A DNA stretch of 64,000 bases from contig MU657165.1 of assembly GCA_026770575.1 (NCBI GenBank), positions 620,228 through 684,227 on the forward strand. The letters run 5' to 3'. The number at the start of each line of letters is the position of its first letter. The stretch's first letter is position 1. Position numbers and translations under genes: made by a program. Positions 1 through 64,000 of this stretch are shown piece by piece. Origin of the DNA: Pelagophyceae sp. CCMP2097. Its lineage: Eukaryota > Sar > Pelagophyceae. The notes under the pieces were generated by a model. That model searched no databases, had not been told where the DNA came from, and saw only the letters and a list, made by a program, of their open reading frames with translations.

Positions 1-66
1 CCAATCGCTAAATCGGCCGAGTTGCTGTTTTTTTCTTCCCAAGGTGGAACCTCGGATTTGCTGGGC

Positions 67-110
67 GACGGACGGACAGACAGACAGACAGACGGACAAA
101 CAGACAGACA
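67..110. repeat. (GACA/GACG)n microsatellite
   Basis: A run of tetranucleotide units, mostly GACA with some GACG and one AACA. It lies in a gene-free stretch at the left edge of the window. Confidence 0.9.
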
Positions 111-218
111 TAATTGCCCCAAGTAATCCTTCAATCAAAGGACCCGAAGGGCCCTGACCGTAAACTGACGTTGATCAAACGGTGCAGTCCCCTTCGGGGC
201 CTGAACAATTTCTAAATT

Positions 219-261
219 GTATGATTAAATTTTATGATTTATGTTTTATGATTTTATGATT
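219..261. repeat. AT-rich TTTATGAT repeats
   Basis: Four to five imperfect copies of TTTATGATT/TTTTATGAT in an otherwise GC-rich region. Positions 1-600 hold this and the GACA microsatellite. I see no convincing gene there; the short open frames on both strands are compositionally random. Confidence 0.75.
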
Positions 262-600
262 CGGCGACACGGAGTTCTCGCGCGCCGCGTCGCAAAGCTC
301 GAGGCCGCCATCGTCGAGCTCGAGGCCAACGCCATCGAGGCGCCGCCGCAGTCGACGAAACGACGCCCGAGGTGAACGCGCGGCTCGGACTGTCCCCGCC
401 CAGTACACTCAGACTCTTCTTCGAGTGACGTGAGACCCGGCCCGCCAGCGCGGGCCTCTTTGGCGGACCGTGCTCCGGTGAAGACGCGGGACCGGCAACG
501 ACTTTTGCAATCGTCCGCTCGGGAGTCGCAATCCGAGTCGTGCAGCGCGCGTCGGAGGGAATCCTGCATCCTTGCGCTGCCGTTTCGAAGAAAAAAACTC

Positions 601-1272
601 TTAGTTTAGTAGGAAATCCTTCATCCGGCCCATGGTCTTGGTGCACTTGGTGGCCAGGTTGATGCAGTTGCTGGAGAATTCGATGGCGTGTTCGACGTTG
701 CCGGTACCTTCCTCGATAAGGCCGACGCGGGCGACCGTGACGACGTCACAGAATTTCTCCCCTTCGGGGCCGACATTACCGTCGTGGTTCTGTTTGTTGT
801 GGCCTTTCATGCCGCAGATGCTGCACTTGTTTTTCAGGAAAAAGGCCTTGTCATTGCCCATGAACAAGGCGGCCCAGCCCGGTTTGCCCGCCGAGGTGTG
901 GCCGGTGCGGATCCAATAGTCGATGTGGACGATGAGGCCCACGACGAAGGTGTCCATGGCCGCGCCGACGAGCCTTTTCACGTTATGCTTTATTATTTTC
1001 CAGATGAACTCGCAAAGCAGTGCGACCCCGCCGGTTTGAATGACGGCGGCGAGCTTGAAGCCATCGATAAAGCAGCCGAAGATCGCCTCGCCTAGCTTGA
1101 CAGCCGCGGCGATGGCCTTGTACAGAGACCACGCCAAGATCATCGAGGCGTGGTCCGGCGGACCACGCGTCGGGACAAAAGGCTTGGAAAGGAATCCCTT
1201 GTCAAACGTACCCAACCCGCAACTCAGCTCTTTCGCTTTCGCGATCGCCTCCGTCGATTGGCCACAGCCCAT
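601..1272 (-). CDS. small membrane protein with zinc-knuckle-like motif
   Basis: Unrecognised protein of 223 residues. I chose the ATG at 1272 because it gives an N-terminus MGCGQS, a good N-myristoylation/palmitoylation context; the frame is open upstream to 1497. Residues about 43-120 are hydrophobic and probably include two or three membrane-associated helices. Around residue 150 is CSICGMKGHNKQNH, a CX2CX4HX4H knuckle resembling CCHC knuckles but with His as the last ligand. The antisense strand is also open but lacks any motif. Function is not inferable. Expression is unproven and this could be a remnant of a mobile element, since repeat-like DNA lies just upstream at 1313-1527. Confidence 0.5.
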   Translation of the reverse strand: MGCGQSTEAIAKAKELSCGLGTFDKGFLSKPFVPTRGPPDHASMILAWSLYKAIAAAVKLGEAIFGCFIDGFKLAAVIQTGGVALLCEFIWKIIKHNVKRLVGAAMDTFVVGLIVHIDYWIRTGHTSAGKPGWAALFMGNDKAFFLKNKCSICGMKGHNKQNHDGNVGPEGEKFCDVVTVARVGLIEEGTGNVEHAIEFSSNCINLATKCTKTMGRMKDFLLN

Positions 1273-1312
1273 GCTGTGCGACGAGGTTTCGCAAAGCGTG
1301 GGTCGTGGCGAC

Positions 1313-1387
1313 TGCTTGCTTAAGATCCACTCCGGCGATTCAAAGGACTCCGCACGTGCACTTTGGAGGGCGGATCTTAAGCAAGCA
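1313..1387. repeat. 16-bp perfect inverted repeat (hairpin)
   Basis: Arms 1313-1328 (TGCTTGCTTAAGATCC) and 1372-1387 (its exact reverse complement) are separated by 43 bp. They sit just upstream of the putative start at 1272. The same core occurs at 49355-49370 and again at about 49423 inside an UPF2 intron, so it belongs to a dispersed repeat. Confidence 0.8.
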
Positions 1388-1482
1388 AGAACAGCTGCCG
1401 CTGTAAAGACTAAAGTTTGAACGCAAATACCCAAAATTAGGCAAATTCGAAAATACAGGTTCTGAAACGCGAAGCGTTTTAA

Positions 1483-1527
1483 GGGGATTTGATTCACTAC
1501 TTTACGGGGATTTGATTCACTACTTTC
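1483..1527. repeat. 23-bp direct tandem duplication
   Basis: GGGGATTTGATTCACTACTT occurs twice with a 23-bp period. A related motif (TTTGAGGGGATTT) occurs twice in the UPF2 intron near 49500-49570. Confidence 0.8.
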
Positions 1528-1608
1528 AGTGCCGCGACGCGACGCGCGACGCTGTCTTCGACTGCTGCTCGACGCGTGCTTACGTCGGCTTCGGGGTCCG
1601 GGCCCTCC

Positions 1609-2748
1609 TCACCGATTCTTCTCGAGGTGGAGCGGGGACTGGGCGCTTCGTTGCGGCCTCGCCGGCCTGGGCCGCGGCCGTCGCGCGCGGCCGCCGTCGC
1701 GCGTGCATGCGTAGATGGCGGCCCAGGCCCCGGCGACGAAGACGGCGTAGAGGACCACCGCCGCGCCGACCCACGACGAATCGGCGAGCGTCGAACCGCC
1801 GCCGCGCGGCAGGAGCGCGCTGCAAAGGACAGCGGTCGCGGCGTGCCGAGTCGGCGTAAGCTCACGCACCGTGGGGCGTTGGCGAGGACGCGGCCGTTGG
1901 CGCAGCGCAGGTGGCACATTGCGGCGATGCTGCGCGCGCTCTCGGCCGCGGGCTCGTCGGCGACGCACGCTGTGGTGGGGGCAAGGTCGCGGGAGACGGC
2001 GCAGCTCGGCGCGGGACGCCGCCGCGGTGACCGGTGAGCGTGGCCTTGCAGAGCGCCACTTGCGCTTCGAGCGACGCCGCGTCGCACTCCTGCGGCCGAC
2101 GCTCAAGGCGCAGTGCGCGGCGCGGCGCGCAAACGCACAAAGGCGTACGTCGCCGCGCGCCGCTTCGGCTTGCGTTCCTGGAGCGCGCGTTTCGCGCGTC
2201 GGGCCGTCGGGCGGACGCACCTTGCTCCGCGTGACCGGCTCGCCGTGCTCGTCCTCGTCGGAGGCGCGGAGCACGGGCGTCGCCGCGAAGCGCTCGTAGG
2301 ACGGGCAGTCGAGGAACGAGCAGAAGCTACCACGGCGTTCGCTCCGGCGCGGTGCGTTCGCTCCGGGGCTCCGGGGCGCGACGACGCACTCCCCGAGGCA
2401 GACGCCTTGCCCCGTCGCGTTGGCTGGCGCGATGAGGTCGGCGTGCCGGTGCCTAGGCGGATCATCCCGCTTTCGCGTTTCGGTGGTGCGCGGGGCGCGG
2501 CGGTTTTGCTCGAGGTGGGCGTCGAGGAAGGCTTCGGTTCGGAACTGCTTGCCGCAGGTCTGGCACTTCCAGAGGTTGGCGCGGACGGCCTTTTTGGCGC
2601 GCTCGTGCGCGAGGAAGACGTCGCGGTCCGGGTGCAGGTCGCAGCTCCTCGGCAGCTTCGAACCAAAGTGCGCGTCGCCGGAGAAGAGCGCCTCGCGGAC
2701 CACGCCCCGCGCCACGCGCGACCGCCGCCGGTCGCAGCCGCCCGGCAT
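1609..2748 (-). CDS. C2H2 zinc-finger protein with C-terminal membrane segment
   Basis: Multi-exon gene reading right to left; exon borders only partly resolved. The 5' frame (from 2748) encodes a Cys/His-rich segment and a finger beginning KCQTCGKQF, with His ligands in AHLEQN and, after a likely short intron ending in CCTAG near 2452, HRHADLI. The HxHxDLI.PxNATxxCL arrangement that follows resembles a conserved eukaryotic single-finger family with a C-terminal membrane anchor. Further Cys-rich blocks occur in other frames between 1860 and 2140, implying more introns or indels. Near 1690-1740 the frame encodes a hydrophobic helix (VGAAVVLYAVFVAGAWAAIY), probably a membrane span. Family assignment is moderate, exon structure weak. 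Confidence 0.5.
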   Translation of the reverse strand: MPGGCDRRRSRVARGVVREALFSGDAHFGSKLPRSCDLHPDRDVFLAHERAKKAVRANLWKCQTCGKQFRTEAFLDAHLEQNRRAPRTTETRKRDDPPRHRHADLIAPANATGQGVCLGECVVAPRSPGANAPRRSERRGSFCSFLDCPSYERFAATPVLRASDEDEHGEPVTRSKVRPPDGPTRETRAPGTQAEAARGDVRLCAFARRAAHCALSVGRRSATRRRSKRKWRSARPRSPVTAAASRAELRRLPRPCPHHSVRRRRARGRERAQHRRNVPPALRQRPRPRQRPTVRELTPTRHAATAVLCSALLPRGGGSTLADSSWVGAAVVLYAVFVAGAWAAIYACTRDGGRARRPRPRPARPQRSAQSPLHLEKNR

Positions 2749-2786
2749 GCCAACGCCTCACCGCGCGCGCACCCCAACCTTCGCCA

Positions 2787-3129
2787 AAATATTAAATAAT
2801 TAAATTAAACCGTCTTAAAAAGTCTTTTAAAAGAGCGCGAGAGACCGGGATTCCCGGAGTTTGCCTCGCATCGGACTCGACGCCGACGCCCGGGGCGCTC
2901 GTCGCGAACGGCTCATGGATGGCAGTGCGATTTGAAAAAACGCAAGTTTCAACTCGAATGAGTGGACACGGGTCGGGTCCTCGGTCTGAGTTGAACTTCA
3001 AAACTCTGCTGCAGCTTCCCGTTTCCGAATCGTTCTTCGACGCCGGTCGGACGCGGGTCGTGGCTCGTCGTCGAGCTCGAGGCGTCGAGGCGGAGCGCCG
3101 CGAGGCCGACGCCGCGGGGCTCGAGGCGA
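2787..3129. other. intergenic, AT-rich at left end
   Basis: About 340 bp between two divergently transcribed genes. The first 45 bp are AT-rich (AATATTAAATAATTAAATTA), contrasting with surrounding GC. This is the likely shared promoter region. I see no gene. Confidence 0.5.
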
Positions 3130-5383
3130 ATGGCCGACCTAGCGGCCCTCGAGGCGTATATTGAGGCGAACCGACCCGGCGACGTCGCGGCGCTCCTAGA
3201 CTCGGAGGTCAGACGCCTCGCCGACGTCGCGTCTCTCAAGGAAAGAGGCCTCGCCGAGGCCGAGGCGATGGAGAAAATGCGCCTCGCGGACCTCAAGGCG
3301 TCGCTCGAAGCGAAGCGCCTCGCCGACGAGGAAAAGCGTCTCGCGGACCTCGCGCTCGAGGCGTCGCTCGAGGCAAAACGCCTCGCCAAGGTCGCAGAGG
3401 AAAAGCGCTTCGCCGCGGCGCTCGAGGAAACGCACCTCGCAGACCTCGAGGACCAGGCGCACAGCACAGACGCCATGGACGAGGCGTCAACCGACGATCT
3501 GGAAAGCGTCGACGTCTCGGCCGCGGCCGTCGCTTCCGCCGCGGACGGCGGGGAATTCGGGTGGGGGGGGCGAGACGCGCGCGTCGAAGCGCCAGCGGTT
3601 CACCAGCGCTGCGGGCGGCGCCGCGCCCCCCGCGTCGAGGGTGAAGCCGAAGAAGGCGCTGAAACCGTTTGGGGCGTTCAAGTTGGCTGTCAAGCCGCAG
3701 TGCACCTCGGCGTGCCTGGCGCTGCTCGGCTTGGCGTTGAATGACGACCCGGCGCCGGGCTGGCACCGCGAGGTCGTGCCGCGGAAATGTGAGGCCGCCG
3801 TCGTCGACGTCAGCTACTTTGCGCCCGACGGGACGCGGCTGCGGTCGGGGCCCGACGTGCTGCGCCATATAGAAAAGGCCGGCGCGGACGTGCGGGGGCT
3901 CGCGGCGCAAGAATTTGTGTTCTCCGGGAAGCGGCCGCCGAATGATGTCCTCGAGCGCTGCTGGCGGCTGCCCTCGGAAATGATCAACGCCGAGATGAAG
4001 AAGTGCTGGAACGCGCTCGACGAGGCGGCGCGCGCCGGCTACGCGGCGCCCGCAGGCGACGACGAGGCCGCCGCGCGAGAGAAGCCGGCAAAGTCGCCGA
4101 GGAAGCGAGGGGCATCAGCGCCGCCGTTGGAAGCGACGGCCACAAGACGACGGGGGCGACCTCCGGCGTCGCCATCCTCGGCAGTCGGCGGCGGCTTTTC
4201 GGCAGACGAGGCGGCACCCGGCGGCTTTTCGGCAGACGAGGCGGCACCTCCGGCGCCGGCCCGCGCTCGACGGCACCCGAACATGCGCCTCTTCGTCGCC
4301 GCAGTCGACGAGACAGACGACGACGACGACGTGCCGACGCCGCCGGCCCCGCGTCGGGCCGGTCGCACGCGCCCCCCAGCCGTCCGCTACACAGACGGCG
4401 ACGGCCCCGACTCTGCTCCGGCGTCGCCATCCTCGGCAGTCGGCGGCGGCTTTTCGGCAGACGAGGCTGCACTACCGGCGCCGGCCCGCGCTCGACGGCA
4501 CCCGAACATGCGCCTCTTCGTCGCCGCAGTCGACGAGACAGACGACGACGACGACGTGCCGACGCCGCCGGCCCCGCGTCGGGCCGGTCGCACGCGCCCC
4601 CCAGCCGTCCGCTACACAGACGGCGACGGCCCCGACTCTGCGTGGGCTGACTCCGCGTGGACCGACGGTCAAGCGACTGTCGCGGCCACCGCTGTCGACG
4701 CCCACGCCGCGCCCGACACCGCCTACACTCTTGTCGCGACGCACGACGCGATCGTCGCCGCCGGCCTGGCGGAGCCCCGTGGCGCGGCGTCCGCTGTGCT
4801 GCAGATCGTTTCGCCGAGTGCCGTCGAGCAAGTCGAGCATATCGCTTCGCCGAGCGTTCGGCGCGCCGAGTCGCTGTTCTCCCCCTGCGGCGCAACCGGT
4901 GAGGTGCCTTTTTGAGCCCTCGTCTGCAAGACGCCAAAGTGACCTGCGTCGGAACATTGCCGCGGCGCAGGCGACACGGGCGCCGGCCACTCGGTGCAGA
5001 CGTTCCACGTCGGCGAGGTGCGAATAGCGTGTGGGTCCCCCGCGCCGAGGACGCGCTGCGCGCAGGTCGACTGGGGCGACGCCGTCTCTCCGTCGTGGAT
5101 CGCGGGCCTCTTGGTGCTGCCGCCCGGCGAGGTCACGTTGACTGCGGCGGGCCGGAGCGCGCACGTCTTCTTCGTCCACAGCGGCGCGCTCGAGCTCACC
5201 TTTGGATCGGCGGCGGATGCGGGCGTCTTCTGCGCCGCGCCACCGAGCCACTTCCGCCTCAACGCGCGCGACCAGTTCCACGTCCCCGCGGGCAACGCTT
5301 TCCAACTCAAGAACCATTCTGCGACCACGCCAGCAACCCTCTTCTGCGCCCTCATCAAGCCCCTCATCAAGCCCCTCGCCTGA
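3130..5383 (+). CDS. CENP-C/Mif2-like cupin protein with MBD-like domain
   Basis: Likely inner-kinetochore protein. Order: charged helical segment (residues about 1-110, repeated EAKRLAD-type units); basic SKRQR; methyl-CpG-binding-like domain (about 205-270: GWHREVVPRK, then VDVSYFAPDGT, LRSGPDVLRHIEK, FVFSGKRPP); two near-identical segments each holding RRAGRTRPPAVRY, resembling the CENP-C nucleosome-binding motif (RRSxRTRxxPxxYW) but lacking Trp; and a C-terminal cupin (about 605-725: LLVLPPGEVTL, HVFFVHSGALEL, FHVPAGNAFQLKNHS) matching the Mif2/CENP-C dimerisation fold. Exons 3130-4898 and 4971-5383 splice in phase (GTGAGG...GCAG). A +1 frame offset lies in the G8 run at 3563-3570; one fewer G would join the helical part to the MBD part. 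That may be a sequence error, or the N-terminal part may be a separate gene. The cupin and MBD calls are strong, the motif call moderate. Confidence 0.72.
4161..4641 (+). repeat. in-frame tandem duplication, about 250/224-bp units
   Basis: Two nearly identical DNA copies within the CENP-C-like gene, about 4161-4417 and 4418-4641. The first also contains a nested 30-bp duplication encoding GGFSADEAAP. Each copy encodes an acidic stretch (VDETDDDDDVPTPP) followed by RRAGRTRPP. Near identity at silent positions indicates a recent duplication. Confidence 0.9.
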
Positions 5384-5537
5384 GCCGCCCCTTTGTGCCC
5401 ATGCTCCATGGAGCACCCGCGCCACGGGCACTCGGCGGACGCTTCGACGACGGGCGGCGCCGATGCATAACCGGATCGAGAGTATGCTCTGGGCACGGGG
5501 CAAGAGCCCGCTCTGAGCCGCGCGCGCGCGCACAGCT

Positions 5538-6081
5538 GGATTACGGTTGTTTGCCAGGGTAGGTACGACAGTTTTCGCAAATGGGCTTTTGACGTACCCG
5601 CGTACCCCCACCTTTCGTTGCCGCCGCTCCCCGGCGACGTACCCACGTACCCCGACGCGCCTTGCTTACCTTGACGCTGATTTGAAGGAATATATCAAAT
5701 CTTACGAGAGGCTTCGACGAAGGGAGCTCTGCGGGCACTGATTTCCGAGCACTAGCTCGGTGCACCCCGACAGGGCCATCGGACCGAAGCGGCGAGCCCA
5801 CAGGCGCGAGCAATCGAACGCTCCGAGCGCGGTCCGCAGCATGGCCACCCACTGGGAAGGCACCCGTTGTGCGTGCTCCGGGTTTTCCACACTTCGCCGA
5901 AGCGATTTTTTCGGGACTCGAGCGGGCGATTTTTTCGGGGACGAGCATCTGTCGGGGGCCGACGTACCCACGTACCCCCAGGGTCCCTCGTCGTTGCCGG
6001 CCGTCGACGTACCCACGTACCCTCCCAAATAACGTACTCACCTAAAACTGTGGTACCTACCCTGGCAAACAACCGTAATCC
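5538..6081. mobile_element. MITE-like non-autonomous DNA transposon
   Basis: A 544-bp segment bounded by 38-bp terminal inverted repeats (5538-5575 and 6044-6081) starting GGATTACGGTTGTTTGCCAG, with a single mismatch. Subterminal copies of GACGTACCCACGTACCC occur twice near each end (around 5591-5655 and 5960-6020), partly symmetric. No open frame encodes a transposase. No clear target-site duplication is visible: flanks are CAGCT on the left and TGCAC on the right. It sits between the CENP-C-like and ArfGAP genes. Confidence 0.8.
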
Positions 6082-6180
6082 TGCACGCCTCCTGGGATGG
6101 CGCGGACGGGTTTTCTCCAGTGGACCAAATTCCCGTTCTCGGGAGAGAGAGTTGCGGCCCGCTCGGCAGCGAAAGCGTCC

Positions 6181-7725
6181 ATGAGTAGTCGAGGCGCACC
6201 GGCGGCGCCGCGCGCGGCGCGCAAGGGCGACTCGCCCGCCGTGCTGCGGCAGATCCTGCTCGAGCTCATGAAGTGCGTTTTAGCACGCTTTTGCGCTTGC
6301 GCCGAGTCTGCGCCGGCGCGAGGCAACGCCCCAGGCTCCCTGAAAACAACACGTGCGCCGACTGCCCGTGCAAGCAGCCGAGGTGGGCGTCTTCCACCAT
6401 CGGCGTCTTTGTTTGCATCCAATGCTCTGGCATCCACCGCAATCTCGGCACGCACGTCTCCTTCGTCCGTGAGTCGCCGACCAACACCCCGCCGCCCCGA
6501 ACGACGCGAGTAGGCTCCGTCAACCTCGACGACTGGAAGCCGGAGCAGGTGATGCGCATGCAGCTCTGGGGCAACAAAAACGCGCAGGCGTTTTTTGAAG
6601 CAGAGGTGCGCGCGTCCGCCGGCCGCCAATGCTTCGACGAGGCGGGGTCCTGTACGCGGCTTTCCGCAGGTGCCGCGCGACTACCAGGTGCCGAAGGACG
6701 GCGCGTCGGTGCAGCACGTCACGCGTTGGATTCGGGACAAATACGAGCACTCCAAGTTCACGCCGCGCGGCGACGGCGGCGCGGGCGACCCGCGGCGCGG
6801 CGCGGCGCCCGCTGCCGCCGGCGCCGCCGCCGAGGCGCCCGCGCCGGTCGCGGCGCCGGCGCCCGCGCCGACGAAGGCGACGCCGTCCAAGGCGCCAAAG
6901 GCGGCGTTCGTTTCGGCGGCCAAGGTCGCCGCGCCGGCGCGGGCGGCCGCACCCGTCGTCGACCTGCTGGGCGGCTGGGACTCGGACCCCGTGGCCGTCG
7001 TGGCGCCGCAGGCGCAGCAGGGCTTTGGCGTTTCGGTGCCCGCCGCGGCGCCGCAGCAGTTGGCGCCGGCCCAGGGCTTCGACGCGCAGTTTGGTTCCAT
7101 GGGCCTCGGCCAGCCGGCGGCGCCGCACGCGAGCAAAGCGGCGGACATCATGTCCATGTTCTCGTCGCAGCCCACGTACGGCCAGCCGCAGGGCCAGGGC
7201 CTGACGCAGTCGTTCACGCCGCTTTTGCAGCAAAAGGCGCCGCAGCAGCAGCAGTTCTACGGCAATGGCGCGCCCGCGATGATGCAGCCCATGCAGCCCG
7301 CGATGATGATGCAGCAGGGCATGCCGCAGGGCATGCCGCAGGGCATGCCGCAGGGCATGCCGCAGGGCATGCCGCAGGGCATGCCAGGCATGCACATGGG
7401 TATGCCGCAGGGCATGCCGCAGGGCTACGGCGGCGGGATGATGATGCCGCCGCCGCAGCAGATGATGCAGCAGCAGATGATGCAGCAGCACATGGGCCAG
7501 GGCATGCCGCAGGGCATGCCGCAGGGCATGGGCTGGCAGCAGCCGCCGCCGCCGCCGCAGGGCATGATGCAGCAGGGCATGATGCAGCAGGGCATGATGC
7601 AGCAGGGCATGCATCAGCGCATGCCGCCCAACCCAAACCAGCAGTTCCAGCAGTTCCAGCAACCAGGTGAGTCGCGGGCCGCAGCGAGGTGCCGCTTGAC
7701 GGCCGCCCGCTTAGGCTTCCGCTAA
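6181..7725 (+). CDS. ArfGAP-domain protein (SMAP/AGD5 type)
   Basis: GTPase-activating protein for Arf GTPases in vesicle traffic. Exons 6181-6272, 6335-6468, 6514-6605, 6670-7666 and 7715-7725 join in frame to give 441 residues. The ArfGAP zinc finger is intact: CADCPCKQPRW, then CIQCSGIHRNLG with the catalytic-finger Arg of the IHRNLG motif, followed by SVNLDDWKPEQ and a helical end WIRDKYEHSKF, matching the SMAP/AGD5 subgroup. The remainder is low-complexity Ala/Pro then Gln/Met-rich, including a run of MPQG units (7318-7380), as is common in coat-binding tails. The start at 6181 is preferred; an in-frame ATG at 6097 would add 28 residues overlapping the transposon border. The last exon is only 11 nt. 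Confidence 0.88.
7310..7437 (+). repeat. 12-bp minisatellite coding MPQG units
   Basis: CAGGGCATGCCG repeated in frame within the ArfGAP gene, encoding Met-Pro-Gln-Gly units. Further copies lie at 7500-7530, and ATGATGCAGCAGGGC units at 7560-7610. Confidence 0.9.
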
Positions 7726-8145
7726 ACTGGCCGCCGCGATAACCACATCTTTGTTCGCCGCCGCCGCCGCGACCGCGCCGCCGCCGAGCGGACCTCCACC
7801 GGCGCGCGCGCCGCGCCGGGCGCCGCCTCTTTCCTGCGACCGCGGGCGACGGGCGCGGTGCCGCCGCGAGCGCACTCTCCCCCATCTCTCTCGACCTCGC
7901 CACATCCTCGGCGCGGTTCCGCAGAGTGGATTGCCTAAAGAGGCGGCAACATCACACCCGACTCTGGCCCGGAACACGACCGGAACACGAAACCGAGTGA
8001 TCGCCGAAAATTGCTAAGAGCGCGCGGCCGGCGCCGGCTCAGGCTCGATCGGCGGATCCGCGGATCATTCTCCTCGTGCGGACGCGCGAATCTCGCTCGG
8101 GAGTGCGCCGCGGCGGGCCCTTGGAGCGCACCGCTTCCGGCAGCG
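7726..8145. other. intergenic, no gene seen
   Basis: About 420 bp between two genes on the same strand. It is GC-rich with short spurious frames. It should hold the ArfGAP 3' end and the TMEM184 promoter; no discrete motif stands out. Confidence 0.5.
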
Positions 8146-9607
8146 ATGGGGGCGTCGTCGTCGGTGCGTGATGCCGCCGCAGGCCCGACGCGGCTCACCG
8201 CGCCTTAGGCCGTCTACGCGGACTTGGTGCGCGACGAGATCGGCGACTCTGCGATGGTCCGCGTCGACCAAACGCTCACTCTGGTAGCCCTCGTGGCGTG
8301 CCTCGCCAACGTCGCGGTCTGCGTCATGGCCGTCAAACGTCACGCGAGGCGGGTGCACCACCTCTCGCTGCAGCGCGGCGCCATGCGCCTCCTCCTCGTC
8401 GGGCCCGTCTACTCGTGCCTCATGCTATTCGCTCTGAAAGTCCCGAGAGCCGACTTCTACTTGGCTGCGCCGGTCGGATTCTACGAAGGCTACGCGTTTT
8501 TTTGCTTCTATGGCATGCTCGCCTCGTTTGCAGACGGCGAGGAGAAGCTCGCCCACGCGCTCGCGTCGGTGCCGGGCCAACCAAACGCGCTTGTTTACTA
8601 TCCGTGCGGCCGCGAGTCGAGAGTCCTCTGCTTTGGAATCGGGCACGTCGCCGTCCGGCGCTTCCAGGACACGGCAGACCTCCTCTCGTTCCTCAAGGGC
8701 TGCGTCGCGCAGGTCATGGTCGTCAAGCCGCTGTCCGTTTTCGCCATGCTCTTGCTCGGCGGCGCCGGCCTCGTCGACGCCGCAAACTACTGCAGGCTCG
8801 TATCAGTCGCCTCGCTCTGGTGCGCCCGGTCGCAGAGCGGACGCCGCCCATGTTTTCGGTCAGGCTGATGGCCAACGCGTTTGTGCAGCTGTACCACGTC
8901 ACGCTGCCTCGCATCCGCGGCCTCGGCGGCGAGAAGATCTTCGGGCTGCTCCTGGTCATGGTCGTCTCGCTGATAATTCAGGCGCGTCGCCTCTGCGCCG
9001 GCCGCGCGAAATGGCGCGCGTAGGACGTGGTCACGTCCATCCTGCTGCTCGACTCGCACGCCACGTCCGCGACGCGGAACATCTCCACAAGGCTCATCTT
9101 CATCCTCACCATCATCGAGTTCGCCGCCTTCTCGACATTGTTCTATAGGCGCGCCCTCCCGCGCGTGGGACGCCGTGAAACGCCGTGGGACGCCGTGGGA
9201 AACCGTGGGACGCCGTGAAACGCCCTCCCGCCGTGAAACGCGCCCGCCGAGACCGCTCCGACACGCAGGCTCGTGCCGCCCGAGCGCTTCGCGGCGGTAA
9301 ACTGGAGCCTCTCGTCGCAAAACGCCGATACGTTTACGCCGCCGCCGCCGCAGCAGCTCTCCGCCGCGAAATTCGCGCTGTGAGATCCCGACGAGGGGCG
9401 CTTGAAGCATGCTCCTCCGGCACCGTCTCTCCTCCGACGCGCTTTCATAGGATGCTCCTCGACCCGAGGACGCTCTTTGCCGTGCAGCGGAAAAAGTCGC
9501 GGGCCGCGCCGAGCAAGGTCCACCGCGAAACGGCGCGCGCCGGCCGCTTCGAGCACAAGGAGGAAGAGGACTATGATGAGACGACGTCGCTCATCGACCG
9601 GTCATGA
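8146..9607 (+). CDS. TMEM184/OSTalpha (DUF300) family membrane protein
   Basis: Multi-pass membrane protein of the organic solute transporter alpha/TMEM184 family. Six exons keep frame: 8146-8163, 8209-8819, 8864-8990, 9024-9139, 9269-9379 and 9451-9607, giving 379 residues. Family landmarks are RLLLVGPVYSCLMLF (usual R-x-L-x-MVPVYS), FYEGYAFFCFYGMLASF (usual YEAYVIYNF), the Cys-rich FLKGCVAQVMVVKPL segment and later hydrophobic helices. The C-terminus is acidic (EHKEEEDYDETTSLID), possibly a sorting signal. The first exon is 18 nt. The intron 8991-9023 is only 33 nt, starts GCGCGT and contains an in-frame TAG, so it must be removed. The transport substrate is unknown. Confidence 0.82.
9163..9236 (+). 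repeat. GTGGGACGCC/GTGAAACGCC minisatellite in an intron
   Basis: Six to seven 10-bp units alternating GTGGGACGCC and GTGAAACGCC, within intron 9140-9268 of the TMEM184-like gene. Confidence 0.85.
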
Positions 9608-9731
9608 CAGGGGGAAGCCCACCACAGCCTCTGCAGCGGCCCCGGCCTTCCGCCGGCGCATACCGCTTTCGTGCGCGCACTGCAGCCTTGGTTCCTTATT
9701 TGACTCGGATCGCTTAGTCGGATTTGACCGC

Positions 9732-10943
9732 TTATTTGATCAACGTTGATCCGCGCTCATGGGCGCTCGTCTCGCAGGCCGCGAGGAGCGCGGCGCATTT
9801 CGGGAGGATGATGCGCAAACCGTCGGCGGCGTCGGCCGCGTCCGGGGCCGTCTCCCTGAGCAGGCGCGCGAGGCGCGGCCGCGCGTCGGCGTTTGCCCAG
9901 GACGCGTTTGCGAGGGCCGCCTCGACGGCGTCAAAGTTGGCCAGCGTGCCTCGCAAGTCGTCGGAGCCGCGCTTCTTCGGGGCCGCCGATTCGTCCGCTG
10001 CCCGCGGCATCTCCGTGCCGACGAAGGCGCCCACCGCGGCCAGCGCCTCGTCGAGGTTGAGCTGCATGGCCTCGTACGTCGTTACATGCACGGCGACCCC
10101 ACTCCTCGCGGCGCGCGCGGCGGCGGCGCACGTGACCTCGTTGCTCAATATGGTCAGCCGCACCGCCTCGAGGAGCGCGGCCACGTCGGGCGAAAACGGC
10201 GCCTCGGCGCGCGAGACGCACGTGCCGCGGGCCTCAAGCTGGCCGTTGGCGTAGCAGAGCCGGAGTTTCCGGCGTGCCCGGCCGCCGCCGTCGTCGGCGT
10301 CGCGCGCGGCCGCCTGCTGCCGCCCGGGCGCGAGCGTCGTGAGGGTCTTGACATGGCTCATGGCTTTTACTGAGACGGCGAGTTTGACGACGTTGATGCG
10401 GACGTGCACGACGAGGCGCACGGAAGGCTGCGCGAGGAGCGAGAGGTCGATAAACGCCGCAAAGTGGTGGAAGGCAAACGTGATGCCGTGGGCGACGGCC
10501 TCCGCGGCGCCGGCGCCCGAGCCGCTGGGGCTCCCCCGCACGGCGCAGCTCTCCTCGACGGTGTGGTCGTCGGGCCGGACGAGGCCGCGCGTACACGCGT
10601 GAAAGGACCGGACGCGGTGTTTCGCGGCGGTGCCGAGGTACGCCGCGAGGAGCCGCCGGAGCTCTTCCGCGGCTTTGGCGTCGACGGTGGCCGGGTCGCG
10701 CGCCGGCTGCCAGTGCTCGTAGGGCTTCTGCGCTTCCACAAAGGCGGTCGGGAGGCTCTTAAACTTGATGGCCTCTTCGAAGACGGAAATGCCTGGCATC
10801 GAATTGAGCAGGGCCGTGAGCCAAGTCGACCCGCTGCGGCCGTGCTTCAGCAAAAAGACCGCAGTCGCCGGCGCCGGCGCCGCGGCGCCGTCGCGCGAAA
10901 ACGGCGCCGACGCCGCGGCGCAGGCCAGCAGCAGGACCCGCAT
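9732..10943 (-). CDS. sulfotransferase-like protein with signal peptide
   Basis: Single-exon protein of 403 residues, predicted to transfer sulfate from PAPS. The ATG at 10943 is chosen because it begins a signal peptide (MRVLLLACAAASAP); the frame is open further upstream through repeats. The PAPS 5'-phosphosulfate loop is VFLLKHGRSGSTWLTALLN, with E and F in the usual following region (ISVFEEAIKF). A 3'-phosphate-binding-like segment is VVHVRINVVKLAVSVKAM. Several Cys residues suit a lumenal enzyme. A Golgi or secretory location is likely; the signal peptide followed by Phe could alternatively be a plastid leader. The acceptor is unknown. Confidence 0.7.
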   Translation of the reverse strand: MRVLLLACAAASAPFSRDGAAAPAPATAVFLLKHGRSGSTWLTALLNSMPGISVFEEAIKFKSLPTAFVEAQKPYEHWQPARDPATVDAKAAEELRRLLAAYLGTAAKHRVRSFHACTRGLVRPDDHTVEESCAVRGSPSGSGAGAAEAVAHGITFAFHHFAAFIDLSLLAQPSVRLVVHVRINVVKLAVSVKAMSHVKTLTTLAPGRQQAAARDADDGGGRARRKLRLCYANGQLEARGTCVSRAEAPFSPDVAALLEAVRLTILSNEVTCAAAARAARSGVAVHVTTYEAMQLNLDEALAAVGAFVGTEMPRAADESAAPKKRGSDDLRGTLANFDAVEAALANASWANADARPRLARLLRETAPDAADAADGLRIILPKCAALLAACETSAHERGSTLIK

Positions 10944-11015
10944 CGTACGCGGCCCCGGCGACGTCGCAGCGGTCCTCGGCAAAGATCCGCGGACCAGTCG
11001 ACGGAGGCTCCTCGG

Positions 11016-11083
11016 TGCGCCTCCAAATGGGACCCTTTGGCACCGGAATGATGCGCCTCCAAAGGGACCCTTTGGCACCGGAA
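11016..11083. repeat. 36-bp tandem duplication
   Basis: TGCGCCTCCAAA(T)GGGACCC continuing TTTGGCACCGGAA occurs twice with a 36-bp period, upstream of the sulfotransferase start at 10943. Confidence 0.85.
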
Positions 11084-11170
11084 CGCGTCCGCGCGGGCTC
11101 GACAAGGTGCGACCCCCTCGTCCGCGCCCTGCTCGTCCACGACTCGCCTGCCTTCCCCCTTGAGCTATAC

Positions 11171-11222
11171 TTGTCACTGCTCGTCCACGCCCTGCACGTC
11201 CACGACACGCGTCGCGTAAGCC
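11171..11222. repeat. dispersed 52-bp repeat, copy A
   Basis: TTGTCACTGCTCGTCCACGC through GTCGCGTAAGCC. A copy with two mismatches over 52 bp lies at 25233-25284. Both copies are intergenic. Confidence 0.85.
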
Positions 11223-11398
11223 TTCCCCCTTCTTTTCAACCCAAGTGGGCAGCGGTTGAAGGATACAAGAACAAGTTTTTGAACACATGTTCGAAATTTC
11301 TACTTTAGCGATTTCTTTCGGGTCTCAAGTTGATCCGAGGCTCGCGAGACGTTTCGACGGAAGGCTGGTCTCCTGAAGCGGGTTCAGTAGCTACCCGC

Positions 11399-12280
11399 TC
11401 AGCAAGTGCCAATCTTTGCGTCGTCACGCCGCGTGCTCAGAGCGTCGTCTTTGGTGGGTGCACCCAGATGCCCAGGATGCTCGTTGGTATCGCTTAGATG
11501 GGTGGGGCTCGCCCCAAAGGGTCCAATCTCGGCGAGTTCCGCGGCGTCAGTCCCACTCGTCGTCGTGCACGTCGCCATCGCCCGCGGGCCTACGGGGCGG
11601 CGCTCGCGCACGCTCGGCGCTTGACGCGAAGGGACGTACGCCTCTGGGGCGTCTTTCATGCTGGCTTTTGCCTTCATGATGTTCGACCCGAAGCCGGCGT
11701 CGACGTCGACGGCGACGTTGGACGAGGCGTACAGGCTCGTAGCGCCGTGCTGCGACCCCAGCTTGGCGCGCGGCGCATTGGCGACGACGCGGAGGGCGTG
11801 GGCGCACGGCGCGCGCGCCGCGTCGAGCACCGCCTCGACGGCGTCGCCCGGCGAGACGACGGCATCGGCGGTATCGTCTTGGGCGCGGAGCTGCGCGAGG
11901 AGCCTCGCGGGCACGAGGAGCGTCAATAATAGCCCCGCGGCGCCGTCCTCCGGCGATGCGGCTGCCCAGCGCAGGCGGTCTGCGGCGGCGGCGCGCGCGG
12001 CGTGCAACGCGTCGACCTCGCTTGCGCTCGCGGCGGCCACGTCCAGCGAGACGACGACTGCGGTCACGGACCGCTTGTCGGCGGCGCCGACGTTGTTGCG
12101 GAGGTGGCCCGCGGCCCGGCCGAGGCGCTCGAGCAGGACGTCCGGCACGACCTTGACGACGACGCCGCGGACGACGAGATCCGCGTCGGCGTTGGAGTCG
12201 CCCGCGGCGTCGTTCGAAGTCGACTCCGGCGAGTGCGCCTCCGGCGGCCACTCGCCGCCGTACGTCACGCGCAAGACCAT
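11399..12280 (-). CDS. hypothetical Ala-rich protein
   Basis: Unrecognised protein of 293 residues read from the ATG at 12280 (MVLRVTYGGEWPP). The frame stays open upstream to 12442, where another Met would add 54 residues. The central part alternates hydrophobic strands and helices (VVRGVVVKVVPDVLLERL, then TAVVVSLDV, then LLLTLLVPARLLAQL), which looks like a folded domain rather than a chance frame. The C-terminal 80 residues are Pro/Ser/Thr-rich and probably disordered, or may run past an unrecognised intron. No catalytic motif is visible. Confidence 0.5.
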   Translation of the reverse strand: MVLRVTYGGEWPPEAHSPESTSNDAAGDSNADADLVVRGVVVKVVPDVLLERLGRAAGHLRNNVGAADKRSVTAVVVSLDVAAASASEVDALHAARAAAADRLRWAAASPEDGAAGLLLTLLVPARLLAQLRAQDDTADAVVSPGDAVEAVLDAARAPCAHALRVVANAPRAKLGSQHGATSLYASSNVAVDVDAGFGSNIMKAKASMKDAPEAYVPSRQAPSVRERRPVGPRAMATCTTTSGTDAAELAEIGPFGASPTHLSDTNEHPGHLGAPTKDDALSTRRDDAKIGTC

Positions 12281-12639
12281 CTCGCCGAGACGCCCGCCGA
12301 GACGCCCGCCGAGGGCGGGCGCAGCCGCGGGCGCGCGAGCCCGCGCGAAAAATCCGATATCGATGCGTTCGATGATGTGTTCAAAGAAAGGGGTCTCTCG
12401 GCGCCACAGCCAAAAGCACGAGTAGAGCCGGCGAAGGCTCACGCGACGCGCATCGTGGACGATTAGAGCCTTCGGGGGTAAGTTCTAACAAAGACTGTCA
12501 AAGTGACACCGACTCGAATTGACCCGTCCAGGGTGGCACCGATTACCACCGCGCCGTTGTTTGTTTCAGGCTTCGCGTGCTTGCGAGACGACGAACGAGG
12601 GGCCACCTTTCAAATTCAAGCAGGTGCGTCACCTTTTTC

Positions 12640-12778
12640 TTCTTCTTCGGCGACGTCTCATTTTTGAATTTCAAAATTCAAACGCACGCACACAACTTGA
12701 ACTCTACAGGTGCCTCACTCCGACCCGAACCGACTCGCACGCTCGGCACTCTCTCCGACTCGCACACTCGCACGCACA
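12640..12778 (+). promoter_or_regulatory. AT-rich H4 promoter region
   Basis: Immediately upstream of H4 is an AT-rich patch, TTTTTGAATTTCAAAATTC, followed by AAACG and an ACTC/CGCAC-rich leader. A similar palindromic patch (TTTCGAAATTTCGAAATTC) occurs between the Rtt106-like and APS kinase genes at 34998-35016. Promoter function is inferred from position and composition only. Confidence 0.4.
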
Positions 12779-13099
12779 ATGTCTGGGTGCGGCCAAGTCA
12801 GCAAGGGCTTGGGCAAGGGCAAGGGCAAGGACGCCGCGAAGCGCCACCGCAAGGTCCTGCGCGACAACATCGGCGTCGCCAAGCCGGCCATCCGCCGCCT
12901 CGCCCGCCGCGGCGGCGTCAAGCGTATCTCGGGCCTCATCTACGAGGAGACGCGCGAAGTGCTCATGATCTTCCTCAAGAACGTCATCTGCGACGCCGTC
13001 ACGTACACGGAGCACGCGAAACGCTACACGGTGACGGCCATGGACGTCGTCTACGCGCTCAAGCGCCAGGGAATCACCATCTACGGCTTCGGCGGCTAA
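12779..13099 (+). CDS. divergent histone H4
   Basis: Intronless H4 gene of 106 residues; core nucleosome subunit. The core is unmistakable: [48 protein letters not shown] and a YGFGG end. It departs widely from canonical H4, which is nearly invariant in eukaryotes. The tail reads [16 protein letters not shown] instead of SGRGKGGKGLGKGG. A residue is missing after DNI (GVAKPA for QGITKPA). Others include TRE for [12 protein letters not shown] for FLENVIRDA, KRYT for KRKT, and [10 protein letters not shown] for QGRTLYGFGG. No animal-type histone 3' stem-loop is visible after the stop. It could be a specialised variant or a relaxed paralog. Confidence 0.95.
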
Positions 13100-13611
13100 G
13101 CAGCTGCGCACCCGGATCGCCCCCTCTCCTATAGGGCGCCCGTCGCTCGACTAGCACACCCTCAACCGGTGTTTCCCAACACCCCCCAAAAGAAACGGAA
13201 TGCGGACCGCCGCCCCCTCGAGGACGCTGCCAGAGGCACGGCCCTCGTCCGTTTGTATTCGGCTCACCCCAGGGCGATCGGGGACGATCGACGCCGGGGT
13301 CCGTGCCGCTCGCGCGCAAACCCGACCACGGCGTCCGTGCCGCTCGCGCGCAAACCGCGGCACCTGCCTTCCGAGGCCGCGGCTGCTGAGGCGCGCGAGG
13401 CCCAAGGGCGCAGCACGTCGCGGGCCTCTCGGGCGCGCGGCATGGCTCTCGCCCATCTCGGTCGAAGCCGCAATCGTGCGTCTGGCGGTGTTGGAACTCG
13501 CGAGCATAGGTCGTCTGTTTGCCTCTCGCGGCGCGATTCGATCATAGCTCGGCTGGCGGCGCCCTCGACTCGCACGAAAGGCGGAGTTACAATTATAGTT
13601 GAGGGCCGCCG

Positions 13612-16233
13612 TCACTCGTCTTCGTGCTGCAGGTCTCGGGCTTCGTGCTGCAGGTCTCGGGATTCCTCTCCGTCGTCTGGTCGTTCGAGCCGTCGGTCGA
13701 GCGCGTCGAGGAGCGCTGCCGCGGGCGTCTCGGCGCCGCAGACGAGCGCGTGTGCGACGCTCCTCTTAAACGTCTCCAACGTGTGGAGATTGGCGTGGAC
13801 CTTTTCGAGGCAGGGGACGAGGCCGTCGACGGTCTTGACGGCGAAAAGACGTTTGACGTGCAGCAATATCTGCGTCAACACGGCGTCGGGCGTCGATGCG
13901 AGCGTGGCGTCGGCGCCGCGGTACGCGAGGGCGTCGCTCCGGGCCCGCGCCGCAAGAGAGCAGACGTGCGCCAGCGCGCGAGCCACTTCATCGTCGTCGT
14001 CGATTTTCCAGTCCACGGGCACGAGCGGCCGCAGCGCGTCGGCCACGCGCCCACGAAATTTTCGCGCGTCGCCGGCGTCGGCGACCGCGGCCCGCCTGCG
14101 AGGCCACGTTCTTGAAGCGCCGCGCGAACAAGACGCACCACTTCTTGAGTTCGTCCAAACACGCCTCGATGGGCCGCGGCGCCTCAAACGTCAACGCGAC
14201 GACGCGCCGCGCAAACGCTTCGAGCCTGGCGCGAGGCGGTCCCTTCCGGAACCCGGCGAAACGCACCTCAAGCAAGCGGCCCCCCACGCGGCCCCTTCCG
14301 GAACCCGGCGAAACGCACCTCGGCAGAGCCTCGCAGGCCGTAGCGAGCTTGCGGACGGCGGGCGGCACGTCCTCGGCGTCGCGCAGCTCGAGGTCGCGGC
14401 AGACCTCTCGGAGCACGTCCGTCGCCACGGACCGGGGCAGGTCTTCGAGAGCGTGCAGCTGCAGGTCAAAGTCCAGCTTGTCGCGGCCCACAAGCTCGGC
14501 GCTAAGGCAGGCGTCCTTGGGATCCGTCGCAAGGCCAGCCGCAAGGCGACGCACGTGGAGAGGTACTTGCGCAGCTCGCGCTCTCTTCGCATCGTCGTAG
14601 TCGTCTTCGTCGTGGCGGCGAGCCTGCCGTTTTCGGACCAGTCTCCTCCAGTCGCACGCAGCGGGCCCGTGCAAAGCGCACCGGCGCTCGAGGTGCGCGA
14701 TGGCTCGCTGCGCGTCTCGCCACTCGTGGAGCGTCGGCCGGCAGAGTAGGCCGTCGCGCTCCGCGGTCACGCGCTCCACCAATTTTTGCGAGGCGCGGAG
14801 CGATTCCTGCGCCAAACGCAGCTCCTCGGCGAGCGAGACGTCGCCTGCGGAGCCGCATCGTCAGGGGCGCCGCGAGGGACGCATCTATAGGCGCGTTCCT
14901 CGGGGCGACGGCGCCGACGCACGTTCCTGCGCCGTCCTCGGCGGCGGCGGGGCGGCGCAGACGTCGGCAGCCTCTGCCTCTTCCACGCCGGCAAAGAGGC
15001 GGCGGCCCTGCGGCTCGTCGTCGCCGCGCGAGACGGCCGCGCGGAGCTGCGAGACGTCGTCCCGCAGCGCCGCGAGCTCGTCCTCGAGGCGCGCCCGCTG
15101 CGCCGCGGCCATGCTACGAAGACGGGTCGTAAAAGCATCTCTTCGCACGTCGCCCGCGAGGGCACGTCGCCACCGCGGTGGTTATGAGGGCCGCACCGTG
15201 CGACTTGCAGGGCCTTTGCGTCCTACACGGAGACTCTGCCGAGTCCAAGTTGCACGACAAAGGGGGTTCCGCAGTCGCACCGCGGCGTTGCCCTTGCGCG
15301 GCGAGCGTCCCGTCGCCGCTTCGAACGCCGCCGCGGCGTCCGCGGGCCTATCGTCTCGATGAACGACACCGTCGCCGCGTCGCGGCGGGACGCGGTCGCG
15401 CGCAGCTCCGACGGCGACTTCGGCGACGCCGGTTGCCGCTCCGCCTCGCGCCCGAAGCCTGCGGTGCGGCATGAGGGCGCTGGGTGCGCGGGGCGCCAAG
15501 CACGCACGTTTCTCGGCGGCGGCGAGGCGGCGTTCCGAGTCCCGGCGCGCGTCCTCCGACCTGCAGGCGAAACAAGTCCTGCCGGGACTTTGCGTTGGGA
15601 GGCCCACGGCAGACGCGGCGCCTTGCGCGCGGAGCCGCGCCTCGACTGCGGCCTTGTCCTCTCGCAGTTTCGCCGCGCTCGCAGCCTCGCGCTGCGCCTT
15701 GCGCGCAGACGTCTCCGACTTGGCCTAGCGGCGCGCGTCGACGGCGTGCGCGAGCCCCCTTCGAGATACAGACCGTGTCGCTTGCCGACTCGCTCTTCCA
15801 CTTTGAGACCTCGGCGCGCGCCGCCGTCGCGGTCTGCGACGCGCTGCGACGCTCCGCGGCGGCTGCGGCCTGCTCGAGGTGCGCCTTGGACACGGCGAGC
15901 CTGCGGTGGACGCCTCGCGGGCCCTCTGGCGCGGCGGGCGGGGGCGCGCCTCGCGATCTGCTCGCCGCGTTCGCTATACTTCGTCAGCAGCTCACGCAGG
16001 CCGACGTCGAGGCCCGCGGCACCGAAGCCGTGTTCCGAGAGCCTGCGGCGCGTCTCCGAAAGGCGGCGGCGTGTAAGAACATCAGCCGGCGCGCCGGAAA
16101 CGCACAGTCGCTCCAGGTCGTCGACGCCGCCGTCGCCGCGGCCCCGCTGCACGAGCTGCTCCGTCGAGTCTAGCGCCGCCATCGCCGCAGTCAGCGCGGC
16201 GCGCGCCTCGACCGCAGCCCGGCCTTCCGCCAT
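13612..16233 (-). CDS. CEP70-like centrosomal coiled-coil protein
   Basis: Multi-exon gene read right to left. The start at about 16233 gives MAEGRAAVEARAALTAAM, then a segment TRRRLSEHGFGAAGLDVGL resembling the N-terminal Cep70 region. It is followed by coiled-coil exons (for example SKAHLEQAAAAAERR near 15890 and RLEDELAALRDDVSQLRAA near 15100). A His/Asp-rich domain follows (14815-14190; KLDFDLQLHALEDLP). The C-terminus has ILLHVKRLFAVKTVDGL and CLEKVHANLHTLETF, close to the conserved Cep70 end (HFxxLFDVxSxxGVYP). Exons switch frame repeatedly and are not all resolved. Cep70 binds gamma-tubulin and acts in centrosome or basal-body organisation. Assignment rests mainly on the C-terminal block. 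Confidence 0.5.
13620..13663 (-). repeat. 21-bp tandem repeat in CEP70-like C-terminus
   Basis: CTTCGTGCTGCAGGTCTCGG repeated twice, encoding duplicated ARDLQHE at the protein end. Confidence 0.85.
14237..14322 (-). repeat. 52-bp tandem duplication spanning a probable intron
   Basis: CCCTTCCGGAACCCGGCGAA with ACGCACCTC occurs twice, 52 bp apart. On the minus strand each copy starts GTGCGTTTCGCC, that is, a duplicated 5' splice site within the CEP70-like gene. The intron probably runs from the first GTGCGT to the AG before 14225. Confidence 0.7.
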
Positions 16234-16356
16234 TTTTGAACGCGGCCTTTTCAAAAATCCTTTTTAAAAAATTGAGAGCCGTTGAACGCTCCCACTCGCC
16301 GTCGGGGCTGCGGCATCGGCGCACTCCAGGCCTGCGCGACTGCGGGGCGACTCTGG

Positions 16357-16996
16357 ATGGGCGACCGCCGCGGCGCGACGCGCCTGCCGCCCGAGGTGAA
16401 CCGCGTGCTCTACGTGCGCAACCTGCCTTACAAGACGGAGGAGATGCTGTCCACCGACGAGATTTACGACATCTTCGGCAAATACGGCGCCATCCGGCAG
16501 TGCGTCCCTCCTATGACGCCATGTTTCGCCCAGAGCCACACGGCGGTAGGCCCCTCCGGGGGCCACTTTTCAGGGGCCGGTCCTCCGACTTGCGAGGCGG
16601 CCCCAAGTTCTTCCCGCCTAGATAGACAGCATTTTTTCAAATGCTCAGCGTTGTGGCCGACGACCCTTCCGGGCCGCCCCACGTCTTCGCGGCCCGAATC
16701 GGCCATACGCGACATTATAGGATCCGAATCGGGAACAAGCCGGATACTCGCGGGACGGCGTTCGTCGTCTACGAAGACATCTACGACGCGAAAAACGCTG
16801 TCGACCACCTCTCCGGCTTCAACGTCTGCGGACGGTGCGCCATCCGCCGCGCGGCAAACGATTGCTTGATATGCAGGATAGGTATCTCATCGTGCTGTAC
16901 TACCAGGCGGCCAAAATGTCGAAAAAGGGCACCAACAACGACCAGAAAAAGGCCGAGCTCGAGGCCCTGAAACGAAGGATGCAAGAGGCCAACTGA
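16357..16996 (+). CDS. SF3B6: SF3b subunit 6 (p14), branch-site RRM protein
   Basis: Spliceosomal U2 snRNP protein contacting the branch adenosine and SF3B1. Exons 16357-16499, 16721-16834 and 16882-16996 join to 123 residues, close to the usual 125. The conserved features are [18 protein letters not shown] (RNP2), [32 protein letters not shown] (RNP1), [16 protein letters not shown] and YLIVLYYQ. A short insertion (TEEMLSTDE) lies in helix 1. All three exons are needed to keep frame; at intron 2 the acceptor GGATAG is used rather than the nearer ATGCAG because only it restores YLIVLYY. The gene is divergent from the CEP70-like gene across about 120 bp. Confidence 0.95.
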
Positions 16997-18353
16997 CCCA
17001 CCACCACTGTAATTTAAACTTGTTCTATAAGACGCCCGGAGCCGCCCGAGTCGACCCCGCCGCTCGCCTTCGTCGTGGAGGACCGTCGCGATGAAGGACC
17101 AAGTCGATGCCTTACGAATAGAGGCACGCCGAGGGCGCGGCGCGGACCAGGCACGCGCCGGATCCTCGTCTGTTCGTCCACGTTGTTTTGGACCGCCTCG
17201 ACGAAAACCATCCGTGAGACGCCGACCGGCTTCCGAGCGTCCGACGCGCCTCTAGAGCTCTCGACGAGGCACCCCCATGGGGCGGCTCCGACGGCGGCTC
17301 CGATGTCCTTCAGGCTGGGAATCGATGCGCGATTTGGCCCCCCTCGGCCGGCTCGCGCATGCGCACAAGTGGCTCCGCAAGACGGGCCACGTACCCCTAC
17401 GTCTGAACACACAAAAAAGATCACTATCTTTTTCGTCTGCCGAATCGGCTTTATGAATCTATGATTTATAAAACGGTCGTACGTTCAAGCCCGTGAAGAC
17501 GGGCCAGCCCATGATCTATACAGGCGGCAACGCGCGCCTGTCGCCGAGGCCACGCAAAGGAGCCGACGACAGCGCCACCTTTTATGCCACTCACGCGGCG
17601 GTGCTCAAGGCGACGCGGCGCGTCGACGCCAACCTCGCGCGGTGCTCCGATGACCGCAGCAAGAGGCCGGGCTCTTATCCGACGCACAAGGTCGCGCCAC
17701 ATGATCCTCGGATATCATCGGCAGAGGCAGTAAGCGAGGCCCGCTTAAAACACCACCGGCGGCGGTCGGGCGGCATTTCAATCCTGCGGCATTGCCTGCG
17801 GCGAAACGCGGAGGTCCTTCGCAAGGCCCTGAAAAAACTCGCAAGGTCGTTGATGAGTATCCGGCTTGTTCCCGATGAGCTTCCCGATGGCGACATCCTG
17901 CTCGCCGCAGAAGACGCTGTTCTTGGCCTTTTGGCCCGGGAATGTCTTCCACGGCTGAAGAAGGTGGCACTTTTGGCACTTTTGGCACGGCGGCACGCCG
18001 GGCGGCACTCCGGCGACACTCCGGGCACGGCAGATTGCCTAGAAGGGGCGCGTGGATTCAAGCCGCGATCAGCGCCGTCGTCCCCCGGCGTGTGCCTCTT
18101 CTCTGCTTGAGCTCGGGCTCTTCAAGCACGCCGTCACCACTGCGACGGTCCGGGCTTGCCGAGGAGCGTCGCAGACGCGGTTCCGTGCACAAGTGTTCGT
18201 TGATGTCTTGGTTCATCGCGAAAACGTCGACGGGGTTGCGGCTCCAAAAGGGCGCCTACCTAGGCTGTCATTTACCTGGGGAATACCCGAAAAGTAACGA
18301 AATTACCGCAGATTACCGGGATTCGAAGTAATCAGAGTAATATCGCTAAAAAC
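16997..18353. other. gene-poor stretch, no confident gene
   Basis: Both strands hold frames of 75-200 codons with weak protein character. The most protein-like are the minus-strand 17778-18008 (CQKCQKCHLLQPW, Cys-rich start) and the plus-strand 17493-17700. Neither has a recognisable domain, and GGCACTTTT microrepeats overlap the first. I annotate no CDS here. Confidence 0.4.
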
Positions 18354-18683
18354 NNNNNNNNNNNNNNNNNNNNNNNNNNNNNNNNNNNNNNNNNNNNNNN
18401 NNNNNNNNNNNNNNNNNNNNNNNNNNNNNNNNNNNNNNNNNNNNNNNNNNNNNNNNNNNNNNNNNNNNNNNNNNNNNNNNNNNNNNNNNNNNNNNNNNNN
18501 NNNNNNNNNNNNNNNNNNNNNNNNNNNNNNNNNNNNNNNNNNNNNNNNNNNNNNNNNNNNNNNNNNNNNNNNNNNNNNNNNNNNNNNNNNNNNNNNNNNN
18601 NNNNNNNNNNNNNNNNNNNNNNNNNNNNNNNNNNNNNNNNNNNNNNNNNNNNNNNNNNNNNNNNNNNNNNNNNNNNNNNNNNN
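18354..18683. other. assembly gap (330 N)
   Basis: A run of 330 unknown bases. It is flanked on both sides by copies of an AT-rich repeat (AGTAACG[A/C]AATTACCGC then GATTAC), at about 18292-18316 and 18710-18734, suggesting a repeat array defeated assembly. Confidence 0.98.
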
Positions 18684-18919
18684 ACACAGCGCGCCGTATT
18701 GTGACTCGGACAGTAACGCAATTACCGCGGATTACTTCCATCCCGAGTTGCGAGTAACCAAGTAATGAACAGCCTAGGCGCCTACGAGGAGCGCCGCCGT
18801 CGGCTCGGGCTAGCTGCGTCGCGGCCGGGTGCGGCGTCTTCTCAAAGGCCTTTTCGACGGTCGCTCGCGCGTGCTCATCGTCACTGTCGCACCCTGTCGC
18901 TCTTGCGCATCGCCCGAGC

Positions 18920-21071
18920 TCATTCCGAGTGCCTTCCGGCAAGTTGGACGCTGCGGCGCGCGAGCTCGAGGTTCTTGAACGATGATTCTTCAGACGTCGG
19001 TTTGCCCGTCACTGCCGGCGGGACGGTGAACCACGACCCTTCCAAATGAGAGCCCTCGCGCTTGTCCAAGTCCGAGTCACTAGCGCGCACGACGCCAACG
19101 AGTATCTTCTTGATTTTAAAGTATTTCTTGGTGATCCAATACGGGATGGAAACGCAGTAAGCGAAGCAGATAAATGTCACATAACGCACGGCCTAGCGCT
19201 GCGATGGCGCTGGGACGGGGGACGGGCACGGCCGCGCCCTCCAGCGTGCACCTCGCCACTCGACGAATCAAAACCCGCGGCGCAACCCGCCGCGCCAAGT
19301 CCTGGCCCGCCGCCTTCAATCACAGACGCAGCGTGCGACGGAGCGCGCCTCGCGGTTATGCAGTGGGATTAAGTGGTCCTTCCCACCTACGGACCGATGC
19401 CAGTCGCGTCCGTTGCGAGGCCGGGACACGCGCGGCACGAGACCGGGTCGCGTGGGTATTGAGGCATCCAACCATCTGGGGTCTCTCTCCGGTATTCGAA
19501 GAGACGCCGCAACGTTACCGTTGCAGCGCCTGCAGTCCAAGCTGCTGAAGAAGACGCCAAGGAAGAGATAGAAGATCAATAAGTCTGCGTCGCGGACCAT
19601 GTGGCCCTTGTTGTCGGACATGTTATCAGTCTCGTTCAGCACCGGAATGAAAAAGACGACTGTGAGTAAGAGCGTCAGCACGTTGGCCATAAAGTTGTCG
19701 TCATCTTCGGCGAAGAGAACGTTCAGCACGCAGCCAAACACGATAGCGAGGATCGGGACGACGATGTTCACCATCCCGCGCTTCGGGTCTGTGTGGCCGT
19801 AGAACGTGATTCGCATCTTAGGCGCGTGCACGACACCGCCCTTCTCTCGCAGCATGATCTCCACGGACGGATTGGGGTTGACTATGTCGAACTTCTTGAG
19901 CTCGTCGAGCTCCTCCGGTCTCACGCTGATCAGGTTGCGGAGGTCGCGCGTCGGGCACAGCAGGTCCGGCAAAAACTCCATGAGCTCGCCGCCGGGCAGG
20001 CGCGCGACCAGAGGCTCGAAGTCGAGATCAAGTTCGAACTTGGTGATGTTGAACGGCAGCTCGCTGTAGACGGAGCGCCGCTTCGTCGAGACCTCAAACG
20101 AGTACGTCGTGCTCCGCCCCTGGATGCGGTCGCATACCTCGTCCGTCGGATGGTCCATCGGCCAGACCTCCGAGGAGCGCTTGGTGCACAGCGTGAGCGT
20201 GTCCTCGCGCTCGTTCATCTTTAGAAACGGCCGCAGCGACGGCTTGCCGTCGGCGCCGACGAGCTTGTCCATGTCGACCAGCGACCGGATCACGAGCGTG
20301 CCGACCATGAACACCTGCGTTTTGGACGCGCTTTGTCAGAGGCAGCGCGGCGTCCGGGCCCTTACCCTCTCTAAAAGTCGCATGCACCCCCATGCCCGCA
20401 CCTTGTCCGCGTCGGCGTCATCATCCTTGAGCTTTTTGATTACCACGGTGACGAAGAGCGGCATGGACAGCTGCACCGGCGGCGTAACCTCGTCTTCGGC
20501 GCCCGGCGAGAGGTTGGACATCGTCGAGACGAACTTGCCAAAGGCGCCGCTGCACGCGGCGTGCGACAAGTGGTCGAGCGAATTGTTTCGCATTTTTTCA
20601 AAGGACGCGCGCTTCGCGAGCGGGAAAACGAGCGTCGGCCGGCCGGCCGGCCTCGGACGCGACAGACCACTCCTCGCGGCGGTGCGCCTCGGTGTACGCT
20701 CGCAGCGCGCCAAGCACGGCCGCGCGCGACCCGAGCTTGGGCAGCACGTCCTCGAGTAGAGTGAAGCCGTGGGACGCGTCGTTGCGCAGGAGCTCGGCCA
20801 AAGCGCCGCCGGTCACCTCCGCCTCGTAGAACACATCGGCCACGTCCGCCGCCTTTTTAAAGGCGTCCGTGCTTGCCTCCTGCGCGCAGCAGCACCAGTA
20901 GACGACCATCGCGACGGCCTCGACGTCCCACGCCTCGTACGCGAGCGGCTTCGTGGCCGCGCTGCCGCCGCGCAGGCTCGGCGCGGGCCGGTCGGGCCGG
21001 TCCGTGCCGGAAATGGGCTCGAGGCCGCCGACCGCGCTCTCGGCGCGGCGCGTGTCTCCGTGCGGCGACAT
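18920..21071 (-). CDS. SAM domain fused to pentameric ligand-gated-channel-like protein
   Basis: Read right to left. The first exon (from 21071) encodes a SAM-like domain at residues about 44-128 (YEAWDVEAVAMVVY, FYEAEVTGGALAELL, LPKLGSRAAVLGALRAYTE). Next comes a beta-rich region: exon ending at 20402 (VQLSMPLFVTVVIKKL), spliced in phase to 20314 (VFMVGTLVIRSLVDMDKL), then YSELPFNITKFELDLDFEP, which matches the FPFDxQxxxL position of Cys-loop receptor ligand-binding domains. Hydrophobic helices follow as in pLGICs: RGMVNIVVPILAIVF (M1), NVLTLLLTVVFFIPVLNE (M2) and ADLLIFYLFLGVFF (M3). The last exon, 19201-18920, gives YVTFICFAYCVSIPYWI and a polar tail. The junction near 20640-20680 (GGCC repeats) and the M3-M4 junction are unresolved. 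Channel identity is by pattern, moderate; the SAM call is moderate. Confidence 0.55.
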
Positions 21072-21318
21072 TGGAGACGTCTCCGTCGCGTCGCGTCCGT
21101 GCAGCAGGCGCGGCGGGCGCGTGACCGGACAACCTGGTGCCTTGCACTTTGAAACTCTCTCTATTTTCGGTGTCTAACCGTCCATGCGGGTCTTGTTTGG
21201 CGATTTTGAGCTCCAGCGCAAAACAGGAACGGTGGGCCGCCGCACGTGCCTCCGTGGTCCTCCGTCGTGCCTCGGCGTGTCTCTCAGACAGCCGGGGCGT
21301 GCCTGCGAGGCGGTCCCT

Positions 21319-21384
21319 CAGCGAGGCGCAGTCTCCTGCGCCGAGGCGCAGTCACCTGGGCCGAGGCGCAGTCACCTGGGCCGA
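21319..21384. repeat. three 20-bp direct repeats in a divergent promoter
   Basis: CCGAGGCGCAGTCACCTGGG and close variants occur three times in tandem between the channel-like gene (start 21071, minus) and FO synthase (start 21441, plus). The spacing could present repeated factor-binding sites, but this is inference. Confidence 0.7.
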
Positions 21385-21440
21385 CGCGTCCCCGGCGACT
21401 TGCGCTCGCGCCACCGGAGCGTCCTTTGGCGCAAGGCGCG

Positions 21441-24020
21441 ATGGAGCGGGCGCTGGGCCTGTGCAGCGCTTCTCTGCGGCGCGTGCTCGACGCGGCGCTC
21501 GCGTCGCCCCGCGGCGTCACCGCCGCGGCGGGCGCGGCGCTGCTCGCGCCGCGCACGCTCGACGACTTCCGCGGCGTCGTCGCCGTCGCCGACGAGCTGC
21601 GATTTCGCGCCAACGGCGACGTCGTCACGTTCGTGGTGAACCGAAATGTCAACTTTACGAACTCTTGCACGAAGCGCTGCGGCTTTTGCGCCTTTTCCCG
21701 CACGGGCGTCGACGACGAGGCCTACTTCCTCGGGACGGCCGAAGTCGTGCGCCGCGCAACCGAGGCCGCGACGCTCGGGGCCACCGAGGTCTGCATCCAG
21801 GCAGGGCTTCCCGCAATCAACGAGCGCGGCGAGAAGTGGCGCGCCGAAGACTACGCCTCCCTCGCCGCCGCCGTCAAGGCCGCCGTCCCGGAGGTGCACC
21901 TCCACGCGTTTTCGCCCGAGGAGGTGGTGCACGGCGCGCGCCAGAGCCGCGCTTCGATCCGCGACGTGCTCCGGATGCTCCGCGACGCCGGCGTCGACTC
22001 TTTACCGGGCACGTCGGCGGAGATCCTCGACGACGGCGTGCGGGACATGCTCGCCAAAGGCCGCCTCTCCGCGAAAGAGTGGGTCGACGTGGTCTCGACG
22101 GCGCACGGCCTTGGATTCAAAACGACTTCGACGTTGATGTACGGCCACGTGCGTCTCTTTCGTCCTCCGTGAGATTTCTCATCGGTCCTTAGGTGGAGAC
22201 GCCTTTGGAGATTGCGGCGCACCTCGAGTTGCTTCGTCGAATCCAGCTGGAGACGGGCGGGTTTACGGAGTTCGTGCCGCTGCCGTTCATTGCCGCAAAC
22301 GCGCCAATGTTCAAGGCGGCGACCGCAAACGGTGCAAGTCCCAAACTCGGCGGCCGCGTGCTCCGCGGCGGGCCGTCGTTCCGGGAGACGGTGCTGGTGC
22401 ACGCCGTTTCTCGCATCATGCTCGACGGCGCCATCGGAAACATCCAGGCGTCGTGGCCGAAGATGGGCCTCGGCGCCGCGTCGGCGCTCCTCCGCGCGGG
22501 CGTGAATGACCTTGGAGGGGTGCTCATGAACGAGAGCATCTCGACGGCCGCGGGCGCGCGATTCGGCCAAAAGGCCACGCCCGGTGACTTCCGCGGCGCA
22601 ACCGACCGCGCGGGCCGCGTACTCCGCCAGAGGTCGACGCTCTACGGCCGCGTCGAGACGCCGGTCAGCGACGCGGGCATCGAACGGACCGACTTTGGTT
22701 CGTTCCACGGCCTCGTCTCCAGTCCGGACTGGCGCGCCAAAGGCCTGCTCGCCAAAAGCCAAAAGAGGCGCAACGATTCGCCGCGGCACTCTTCGTCGGC
22801 CGCCGCTCTCGACATACCTTTGGACCCTGCTTTCGACCGGCCTTTACAAAAAGTGGTGACGTACAGCCCTTCGCACACTATCATTCCCACGTACGAATGC
22901 TACAATCGATGCACGTACTGCAACTTCCGTGCGAACCCGACGACGAAGCCAAAGTACATTTCAGACGCCCATCTCGACGCGGAGCTCGCCGACGCGAAGC
23001 GGCGCGGCGCGTGCGAGATTCTGATAATGGCCGGCGAGGCTCGGCCGGGCACTGCTCGGCGAGCCGACTGGCTGCGGCGCATCCTGCAAGTGTGCGAGGC
23101 CGCGCTCGCCGCCGGGTTCCTGCCGCACACCAACGTCGGCCCGCTCGCGCTCGAGGAGATGGCCGCGGTGCGCGAGGTGAACGCGTCCATGGGTTTGATG
23201 CTCGAGCAAGTCACCCCCGCGCTCAGCGCCGCGGGCGGCGTGCACGCGCGCGCGCCGTCCAAGGCCGCGAACATCCGCTTGGAGCAGCTCGACATGGCCG
23301 GCCGCCTGAAAATTCCGTTCACAACGGCGAGTCTGTCCTTTGGGCGCCTCACTGGCTCGCCCCCCTCTGGGGATTTGACGATTGGCGAAGGCCATCGCCA
23401 CACTCTGCTTCAAACGGGTGGAGACCGCAGCCTGAACAAACGGCCACCACCCCCGGCACGCGCCTCTCTAGGGCCTCCTCTGCGGCGTCGGCGAGACGCG
23501 CGCCGACCGCCTCGAGTCGCTCCGGGCCATCGCCGAGGCGCACGAGAGACACGGCCACATCCAAGAGGTTTGTGAGTGCCGGCTGCGGCAGGCGGCGGGA
23601 CCGGCCCCCTCGTAGGTCATCCTGCAGCCGTTTTCGCCGGGCGACCGGCAGGCGTACCGCGGGCCTGACGGCGACGAGGCGCGCTTCGACGTGGCCGAGG
23701 ACCTGCCCGCGCTCGTCTCCGCCGCGCGCAAACTACTGCCTTCAGACGTGTCGATACAGGTCCCTCCGAACCTCGCACAAATCGACTTGCTCCAGAAGTG
23801 CCTCGAGGCTGGCGCCGACGACGTGGGCGGTTTATCGGCGACGGACCACGTGAACCCAACGTACGCCTTCCCCGACGTGCAAACAGACCTCGCCGAAGCC
23901 GTGAGGCACCTCGGCCGCGACTTGCGGCGGCGCGCGCCCGTGCACGACCGATTCGTCGACTGGATGCCCGAAAGGCCGCGACGAGTCTACGACGAACACT
24001 GGGCCCACCTCCATTCCTAA
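21441..24020 (+). CDS. FO synthase, CofH-CofG fusion (radical SAM)
   Basis: Makes 8-hydroxy-5-deazaflavin (FO) from tyrosine and a ribityl-uracil; algae use FO as photolyase antenna, and it is the F420 precursor. Exons 21441-22148, 22193-23326, 23472-23567 and 23616-24020 join to 780 residues. The N-half is CofH-like with a radical-SAM cluster [12 protein letters not shown]; the C-half is CofG-like with [13 protein letters not shown]. Supporting motifs are [36 protein letters not shown] and [16 protein letters not shown]. Order is CofH then CofG, opposite to my recollection of actinobacterial FbiC. Intron 2 starts GCGAGT; only that GC donor restores [14 protein letters not shown]. The gene converges on the next one, with the two stop codons overlapping. 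Confidence 0.95.
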
Positions 24021-24886
24021 ATTGATCTCGTCGTCGAGAGGCGGTCCGGCGGCGGCACCGTTGTGCGGCGCATTGTCGCGGTGTCCCTCCCGGTCTTGTC
24101 GCAGAAGTGCGTCTCGGATCTTGGGAAGGCGCCCGACGGCGCGGGCCTGCTGAGAAAGGCGGCGAGCGGCGTCCAAGTGAGCCCCGCGGAGATGTTGACG
24201 ACGAGGAGCTTGTGTTTGGGCACTTGGGCGAGGACGCGCCGCACGCCGCGGTGGTACGCGTGCGCGGCCTGTTCGAGGTCAGGGCAGACGACGCCGTACG
24301 TGAGGCACCTCGACGTCTTGACGTAGCGGTTGACGTCCAGCGTGCCGTTCGCATTCCGCGGGCACTTGGGCGTCCCGTCGGCGTACTCGCGGTGGTAGCC
24401 GGCACGGACGGTAAGGATGATTTTCGCGTTTGGGTAGCGGCAGAGCGCTCTAGGCCAGACGCCCCCCATGGGATCGTCGAACCAGGCGCCGCTGCGCCCC
24501 AGCACGGCCAAACCCTCCTCCTCGAGGCCGCGCCCGAGCCACTTCGACTCGTGGCACGTGGGCACTCCCAAAGCGCGCACGGCCGCGGCCACGGACCGCG
24601 TCGCCGTGCCGCCAAGGCCCGCGCCCAAGACCAGCGGCAGCGGCGACGTCTCGCCGCGCAACGGGCACGTCGCGTCCTCCTACAGGCGCCGTTTTCGCAC
24701 GACTCGGGACGAGCCCGGACGCACTTGGGCGAGGTGAAGAAGGCCCTTCTTTTCGAGCCAGGTGTAGCAAGTTGCGTCGAGCCTCGGCTCGAGCTTCGGC
24801 TCGGGCGCGCCGCCGGCGTGGGCCTCGATGCGCCGCGCCGAAGATACCCACGCGGCTGCGGCGGCCAGCAGCCACCGACACGGCAT
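24017..24886 (-). CDS. sulfotransferase-like (Sulfotransfer_4 type)
   Basis: Two exons, 24886-24725 and 24679-24017, join in phase (GTGCGT...TGTAG) to about 274 residues. The N-terminus is a signal anchor or peptide (MPCRWLLAAAAAWVSSA). The P-loop-like PAPS segment is LVLGAGLGGTATRSVAAAV, where the family usually has GxGRTGTxSL. Further landmarks are LGVPTCHESKWL, YPNAKIILTVRAGYHREY and KLLVVNISAGLTWTPLAAFL followed by FPRSE, the conserved end of this group. Probably a lumenal or secreted enzyme. The Gly-Gly in place of Arg-Thr in the P-loop is unusual, so activity is uncertain. The 3' end overlaps the FO synthase stop by 4 bp. Confidence 0.7.
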
Positions 24887-25187
24887 CCGCGCGCCGCTCA
24901 GCAAGAGGCCTCGCGCCCGGCCCCGAGGATCGGCCCCGAGGCGCCGGGACACTAGCTTCAAGACCGGCGGTCCGCCGACGCTGCCTCGAGGTGACCCCTT
25001 CACTGAATGAAGTTCCTCTGACTCTGGATTCCAGGATATTTACAGGAACGAGTGGCCTGGACAGACGAGAGATTTTTGGGTTTTCAGTTTCATATCGATG
25101 ACTAGAGTTCGTTCTACACTCCGAGACGCAGCCTGTGTCGTTGGCACCTGCCGATTCCGACGCAAGAACCGCCTCCTTCCTCATCCC

Positions 25188-25300
25188 TATCCCACCGCGA
25201 CGCGGAAATCTACTTCAGCTCTGGTGGACTCTTTGTCACTGCTCGTCCACGCCCTGCTCTTCCACGACACGCGTCGCGTAAGCCATCCCACCGCGACGCG
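25188..25300. repeat. dispersed repeat copy B flanked by short direct repeats
   Basis: The 52-bp repeat at 25233-25284 (copy of 11171-11222) is flanked by ATCCCACCGCGACGCG at 25188-25203 and 25285-25300. The 24887-25478 stretch has no convincing gene other than this repeat. Confidence 0.7.
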
Positions 25301-25478
25301 ATGAGGCAGCTGGCACCGAAATCCACCACACACGAACACCACGTGAGGAAGCCCAATGGGGCGGAACAGGCAGGACCGACGGCCAGGGATGGCTGACGGC
25401 CGCGAGGTTTAAAAAAAAAAGTGGCGGGTTTTCGGCGACCGCTTGAAAAAAAACAGGGGCGGGCGTCCGCGTGGCGCC

Positions 25479-26048
25479 ATGCTCAAGCTCCAGGCCATCT
25501 ACCGGCGGAAGTGCGTCGCCCCCTCTTTCGCCGCCGCGGATCGACTTTGCGTAGGTACGGGGCGCAGTCTGCCGACGAGACTTTCACCGACGGCACCAAC
25601 ATGGTCCAAACCAAAGACTGGTTCGACCGCCTCAGCCTCCTCGACCCGGCGGCCGTCCTCGACGGCGAAGACGCAGCACCCGGCGTCCGGAGGAGGCGGA
25701 CGCCCGGCGTCCGAAGCGCACGCCTAGGCAATCGTCACGCTCTTAGTGCACGCCGCAGACGCCGAGGACTTCGAGCCGAGCGTCGTGCGCACGGGAGGCG
25801 GGCCGCGCCTCGAGTGCACCGCCACGGTGCGCGCACCCTCGTCGAGGCTCTCGACCGCGCCTCGATGCGCGATGCATTTGTAGCCCATGCCGACGGCAGA
25901 CTTCGAAGACGAAACGGTGCAGACGCCCTCGCCGTGGGGCGCACGGCTCTGTCGGGGCCTCGTCGGACGCTATTTTCACCGCGGGCCGCAGGTCGTGCTG
26001 GCCTACAGCATCCTCGTGCCTCTGGAAGACTACTTCGACGCCCTGTGA
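25479..26048 (+). CDS. unrecognised multi-exon gene
   Basis: Exon 25479-25510 (MLKLQAIYRRK) splices in phase to 25555 onwards (YGAQSADETFTDGTNMVQTK then DWFDRLSLLDPAAVLDGED). Later pieces in other frames look coding: AIVTLLVHAADAEDFEPSVV after a TAG acceptor near 25727, and ADFEDETVQTPSPWGARL to VVLAYSILVPLEDYFDAL, ending near 26048. I cannot name a family. It may be the 5' part of the TRAPPC13-like gene that follows, on the same strand. Exon structure beyond the first junction is tentative. Confidence 0.4.
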
Positions 26049-26399
26049 GCCCTCGCCGGGACGCGGCGTCGATTGACGCACGAGGCAGGCCCGTGGGCGA
26101 CGACGAGACGCACGAAGTCACGGTCACGCTCGCCGTGAGCGACGTCACGACGCGTGCGTGGCGAGTTTCTCGCCCTGCGCGCCACGCGCCACGTAGGCTC
26201 GAGCAACTGGATTCCTCGCAAGTGCGACACGCGCGCAGGGCTCGCGCACGAGCTCCGTGAGTCGATGAACTCTTCAACGGCGCGTCACTCGCCCTTTAGG
26301 CGCGCTCGCAAGAGTCCTCAACGCGGTGAGTCACGCATGCGTCGCCTCCTCGACGTCTGTTCGAAAACGTTTGTTCGGAAAACGTCTGTTCGAAGACCG

Positions 26400-27238
26400 G
26401 CCGCGCAGGGCGCGAGCGTCGTCTCGCCCGAGCCGGCAAACGTCACTTTTGATTTGAAGATCCTCCGTCCCTTTCTCGTCACGACCAAATTTCATGCGTG
26501 AGCCCCGCCTGCGCCGCGCGGCGTGCTTTGTGCCGTGCCGAGTGCTCAAATTTAGGCAAGCGGACGGGTCGACGCGCCTCGAGGTGGTCGTCAAGAACTG
26601 CCACGCCGCGCGGCACCTTGCCGTCGCCGACTTTGAGCTGGCCGTCGGCGGCGGCTTTTCCGCGAGCCCGCCGGCGACGGCGCCGCTGCCCCTGGAGATG
26701 GCGCCGCAGGACAAAGTCAGGCTCGAATTCGTCGTCCGCGCCGCCGACGGCGCCGCCCACGCCGCCCGCGAGCGCCCACCGGGCTGCCACGACGACGACG
26801 ACGGCGAGGCGTGGGTCAATTCGCTCCTCCACCTCTGGATCAACTGGCACGACGGCGACGGTGCGGCCGCGCCGCGCGACGCTTCCGAAAAAGATGGACG
26901 GTTTAGGCGCCCCGCTGCGCATCGTGCCGTCGAAGCACGCGATCCGGTGGCGCGTCCCGCGCGCGCCGCCCGCCGCCGTGGCGCCCGCCGGCCCGTTGCT
27001 GAGCGTGATCCGGTTTGATGTTCAAGCTGAGGTCGCCTCCCGAACGGCCGCCGTCGTCGACGCGGCCGAGGCGCTTGCGGACCTGCGAATCGCGCTGGCA
27101 GCGCCGCACCATCCGCGGCAATTCAAGAACGCCGGCCGCGCCGCCGCCGCGCGCGCGCCGGCGGAGAAGGCGTTTTCGGACGTTGGCGGCCTCGTCTCAA
27201 TCGAAGTCGGGGCGCCAAAGTTGCCGACCCGCGTATAA
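26400..27238 (+). CDS. TRAPPC13-like protein (C-terminal part resolved)
   Basis: Probable subunit of the TRAPP tethering complex. Resolved exons: (about 26404)-26497, 26556-26860 and 26907-27238, in phase. The first ends VTFDLKILRPFLVTTKFH, matching the family's FKFxVxKPLxVxTKFY. The second begins QADGSTRLEVVVKNCHAARH, matching the LEAQIQN strand. LWINWHDGDGAPLRIVPSKH spans the last junction and fits the WRSxLGExGxLQT region. The 5' part is unresolved; ACGTCTGTTCGAA-type repeats at 26353-26396 lie in a probable intron just before. Confidence is moderate: the match is to pattern and order, without a catalytic motif to confirm. Confidence 0.55.
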
Positions 27239-27411
27239 CACCCACCGCTCCCCGACGGACCACCCGACGTGCACCTCTGAGCCGCTCGGCGCCACCCTCG
27301 ACCGGCGCGCCCCGCCTTGCGGAAGGTTTTCTTGCGGACCACATGGCACGCTGCGCTGCGCTTTTTCGGCGACGTATCGTCCCTTGAGCTCGAGAGCGCG
27401 GGCTGGGGACG

Positions 27412-27809
27412 ATGATCTACGACCTGATCGACGTCTGGCGCGACACCGTCGAGGAGCTGGGCGGTGCGCACGCCGCGTGGCGAACGCGCACGCCCCGGAA
27501 ACGAGTCGCTCGAAAGCAAGAACGAGAGTGGAGTCTTGGATGTTGGAGACCGAGGGACGCTGCCGCGCGTCGACGCACCCTCGGCGACCACGTGTGCACA
27601 TATGTCTTGTGCGAGAGGCCGCGGGAGCCTGCGCCGCTCGACGCGCGTTGGTCGTAGGCTTCCAAGGCTTCGTCTGCCTCGTCCTGGGCATGCTCGTCTT
27701 CGTCGGAGTCGTCCAGTACACGGTGACGAAGCGCCACGGCAGAACGGCCTTCGACTCGATGAACCGCCAGCGCGCCCAGCTCTCCAGACCCGCGGGCAGG
27801 CGCCGATGA
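27412..27809 (+). CDS. small single-pass membrane protein
   Basis: Exons 27412-27463 and 27658-27809 join in phase (GTGCGC...GTAG) to 67 residues. A short acidic N-terminus (MIYDLIDVWRDTVEEL) precedes one strong hydrophobic helix (FVCLVLGMLVFVGVVQYTV) and a basic C-terminal tail (KRHGRTAFDSMNRQRAQL). The positive-inside rule places the tail in the cytosol or matrix. Not recognised. The intron is long relative to the exons, so additional exons are possible. Confidence 0.5.
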
Positions 27810-28131
27810 GGCGCACCTCGGCGCGGGGGCCACCGCTCCGTCTGCCGCGTGACGCTCTCACAAGAGGAGGCGCGCTCAAGGAGCCCTCGCTCATCTCGCT
27901 CGACGTAACTTTGAAGCTGTTTGAAGGCTCGCCGTGTCGGCCCCTCTTTTGGAATTACAACGTGCGTCGATTGGCTGAATCGCCGGCAATGGCCGGCCGC
28001 GGTCTGCCGCGGCGGCGTTCCGACGCGTCTTGGCGGGCGCGGCGGCGGCGCGCGGCGGGACTGCATGTCCCTCCGGCGGCGCCCGGCCGCTGCGCCTCGT
28101 CGGCGACAGCGCGCGCGCCGAATGCGGCGCC

Positions 28132-30882
28132 TCAGGAGGAGACCTGGTCGATGAGTCCCTTGACGTTGGATGCGGCGACGACGTCGTACATGGCGCCTTC
28201 GAGCGGGATGCCCTCCTTGGAGAAGATTTTTTGGCGGTCGAGGATGAGGTCCAACTCGGCGTCGGTCAAGTCGGAGGCGTCGGCGGCCGAGTCCTGGGCG
28301 GCTAGTCTAAGAGAAATGTTGACGTCGTCAGTGAGCAAAGCGCGGAGCGAGTCGACGGTGAGGTCGCCTCTCGACCGGCGGCCCGCCTTGTTGTAGTCGC
28401 CGCCGGTGACGGCCATTCGCTCCAGCTTCTTCTTCGCAATCTGCTTCTCCATCATGGCAATCTCCACTGAGCCTGAAGTCAAAAAGCGGAAGACTAAGAC
28501 GGGCCGCGTCTGACCGATGCGGTGGCACCGGTCCATGGCCTGAGAGTCCTGGTGCGGGTTCCAATCCGAGTCGAAGAGGATGCACGTGTCCGCCGAAGCC
28601 AGGTTGATGCCCAGGCCGCCTATGGGCAGGATTCGAAAAAGGATTCGAAAAAGGATTTGAAGAAGGATTTGAAAAAGGATTTGAAAAGCAAGACGCACCG
28701 GCGCGCGTCGAGAGCATGAATATAAACAGGTCGTTTTCGCCCTTTGGCTCGGCGTTGAACTCGTCGATCTGCCGCTGCCGCTCCGCCAGCTTCACGCTCC
28801 CGTCGATGCCTAGGCGAGCGGGGTGATGCCGTCTCGATTTCCCTTTCTCTTGCCGGTTTTCCTTTCTGGCACGGCCTCGTTACGGAAGTACTTCCAGCCC
28901 TTGCCTCGGAGGTAGTCCTCGAGGATGTTCAAGAGCTCGGTCATCTGCGAAAACAGCAGGACCTTGTGCTTGCCCGCCTTTAAGCGCGGGAGCATGCGCT
29001 CCAGCAGTCTGAACTTGCCCGACGCGTTGACCAAAGAGAGCGGGTTGGCGACGCCGACGAACTCGCCGTTGGCGTCTGTGGGTTCGCCGAAGAGGAAGGG
29101 GTGGTTTGCGTTTTTTCGTTGATTCATCAAGAGGTTCATCTCAGAGACATCCTTGGCAGTCATCTGCACGCCGTGCTTCTCCAGCTCCGACCGCAGACGG
29201 TTCTGCAGCAAGAGCTCCTCGTACGTCCGCTGCAGCGGCGTCATGGCGGCGTAGACGACGATCTCCTGCTTGGGGGGCAGCAGGCCCGCCAGGACGTCGG
29301 ACTTTACGCGGCGCAGCAAAAACGGCCGGAGGATTTCATGCAGCTTGGTCACGATGCGGTCTTTCTGCTGCTCGCCCAGAATGTCGTCGACCTGCGTCTC
29401 CTGACCGATATTTCGGAAGCCGAACCAGGACTGGAAGACGCGCAAGTCGTCGAAGATCTGCGGGTTGACAAAGTTGAGCAAAGACCTAGTTGCGCAAAGG
29501 TGGACTTCCGTTTCCGCAAAGGATATTCCCAGGATATTCCCAGGATATTCCCAGGAGCGCCTCAGATCTTAAAGTGCGACGCCATCCGAATCCGAGGCGC
29601 GAATTCGAGACGCACCAGAGCTCCTCGAGCGTGTTCTGGATGGGCGTGCCCGAGAGGAGGAGGCGGTTCTCGGAGTTGAGCTTCTTCAGCTCCCGGACGA
29701 GGCGGCAGTCTCGGTTCTTCACCCGTTGGCCCTCGTCGATGACCAGATATTTGAAGTGGAAGTGCGCCAGCGCGGCGCGGTCGACGATGCACATCTCAAA
29801 CGACGTGATGATGACGGGGAAGTTCTCCTCCTGCGAGTGGCGGACCTGCAACGAGTCGGCCCGCATTTTCTTGCGGTCCTCTTTCGACCCATGGTACAAC
29901 ACGACTCGGATCGACGGCGTCCACTTGCGGAACTCCTTGATCCAGTTGGGCAGCGTCGCCAGCGGCGCCGCGATGATGATCGGGCCCTTGACCGACTTTT
30001 CACGAATGTGCGCCACCAGCGCAATGACCTGAATCGTCTTCCCGAGGCCCATCTCGTCTGCCAGAATCCCGCTCAGCCCGTTCTCGTAAAGAGTCGCCAG
30101 CCAGCGCAGGCCCTCGACCTGGTAGCCCTTGAGCTCGCCGCCGACCATGGCCACCGGTTGCTGCACCAAAGAAGTTTTTGCTTTCGCCTGCTTGCCAGTC
30201 GCCTCCCCGATCATCCCCTCGACCTTAGCCCGCTTCGCGCGGCCCTCCTCCGACTCGTCGCCCTTGCGCTTGCCGCCGGGAGCCTCGTCGGCGGCCTAGA
30301 CACGACGCCTCTCGCGCACCCCGTTCAAAAAGGCCTCGTCGGCGAGCCCTCCCCTCGGAGGCCCCTCGGAGGCCCCGGCGGTTGGTGAGACGCGCCTTTT
30401 GCTCGCCCAGCTGCGAGTTTACGATGAACTGGCTGTACCTGCGGCGGCGCGCGGTATTGAAACGCGCGCCCACGGCGGGCCGGCGGCCGACGCACTGCTC
30501 GGCCTTTGCGAGGAGCGTGTCGAGCTGCTGCTTCTTGGCGTCTTCCGACGCGTTGCGGTCGATGAGTAGCGCCGCCTGGTCGCCCTACGCGCGGGCGGCG
30601 CCGTCCACGCAGCCGACGCCGTTTCGAGCCGGCAGGCCACGGCGGGTGCCGCGGCCCGGAATAGCGTCGGGCGCACCTGCTGCGACGCGGCGGCTGCGCG
30701 CAGCAGCGTCGGCGCCACGGCGGCGTCCGCCGACGGGTCCTAGCACTTGCGTGAGGCGACCCTCGCCAAAGGCCCGGTGCGCAAAGACGCACGGCGTTCT
30801 GGTCCTCGGCGTCCAGCAGCGCCGCGACGCGCGCCTCCTCCAGCTCGTCGTCGTCCACCGGTTGCGCTTCCGGGGCGCTCAT
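28132..30882 (-). CDS. SNF2-family remodeler, HELLS/DDM1 (LSH) type
   Basis: ATP-dependent chromatin remodeler; LSH/DDM1 proteins support DNA methylation and heterochromatin. Resolved exons (right to left): 30295-29616, 29485-28884, 28809-28699 and 28619-28132; upstream exons reach [20 protein letters not shown] at 30882. Motifs: [18 protein letters not shown], Walker A DEMGLGKT, motif [30 protein letters not shown], then [45 protein letters not shown] and [12 protein letters not shown]. The spacing and the [16 protein letters not shown] text fit LSH better than ISWI or CHD1. Motif II has Gln where DEGH or DEAH is usual. Introns carry minisatellites. Confidence 0.9.
28627..28690. repeat. 12-bp minisatellite in HELLS/DDM1 intron
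   Basis: Five copies of GGATT(T/C)GAAAAA fill most of intron 28620-28698. Confidence 0.9.
29519..29555. repeat. 11-bp minisatellite in HELLS/DDM1 intron
   Basis: Three copies of GGATATTCCCA in intron 29486-29615. Confidence 0.9.
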
Positions 30883-31132
30883 CGGGCAGCCTATTCGAAC
30901 TCAAGGGAGGTTTTCAAATGTCGCTTGATGACGTTTTGGCGGGGGGTCCAAACCAAATCTAGTCCACCTTATCGAGGTTTCCGAGAGTCGCGCCGAGGCC
31001 GCCTCTGGGGCTCCGAGGAGGGCCCGCAAGCGCGGGATCCGGACGCGGCAGCCGGCCGCGTCGAGCGGCACTTTTGAAATCTCGAGATCCGAAAATCTTA
31101 CGCAAGCAAGAAGCCGCCCTATCTAGCGCTCA

Positions 31133-31918
31133 ATGCCGCCGCGTGCGCCCGCCGCGGTCGCCCCCGCGCCGCCCGCCGTCGGTCCCACTCTGCCGACGGT
31201 GGCGCTCCGTCTGCCGACGGACGTGGCGCTGCAGATCCTGCTCTTCGTCCCCGGCGAAGCGGCGCGCATCCGCGCCACCGGCATCAGCGCCTGCTTCCTG
31301 GCGTGCCGCGCCGACGCGGCGCTGTGGAAACGCCTCGCGCGCATCGACGTGCGCTCCGGGGACCTCATCGACTGCGTCAAATTCGTCTGCAGCGACGGCT
31401 CGCAAAAGTCGTGGGGCAACGCCCGCGGCGGCGACGCTCGGTCGTTCATGGCGCTCGACGCCGACGATTACCTCGTCGCGATTAGGCACCGCAAGGGCGA
31501 CTCTTTGGATTGGCCCAGCTTTAAAACGCGCAAGGGGAAGCGACGCGACTTTGGGAATCCTCAGGGTGGCCGCGCGCAAAAGGTGCTTCGAAACGAGGGC
31601 TCGGCGCCGATCAAGGGCATCCGAGCGAGGACCGCCGCCGGCGGCTGGCTGCGCGCGATCGACGTCTCTCGCCACGCCTCAAAGCTCCATCCAGCGACCC
31701 GGGCCTCAGTGGACGCCCTTCGTCGAGCCTCGCGGTTGTTAGAGTTCGCCCTGTTGGGCCAAGAATTGCATCACGGCTGGGGAACCGCCAATGTCGTCGG
31801 TGCGCTTGGCGATGGCGCGGAAGAGCATGGGCGCTTCGAATCCCGTCTCCTGGTAAGCCCAGACCATGTTCGAAACGTCGGTCTTGTTGAAGGTGCCCAT
31901 CTTTTTGGGCGCCTCTAG
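31133..31918 (+). CDS. F-box-like plus jacalin-like lectin protein
   Basis: Predicted protein of up to 261 residues. After a Pro/Ala-rich start, residues about 22-75 read LPTDVALQILLFVPGEAARI, CFLACRADAALWKRLAR, an F-box-like three-helix pattern that would dock to SKP1. Residues about 80-185 resemble a jacalin-type beta-prism lectin: GDLIDCVKFVCSDGSQKSWG, ARSFMALDADDYLVAI, KGDSLDWPSFKTRKGKRR, DFGNP and GGWLRAIDV at the end. If right, it would recruit glycosylated targets to an SCF ubiquitin ligase. The last 60 residues overlap antisense coding of the convergent gene (stop at 31739), so the true end may be earlier through an intron. Both domain calls rest on pattern. Confidence 0.5.
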   Translation: MPPRAPAAVAPAPPAVGPTLPTVALRLPTDVALQILLFVPGEAARIRATGISACFLACRADAALWKRLARIDVRSGDLIDCVKFVCSDGSQKSWGNARGGDARSFMALDADDYLVAIRHRKGDSLDWPSFKTRKGKRRDFGNPQGGRAQKVLRNEGSAPIKGIRARTAAGGWLRAIDVSRHASKLHPATRASVDALRRASRLLEFALLGQELHHGWGTANVVGALGDGAEEHGRFESRLLVSPDHVRNVGLVEGAHLFGRL

Positions 31919-33352
31919 CGCGACGGCGGCGAAGAAATCTGGCGCGCTGTGTTTCGTTTGCGCATAGGCCATGACCATGTTCGCCAGATCCTGCGCGTTC
32001 AGCTGCCCGATTTTTGTAGACGCCACCAACGCGACGGCGTCGAATAACATTGGCGCGGGTTGCGAGGTTTTCGAAAACGCCCAGACGATGTTCGCGAGCT
32101 CTTGCGGCCGCAACCAGGACACGACCTTGATCGCCGCCTTTGCCACGTCGTCGAACAACAATGGAGCGGCGACGTCGGCCGTCGAAAACGCCCAGACGAG
32201 GTTCGCCAGCTCTTGCGGCTTGAACGTGCCGAGCTTGATAGGGCACTCCTCCGCCAGCGCCTCGAACAACGCCGGCGCCTTGTGGCCCGCCTTTGCAAAG
32301 GCCCAGGCGGTGTTGGAGAGGTTCTGCGCGGTAAACGTGGCGATCTTCACGACGGCTTGATCAGCGACGACGCCGAAGAGGGTCGGGGCTTTTTGGTTCG
32401 CGTTTGCGAACGCCCACAAAATGTTCGAAAGAGCCTGCGGATTAAAAGCCGTAATCTGCTTCGGGGCCTCTTCGGAGATGGCACGGAACAGCTGCGGCGC
32501 AGAGACGTTGCAACGGGAAAACGCCCACGCAGTGTTGGCCAAAGCCTGCGGATTGAACGTCGCAATCTTCCTCGGCGCTTCCGCGACGACGGCGGCGAAG
32601 AGCTCCGGGGCGTCGATCTCGAGCTTGGCGAGGCCCCAGCAGGTGTTTGCGATGCCCTGCGCGCTCCACTGCGCGGCGTCGTCGGTCATGCTTGCGGCGG
32701 CGCGTTGCGCCAGCTTTTGAAGCTGCGGCGTCGCAGACGGCTCGACGGAATGGCTCAGCGCACCGAGTTTATGGAAACACGTGGCCAAGTTGACGGCGTT
32801 AAAGTCAAAACCGTCGCTGTCGAAGAGCTGCAAAATGTCGGACGCGACCTCACTAGCAATAATCTGCTGGTTCAGCACAATCGCCAAAGACCGGCCCGTC
32901 GGCCGCGCAGCCGGCCCTCCGGACGGTTTCCTCTGTAAAGGCCGCGCGGAGCCGTCTTGGAGCGTGGGCTGCCTGAGGTGAAGCGGAGTGCGGGACGTGG
33001 CTTTTGGCGACGTGCGAGACTCCGCCGAGAGCGCGACGTCCATCGGTCGCCCATCGAGCATCGTCTGGTCCATTTTCCACGCGGCCTCCAGCTCCGCCGC
33101 GGCAACGGTGACGAAGGCAAAGCCGCGGCCCTCGCCCGTCGCGCGGTCGGCGGGGACCGTGACGTTGATGACCTTGCACACAGACAGGAACGCGCGCCTT
33201 ACTTGGTCCGCCGTCGCGGTCTTCGGCAAATTGCGCACGTACAGTTCCAACTCGGCGCCGCTCGAGGCGCAGCGGCGCGCGCCCGGTGCCTGGACGCCGG
33301 CGGGCCGCACGCGAGACGCGAGGCCCGCCAAGCGGCATCTGAGCTTGTGCAT
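31739..33352 (-). CDS. organelle RNA-binding protein: RRM plus eight 37-residue repeats
   Basis: Single-exon protein of 537 residues. The N-terminus is Arg/Ala-rich with few acids (MHKLRCRLAGLASRVRPAG), a mitochondrial or plastid targeting peptide. An RRM spans residues about 35-110 (LYVRNLPKTATADQVRRAF as RNP2, GRGFAFVTV as RNP1). From about residue 225 to the end are eight repeats of 37 residues with core F(N/K)PQ(A/E)L(A/S)N.xWAF(S/A) and APxLFxA(V/I). These resemble the FAST-kinase/OPR class of helical repeats that act in organelle RNA metabolism. No RAP domain follows. The repeat number and RRM are seen directly; the RNA-processing role is inferred. Confidence 0.85.
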   Translation of the reverse strand: MHKLRCRLAGLASRVRPAGVQAPGARRCASSGAELELYVRNLPKTATADQVRRAFLSVCKVINVTVPADRATGEGRGFAFVTVAAAELEAAWKMDQTMLDGRPMDVALSAESRTSPKATSRTPLHLRQPTLQDGSARPLQRKPSGGPAARPTGRSLAIVLNQQIIASEVASDILQLFDSDGFDFNAVNLATCFHKLGALSHSVEPSATPQLQKLAQRAAASMTDDAAQWSAQGIANTCWGLAKLEIDAPELFAAVVAEAPRKIATFNPQALANTAWAFSRCNVSAPQLFRAISEEAPKQITAFNPQALSNILWAFANANQKAPTLFGVVADQAVVKIATFTAQNLSNTAWAFAKAGHKAPALFEALAEECPIKLGTFKPQELANLVWAFSTADVAAPLLFDDVAKAAIKVVSWLRPQELANIVWAFSKTSQPAPMLFDAVALVASTKIGQLNAQDLANMVMAYAQTKHSAPDFFAAVALEAPKKMGTFNKTDVSNMVWAYQETGFEAPMLFRAIAKRTDDIGGSPAVMQFLAQQGEL

Positions 33353-33369
33353 CCGGCGTGCTCACCGCT

Positions 33370-33661
33370 CGGACGTGGCGCGGCAACCTATGCCTGCGGT
33401 GCTACAGGATGGCCCGGGGGCGCAAGCCAACGCACCGCGGTCACGACTCGGACTGACGCCTTCGCCGAAATCGCCGAAAGAAATCGCCCTCGCGTGAACA
33501 GACGCGTTGTGCGCCGCGACGCTCTCGCCTGACGGCCCGGTGCCTCGCGAGCCGACGCAGGCCACCTCCCGGAGTCAGAGAGAGACGCGTTCCAATCGTG
33601 GCCTCGGTTTGGAACCGTTTCACCGCGGGGGCTGAGGCACAAAGCATGAGGAAAGGGTTTT
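33370..33661. other. intergenic, no gene seen
   Basis: About 290 bp between the upstream end of the RRM-repeat gene and the 3' end of the Rtt106-like gene. Short frames on both strands have no recognisable features. Confidence 0.5.
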
Positions 33662-34985
33662 TTAATCGGCGTTTGCTGTCCGCTGCCTCTTCACGGGCAG
33701 TTTCTGGTCGCTCGGCTCGTCGTCCGTCTCGGAGCCGGCGAGGCCGCCCGGCTTGAGGCCGTCGTCGGAGGCAAAGTCGTCTGACGAGTCGTCGCCCGAC
33801 GCGTCCGAGTCGTCCGAGTCAGAGTCAGAGTCAGACCCGCCGGATCCGCTCTCGCCCGACGCCGCCGCCGCCGCGCGCGCGTCCGGGTCGAAGTCATCGT
33901 CGGCGTCCGAGTCGTCGTCGGACTCCGCGGCGGCGGCGGCCTCCGCGCCGCCGGGCTCCTCTTTTGCGCCGGCGCCGGCGAGCGCGCGCAGCGCCTTTGC
34001 GCGCGCCGGCAGCAGCACGTCGCGGAGGAAGCCCTGGACGCGTTCCAACTCCTCGCGCGCGATGCCGCTGAACTGGAAAGTCGGCGCCTAGTGAAACTCT
34101 TAAGAGGACCCTCGAACAACGGCCCTGGCGCACCTTGGCCTTTGCCCCGCCCGCCTGCTCCGGTACCTCCATCTCGACGTCGAGGTCGAAGAATCTGCCG
34201 CCACCGCCGCCCGATTCGATGCTTGCGATGCAGGCGCAAGGAAGATAAATGTGCGGCTTCTGAAAAAAGAGGCCGCGCTGCGTCACGAACAGCTGGCCCT
34301 GCGACGCGCCGAACGAGGCCTTCAGGAACGGCGCGCCGCTCGCCGACTCGACGTACGAGCGGCCCGCGCCCGCGGCGCCGCGGAGCAGTGGCTCGGGCGC
34401 GAGCGTCGGCTCGGCGAGGCGCGCGAAGAGCACGGGCATGAGCGCCGCGAGCGAGTCGCCCGCCGCGCCGGCTAAGACGTCTGGGAACGCGGCGCGCAGG
34501 CCGGCGGCGGGGGCGGAAGCGCCGCCGCACTGCTGGAGGTTGACAAGCGCCAAACGCTTGTACTCGTCCGCGGCCGCCTTGGGCGTCGCGCCGCCGGGCG
34601 CGCGCGGCGAAAGGACGACGACGAGCGCCGCCGCGCCGGCGTCGCTGCCGGACTCTGCCGGGGGCGCGACGACGAGGCGTGAAACGTCGGCCCATTTGCC
34701 TTCCACTTTGCTCGTCCCATCTTTGCCGCGCACCGCAAACCCAGTCGTGCCCATGACGAGATCAAACTTGCCGCGCGGCGAGACGAAGGGCATGTCCTTG
34801 ACGACGTATCGCTCGGCGCCGATTGCCTGGGATGCCGCGGCGGCGCCCGAGTCCGCCTTGGACCGCTGCGAGACGACTTTTGCCAGCGCGGCAAAGCGCA
34901 GCGCAAAGTCGGCGCCGAGACGCGGCTCGCGGGCAACGGCCTCTTCCAAAGCCGCAAGCAGCGCCGCCGCGTCGGGGGGCGCCAT
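33662..34985 (-). CDS. Rtt106-like histone chaperone (tandem PH domains)
   Basis: Exons 34985-34134 and 34087-33662 join in phase to 425 residues. The first PH-like part has ERYVVKDMPFVSPRGKFDLV and GFAVRGKDGT; the second has LFVTQRGLFFQKPHIYLP, IASIESGGGGGRFFDLDVEM and, across the intron, APTFQFSGIAREELERVQ, the FSxIxxEE signature of Rtt106/SSRP1 domains. The C-terminus is strongly acidic (SDDDSDADDDFDPD and Ser-Asp runs) ending in a basic KLPVKRQR, typical of histone chaperones. It could be called an SSRP1/Pob3 paralog, but no HMG box follows and the size suits Rtt106. Divergent promoter of 176 bp with APS kinase. Confidence 0.75.
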
Positions 34986-35161
34986 CGCCGCGCCGGAGTT
35001 TCGAAATTTCGAAATTCAAACGAGTCGGAAGACAGTTTTTAAAAAAAAGAAACTCTTTAAAGAAAGTTTTAGCGATCTTTGTTTTTTGCGGCTCAGGCGT
35101 CGCGCCATTCCTTGCCCCGCGAGCGCGGCCTCGGCCCCCGCCCCTCCCCTTTTTCAGCGCC
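34986..35161. promoter_or_regulatory. 176-bp divergent promoter
   Basis: Separates the Rtt106-like (minus) and APS kinase (plus) starts. It contains the palindromic AT-rich patch TTTCGAAATTTCGAAATTC followed by AAACG, the same tail as in the H4 promoter patch (12661-12682). Function is inferred from position. Confidence 0.45.
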
Positions 35162-36068
35162 ATGGGTCGGGCGGACCATTTCGATGACGACACTTCGCCG
35201 GCGCTGTCCATGAAGCGTAACCAGTGAGGACTCGCCTAACACCCCTCTTGCGCGCATTTCCCGCGACGCGGCCTCCCCCTCGGATCGTCGTGGCGCTTGT
35301 AGGTTCTTCGCGCTGGGCGGGTTGTTGACGTGTGCCATCGTGCTCGTCCTGGCGCGCGGCGGCTTGACGTGTGACGGCGAGTTCGACGTGGCCGCGTACC
35401 GTCAAAAAGCTTTGGCGGCGACGCCCCCGAACATCGTCGAGTGCGCCGCGGCGGCCGCGGGCGGCGCGGAGGCGTGCCACTTGCCCAGAGCGGAGCGGTT
35501 TAAAGCGCTGGACCAAAAGGGTATCACGCTCTGGATGACGGGCCTGAGCGGCTCCGGCAAGTCCACAATCGCCGCCGCTTTGGAAGAGCAGCTCGTGCTC
35601 CGGCACGGCAAGCACGTCCAAATGCTCGACGGCGACAACGTGCGCACGGGGCTGAACCGCGACCTCGGATTTTCCCCAACGGACCGCGCGGAGTCCGTTC
35701 GCAGAGTCGGCGAGCTCGCCTGCCTCTTCAACGGTGGCGGCGCCATCACTTTGGTGACGCTGGTCTCGCCGTATCGAGCGGACCGGGACGAGGCGAGGGA
35801 AAGGCACGAATCTCAAGGACTGCGCTTCCTCGAGATCTTTATGGACGTCTCTTTAGACGTCGTCCAGGCCAGAGACCCAAAGGGCCTGTACGCAAAGGTC
35901 GCCGCGGGCGAGATCACCGGGTTCACCGGAGTGGACGCGCCCTACGAGGCACCCACGAGCCCGGACATTGATCTGCACACTGACGAGTTTACCGTCGAAG
36001 AATCAGTCGCCATCCTATTGAACGTCCTCCTGCAAGAGGGCGCCCTCACCGGCGACTACAAATTGTAG
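35162..36068 (+). CDS. APS kinase with N-terminal membrane anchor
   Basis: Phosphorylates adenosine 5'-phosphosulfate to PAPS, the sulfotransferase donor. Exons 35162-35223 and 35303-36068 (GTGAGG...TGTAG) give 275 residues. The catalytic domain is complete: P-loop GLSGSGKSTIA, DGDNVRTGLNRDLGFSPTDR, RRVGELACLFNGGG, LVSPYRADRDEAR, DPKGLYAKVAAGEI and FTGVDAPYEAP. Splicing creates MKRNQFFALGGLLTCAIVLV followed by LARGG, a hydrophobic helix after a short polar N-terminus, like a type II anchor; a signal or plastid leader is the alternative. Two sulfotransferase-like genes lie within 26 kb in this window. Confidence 0.95.
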
Positions 36069-36119
36069 CCTCCCGGCGACTCGCCTCGCCGTCGAATTCA
36101 TAATCAAATACCCTTTCCC

Positions 36120-36230
36120 AAACTCCCACGTAGGATTCCTATAGGAATTCCTAGGAAGTTGTTGCCCCAATTGGATTCTGGATCGTCTGAAGGTCCCCAA
36201 TTGGATTCTCGAATTCCTAGGAATTCCTAT
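36120..36230. repeat. palindromic AATTCCTAGGAATT repeats
   Basis: Between APS kinase and NAGS, GGAATTCCTAGGAA-type palindromes occur at about 36138-36158 and 36212-36228, and CCCCAATTGGATTCT occurs twice (36163 and 36197). Possible transcription-end or hairpin region between convergent genes; no gene here. Confidence 0.75.
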
Positions 36231-36307
36231 CGAAGGCGTGTTATGTGATCCAAAGTGCCTCTCCGCCGGCTTTGCGGCTTTGCGGCGCCCTCGCCCTTTG
36301 CGGTGGC

Positions 36308-38676
36308 TCAGGGCAGCCGGCCGCCGCTCTTGGCTGCGCGGAGCTTGCCCGTCCAGAAGGCGTCCTCCGAGTCGACGTGGCGCTCGCTCTTGAGCTCCTT
36401 GCGGTAAATCTTGGGCTTGCGCGTCGTGTCGTAGACGGTGCGGCGCGACTCTGGCAGCGCGTCAAAGGCCACCTCCTCAAAGCCGCGCTCGACGAACCAG
36501 TGCATCGTCTTCGTGGAAAGGGCGAATAAATACTGCACGTTCGCCGCAATCGCCACGCGCTCCAAGTAAGACAGCATCGCGTCGCCCTTGGCCTGCTGCC
36601 GGTACCTGCGCAGAAGAGGCGATGAGGACAACAACAAAAACTCTGCAAACGATCCCGAACCCTATAAATAATCAACCCTCACCTCACCCTCACCCTCACC
36701 CTTCCGAGTCTTCCAAAAAAAACACGCCGCTTCCGCGCTCGCCGCGGACGACGAGGCAGCCGAGCTCGGCGGTGCGCCCTGAGGTGTCGAGTCTCTTGAG
36801 CATGGCGCAGGCGATTGGGAGGTTGTCTCGCGCGAGGACGTAGTAGCACCCTGCTTTGATATCTGCGACGAGAGCGTCACGGTCTCGAGCGACGAGCGTG
36901 CCGTCGCGCTCCAACGGTTCGATCAGCGCGAGCATGGACTTGACGTCTGCGACGCTGGCGCGGCGGATACCCTCGTAAATGTCGCGGCAGATGAGAGTCC
37001 CCGCGCCGTCGCGCGTGTACAGTTCGTTGAGCAGCGCACCGGCCACGGGCGGCACGAAGTGCGCGCGGTTCACCCCGCGCTCCAGCGCGTCGACGGCGGA
37101 CCGGACGAGCTGCAGCAGCGTCTCTTGTTCCGTCGACGACGCGGAGGACCGCAGCTCGTCGGACCTCAGCAGAAGTTGCTGCGCGTTGGCCAGGCGCATC
37201 GAGGCGATGCGCCGGTTCCCTCGCACCGCAGTGTCCTCGACCAAGCCGATGCCGATGTCGACTTCCGTGCCTGGGTCGTCGACGTAGACGAGCGACTCTC
37301 TCCCGGCGGTGATAAAAATCAGCTTGGAAGCATCCAGCGCCGGCGCGGCGCGCGCGGCCACGTCCTCCGTCATCACGTTAAACGTCTCGCCCGCCGCCGT
37401 GTAGGCGAGCGCCGATAAAAGCACGATTTCGCCCGCGTCGAGGTGCCGCCGGATCTTATCTGCAAACACGTGCCGCACGGCGCCCGTCTGCTGCATGTCC
37501 ACGCCCTGCACCACGCCTGCGCAGTCAGGGGTGAGTGACGTCATCCATTCGACGACGCGTCGGCGAGTCCAAAGGCCGCGCTGCCACTCACCCAGAGGTT
37601 GTGCCGTGTACATACCGTTGCCGCCGACCACGTCGACGCCCATCGTGAGCGAGTCGCTCAGCTGCCGGCCGTTGCGCAGGCCCTTTGCCATCGCAGCCTC
37701 GACCTACAAGCGCGATCACCGCGCCTCGTCGGCCGAAAAGGGCGCCCGTTGATTAAGGCCTTTGAGAACGTACCTTGGACCGCGCGAGGCCGACCTCGAT
37801 CTGCAGCGCGGCGAGCGCCTCGGGCCCCGTGACGCGCGCGCCCTGGCGCGTACGCCAAGCGGGCTCGCACGGCCCGCCGCGCGCCGCGGCGAGGCGCGCG
37901 TCCACCTGCGCGCGCACCGAGACGACGACGACGAGCTTGACGCCTAGATTTCCGTCTTTCCGGGTCGCCGCCGAGGAGCGCTACCGAGGACGCACCGAGG
38001 ATGTGCAGCGTCGCGATATCGTCCATCAAAGGTTGGAATTTCTCCACCTCGCAGTTCAAAACCTCTGAGGCGATGTGGATCACCATCGTCGAGGACTGGT
38101 GCAGCTCGATGTACGGCGCCGCCCCTTGGAGCAGGTCCACGATGGACTGCCCTGCGACCAGGGAAAAGGTCGCGCGGAGAGGCCCGAGGCAACATGCAAG
38201 GGCCCCGTGGCGCCCTTAAACGGCCCGCAGAGGGTCTCGGGTCCGCATATGGCCCGCGCCGGGTCCGCATATGGCCAGCAGAAGGTCGTTTGGCAACACC
38301 CTCGGGCGCGCAGACGGGCCACGGACCTCGGTTGTTGTTCAGCGCCTCGCAGACCTCGCCGACGCCGACGCGGCTCGGATCGACGTCGAGTTGCAGCGCC
38401 GGCAGCCTGCGCGCGGTAAGCGTCGCCGGGCGGCCGCCGCGGCGCAACCGCGAGGGCAGCCCCAGGGCGAGCTTCGAGGCGGACGCTGCGGCGGGTGGGG
38501 CACGGTTCGCCGTAGCCTTCGCGGACGAGCGAAAAGGTGCGGACCAGCGACCGGAACGCCGCGCCCCCGGGCGCCCCCCGCCGCACATCCGCGGCCAGCC
38601 TCCGAGACGGCTGGATGAGGCCGCTGACCCGTTGGAGGCAACGCAGCATCAGCAGCACATGCGCGCACAAGACCAT
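36308..38676 (-). CDS. N-acetylglutamate synthase (AAK-GNAT fusion)
   Basis: First step of arginine synthesis: acetyl-CoA plus glutamate. Multi-exon, read right to left. The 5' exon (38676) encodes a targeting peptide (MVLCAHVLLMLRCLQRV). The amino-acid-kinase fold follows: TMVIHIASEVLNCEVEKF, DDIATLHILG, VKLVVVVSVRAQVDARL, DSLTMGVDVVGGNGMYTAQP, then VVQGVDMQQTGAVRHV and LSALAYTAAGETFNVM. The GNAT half has VKSMLALIEPLERDGTLVAR, GCYYVLARDNLPIACAMLKR and AELGCLVVRGERGSGV, and the final exon YRQQAKGDAMLSYLE, LFALSTKTMHWFVERGFEEV. Order and text match bacterial/plant ArgA-type NAGS rather than the animal enzyme. Exons between 38200 and 38560 are not resolved; that intron holds two copies of GGTCCGCATATGGCC. 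Confidence 0.88.
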
Positions 38677-38827
38677 AAAGACCGTCCACCGCCGGGGGGC
38701 TCCGCGGGCGGCCGGCGCGGTGTGCAGGAGGCGCGGGAGCTATCGACGAAAAAGAAGCGCAAAAATCGTGGCAAGTTTCGTAAAAGACGTTTTGTAAAAA
38801 GTCCGCGCGTTTTGAACAGAATTCGGA

Positions 38828-40618
38828 TGATGCGCGTCGCGTCCAAGGCCGCGCGCGTGCGTGCTTCGCTTCGCGCGCTGGCGCGGTGGACGCGCGCCCT
38901 AGGTTCAGCTCTACGACAAGGCGGGCAACGCGAAGCTTGAAGGCGACGCGCCGCTGGGCATCGCTTACGACGAGGATGGCTGTGCGACCGCCCCGCCCCC
39001 GCGCAGCGGCGACGGACGCCGCGATTCGCAGGCCCCGTGCCCGACTGGGAGCTCGTCTTCGACCGTACGCATATCTGCGTCCAAAGGTCCGCGCCTCCGG
39101 GGCCGCGCGATGGCCCGGAAGATTGCCGTCGAATACGCTAGTCGGGGACGCGCGGGGTCCGACTCGCCACGAGGTCGATTCCGGCTCGGAGAGGGGGCAG
39201 GTATAGGGGGCGGCCGCACGGGGCGACTGGGCCGCGCCCGCCGTCGGATCCAGCTCGGCGCGCGTCGTCCCCCGGGCCGACGAGTCTGCCGCCGCGGTCT
39301 CGCGCCCTTTTCGACTTTGCGCCGGCAGCTACCGACGAGAGCCGCGACGCCAACGGCCGGCGGTGCACGGCGAAGATTGTCGGCGCGATCAACGTGGACG
39401 AGCACCTGCACCTCATCAAGCGCGCGCACCCGGACTGGGGCAAGAAATTCGGCCAGGTCCGTAACGCGCCCGCGAGGCCGCAACCCAGCCCTCGACCATC
39501 GATGAAATAGGTCATGAAGCCGCAGGTCGGCTACTTTGGCGCGTACACCGTCGACACGGCCAAGTGCGATCCCTCCTTGGGCGACGATGGTGTTGCCGGC
39601 GAGTCGCATTCGAGCAACGACGTGCTTTTTCAGGCTCTGCCTTTGCACCGAGGACTTTGGCTGGAAGCTCGGAGACGACGCGCACCTGGTGCGCGGCGAA
39701 ACTCTTGTGCCTCGAGCACGGTCGTATTGCGGCGGGGATCTCGCGCGGGCCGCGGGGGCGCTTTCGGGCGTGAGGGGCGTGAGGGTGATTTGGACGTAGG
39801 CGCCGACGCCCCCGTACATCCGCCTGTGCGTATCGCCTTTGTCCTGCGCTTCCGCGGGCTCCGTGACGCCGGGTGTAGGTGCTACGGCGAGCACCACGGC
39901 GAGCAGGACTCGATCCGGCTCTTTACAGGGCTTTCCGAGATCCACCTCCTCAAGGACCTCGACCTCACGGAAGTGCACCACATGATCCAAGGCCTCGGCT
40001 ACGTGAGTCACGGGACGCGACGCCGTCCGTGAATCAAAGAGGCGCCTCTGCGAGCGCCGCGTCGGCGTGCGCGCACGTTTGCCGTGCACGTTTTCTTCGC
40101 AGGTGTCGTACAACACGCCAAACGAGGAGGAGGACCGCTGGTGGGGCGAGGGCGTCGACGTCTTCCCGCAGCGCGTCACCGCGGGCCTCGCTGGCGGCAA
40201 AGGACCGATTTTCTATTCGTGGTTCTACCGCCTCCCACCCTGGATGCCGGGCCTCGTGTGCGTTTGAACCTTTGCGTATAGCGGCGCCTACGCAGCTTTG
40301 TAGGCTCGAGGGCGAGGCGGGCGACCCGCTCAACGGTCCGCTTGCGCTGAAGCTGCGGAAGAAGTACGAGCACGAGGACATGATGGCCGAAAAGCTCGCG
40401 AGCGCCGGCGTCTTTGCCGCCGTTAACCGCGCCGCCAACGCAGATGTGCTAGGCGGAGGACCGCGTCGCCGACCTCAAGCGCCGCGCGCAGGAGCAGCAG
40501 CGCGCCTGCCTCGCCAAAACCGTGCGCCCGCTCCCGCCGCCAAGCGCGCGGGCCCCTTACATTCTGGCAACGCACAGGCCGCCGCCGCCGAGGATGACGA
40601 CGACGACGCCGTCGAATG
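38828..40618 (+). CDS. unrecognised multi-exon gene
   Basis: Many short exons give a protein-like chain I cannot assign. It begins MMRVASKAAR, spliced to VQLYDKAGNAKLEGDAPLGI (from about 38904) and then CPVPDWELVFDRTHICVQ. Later pieces are AKIVGAINVDEHLHLIKRAH, VMKPQVGYFGAYTVDTAK, LCTEDFGWKLGDDAHL, EQDSIRLFTGLSEIHLLKD, LTEVHHMIQGLGYVSYNTP, then RWWGEGVDVFPQRVTAGL and a helical, charged C-terminus (LALKLRKKYEHEDMMAEKL). Acceptors are consistently TAG or CAG before G. High Trp, His and Tyr content argues for real coding. The opposite strand has a long frame but no such character. Function unknown. Confidence 0.5.
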
Positions 40619-41343
40619 AGCGGCTAAGAAGGCGCGCCCGCGTTGACGCGCGCCCAAAGTCGAGGCGCCGCATAAGACCCCGCCCATGCCGCGAACCCGC
40701 CAGTGGCCGCCACTGGCATCGTCGCATATTAACTCAAGACACCGCATGGAATGAGGCCGAATCGAGGCCAATTCTACTCAAAGTTCTCCGTCCCATGCTC
40801 GTCGACTGCGGGCACGTGCGAGTCCGAGTCGAGTCTGAGTCCGAGTCCGAGTCGAGTGACAAGTTCGCGAAGGCGTCGCTAAAAATGCAAAGTTGAACTC
40901 GACAATGACATGCTTATCACGAGGAGCCAGCAGTGGCATTCGAGTGCTGCTGTCACCACACCAAGCGCCAGGTCGAGTCGAAGCCACCGCGCGAGACCCA
41001 TCACAAGCCGCACCGCCTTCAATGGCGACGTGAAAAAAAAGCCATTGTGTGGGATCCAGCAGCGACGGTCCGTCTGTTGTTTTTTAAGCAGCCTCAGTGG
41101 AGTGCAACATAGAAGAAGAAGCGGCTGCAGCCGCGCCATGTCGCGCGGCGGATGTGGCGCCTATATTTTGATTTTTCGGAAACTTCGGAAATTTGGATTG
41201 CGTCTGGTTTCAAAGCAGTAAAAGTAGGGGGCGGCTGCCGCGAGGGCACCTGCTTGAACCTGCGCCAGCGGAGGGCGCCCGGGGACGCCCAGTTAAGCCC
41301 AGGGGATTCCGAGTGCACGCGCGTCTGCGCAGCGTTTTAAAAA
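40619..41343. other. intergenic, AGTCCG repeats, no gene seen
   Basis: About 720 bp. GAGTCCGAGTCGAGT-type hexanucleotide repeats lie at 40818-40857. The segment around 41160-41240 is less GC-rich. No coding signal or RNA gene is recognised. Confidence 0.5.
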
Positions 41344-41428
41344 ATGGGCGGCGTGTGTGCAATGCAAGGGATCTCGTTTCGAGAACACACGCGGCCGTCA
41401 CGTCAAGCTCGGGGAGTTGGTCGGTTCG

Positions 41429-42959
41429 ATGACCGGGACGCTCGACGAGATGCCGCTGATGACCGGCGCGGCGGGCCAGGGCACGCCCACCCAATCGCCT
41501 TCGACGCCGTCGGCGGCGGGCCAGGGCGCGCCCAACACGCCTCCCGCTTCTGCGGCATCAGCGGCGCTCGAAAATTCTCCCGAAGCGTCTCCGTCGGCGT
41601 CCGCGGCGCCGCAGTCGAAAGGCGCGGGCGAACCGAGACGCTAGGAACCGAGGCGACGGGCGACCACAGCGGCAACCACGGCGAGTCGAATCGTATATCG
41701 AACGTCGATTGCGCACCCAAACTGGCGGCGCAGGCAGCGGAATCGCAACTTCCTCCGGCTGCGCGGCCCGGCGCCCGTTTCGTTGTTTTATGAGCGCCGG
41801 AATGCGGGCCGAGTCTGCGCCGCGGGCCCCGAGGCCGCGCGCAGGCTCAGCGTCTCGGATCCGCGCGTCCTCTTCTACTTGTCCATGCTCGTCAACCTGC
41901 CGCAGATCTTCGCCGCCGTACTCACGTTTGCCATTTCCGACGCACGAGGGAACGCGGTCTGCGACGCCACGACTCGCATACACTGGAAGATTTGGGGCGT
42001 CGTCCACGTGATACGGTGCGCGCTTCGGCCGCCGCCGCGAGCGCCGGGGCTTGCACGGTTCCATCTTCTGACGCGCGTCCGCCCGCCAGGCTCACGGCGA
42101 CGACGGCGGTGTGTGGCCTGCGATGGAAGTTTGCGCCACGCGGCGACGGCGCCAACGAGCCCCCCGCGCGGCGGCGCGCGGCGACGCTGGTGACGAACGC
42201 GCGCAACGCGTTGGACGGCATGGCGCTAGTGTGGTTCGTCGTGGGCAACATGTGGCTCCTCGGCGGCGCCGACGACGAGGGCTGCGCGCAAGCGGGGCAG
42301 TCGCCTGTCTACGTGGCCTGCGTTGCCATGTTGGTGGTCCAGTACGCCCAAATCTGCCTCCCCTGCGTTTGCGCCATGGCCATGGTGCCCATCTTCTGCT
42401 TCTGCCTGCCTTGCGTCATCCGCCTCCTCGCCACGCTCCACGACCCACAAAGAGGCCGCGGCGCCAACAGCCGCGCCATCTCGCAGCTGCCCACGTGCGT
42501 TTCGGCGGCCGACGGCCCCACTCGGACGACGCGCGCTTTTTAGGATCGTGTTCCAAGAGGGCTGCGACTGCGGCGAGGGCGACCCCGTCTGCTCTGTCTG
42601 CATCTCAGACTACGAGCCGAACGAGCAGCTGCGGCTGCTGCCCTGCAAGCACGCCTTCCACAAGACGTGCGTCGACCAGTGGCTCGGCGTCAACGCGACG
42701 CGCGAAGCCGCGTCCGAGCCGCGCTGCAAGGCGACACGCAGCCTCTGCAAGAGCTATCGCGCCGCGTGTGACCCCGTACGCCAGGTGCCCGCTCTGCCGC
42801 ACGTCCATCTTCGCCGACGACGACGACGACCCGGAGGCGCCGTCCGACGTCGAAACGCCGTCGCCGAGCGACGTGTCGCCGCAGGGCGAGGCCGTCGCCG
42901 AGCAACCCGGCAACGCCATGGGTGCCCTCGCCATCACGGAGAACACGGCGATGATCTAG
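41429..42959 (+). CDS. RING-H2 E3 ubiquitin ligase, multi-pass membrane (At4g11680-like)
   Basis: Resolved exons: 41645-42015, 42090-42494, 42544-42699 and 42785-42959, all in phase; a 5' exon probably starts at 41429 ([18 protein letters not shown]) or 41344 (MGGVCAM). After an [11 protein letters not shown] segment come membrane helices ([68 protein letters not shown]), then QLPT and a RING-H2: [41 protein letters not shown]. The order and the short CLPC helix match the plant At4g11680/At1g12760 group. The acidic tail ends ENTAMI. The intron 42700-42784 begins GCGCGA and splits the Thr codon before the last Cys pair. Confidence 0.88.
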
Positions 42960-43160
42960 CGCCGACCGGCTCCGAGCGGCCCGACGGCACTGGACGAGGA
43001 AGCACCGGCGCCGGCATGGCGCGGGATCTTAAACCTCGTCCACAGATGTTGGGGCCCGTGCCGCTCCTGCGGTCTCTTCGTGCCTCGTCGCCGCCGCGGG
43101 CGCCATCGGACGGGAGAGGAGCCACCCGCCGGCTTTCATGAGGGTGTTAGTTAGAGGGCT
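42960..43160. other. short convergent intergenic spacer
   Basis: 200 bp between convergent genes. CATGAGGGTGTTAGTT at 43137-43152 also occurs at 49447-49462 within the UPF2 intron, so a fragment of a dispersed repeat is present. Confidence 0.6.
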
Positions 43161-43728
43161 TTAGTCCTCTGGCGCAGACGTCGAGTTGGCCGCCGCCTCG
43201 AGTTCCTCTTCGAGTTGGGCGTGGAGGACCTGGAGCTTGTACAACTTGAGGTTTGCGAGAGCGCACTCGTGGTCGATGTCGTCCTTTTTCCGCGTCGCCT
43301 CACTAAGCTCTTCTGGGTCGGCCTTGGAGTCGGATGCGAGTTTGGCCAGGGCTTTGTACGCCTTTTTCCGCTGGAGGGCCTTGTAGTTGCACGCCGCCTT
43401 CCAGCCGGCCTTGAGGAGACGCACGAGGCGGTCATGCTGCATGTAGGCCATGCAAAAGCCTAGGGAGGACGTCAGGGGCGAGGGGTCTTCGGAGCGCAGG
43501 TCTTGGGAGCGCGGGCGACGCACCGAGGTTCTCGGCCATCTCGAGGACCTACGCATCGCGTCTTTGCGCGGCTGCGGTATCGGGGCAGCGCACCTCTTCC
43601 GCCTGGTGCTCCGCGACGAGCTGCCGCAGCGGGTGGATGGCGTCGGCGGGGATGTTACTCTCGCTCAGAAACACAATCAGCCGCTCGCACGTCTCGTCCA
43701 TGGCCTGCGTCAGCTCGTCCTGCGACAT
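43161..43728 (-). CDS. small helical protein, unrecognised
   Basis: Exons 43728-43594, 43548-43524 (25 nt) and 43459-43161 join in phase to 152 residues. Composition is helix-forming throughout: MSQDELTQAMDETCERLIVF, DAIHPLRQLVAEHQAEEVLE, then FCMAYMQHDRLVRLLKAGW, NYKALQRKKAYKALAKLA and a C-terminal heptad-like NLKLYKLQVLHAQLEEELEA. It probably forms a helical bundle or coiled coil and may be a complex subunit. The 25-nt middle exon encodes VLEMAENL and is supported only by phase and splice-site quality. Confidence 0.6.
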
Positions 43729-43995
43729 GGCCCCGCACCGCCGCCGGAGTCGACGGCGCTCGGTGACGCCGCACCCGCCGTTGCGCGCGTCGTCCCTCGC
43801 TAAAAAGGGCGCGATACAAATGCAAATATCCGAGAGCCGCTCGTCAACGCTCGAGGCGCGCGGTCCGTCAGCTGCGAGGCTGCCGTGCGCGCAGGCTCGC
43901 GCAGCCTTGCGTCTGGCAGGGCGCCGACTGTCGGTCTTGTTTACAAGCTGAGTTGCTCGCTCCACGAATCCTAGTGATTCCGAGTCGAGTCAGAT

Positions 43996-45315
43996 TTAGT
44001 CTGCTTTAGAAAAGGCCTTCATGGAGCGGAAGATGGCCCCGTCGACGATGGAGGAGATGGCGAAGACGCCGCCGACGATGGCGCAGATGGAAGTCATGAA
44101 CGAAGCGAAGCCGGGCCTGCGCGGAGCGGCGACTTTATGGCACGCGGAGCGGCGACTTTATGGCACCCGCCGCGGCTCCGGCCAACCGTCGAGGCATCAT
44201 CGGCGCGCACCGATTTTGTACGATTTGGATCATGACGGGGAAGAAGTCGTAGAAGAAGTAGACGCCGGGGTCCATGGCCGCGCCGTTTGGCGCAAACCTA
44301 ATCATCAGATACGAATGTGTTGGTACGAGTCTCGCGATGCATCGTGCCGAGCCGTGGACGGTCTCGGGGCCTCTGCGATGCCTTTCCCTGTCCGGGCGCG
44401 GCGTTAACATGACGAGTTCATGGCTGATGAACTGCTCGCTCAGTGCATATTGATTGGTCGAGATGGGTTTCCGAGGGAAACGGTCGTGGATCGTCGGGAT
44501 GATCTTGAGCATGTAGTGCTGCTGCCCCGCGGCGAGGTGCTGCACGACGCCGTCCAGGGGCGCGGCCATGCCCGGGAAGCGCTCGCCAAAGTGCATCGAG
44601 TGCACCACGTGAGAGACGTTTGCGTGCCGCAGGTGGTCCATGCTCTGGATGCGGTCCTGCAGCGCCAGCAGCGGGTTGGTGGCCTGCAGCACCGCCGCCG
44701 GGTGCTTCATCGACGCCACGATGCGAAAGTTGGCAGACACCTTGCCGACGGAGAGCCGCCCATCAAGCGTGCAGCCCTGGCCCACCTCGCCCCCCGGCGC
44801 CTTGGAGAGCTCGTATGCCGTCGGCGCGCGGAACTCGACGTGATTTTGGGATTCCTTGTCGCCTAGATTTGCGTCTCTTTGTCGCCGTCGGTCGCGCGTC
44901 TCGAATGATGTCCACCACACTGTATTCCGCACTCGCTCCCGGCGCTGCTCTCAGCATCTCGAATACCACACTTCCTGGCGTGTGCTTTCCGCTCGGCGTT
45001 CCCGACGCGGTCGGTACCTCTCGTGGCGTCGACGTGCATGTCCAGCTCGTCGCAGCCGAGGTGGAGAAAGGTCATGTGCAGGTGGACCGTCATCCGGTCC
45101 GGCAGTGCGACGCGCGCGCGGCCGTAGGGCACGTCGCCGTCGTCGACGCCGATGTGGTGGACGGTCGTCGACGAGGCGAAGTTGCGGACCTCGAGGAAGA
45201 CGAGTGAGGCGATGATACAGAGCGAGCATAAAGTGACGACCGCGCCGGCGGCAGTGCGCTCCTGCACGCCGTCCACGACCCGGGCAAAGAGGTCCGCCCG
45301 GTACGACGGCGCCAT
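43996..45315 (-). CDS. ERGIC2/3 (Erv41/Erv46) family cargo receptor
   Basis: Membrane protein cycling between ER and Golgi in COPII/COPI vesicles. Read right to left from the ATG at 45315. The N-terminal helix follows the family pattern GAVVTLCSLCIIASLVFLEV, then the lumenal region: HLHMTFLHLGCDELDMHVDA, GQGCTLDGRLSVGKVSANF, NVSHVVHSMHFGERFPGM, HYMLKIIPTI and DPGVYFFYDFFPVMIQI. The last exon, ending 43996, encodes SFMTSICAIVGGVFAISSIV, the conserved second membrane helix. Several introns with standard borders interrupt the gene, at about 44110-44210, 44290-44450 and 44865-45000. Erv41 versus Erv46 cannot be decided safely. Promoter shared with UPF2. Confidence 0.85.
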
Positions 45316-45456
45316 CGCCCCGAGCGGCCACCGCGAGCCCTGCCGTCGGAAAAACGCGCCCAAGGAGGATTTGATGCGCTCCTCAGTTTTTGGGCAAAAG
45401 TTGCCGTGACTCCTCTTCGTTGGCGCGGTCCAATCTGATCCGTACGGCCTCGCGCG
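45316..45456. promoter_or_regulatory. 141-bp divergent promoter
   Basis: Separates the ERGIC2/3 start (minus) and the UPF2 start (plus). It is short enough that the two genes must share regulatory DNA. No TATA-like box is evident. Confidence 0.5.
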
Positions 45457-48400
45457 ATGGGGGACCGGCCTCGCGGCCAAAAGGGCGGCGGCGGGCGCGG
45501 CGCGGCGGCGGGCGCGCGCAAGCCGGAAGCCGGGCGCGGCGCCGGCGCCGGGCCGCAGCCGCAGCAGCCGCAGCCGCCACCGCCGCCGCCGCAGCCGCAG
45601 CCGCAGCCGCCGCGGCGCGACGGCGGCGGCCGCGGCGGCGGCGACGGTGGCGGCGGCCGCGGGCGCGGCGGCGGGACGCTGTATCGCCCGGGTGAAGGGC
45701 GGCCGCCGAACGCGCCGAGCGCGCCGCGGCCTGCGGCGCCAAAGGCCACGCCGGCGCCAAAGGCTCCCGGCGACGGCCCCGCCGCGGCCAAGGCCGGCGA
45801 CGGCGGGTCGGCGCAGAAGACTCAGCGCGGCAACCGCACGCGCGCCAAGGACGGGCCGGACGCGCCGCCGCAGCCGCTGAAGAAGGCGGGCCACGAGGAC
45901 CGCCAGCAGGTGCGGTCGCCTATAGACTCGCTATAGGGCGTATTGCGCGTCTGGAGGCACCGCGTAGGAGAAGCGCCGCGACCAGCCGCCGCCGCAACCT
46001 TCGCAGTCAAAGACCAAGGAAGGGTGCGCTCCGTGTGGACGTCGAAACCTTTGGAGCCAATTCTTCTCCTTAGGGCCGTTCTTCTCAGGGCCGCCGCGAA
46101 CCGGCGAACCAAGGCTCCAACGCAGCAGCAAAAGGACCAGGCCTTGAAGGACAAGGCCGCGGCGGACGCGGCGGCGGCCGTCGAGGCGGCGGCGTTGGCC
46201 GAGGCTTTGCGCGTGGCCGCAGCTGCCGCAGCAGAGATCCAAGCCGCGGAAGACTTGCGGCGCGCCGAGGAGCAAGCGCGCGCCGACGCTTTGGAAAGGC
46301 AGCTCTCCGCGCAGCTGCAGTTGCAGGAGATGCGCAAGCTCCACGAAGTACGCGCATCGCAACGGCGGCTCAACTGTGCGCGCCCTTGTTGTTCTCGACC
46401 TTGTTTGGGGAGCGCGCAACCGGGGGGTCTGATGTCCTTTCGAAGAGCCCTTTCCTCCAACATACGATTCCAGAGAGGTTGCACAAACGTAGCGGCGGCG
46501 AGCGTGGCGGCGTCGCGCTTGGTGTACGAGGCTACCAAAAAAACCAAAAAGTCGGATTTGAAGCGGAGCACGGCCTTCGTGAAGAAAGTGCGCGGCGGCT
46601 GCGGCGAGGACCAGCGAGTGTCGCTGATGAAGGACGTGGAGGATTTGAATTTGTCGCAATACGTTTCCGAGCTCGCACGCTCCCGCGTCACTTCCCGTCA
46701 TCCTTGGCGCACCGGGCTTGCTTTGGAAGGACGCCCTCGAAAGGACGCCTCTCAAGGGCCGTCTCTGAGAGGGAAGCGACCCGCGACGGCGTCTTGGTTC
46801 GACCTCGCGCCCTCTTCAGGTCGGCGCATTTGCGGAAACGCGCAAGTACAAAGACCGCGACGTCTTCGTCGCCGCAGACGTCTGCGCGGCGCTGCACCAA
46901 ACTGCGTCCCAGGGGATGCCGTTTCGGGGGATGCCGTTTCGGGGGATGCCGTTTCGGGGGATGCCGTTTCGGGGGATGCCGTCCCACGAGATGCCGTCCC
47001 TGGACCCGGACCCTCGCACGACGGTCAAGACGGAACCGCGAGCGGCATGGCAGAAGCGAGATGCATGGCGGGGAACGACGCGGCCCGACCTCTGCCTTTG
47101 GACTTTACCTTTTTTCCGCGGCAGGCACGGCAAGCACGCCGACTTTTCGCGGGAGCTCGTCTCCGCGCTGACCAACGTCGTCTCGGAGGCGCAGCAGGGC
47201 GCTCTTGTGCTGGAGGACAAGGAAAAGGCGAAACACAAAAAAGGCGCTCTGCGTTTGGTCCTCGAGCTGTTTTTGCGAGGCATGCAATTCGACGAGGCGA
47301 CGCTTCTGAAGATGCTGCGCCACGTCTGCGGCGGCGCGGGCGACGCGCAGGCGGAGAGGATGGACGCGGTGCTCCTCCACCTCTTTGTCAAGACCGTGGG
47401 GGAAGACGTTGGAGGCATCACGCCTCGCAAAGTCCTCTCTCTCGTAGAAGAGGCCGGCGGCGGCGCCGCGGCGCCGGACCACGACGCAGTCGAGCCCTTT
47501 GTCTCGCCCGTGAGTCGCCGCGCTCCTGCGACAGAGTCTCCAACACTTTCAAAACGCAGGCGACGCGGCTGGCATGCCGCGAGATGGCCCTGGGCGCGTA
47601 TTCGAAGCTCCGCGCGCGCGTGGAGCGCGACCACACGGACCTGCGGGCTTTGGAAGCGCGGTGCACCAAGGACACGCTCACGCACGGGGCCCTCACCGAG
47701 GAGAAGGACCGCGCGCTCGACGAGGCGCGCAAGGCGCACGAGAAGATGCAGACCACGGTGCGTTTTTTCAAAGGACAGTCGTATCTCAGGCCTTAGGATG
47801 CTCGCTTGTAGGTGGTCGCTCTGGCGGACGGCCTCGACGTCGACCCGCCGGTCTTCCACGAGGCGGACGAGGAGGCGTCTCTGCAGCTGAGCGGCGGCCT
47901 CTCGCTGGTGCTGGCGCAGACGCGGGACAACGGGTGCGGCGCCTTTGACGACGAAACGTCAAGGGCGTTCTACGAGGAGTACCCAAACGTCCTCGACGTC
48001 GTCCCGGCGCCGGTCCTCGGCATCGCCGAGGCCGACGTCGTCGCGCTGAGGCGCGAGCGCGCCGAGCAGCGCCTGCTCTGGAAAGGGGCGACGCTGACGC
48101 AGTTGCACAAGAGAGACGCCACCGACGTCGTCCAAGACGAATCGCTCTCCATGGACACCGCGTTTTCGGCGGACGACGGCGACGAGTCGGCGGAGATGCC
48201 GACGACGCTGGACGAGCCGACGGAGCCCCTTGGCAACGCGGTCACTCGCATGCTCAGAGACGACCTCCCGGCGTGCGCCTCGCGCGAGCGCAGCGACGCC
48301 TTTGCTCTGGCGTTTTGCGAGGGCCACGCGACGAAGAATTCGCGCAAGCGTCTGGTGAAGCAGCTTTACGCGGTGCCGCGCACGGCGCTGCATCTTTTGC

Positions 48401-51400
48401 CGCAATACGCGAGAATCGTTGCCATCATCCGAGTCGCTTTCAAGGACGTCGGCGCGATGCTCGTCGCCGAGCTCGCCTCGGAGTTCCGCTGGCTGCACCG
48501 ACGGAGGCACTCGCACCTCCTGGAGACGAAGCTGCGAAACGCAAGGTTCATTGGAGAATTGGTGAAATTTCGAGTAGCGCCGCCGCAGCTCGCCTTCAAC
48601 GTCCTGAAGACGTGCTTCGACGACTTCTCCGGCCAGCAGGTCGACGTCGCCTGCGCTATTCTAGAGGCCGCCGGCGCGTTCTTGGTGCGGGCGCACGTCT
48701 CGCGAGACAGGACGGCCAACTTTCTCGAGCTCATGATGCGGCTGAAGAAGGCAAAGCCGCTGAACCAACGCGATGGCATTCGACCGTGTCGAATGTCGGG
48801 AACCCGGACGACGGTGCAGCGTCGAAGAGGCAGTGACGCTCGTCGTGGCCGTTGGAAAGGCGGTTGCTCGTCATACCGCCGCCCTAGGCGCGCTCTGCGA
48901 CGCGGCGTACTACCACTGCCTGCCGCCGGCGGCGCGGAACCTGCGCGCCCCGAAGCACCGCACGCCGCTCTACCGGCGCGCCGCCCGCGTCTGCCTTGAC
49001 CGCAAAGAAGGGTGTTGGCGGCGAAGAACGCCTCGTCTCCAGGTACGTCGAGCACCTCTTCCTGCGCGCTTTAAAGCGGCACGCCGACGTGGACGGCGTC
49101 ATCAAGCAGCTGCGCAAGCTGCCCTGGGGCAGCCGACAGCGGCGGCCCGCCGTGGCCGCGCCGGCCGCGGGCGAAATTTTCGACGAAACGTCCGAGCCGC
49201 CGGCCGCCATCGCGGCGCCGGTCGCGTCCGAGCCGCCGGCCGCCATCGCGGCGCCGGCCGAGGACGCGGTGCTCCTCGTCGTCAAGTTTGCCTTGAAGCT
49301 CGACCCAGCGTCAAGTTTGCAATCCCGGAGAGTCATTGTCATGAGATTGCTGCTTGCTTGCTTAAGATCCACCCTGGGTGGGGCTGGCCCAAAGGGGAAT
49401 AACCGTCAAACCCGAGTCGAAGGCTTGCTTAAGATCCACCCTGAGGCATGAGGGTGTTAGTTTATATACCGGAAAGCGTCATTGGATGCAGTGTGAGATT
49501 GGTTTTGAGGGGATTTCTGTTTTTTTCTTTCCTGGAAAGTCTTTGTCATGAGATTGGTTTTGAGGGGATTTAGATGCACGCCCATCTGAGATGCCCGGCC
49601 AAAGGGCCTCGTCGTTCAGCACGGGTGATTCAAGAGTCCGAACATTCATCTCTAGGCTGGCGCGGTCCAAAGCGGACGCGGTGCCTTTAGCCGCCGACGT
49701 CTTAAGTGGCCTCCACCAGTACCGGCCGGACGTCACCGCGCGCGTCGTCGACGCCATCCTCGAGGCCTTTGAGTTCGCGCTGGAGACGCCGGCGGCGAAG
49801 CGGTCCCTCGGGGGGCCGCAGCGCTGGGTGGCCTTGGCCTCTCTTTACGGCGAGCTGTACAACTACTCGCTCGTCGGGTCGCAGCACCTCTTGGCCACGC
49901 TGAGGCGCCTTTTAGACGCGGGCCACGGCGTGACGGAGCCCTGGCGTTTGCACATGGCCGAGAAAGTGAATCACGCGTACGGGGCCAGGCTTCAACACGA
50001 GCAGGGCCTCGCCCAGGCCGCCGCAGAGGCCGCCGCAGAGGCCGCCGCCGCCGAGCCCGCCGAGCCCGCCGCGCCGAAGGCGCCCACAAAGGCTGCAAAG
50101 GCCTTGGCGCTCAAGGCCGCGCAGGCCGCGGTCCCACCTCCAGAGCCGGCGACACCCGAGTCGATTTCGCGCGCCTACGCGTTTGCGTACCACGTCGGCG
50201 CGCACGCCGAGGCGGACCCGCGCGTGCCCTGCGCCGCCGACGCGCCGGGCGACCTGCTGCGAGTGACGCTCTGCTGCGTGAGTCGCCCTCTTCGAAAAAC
50301 GTGCCATGCATTGTCCGGTGCCAGGACTCAAGGTGCCTCGGATGCCTTGTGCTCATCGCAAGAGTGCACTCTTCATCATCGCCTTTTAGGTGATTCTGCG
50401 GACGGCGGCACCGTGCGTCGTCGCGGCGGCGTCGGCGCGCGACGGCCTCTGCCTCGCCGTCGACGCGCTGCAGCGCTACTTTTTGGCCAAGCCGACGCCG
50501 CCGATCACGCACCGGTATGCGCTCCTCGACGCTTTGGACGACTTGCGGTCCAACGCCGCAAGCGCAGAGGCACGGCTCCGCGGCCCGCAGCGCCGCGGCG
50601 CTTGCGCTTTCAAGCCCACGGAGTGTTTCCCGCACCGGGCGAATTGGCGAGAGGCGCAAATGGCCGTTGACGCTGCTGAAGCGGCCAAAGCCGCTCACAA
50701 CGCGGCCAAGGCGCGCACCTCTGCGATCGCCGGCGGCGCTCAGGTCGCCGACGCGGCGGCGGTCGCCGACGACGACGACGAGGAAGACGACGAGGGCGCG
50801 CGGCGACAACCCGACGAGGAAGACGAAGGCGAGGAGGACGACGAGGAAGAGGACGAGGAAGAGGACGAGGAAGACGAGGAAGACGAGGAAGACGAGGACG
50901 ACGACTATGAGAAGCGCGGGCCGACTGCGGAGGACGACGCCTTCGACCTTGCGTTTTCGGCGATGGTTCTTGAATCCATGGCCGCGACGAAGCGGTTGCA
51001 ACGCACCGGTGCCGCTGCTTCGCTCGGCGCCGCGTCGGGCGACAACATGGCAGACGTCGAGATGCTCGCTCGGCGCGTCGTCGCGCCGCAGCACGACGCG
51101 GGCAACGCCGCCGCGGGGCCGCCGCCCGGCGCCACGCGGTAACACAACTGCGTCGCGCCGGAAAACGTCACGGCGCCGGCATCCGAGGCACGCCGGGGTC
51201 GATACAACGGGTTGTTGAACCGTCACTATAGGTTTCGGATGCTCAAGCGCGGTGCCAAGGGCAAGCTCGAGGCGCGCGCGTTGGACGTCCCGGACACGAC
51301 GCGCCTCGCCTCGATGATGCACCGCAACGAGCAGGCCCAGGCCGACGAGCGCAACTTGCTGAAGAGGCGCACGCTCCAAGCCGCGCGCAACATCGTAGAC

Positions 51401-51406
51401 GACTAG
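45457..51406 (+). CDS. UPF2: UPF2, nonsense-mediated decay factor (three MIF4G domains)
   Basis: Bridges UPF1 and UPF3 in nonsense-mediated mRNA decay. The first exon (45457) is Gly/Pro/Gln-rich and basic (MGDRPRGQKGGG). Then come a helical KDQALKDKAAAD region, LKRSTAFVKKVR with LMKDVEDLNLSQYVSE (MIF4G-1 entry), RLVLELFLRGMQFDEATL, FYEEYPNVLDVVPAPVL; MIF4G-2 (KNSRKRLVKQLYAVPRTALH, KLRNARFIGELVKFRV, CFDDFSGQQVDVACAILE); MIF4G-3 (GLHQYRPDVTARVVDAILE, LYGELYNYSLVGSQHL); an acidic Glu/Asp run (50770-50905); and the UPF1-binding end (FDLAFSAMVLESMA, then after intron 51139-51231 FRMLKRGAKGKLEARALDVP). Many introns, not all placed. In-frame MPFRG repeats sit inside MIF4G-1. Confidence 0.88.
46915..46990 (+). 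repeat. 15-bp tandem repeat coding MPFRG
   Basis: Four to five copies of GGGATGCCGTTTCGG in frame with the flanking UPF2 sequence (ALHQTASQ before, SLDPDPRTTVK after). Confidence 0.85.
49310..49590. repeat. repeat-filled UPF2 intron
   Basis: Two copies of GCTTGCTTAAGATCCACCCT (about 49356 and 49423), a copy of CATGAGGGTGTTAGTT (49447) and two copies of GAGATTGGTTTTGAGGGGAT (about 49496 and 49551). Related pieces occur at 1313-1527 and 43137. It looks like debris of one or more low-copy mobile elements. Confidence 0.7.
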
Positions 51407-51860
51407 CGCGCGACATCGTCGACTAGCGGCTGTCCAAGACTGGAAAACGGCATCAAGGCCCCGCACGGCGACGCGCACGGGTCCGGCGGACTGCGCGGCG
51501 GGCGCGGCGCTCCCCGAGACGCGGTGGAGGCGCCGCCACGGGTGGCTCTCCCGGCGGCTCGGCTCTCCCGACAGCGCTGCCACGTCGCCCGGCTCGGGCC
51601 TGGCGGGGCCGGCGGCGGAGGGCCGGTCCGTCACGCGGCGGTACCGATGGCCGACGCCGCCACAGCAGCGCCGGCGCTCGCGGCCCCGGCGACGCGTGAC
51701 GCAGGCCCTCGTAAAGCCTTTGCAAGTCGTGACGCGCGTTTGGGTGTGGATTCTCAAAGGCTCCCTCTGGCCCTCGCTCTCCCGGGGCCGTCGACTGCAT
51801 CCCTGGCGCGTCATGGCAACGTGCGACTTAGAAAAGGGCCGCGTCGGGCTTCTCGCGCCT
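51407..51860. other. convergent intergenic spacer, no gene seen
   Basis: About 450 bp between the UPF2 and gyrase B 3' ends. Open frames exist on both strands, as expected for this GC content, but none has recognisable domains. Confidence 0.5.
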
Positions 51861-53984
51861 TCAGAGGTTGAGTTCGTTGATGCGGATGCTCGGGGCGTGG
51901 TCGGAGATGAATTCCTTGCGCTCGAGGACCGAGTCGCCCATGAGGAGCGTGATGATGCGGTCCGCCGCGGAAGCGTCCTCGACCTCTACGCGCTGCAGGC
52001 GGCGCGTGGCAGGGTCCATGGTCGTCGACCACAGCTGCTCCGCCATCATCTCGCCGAGACCCTTGAAGCGCTGTACCGGAGGCGGTCTTGCGCCCGCGGA
52101 CCGCGTCGCCGCGTGCGCCTTCATGGCCGCTTTGAGCTCTTCGTCGGTCCAAAAGTAGACGTCGGACCCCTTTGGGCCCAGCGCGGCCTTGTACAGCGGT
52201 GGGCAGGCGATGTAGACGTAGCCCTCGTGGATCAAACGGCGCTGGTAGCGGTAGAAGAACGTGAGGATCAACGAGCGGATGTGGGCGCCGTCGACGTCGG
52301 CGTCCGTCATGATGATGATGCGGTGGTACCGCAGGGCGTTGCCGTCAAATTCCTCGCCACGCAAGCCGAGGCCTAACGCGGAGATCAAGTTTTGCAGCTC
52401 CGTATTTTTGTAGATCTTGTCAGCTGCGCATTTTTCAACGTTCAAAATCTTGCCCCGCAGCGGCAAGATGGCCTGCGTCGCGCGGTCGCGGCCCTGCTTG
52501 GCCGAACCGGCGGCGGAGTCGCCCTCGACGATGAAGATCTCCGCGTCCGCCGCGCCGAGCTGGCAGTCGGCCAGCTTGCCGGGCAGCACCGACGACGTGA
52601 GGAGCGTCTTGCGCCGGACGAGGTCGCGCGCCGCCTTGGCCGCCGACGACGCCGACTGCGCCGCCAGCGCCTTGTCCACGACGGCTTGCAAGGCACGCGG
52701 GTGCACCTCGAAGTGGCGCTGCAGCGCCTCGCTCACCACGTCTGCGACGATGCTGCGGACGGCCGGCGACCCGAGTCGAGTCTTCGTCTGGCCCTCGAAC
52801 TCGGGCTCCGGGACGCGCACGAGGACGACGGCGGTGAGGCCCTCGCGGATGTAGTCGCCCGGGATGGACGCCGTCGGCGTCTTGGATGAGCCCGATTTGC
52901 TGACCTTGTAGCCCGCGTTGACGACGCGCGTCACCGCCGACTTCAAGCCCTCGACGTGCGAGCCGCCGTCGCTCGTGCGGATGCCGTTTGCGAAAGAGAC
53001 GACACTGTCTGTGTACTGGTCTGCGCACCATCGCAGCGCGCATTCCACTTCCACGCCGTCGCGGCCGCCCGTGAATAAAGTGCCCCCCTCGACGCTCCGC
53101 CCCACCGTCTTCGGGCCCAGCGACGGGTGTAAAGCTGCCTTGCCCGCGCACAGCGCGTCGGCGTACTCGGCGATGCCGCCCTCGTGGAAGAACTCGCGAT
53201 TCACGGGCGCCTTGGGCCGCTCGTCGCGCAGCTCCAGCCGCGCGCCCGCATTGAGGTAGGCCAGCTCGTCGAGGCGCGCCGCTAAAGTGTCGTAGTCGAA
53301 CTTGGTCGACTCTGTGAAAATCGTTGTGTCCGGCACGAATTCAATGCGCGTCCCCGACTCCCAGCCGTCGGCGGCGATGGCCGCCTCCTCGCGCAGTTCC
53401 GTCGTCGGCTTGCCCTTTGAAAAGTCCATGAGGTGCGTTACACCGTTGCGGCGGACCTCGGCCTCGAGCTTCGACGACAGCGCGTTGACGACGCTGAGGC
53501 CGACGCCGTGGAGGCCGCCGGAGACGCGGTAGCCGGAAGTGCCCTCGCCGCCGAACTTGCCGCCGGCGTGCAAAACGCAGAGGACCGTCTCCAGCGCGGA
53601 CCGGCCGGAAACGTGCGCGTCGCACGGGATGCCGCGGCCGTCGTCTCGGACAACGCAGCCGCCCTGCTTCGTCAGCGTGACGACGACGCGCGTCGCATGG
53701 CCCGCCATGACCTCGTCGACGGAGTTGTCGACGATCTCCCAGACGAGGTGGTGTAGACCTTTCGAACCCGTCGACCCAATGTACATGCCCGGCCGCTTGC
53801 GCACGGCCTCCAGACCTTCGAGGACGACGATCTGCTGGGCGCCGTACGTCGATTCCGCCACGGCGGCCTTGCGCGCCACGAACGCACGGCGCGCCGGGCG
53901 CGGCGCGCGGCGCGCGACCATCGCATTCGCGCGCAGGGCCGCGGCGCGCGGGAGCCATGTCAAAGCCAGCATCGCCAACCACAT
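51861..53984 (-). CDS. gyrB: DNA gyrase subunit B, probably plastid-targeted
   Basis: Bacterial-type ATPase subunit of DNA gyrase, introducing negative supercoils into organelle DNA. Intronless, 707 residues from the ATG at 53984. The N-terminus is a signal peptide (MWLAMLALTWLPRAAALRA) followed by an Arg/Ala-rich transit-like stretch, the bipartite leader expected for a secondary plastid. GHKL ATPase motifs: GLEAVRKRPGMYIGST, EIVDNSVDEVM, DDGRGIP, GGLHGVGLSVVNALS. TOPRIM motifs: EGDSAAGSAKQGRDR and MTDADVDGAHIRSL. C-terminal QRFKGLGEMMAEQLW and a normal GyrB end follow. The frame is open upstream to 54098, but the chosen start gives the leader. Its GyrA partner is not in the window. Confidence 0.95.
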   Translation of the reverse strand: MWLAMLALTWLPRAAALRANAMVARRAPRPARRAFVARKAAVAESTYGAQQIVVLEGLEAVRKRPGMYIGSTGSKGLHHLVWEIVDNSVDEVMAGHATRVVVTLTKQGGCVVRDDGRGIPCDAHVSGRSALETVLCVLHAGGKFGGEGTSGYRVSGGLHGVGLSVVNALSSKLEAEVRRNGVTHLMDFSKGKPTTELREEAAIAADGWESGTRIEFVPDTTIFTESTKFDYDTLAARLDELAYLNAGARLELRDERPKAPVNREFFHEGGIAEYADALCAGKAALHPSLGPKTVGRSVEGGTLFTGGRDGVEVECALRWCADQYTDSVVSFANGIRTSDGGSHVEGLKSAVTRVVNAGYKVSKSGSSKTPTASIPGDYIREGLTAVVLVRVPEPEFEGQTKTRLGSPAVRSIVADVVSEALQRHFEVHPRALQAVVDKALAAQSASSAAKAARDLVRRKTLLTSSVLPGKLADCQLGAADAEIFIVEGDSAAGSAKQGRDRATQAILPLRGKILNVEKCAADKIYKNTELQNLISALGLGLRGEEFDGNALRYHRIIIMTDADVDGAHIRSLILTFFYRYQRRLIHEGYVYIACPPLYKAALGPKGSDVYFWTDEELKAAMKAHAATRSAGARPPPVQRFKGLGEMMAEQLWSTTMDPATRRLQRVEVEDASAADRIITLLMGDSVLERKEFISDHAPSIRINELNL

Positions 53985-54284
53985 CCGCCGATACGTCGGG
54001 GCACCGCCCGCAGCGGATGGCCGACCCGACTCGAGCTCGACCCCCGCGATGGCGCACGACCGCCGCGAAAGAACGCTATCTGGCGATACCTGCAACACAC
54101 GACGAAAAGGGGCCTTAAATTTGTAAGCTCGAGACGGCGCGGGAGCCTTCGCCGCCGCACGATGTCGCGCGCGACGCCGACGGCACTCGAAACGCGCTCG
54201 AAATTAAAGTTTCGCAGGATTTGAATGCTACTTTTCTCGAAAATCGGAACGACGCTCGTTGCGGCAGGCGGGCCTCGTGAGTCG

Positions 54285-55587
54285 ATGGCGGCGCTCGAGC
54301 TCTCGGCTGCGTTTTGCGACGTGGTGCCGGTGCCGCAGGACGACGGGCCGAACGCCGTCGTGCCTATTCTGTATGCGGACGAGTATAGAGAGCTCATGGG
54401 CTACTTTCGCGCGTGCCTCGTCTCCGGCGAGCACTCGCCGCGAGTGCTGGTGCGCCACGCCGCGTGTGGACCAACGCTCATTGCGATGCCTCCTTGTAGG
54501 CCTTGACTGCGGCGATTGTCGAACACAACGTGCGTCGCACTCTGCGCCCGCTCAAACGCGCAAACGCCAACCCCGCAGGCGGCGCACTACACCGTGTGGC
54601 ACGTGCGCCGGTGCTGCCTCTTCGCGCTCCGGTCCGACGGCGACGACTCTGCGCTCCACGACGAGCTCGACTACGTTATAGCCGCGTCCCTCGTAGAGCG
54701 AGGACCGTCGACGACGTCGTGCTCTGGAGGCTCGATCGATGCAACGCCAGGCCCGCGTGGCTTCCGGAGCGCGTTTCTTAGGTCGCGGGCGTGGCCGCGG
54801 GCAATCCGAAGAATTACCAAATCTGGTACCACCGGCGCGTCGTCGTCGAGCACCTCGGCGCCGGCGCCGCAGAGGTCCGCGCCCCGCATTCCGCACCCGC
54901 CCACCATTCCGGCGCGGTCAGGCGGAGCTGGATTTTATCGCGGCAATGTTAGAAGGCGACTCGAAGAACTACCATGGTGCGGCCCCTCCGCCTGAAGCAA
55001 AGCGGAAAGCGCCGCCCTAGGCTGGTCGCACCGCCTCTGGGTCCTCAAGCAGTTCGGCTGCTGGGGCCGCGAGCTGGCATACGTGAGACTTTTATTTGAA
55101 GCGTCCCGGTCCGAGACAACCCAATCCGGTTCGAGCGACGACGCATCCGCAGGTCGACGAGCTGCTCGCAGAGGATGCGTTCAACAACTCCGCGTGGTCG
55201 CACCGCCACGCCGTCGTCTCCGCCACGGAGCCGAAGACGGACGCCGTCGCGGCGCGCGAGGCGACGTACGCCCTCGGCTTTGCGGCCGCGGCGCCAGAAA
55301 ACGAATCGCCGTGGTCCTACGCCCTTGCCTTTGCCTCGAAAAGCACCGAGGCGGACAAACTCTTGCTCGAGCACTGCGAGGCCGAGGTCCAAGCGGACCG
55401 CCTCTCGCGCTTCGTGGCGGCGGCGCTCGTGGAGGTCTACCTCCGCCGTGCAGACGCCCAAGCCCTCGGCTACGCCGCGTCCCTCGCAGCCAAGCTCTCC
55501 GGCGAACTCGACGCCCCGAGGTCGCGTTTCTGGGCCAACCGCGCCGCGCGCATCGAGGATTCCCTAAGGGCCGCCCAAGAAGCCTGA
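54285..55587 (+). CDS. FNTA: protein farnesyl/geranylgeranyltransferase alpha subunit
   Basis: Shared alpha subunit of CAAX prenyltransferases. Seven exons all keep frame: 54285-54443, 54500-54529 (30 nt), 54579-54692, 54782-54874, 54922-54976, 55021-55082 and 55153-55587, giving 315 residues. The start matches the family (AAFCDVVPVPQDDGPNAVVP, YADEYRELMGYFRA, GEHSPR). The repeats contain the diagnostic Trp motifs NYxxWxxRR: YTVWHVRRCCL, NPKNYQIWYHRRVVVEHL, NYHGWSHRLWVLKQFG and FNNSAWSHRHAVV. NYHGW replaces the usual NYHAW. Divergent from gyrase B across 300 bp. Confidence 0.95.
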
Positions 55588-55669
55588 AACCCGCGCCCCG
55601 CGCCTCGTAACACGCACGTTCGGAGATGCCCGGCGGCCGCACGACCAAGAGGGTTGTTTTATTATCGGG

Positions 55670-58668
55670 TCACTCCGGCGGCGCGGGCGCCCTCGTCGCG
55701 GGCTGGCCGTTGTAGACCCCGGGATTCGCGGGTCGCAGGCGCCTCGGGCTCCCCCGCGCGTTTTCCGGGTCCGGGCGGTAGCCGGCGCCGCGGTAGGACC
55801 GGCCTTTGGGTTTCGCCGCCGGCGCCGCAGCCGCGCAGCGCATAGGCTCCCACCTCGACAGGCCCCAGTCGACGTGGACTGTGTAAGCCACCTTGCGCCA
55901 CTGCTGCAAATCGCCCTCGAGGTCGTCAGGCACTGGCGGCGGCAACGCCTCCAGAGGCACGCTCGGCGCCGGCGAGGCGGCCGGCGAGGCGGGAGGCGGC
56001 GCGTCGACGGCTGGCGAGGTGGCGGCTGGCGAGATGCAGGCCGGTGCGTCGGCGGCCGGCGCGTCGGCTTCGGCTTCAGGCGCGTCAAATTCTGGCGCGT
56101 CGAAGCCTGTCGATTCGTCGACCGGTGAGGCTGGCGGTGGCGCGTTTTCGGCGTCGGCGTCGACGTCGGCGCTGCCGGCGACGAGCCTCGCGCGGAGCTG
56201 CTCGAGCCCGGCAAAGTTGCTCTGCGCGGAGAGGCGGCGCGAGAGTCTTCGCAGGACGTCTGCCTTGTCCTCGACGTTCAAAGGGCTCCCCTGCTTGAGG
56301 AGGCTGGCCTTTAAACGCGCGAGCTCCAGGACGTTTGCCGTGGAAGCGAGGCCGCTCGATTTCCGCCTAACGAGGTCGCTCGAGAGGCGGCGCACGAGGT
56401 CGACGCCGATCTGGGCGTCGACCCTGCGCGCCGCCGCCGCCGCCGCCGTCGCCGCCTCGCGCTTGTCGATGTCTCCTCGGTAAAGCGCCAAAAGCACCGT
56501 CCCCTGTGCCCCGCACGCGACGACGGTCGCGCTGCGCCGTTTGCCCGGCGCCGGGTCAAGGCCGTTTTCGCCAAAGGCGGCGCCGGCGCCGAGCGTCGTC
56601 ACTCGCGCGCCGGCGACGGCGAGGGGCAGGGGCACGTTTCGGACCGTGTCGCTGGCCCCCGTCTCGTCGGAATTGCCGGCGTCGATCCAGAGGTTGAGGC
56701 CCTTCCAGCGGTTGACGAGGTTGCCGTCGCGGTGGACGTAGACGTCGGCGGCGCCCTCGTAGACTATAAAATAGCAGTCTGCGAGGTCGCCCTGGAGCAT
56801 GATCACCTCGTCTCGTTTGAACTCCAAAACCTTCAAGTGCCGGTACGCCGCGTCCACCGCGAGGCCGTCGTCCGCCGCACGGAAGAACCTAGGCGACGAC
56901 GATGGCGCCTCAAAAGCCCGAGTCGTTTGCCATCGTCGTCGCATCGACGGTGTCCCGGCACGGACGCGGGCTCTTACGGTTGCCAGCCGCAGTGTCGTGC
57001 GACGATTTCGATGTCGACGGTTGTGCGCTGCAGCGGCGGCTTGGCGAGGACGTCGAGGAGCGCACTATGCGGCGCCAGCGCGAACGACTCGAGCACGTCG
57101 CGGTCGCGCTCAGCACGCGCGGCGCCAGGGACGGCGCGGCGGCCGGCGGCGTCCTCGACGGCGCTGCGCGTCAGGCGCAGCAGGTGCGTCGGCGCCAGCG
57201 CGAGGATGGTCGCGTTGCGCTCCGCGGCCTTTGGTGGCCCGCCGCCCGCGGGCGGCGCGACGACGACGATGCCGTTCTCCCCAAACGCGTTGCCCTGCGA
57301 CAGCGTCGCGACCTAGCGCGGCACGGCGCTCGACGGCGCTCGCTCCGGAAGCACCGGTCTTGGTGTGACGGTCCGGGTTTTCCGATGAGCGCCCCAAGCG
57401 CCCCGACGCGGGGCGCGACCCGCTTGCCGAAAAGGAACTCCGACTCGTACGCCACTTCCGCGTCCGTCTTCGAGACCTCCTTGGCCATGATACGCGCCTA
57501 TTCCGGGGTGCCTATTCTGGGGTTTTGATGGCGTCAATACGAGAGTCGGCGCACCTTTCTGATGACCAACACCACTTTGGCCGCCGAGGGGTCCGCCCAG
57601 TTCGGCGCTGGGCCCTTTGCCGCAGCGTCGAAAACGTGCACCGCGAGCTTGCCCGCGAGGACGACGTAGGCAGAGTCGGCTGAGTCGAATTGGAGAAAGA
57701 CGACTCGTCTCGCGTCGAACGACTCTAAAAGCACGTGCCTCAACATGCGCTGCTTCACGCGGCCTCTTAAAACGCGAAAGAACGGGTGCCAGCCAAGATG
57801 CTCGTTGAGCAGCCGCATCTCCGCTGGCCCGCGGTCGCCCGGGGCCGTGGCAAAGGCTTTCAGGACTTCCTGCGACGGGGCAAAGTCAAACGCCGTCCTC
57901 GACGCCTCTTCCTCCGCAACATCGCCGTCGCCGTCCGAGTCGCCATCGTCGCTCGGCGAGACGAGCCTTCGGAGGAAGGTGGCGCCGGACTCGCAGTTTC
58001 CCGTGCGGTCCGCCACGAGCGCCGAGAGCGCGCCGCCGACGGCGGCAGTGTTGCCGTTCTTGTCCACGACCGAGGCCTACACACTTATTATAGACATCCG
58101 AGAGACGTCCGTGAGACATGCTAGAGACGTCCGAGAGACAGCATCCTCTAGACGCCCTCTAGACGTCCTAGAGACACGCGCGCCCGGCTTGCGCGAGTCG
58201 GGGTCGGCGGCGGACACCGGCGCTTACGTTTTCGCCGCGCGTCATGCGCGTCGCCACGTTGTCCTTGACGACGGAACTACCGCTCGACCGCTTCCTCGCC
58301 TTGACCTTTTCCTTTGGCTCTGCCGCGGGCGGCGCGAGCTCGAAGTGTTTGTCGGACCAGATGAGGTCCGCGATGACGTCGTTGAACGAAGCCGGCTACA
58401 ACGTCCGTCAACGAGACCTCCATCGACACGCGCGCACCTGGCCGCCTCCAGAGATGCAGTGGTCGAAGAGTAACCTCTGCACGGCGCTCTAGAAGTTTCG
58501 CTTCGAGACGACGACGCGACGCGCGCGCGGGGCGGCCCCGCGTGCATTGCGCACCTGCAGGCTCGGCCGGCGATCGCGCGAGCTGCCCACCAGGCACGGC
58601 ATCGCAGTGACCTGGAGCTCGAGTGCATCGCCTTCTTTGACAGTCGGCGGCGACGTCGGCGCCGACAT
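55670..58668 (-). CDS. cyclic-nucleotide-binding domain protein (two CNB domains)
   Basis: Multi-exon, read right to left; possible start at 58668 (MSAPTSPPTVKEGDALEL). Early exons give AVQRLLFDHCISGGGQ, NDVIADLIWSDKHFELAPP and VVDKNGNTAAVGGALSALV. CNB-1 begins near 57830 (HLGWHPFFRVLRGRVKQRML, LLESFDARRVVFLQF, SAYVVLAGKLAVHVF) and closes around 57290-57200 (GNAFGENGI, ERNATILALAPTHLLRL). CNB-2 is in 56944-56400 (AYRHLKVLEFKRDEVIML, ADCYFIVYEGAADVYV, LGAGAAFGENGL, RRSATVVACG). The phosphate-binding cassette FGE is present twice, but the usual following A-L plus Arg is altered, so ligand binding is uncertain. The C-terminal 180 residues are Pro/Ala/Asp-rich with no kinase. Several junctions are unresolved. 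Confidence 0.65.
58090..58180. repeat. AGAGACGTCC degenerate repeats in an intron
   Basis: GAGAGACGTCC, GTGAGACATGC, TAGAGACGTCC and CTAGACGTCCT units repeat in imperfect tandem within a probable intron of the CNB gene. Confidence 0.75.
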
Positions 58669-58836
58669 GCCCCCGCCGGCGGCGACGGCGAGCGCCGGCG
58701 CGCGCCGCGGGGCCGTCGAGAGGAACTCAATACGGTGTATAGGGGACACCGATTTTCGACTAGGGTCCAGACGACGTCAGTTTACAAAATGGGTCACAAT
58801 TTTGAACAGAGACCCCTCTATACTAGCTATAGGGCC

Positions 58837-60162
58837 CTATCGAGTTGCCGCGATGCGCTTTGGTCGTCGCAATGGCGCCGCGGCGACCCCGTTGGAGCCC
58901 CGGAGCCTCAAAAGCTCGGTGTCGACGGCCTCGAGCGCGTCGGCCGCGATGCGATCGATGCCGTCGATTTGGTCCGACCCGCTGCCGCGGAGCGCGACCG
59001 TCGGCGCGTGGAGCAGGTGCTGCACGGCCCTGTGCGCCTCAAAACGCAAGTCTTCCGGCATTCCGTCGGCTTTTTTGATGGCGGTCCGCCTCAAAGCTGA
59101 AATGGCCGGCCCCGCGCTTTTCGCTCTTCGGCGCGCGGAGAGCGCGGCGTGCTGCAGCAACACGACGGCCTCCGCTTTCCGTAACACGCCCAAGCGCCAG
59201 CTCTGCGTGCGTTTCGGCGACAGCGCGGCGAAGCGCGCCAAGTCGCTTTCGCCGAGGCGGCCGTCGCGCGCCGCGCGGCCCGTTAAAAGCGCGGCGCGCA
59301 AGACCTCTGAAATGCGCGGCGCCTCTGCCGAATTGGCGTCTGCGCATTTGCGGAGCTGCCGCGTCACCGCGTGGTCGCCGATGATGGCAGACTCGAGCCC
59401 AGCGCCAAAGCGCAAACAGTGCGCCTCGCACGCCGTGCCGGAGAAACGTACTGCCGCGTCCTCAAAAGCTCGCAGCGTCGAGGCCTCAGCCGCGCGGACG
59501 TCGAACAAAGCCGCCGCCGCGCGCGCCGCCTTGCGCTCCTGCCGCTTGCCGAGCGCCGCAAGCTGCGACGCGCTCAGGTCCACGGCGTCGACGCCCGCGG
59601 CTTGAGGCGCCTCGGTCGTCGCCTCGGTCGCCGCCGCTGCCGCCGCCTCGGCCGCCGCCGCCTCGGCCGCCGCCGCCGCCACTGCCTCGGACACCGCCGC
59701 CTCGGACGCCACCGCCTCGGCCGTCTGAGGCTCTGGTGCCGCGGGCCCGGAGCCAGGTTCCCGCGTGGCGCGTTCAGCATAGTCGGGCGGCGCGAGCTGC
59801 AAGCGGATGGACGGGGCCAACGCCAGTGAGGTGCAGCGCTGCGCGAGGTCCCGTCGCACGCCGGCGAGCGCGGCGTCGAGCGACTCGGCGTCGTCGGCGG
59901 CGATTAGCGCTAACGCACGCCCGCACGTGACGAGGACCACGGCCTCGCGGAGGCGGAAGCGGTCTTTGAGCTCGCGCGCGATCTCAAAGCTCTGCGGCCC
60001 AAGGCCCTGCTGCAACGCGGCCACCGTCGCGGGCACGCGCGCCTCCCAGGACGCGCCATGCGCCGTCGCGGACCGCCAGTCCACGGTTCGCCAGTCGATG
60101 TTCACCGACCCCAAAACGAGAGGCCGCACCGCAGGCAGCAGCACGAGCCACAGCAAGCGCAT
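58837..60162 (-). CDS. secreted or organelle Ala-rich hypothetical protein
   Basis: Single-exon protein of 441 residues, unrecognised. The ATG at 60162 is chosen because it begins a clean signal peptide (MRLLWLVLLPAVRPLVLG). A compact region follows (NIDWRTVDWRSATAHGASWE, LKDRFRLREAVVLVTCGRAL). An Ala/Glu low-complexity linker (about residues 150-190, EAVAAAAAEAAAAEAAAAAA) precedes a helical C-terminal half with an Arg/Lys-rich end. Cys residues are few. The signal peptide followed by a basic-poor mature region suits secretion or thylakoid/plastid import. No enzyme motif seen. Confidence 0.55.
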   Translation of the reverse strand: MRLLWLVLLPAVRPLVLGSVNIDWRTVDWRSATAHGASWEARVPATVAALQQGLGPQSFEIARELKDRFRLREAVVLVTCGRALALIAADDAESLDAALAGVRRDLAQRCTSLALAPSIRLQLAPPDYAERATREPGSGPAAPEPQTAEAVASEAAVSEAVAAAAAEAAAAEAAAAAATEATTEAPQAAGVDAVDLSASQLAALGKRQERKAARAAAALFDVRAAEASTLRAFEDAAVRFSGTACEAHCLRFGAGLESAIIGDHAVTRQLRKCADANSAEAPRISEVLRAALLTGRAARDGRLGESDLARFAALSPKRTQSWRLGVLRKAEAVVLLQHAALSARRRAKSAGPAISALRRTAIKKADGMPEDLRFEAHRAVQHLLHAPTVALRGSGSDQIDGIDRIAADALEAVDTELLRLRGSNGVAAAPLRRPKRIAATR

Positions 60163-60662
60163 CCCTCCGGGGCCACCGGGGCGCGTGCAGCCAAGCGCGG
60201 CACGGCGCGGGCGCCGTCGACCGGGAGGCTTGGCGCGCTGTCTTAATAAGCTTTTGCCATGGACGGCGGGGCGAACTTGTGTTATCGCCAATTTTAAATC
60301 GCCAAATACACGTCTACAGTGCACTAGTGCTCGAGGCATGGGACGTAGAGAAATCTACCTCCCACTGTGCCCCGCGCCTGGCGGTTGCCGCCGATAAGCT
60401 TCAACTTGCTTAAGTAATTTTTGCCGCGACGGCCGCTCAGCGTGGCGCGGGTTCCAACTTGCTTCGCCGTAGCAAGTTTGTGCGAGGGCGGCCGGCGGTG
60501 CCGCCCCGCGCTTCTCGGTGCGAATCGAGGGGGACGGGTGGTCCGCGGCGGAGAGGCGCCGTAAGACGCCTTCGATCCGGACGCGGTGCGGGCCTCCGCG
60601 TCGGCGGCGGGCGCGAGCCCGCCGCCGGCGCGCCGGCGTTTGTGCGCCGGCGGGAGGCCGCC
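60163..60662. other. intergenic, no gene seen
   Basis: About 500 bp between two minus-strand genes. It includes the promoter of the Ala-rich protein (AT-richer patch around 60285-60320, CCAATTTTAAATCG) and the 3' flank of eIF4A. Confidence 0.5.
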
Positions 60663-62228
60663 TCAGATCAGGTCGGCGACGTTCATCGGCATCTCCGCGA
60701 TCTGCGTGTTGTAGAACTCCTCGATGTCGCGCATGTACTTGACATCGCCCGTCGTGAGGAAGTTGATGGCCACGCCTTTGCGCCCGAACCGGCCAGAGCG
60801 GCCTATTCGGTGAATGTAGTTCTCGCGGTTCGTCGGCAGGTCGTAGTTGATGACCTATTGGGAAGCGCGTCGCCGAGGGTCTTTTGGTCGCATACACCGG
60901 GAAAATCGTCGCTCGAGTCGCTCAGTATGAGTAGGAGGTTGTACGATCCCCAGTTTGTTGGAGCGACGGTTGCGAAACCGCCGCAGTAAGTTAAAAGCAT
61001 CATCATCACCGCGGTGCTCTTTTAAAACGTGTCGTTCCCAGCAGGTCACAAAAGGATACGAGCAAAGACTGACCAGCGAGACCTGCTGCACGTCGATGCC
61101 GCGCGCGAGGAGGTCCGTCGTGATGAGGACGCGCGACGAGCCGGAGCGGAACTCGCGCATGATGATGTCGCGCTCCTTCTGGTCCATGTCGCCGTGCATG
61201 GCCGAGACGGTGAAGTCCTTGGCCGTCATGCCATCCGTCAGCCAGTCCACCTTGCGACGCGTGTTGCAGTAGATGATGGCCTGCGTGATGGTCAGCGTCT
61301 CGTACAAGTCGCAGAGCGTGTCGAGCTTCCACTCCTCCTTCTCCACGGCGATATAGAACTGCTTGATGCCCTCGAGCGTCAGCTCGTCCTTCTTGACGAG
61401 GATGCGGACAGGGTCCTGCATGAAGCGCGACGTGATCTCGAGCACTTCGAGAGGCATCGTCGCCGAAAAGAGCGCCACGCGGACCGACTCGGGCAGGAAC
61501 TTGAACACATCGTAGATCTGGTCCTTGAAGCCGCGCGAGAGCATCTCGTCCGCCTCGTCGAGCGCGAACACCTTGCAGCTGCCGAGCTGGAGGGCGCGGC
61601 GGTTGATCATGTCGTAGACGCGGCCGGGCGTGCCGACGACGACGTGGACGCCAGACTGGAGCGTGCGGATGTCGTCGCGCACCGCCGTGCCGCCGACGCA
61701 CGCGTGGATGCGGACAGACATGAAGTCGCCGAGCGCGATCATGACCTTGACGATCTGCTGCGCGAGCTCGCGCGTCGGCGCAAGCACGAGCGCCTGGCAC
61801 TCGGGCAGCTGGTTGTCCACCTGCTGCAGGATGCCGACGGAGAACGTGGCCGTCTTGCCCGTGCCGGACCTGCGAAATGACGCTCGTCGGAACGTCCCGC
61901 CGGCGTCAGCATACCCCTTTTTAAAAAATCGTATCCGCCGCAGAAAAGCGACTCACTGGGCCTGCGCGATGATGTCCTTGCCCATGAGCATGGGCTTGAT
62001 GGCGCGCTGCTGGATCGCCGACGGCTTCTCGAAACCGTAGGCGTAAATGCCACGGAGCAGCTCCTCGCGGAGCTCCATGTTGTCGAACGTCTCGATGGCC
62101 TCATCCCAGTTCGTCTCCATATCCTCATCCTACAAGGGAAGATGGGTCTTTTCGTTTGGGCGGGCGACGGGTGCGCCGGGTCTTGGCCGCACCTTGAGCG
62201 TAGGCGGGGCTTCGTCCATTGCCGCCAT
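60663..62228 (-). CDS. EIF4A: eIF4A DEAD-box RNA helicase
   Basis: Translation initiation factor that unwinds 5' leaders in the eIF4F complex. Exons (right to left) 62228-62193 (36 nt), 62129-61957, 61869-61074 and 60854-60663 join in phase to 398 residues, the normal size. Motifs: [18 protein letters not shown] (Q motif), [11 protein letters not shown] (I, across intron 2), [29 protein letters not shown] (II), SATMP (III), [36 protein letters not shown] and [18 protein letters not shown] (VI). The short first exon [12 protein letters not shown] joins [18 protein letters not shown]. It differs from eIF4A3 in lacking that protein's N-terminal signature. Divergent from SRP54 across about 310 bp. 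Confidence 0.97.
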
Positions 62229-62536
62229 ATTTGTGCTTTTCTGCGAAGTTCTGCTAGGGCTTTCCGGGTGCCTGCGGTTCAGGGTCGGCGTGCGCTTGCG
62301 GGGCGGACTCTAGCGCGGACTTTCGATCCGGCGGGCCCGCGCGCGCGGCGCGCGCGCGAGGCGGGGAAGGGGACTCGGCGATTTACACTTTGTCGCGTGT
62401 TGGCGAGGATCGAAAAGCTGCAAAATGCGGGCCGTTAACGACCTTTATCAGATTTAGCGAGACTTTTGTCGTGCAAGGCGCCTTTCGCGCATCGCCCCGC
62501 CGCCCGCTTTGCCCCGTCGGGCGCCGGCCGCGCGCC
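62229..62536. promoter_or_regulatory. divergent promoter between eIF4A and SRP54
   Basis: 308 bp with a GCGCGC-rich block around 62336-62362 and an AT-richer block at 62375-62465 nearer SRP54. No classical TATA box is evident. Shared regulation of two translation-related genes is plausible. Confidence 0.45.

Positions 62537-64000
<1,464 letters not shown>

Follow-up and report, generated by a model that had tools for sequence, protein, structure and literature searches.

The window analysed here, a stretch of 64,000 nucleotides from the marine stramenopile alga Pelagophyceae sp. CCMP2097, carries at positions 3130-5383 a single four-exon gene on the plus strand (exons 3130-3560, 3640-4898, 4971-5017, and 5066-5383). 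The joined translation of these exons is identical at every letter to the public protein M885DRAFT_610075 of the same alga (684 aa), for which the precomputed Pfam list names both the methyl-CpG-binding domain (MBD) and the cupin families; exons 2-4 joined as a protein query retrieve this protein as the sole match (97% identity, 96% query coverage). An earlier note had described a CENP-C-like kinetochore protein with an MBD, encoded by one gene whose two halves are joined by an in-phase intron. Its gene limits equal those of the public model, which was rebuilt exactly, and the same 72-nt intron (4899-4970) is present there. The gene contains the following features:

3130-3560, plus strand: exon 1, a repetitive Ala/Glu/Arg-rich start (MADLAALEAY...) assigned to no family (public model P0004, rebuilt exactly)
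3561-3639, plus strand: intron 1, 79 nt, GTGGGG..GTCGAG (public model)
3640-4898, plus strand: exon 2, one open frame with the MBD, an AT-hook core, and a linker (public model, reading frame)
3644-3733, plus strand: candidate first helix of a split HMG box (alignment to the sister gene on contig C313)
3755-3928, plus strand: methyl-CpG-binding domain, PF01429 (Pfam, alignment to MBD2, Foldseek)
3965-4045, plus strand: candidate second part of the split HMG box (sister alignment; helices in a low-confidence model)
4151-4162, plus strand: AT-hook core RGRP (sequence)
4253-4416, plus strand: direct duplication, first copy, spacing 225 nt (sequence)
4478-4641, plus strand: direct duplication, second copy, identical to the first over 164 nt (sequence)
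4899-4970, plus strand: intron 2, 72 nt, phase 1, with an in-frame stop inside (public model)
4971-5017, plus strand: exon 3 (public model)
5018-5065, plus strand: intron 3, 48 nt, phase 0, frame open throughout (public model)
5066-5383, plus strand: exon 4, a CENP-C-type cupin (PF11699 at about 5102-5344) and the stop codon (Pfam, structure, alignment)

The apparent frame change at a run of G residues is accounted for by intron 1, which falls there; a sequencing error near position 3563, considered as an alternative, is unneeded given the intron in this predicted model. Methionine is absent from the cupin frame (4943-5383) as well as from exon 2 before or inside the MBD. With ATG starts, neither the MBD half nor the cupin half would therefore form an open reading frame of its own: the cupin needs splicing to upstream sequence, and the MBD needs an earlier exon. 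These properties, together with the agreement of the public model with one gene, make it very improbable that the model is wrong, with MBD and cupin encoded by two adjoining genes, even though intron 2 must be removed because its frame contains a stop.

The front end, predicted to bind DNA, contains the MBD. PF01429 matches the segment 3566-4900 with 32.6 bits (E 6.3e-8, cut-off 21), in keeping with the MBD-like domain proposed earlier. The structure model of the front end (HMG-MBD) has low confidence (mean pLDDT 47.5); in a Foldseek search with it, MBD-fold structures (MBD2, MBD3, MBD4, MeCP2, MBD1, MBD6, BAZ2 TAM, and SETDB2) occupy the first 39 of the best 50 rows, the best E value for the MBD part being 1.3e-3 and none among the rows listed reaching 0.001 or less. 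Like MBD2, MBD3, and MeCP2, the protein matches the MBD family, and in the alignment to MBD2 two arginine columns and one aspartate column are kept, whereas the usual tyrosine column is occupied by serine. We take these Arg, Asp, and Tyr columns to have roles in methyl-CpG recognition; the predicted MBD may bind methyl-CpG selectively, with Ser replacing the usual Tyr. The protein differs from MBD2, MBD3, and MeCP2 in this serine and in the joining of its MBD to a cupin. The AT-hook core RGRP has a counterpart in MeCP2, which contains AT-hooks too (PMC11354804, partial text).

The front end has a sister in the same genome (contig C313, about 22393-24144), with which it shares 46% identity. When the MBD of the C313 gene is cut out, its joined flanks match HMG_box (positions 1-63 of 69, 23.7 bits, cut-off 25.4) and HMG_box_2 (22.9 bits, cut-off 22.4), while, taken alone, the second flank scores 14.1 and 16.3 bits, respectively, and the first has no match. 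In the C313 gene the MBD therefore seems to interrupt an HMG box, a further difference from MBD2, MBD3, and MeCP2. Helices predicted in the MBD-cupin protein before the MBD (model residues 9-28) and after it (101-108 and 112-135) fit the same split-HMG plan with low confidence. No HMG family matches the 684-aa protein, either whole or as joined flanks with the MBD removed, and neither this gene nor the C313 gene is among the nine places listed by a genome search with HMG_box. Exon 1 contains no Pfam family over its cut-off. Protein searches with the gene matched only M885DRAFT_610075 (E≤1 among at least 7992 scored proteins, E≤10 among 944, and E≤0.1 among 5159); as the same searches missed the C313 sister in the same genome, their silence does not speak for an absence of relatives elsewhere.

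The carboxy-terminal half corresponds to a cupin of the Mif2/CENP-C type. PF11699 (cut-off 29) scores 31.4 bits on 4943-5380 and 32.8 bits when exon 4 (5066-5380) is taken by itself, but only 25.7 bits on the full 684-aa protein, so that the assignment made in the earlier note holds for the exon and falls below the cut-off for the whole protein. The cupin model, of middling confidence (55.7), places the fission yeast Cnp3 cupin at rank 1 of 1661 Foldseek matches (E 7.8e-4), whereas a second structural comparison does not single out CENP-C. Searches of PDB sequences returned no CENP-C with the cupin frame (four sequences at E≤1) or with the whole 684-aa protein (23 at E≤10). A profile built from this cupin and that of a second CENP-C-type gene, described below, was compared with 177,635 distinct PDB sequences; two matched at E≤10, both of them CENP-C and both weak (E 0.45 and 0.52).

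The assembly that holds the window and was searched comprises 638 contigs with 66,184,329 bases. At E≤0.001, PF11699 finds a single place, as if the MBD-cupin gene were the sole gene of the CENP-C type, but at E≤10 it finds four, and this notion was abandoned. Two of the places, with 36.2 bits together, lie in one 314-codon frame of a second CENP-C-type gene, which follows on the same contig some 80 kb further downstream (contig C2:700001-709500, at about 3709-6120 of that segment). The remaining place, on contig C78 (23.3 bits, below the cut-off), looks by its sequence like a metabolic cupin and was set aside. PF01429 is found at three places in the genome, none of them in the second CENP-C-type gene. 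On contig C331 a bromodomain shares its frame with an MBD-like stretch, which was over the cut-off in one search and just under it in another.

This second gene has the orthodox CENP-C layout: an intact CENP-C motif (RRSRRRKFPPMKFW, read within GLRRSRRRKFPPMKFWKNERIIY) is followed by the cupin. The motif fits the pattern RR..[RK]..[YF]W, which we take as that of CENP-C and which has no occurrence in the 684 residues of the MBD-cupin protein. The nearest candidates there are R-rich stretches in the duplicated region, two per unit, such as RARRHPNMRLF and RRAGRTRPPAVRYT in the first copy. The best of them reach a score of 21 against the orthodox motif and lack the tryptophan; since 151 of 5000 shuffles score as well, they are discounted as a CENP-C motif. 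The start of the orthodox gene (PLGRRTVGAVRDVEPADDGFEDIDAFW) presumably resembles the Mis12-binding start of Mif2/CENP-C. Neither this start nor exon 1 of the MBD-cupin gene gives a Pfam match for such a region, so the test has little power. The acidic repeat region of the orthodox gene shows a duplication and a frame change in this assembly.

The two cupins are identical at 47 of 106 positions (E 8e-19), with a dN of 0.38 and a dS of 0.84 (NG86, ratio about 0.46), which fits restraint on the predicted domain. Their kinship extends to gene structure. A candidate 75-nt intron in the orthodox gene matches intron 2 in place, both following ..AACCG, and a candidate 48-nt intron matches intron 3, both preceding Val-Asp codons; these introns are putative, since at each site the matching one was chosen for its position out of four GT..AG pairs, and both can be read through without a stop. 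The correspondence in place of the introns preceding the cupin likewise argues against two adjoining genes. Upstream of intron 2, the linker has RAESL in common with the orthodox gene, at a score expected by chance (reached by 1005 of 5000 shuffles, or 1083 of 5000 with exon 3 added).

Two further readings can be weighed on this evidence. The claim that the MBD-cupin gene is the organism's CENP-C, i.e., the kinetochore protein itself bearing an MBD, draws on the PF11699 score over the cut-off on the exon and on a single annotated protein holding both domains. It is nonetheless largely refuted already and highly improbable: the orthodox gene combines the intact motif with a cupin of higher score (36.9 against 32.8 bits), and the MBD-cupin protein has no intact CENP-C motif. 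The description of an MBD-bearing CENP-C thus survives in part, for the MBD and the CENP-C-type cupin in one protein of an organism with HELLS- and DNMT5-type genes, and lacks support in making that protein the organism's CENP-C. The gene might instead be a little-used or decaying duplicate, as could be read from the joined HMG flanks that match no family (those of the sister come near one cut-off and pass another), the serine at the tyrosine column of the MBD, the high similarity of the two copies in the internal duplication, and a front-end dN/dS of 0.48/0.68. The 684 codons open across four exons and the dN/dS of the cupin speak against decay, which we regard as improbable.

The genomic setting includes machinery for DNA methylation and for the kinetochore. 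A frame of 2324 codons (L051:838-7812) has the predicted make-up of DNMT5, with a DNA methylase match of 54.4 bits and an SNF2 match of 57.8 bits; its helicase C part scores 19.2 bits, below the cut-off of 23.5. DNMT5a is reported in pelagophytes, and in the pelagophyte Aureococcus heavy linker methylation accompanies DNMT5 (PMC9998398, partial text). Within the window, an SNF2 gene of the HELLS/DDM1 type lies in pieces on the minus strand at about 28273-30295; its best PDB match is lymphoid-specific helicase (E 2.7e-65), followed by DDM1 (E 9.9e-59), which bears out its earlier identification. The CpG observed/expected ratio of the window is 1.36, i.e., without depletion, a value compatible with methylation or its absence. 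Elsewhere in the genome, a divergent, CENH3-like histone H3 gene with several exons, an altered start, and RIRGVLRE as its end was recognised by eye on the minus strand of contig C27, and one Ndc80 match lies on contig C142.

Two other features lie downstream of the MBD-cupin gene. Just beyond it (5538-6081), an element some 540 bases long is flanked by terminal inverted repeats of its own; the 29-base end of this element has 43 copies in the genome at no more than two mismatches (23 forward and 20 reverse; control 0), which often face each other in pairs that span about 520-610 bases. The segment 6189-7670 is a likely ArfGAP gene, judged by eye from a zinc-finger-like stretch followed by a Met/Gln-rich repeat.

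Taken at the level of sequence, the unusual fusion is confirmed: an MBD and a CENP-C-type cupin occur in one predicted protein, and the alignments show kinship of its cupin to orthodox CENP-C and of its front end to the C313 gene. The gene is by these features a CENP-C paralog and not the organism's CENP-C, because an orthodox CENP-C is present, the cupin is kept, and the intact CENP-C motif is missing. With CENP-C, Mif2, and Cnp3 the protein has the carboxy-terminal cupin in common; it differs from them in lacking an intact CENP-C motif or recognised Mis12-binding start, in carrying an MBD, and in coexisting with a separate orthodox CENP-C in the Pelagophyceae sp. CCMP2097 genome. Drosophila likewise retains two CENP-C-type genes per genome, Cenp-C1 and Cenp-C2, but these are said to keep key motifs (PMC12724597, partial text), whereas the MBD-cupin gene has retained just the cupin, behind a front end of another kind. 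A limited search of the literature, in partial texts, yielded no description of a CENP-C with an MBD; none appears in the available portions of two comparative-genomics papers on the kinetochore (PMC7729030 and PMC9252888), and PMC11354804, in partial text, names CENP-C in the reference list only.

The present gene is probably a chimera of two kinds of gene that also stand apart in this genome: from a duplicated CENP-C gene it would have the end with the cupin, and from a gene like that on C313 the HMG/MBD front end. Its product would contact DNA with the MBD and the AT-hook core, perhaps also with a worn HMG box, and would dimerise through the cupin. Dimerisation is the role described for the cupin of CENP-C (PMC9252888 and PMC12724597, partial texts), which in Drosophila is required to bind the CENH3 chaperone Cal1 (PMC12724597, partial text). 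Since the CENP-C motif, which binds CENH3, is not intact and no Mis12-binding start is recognised, the protein is likelier to be an adaptor than a kinetochore foundation, a link between DNA and a cupin partner. CpG-rich or methylated DNA would thereby be brought to that partner, either a second copy of the protein or the orthodox CENP-C: with CENP-C, such DNA would be delivered to the kinetochore, and with itself, two DNA sites would be bridged. The chimera is probably a cupin-dimerising DNA reader in this broad sense, with either partner.

This broad reading overlaps with a narrower one, in which the protein, as a homodimer, reads DNA in ordinary or silent chromatin, with the cupin as no more than a dimeriser and the centromere playing no part. 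The lack of an intact motif and of a recognised Mis12-binding start agrees with such a reader, as does the presence of an orthodox CENP-C to which the kinetochore job can fall and of a DNMT5-type enzyme, in view of the linker methylation linked to DNMT5 in Aureococcus (PMC9998398, partial text). The identity of 47 of 106 positions to the CENP-C cupin counts against it, since it makes shared partners plausible, and we hold the narrower reading to be possible but doubtful. Pairing of the MBD-cupin protein with CENP-C is a tentative proposal, and its acting mainly apart from centromeres is about as likely. It seems unlikely, though conceivable, that the paralog pairs with CENP-C and that its MBD ties the inner kinetochore to CpG methylation kept by DNMT5, helping to place or hold the centromere; the tie between methylated DNA and centromere identity is accordingly put forward as a hypothesis.

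To our knowledge, a direct role of DNA methylation in centromere identity is an open question. With an MBD and the dimerisation domain of CENP-C in one natural protein, beside an orthodox CENP-C, the question becomes testable in one organism. If the MBD-cupin protein works away from centromeres, the CENP-C cupin would have been reused as a module; alternatively, the combination of MBD and cupin could link DNA methylation to centromeres.
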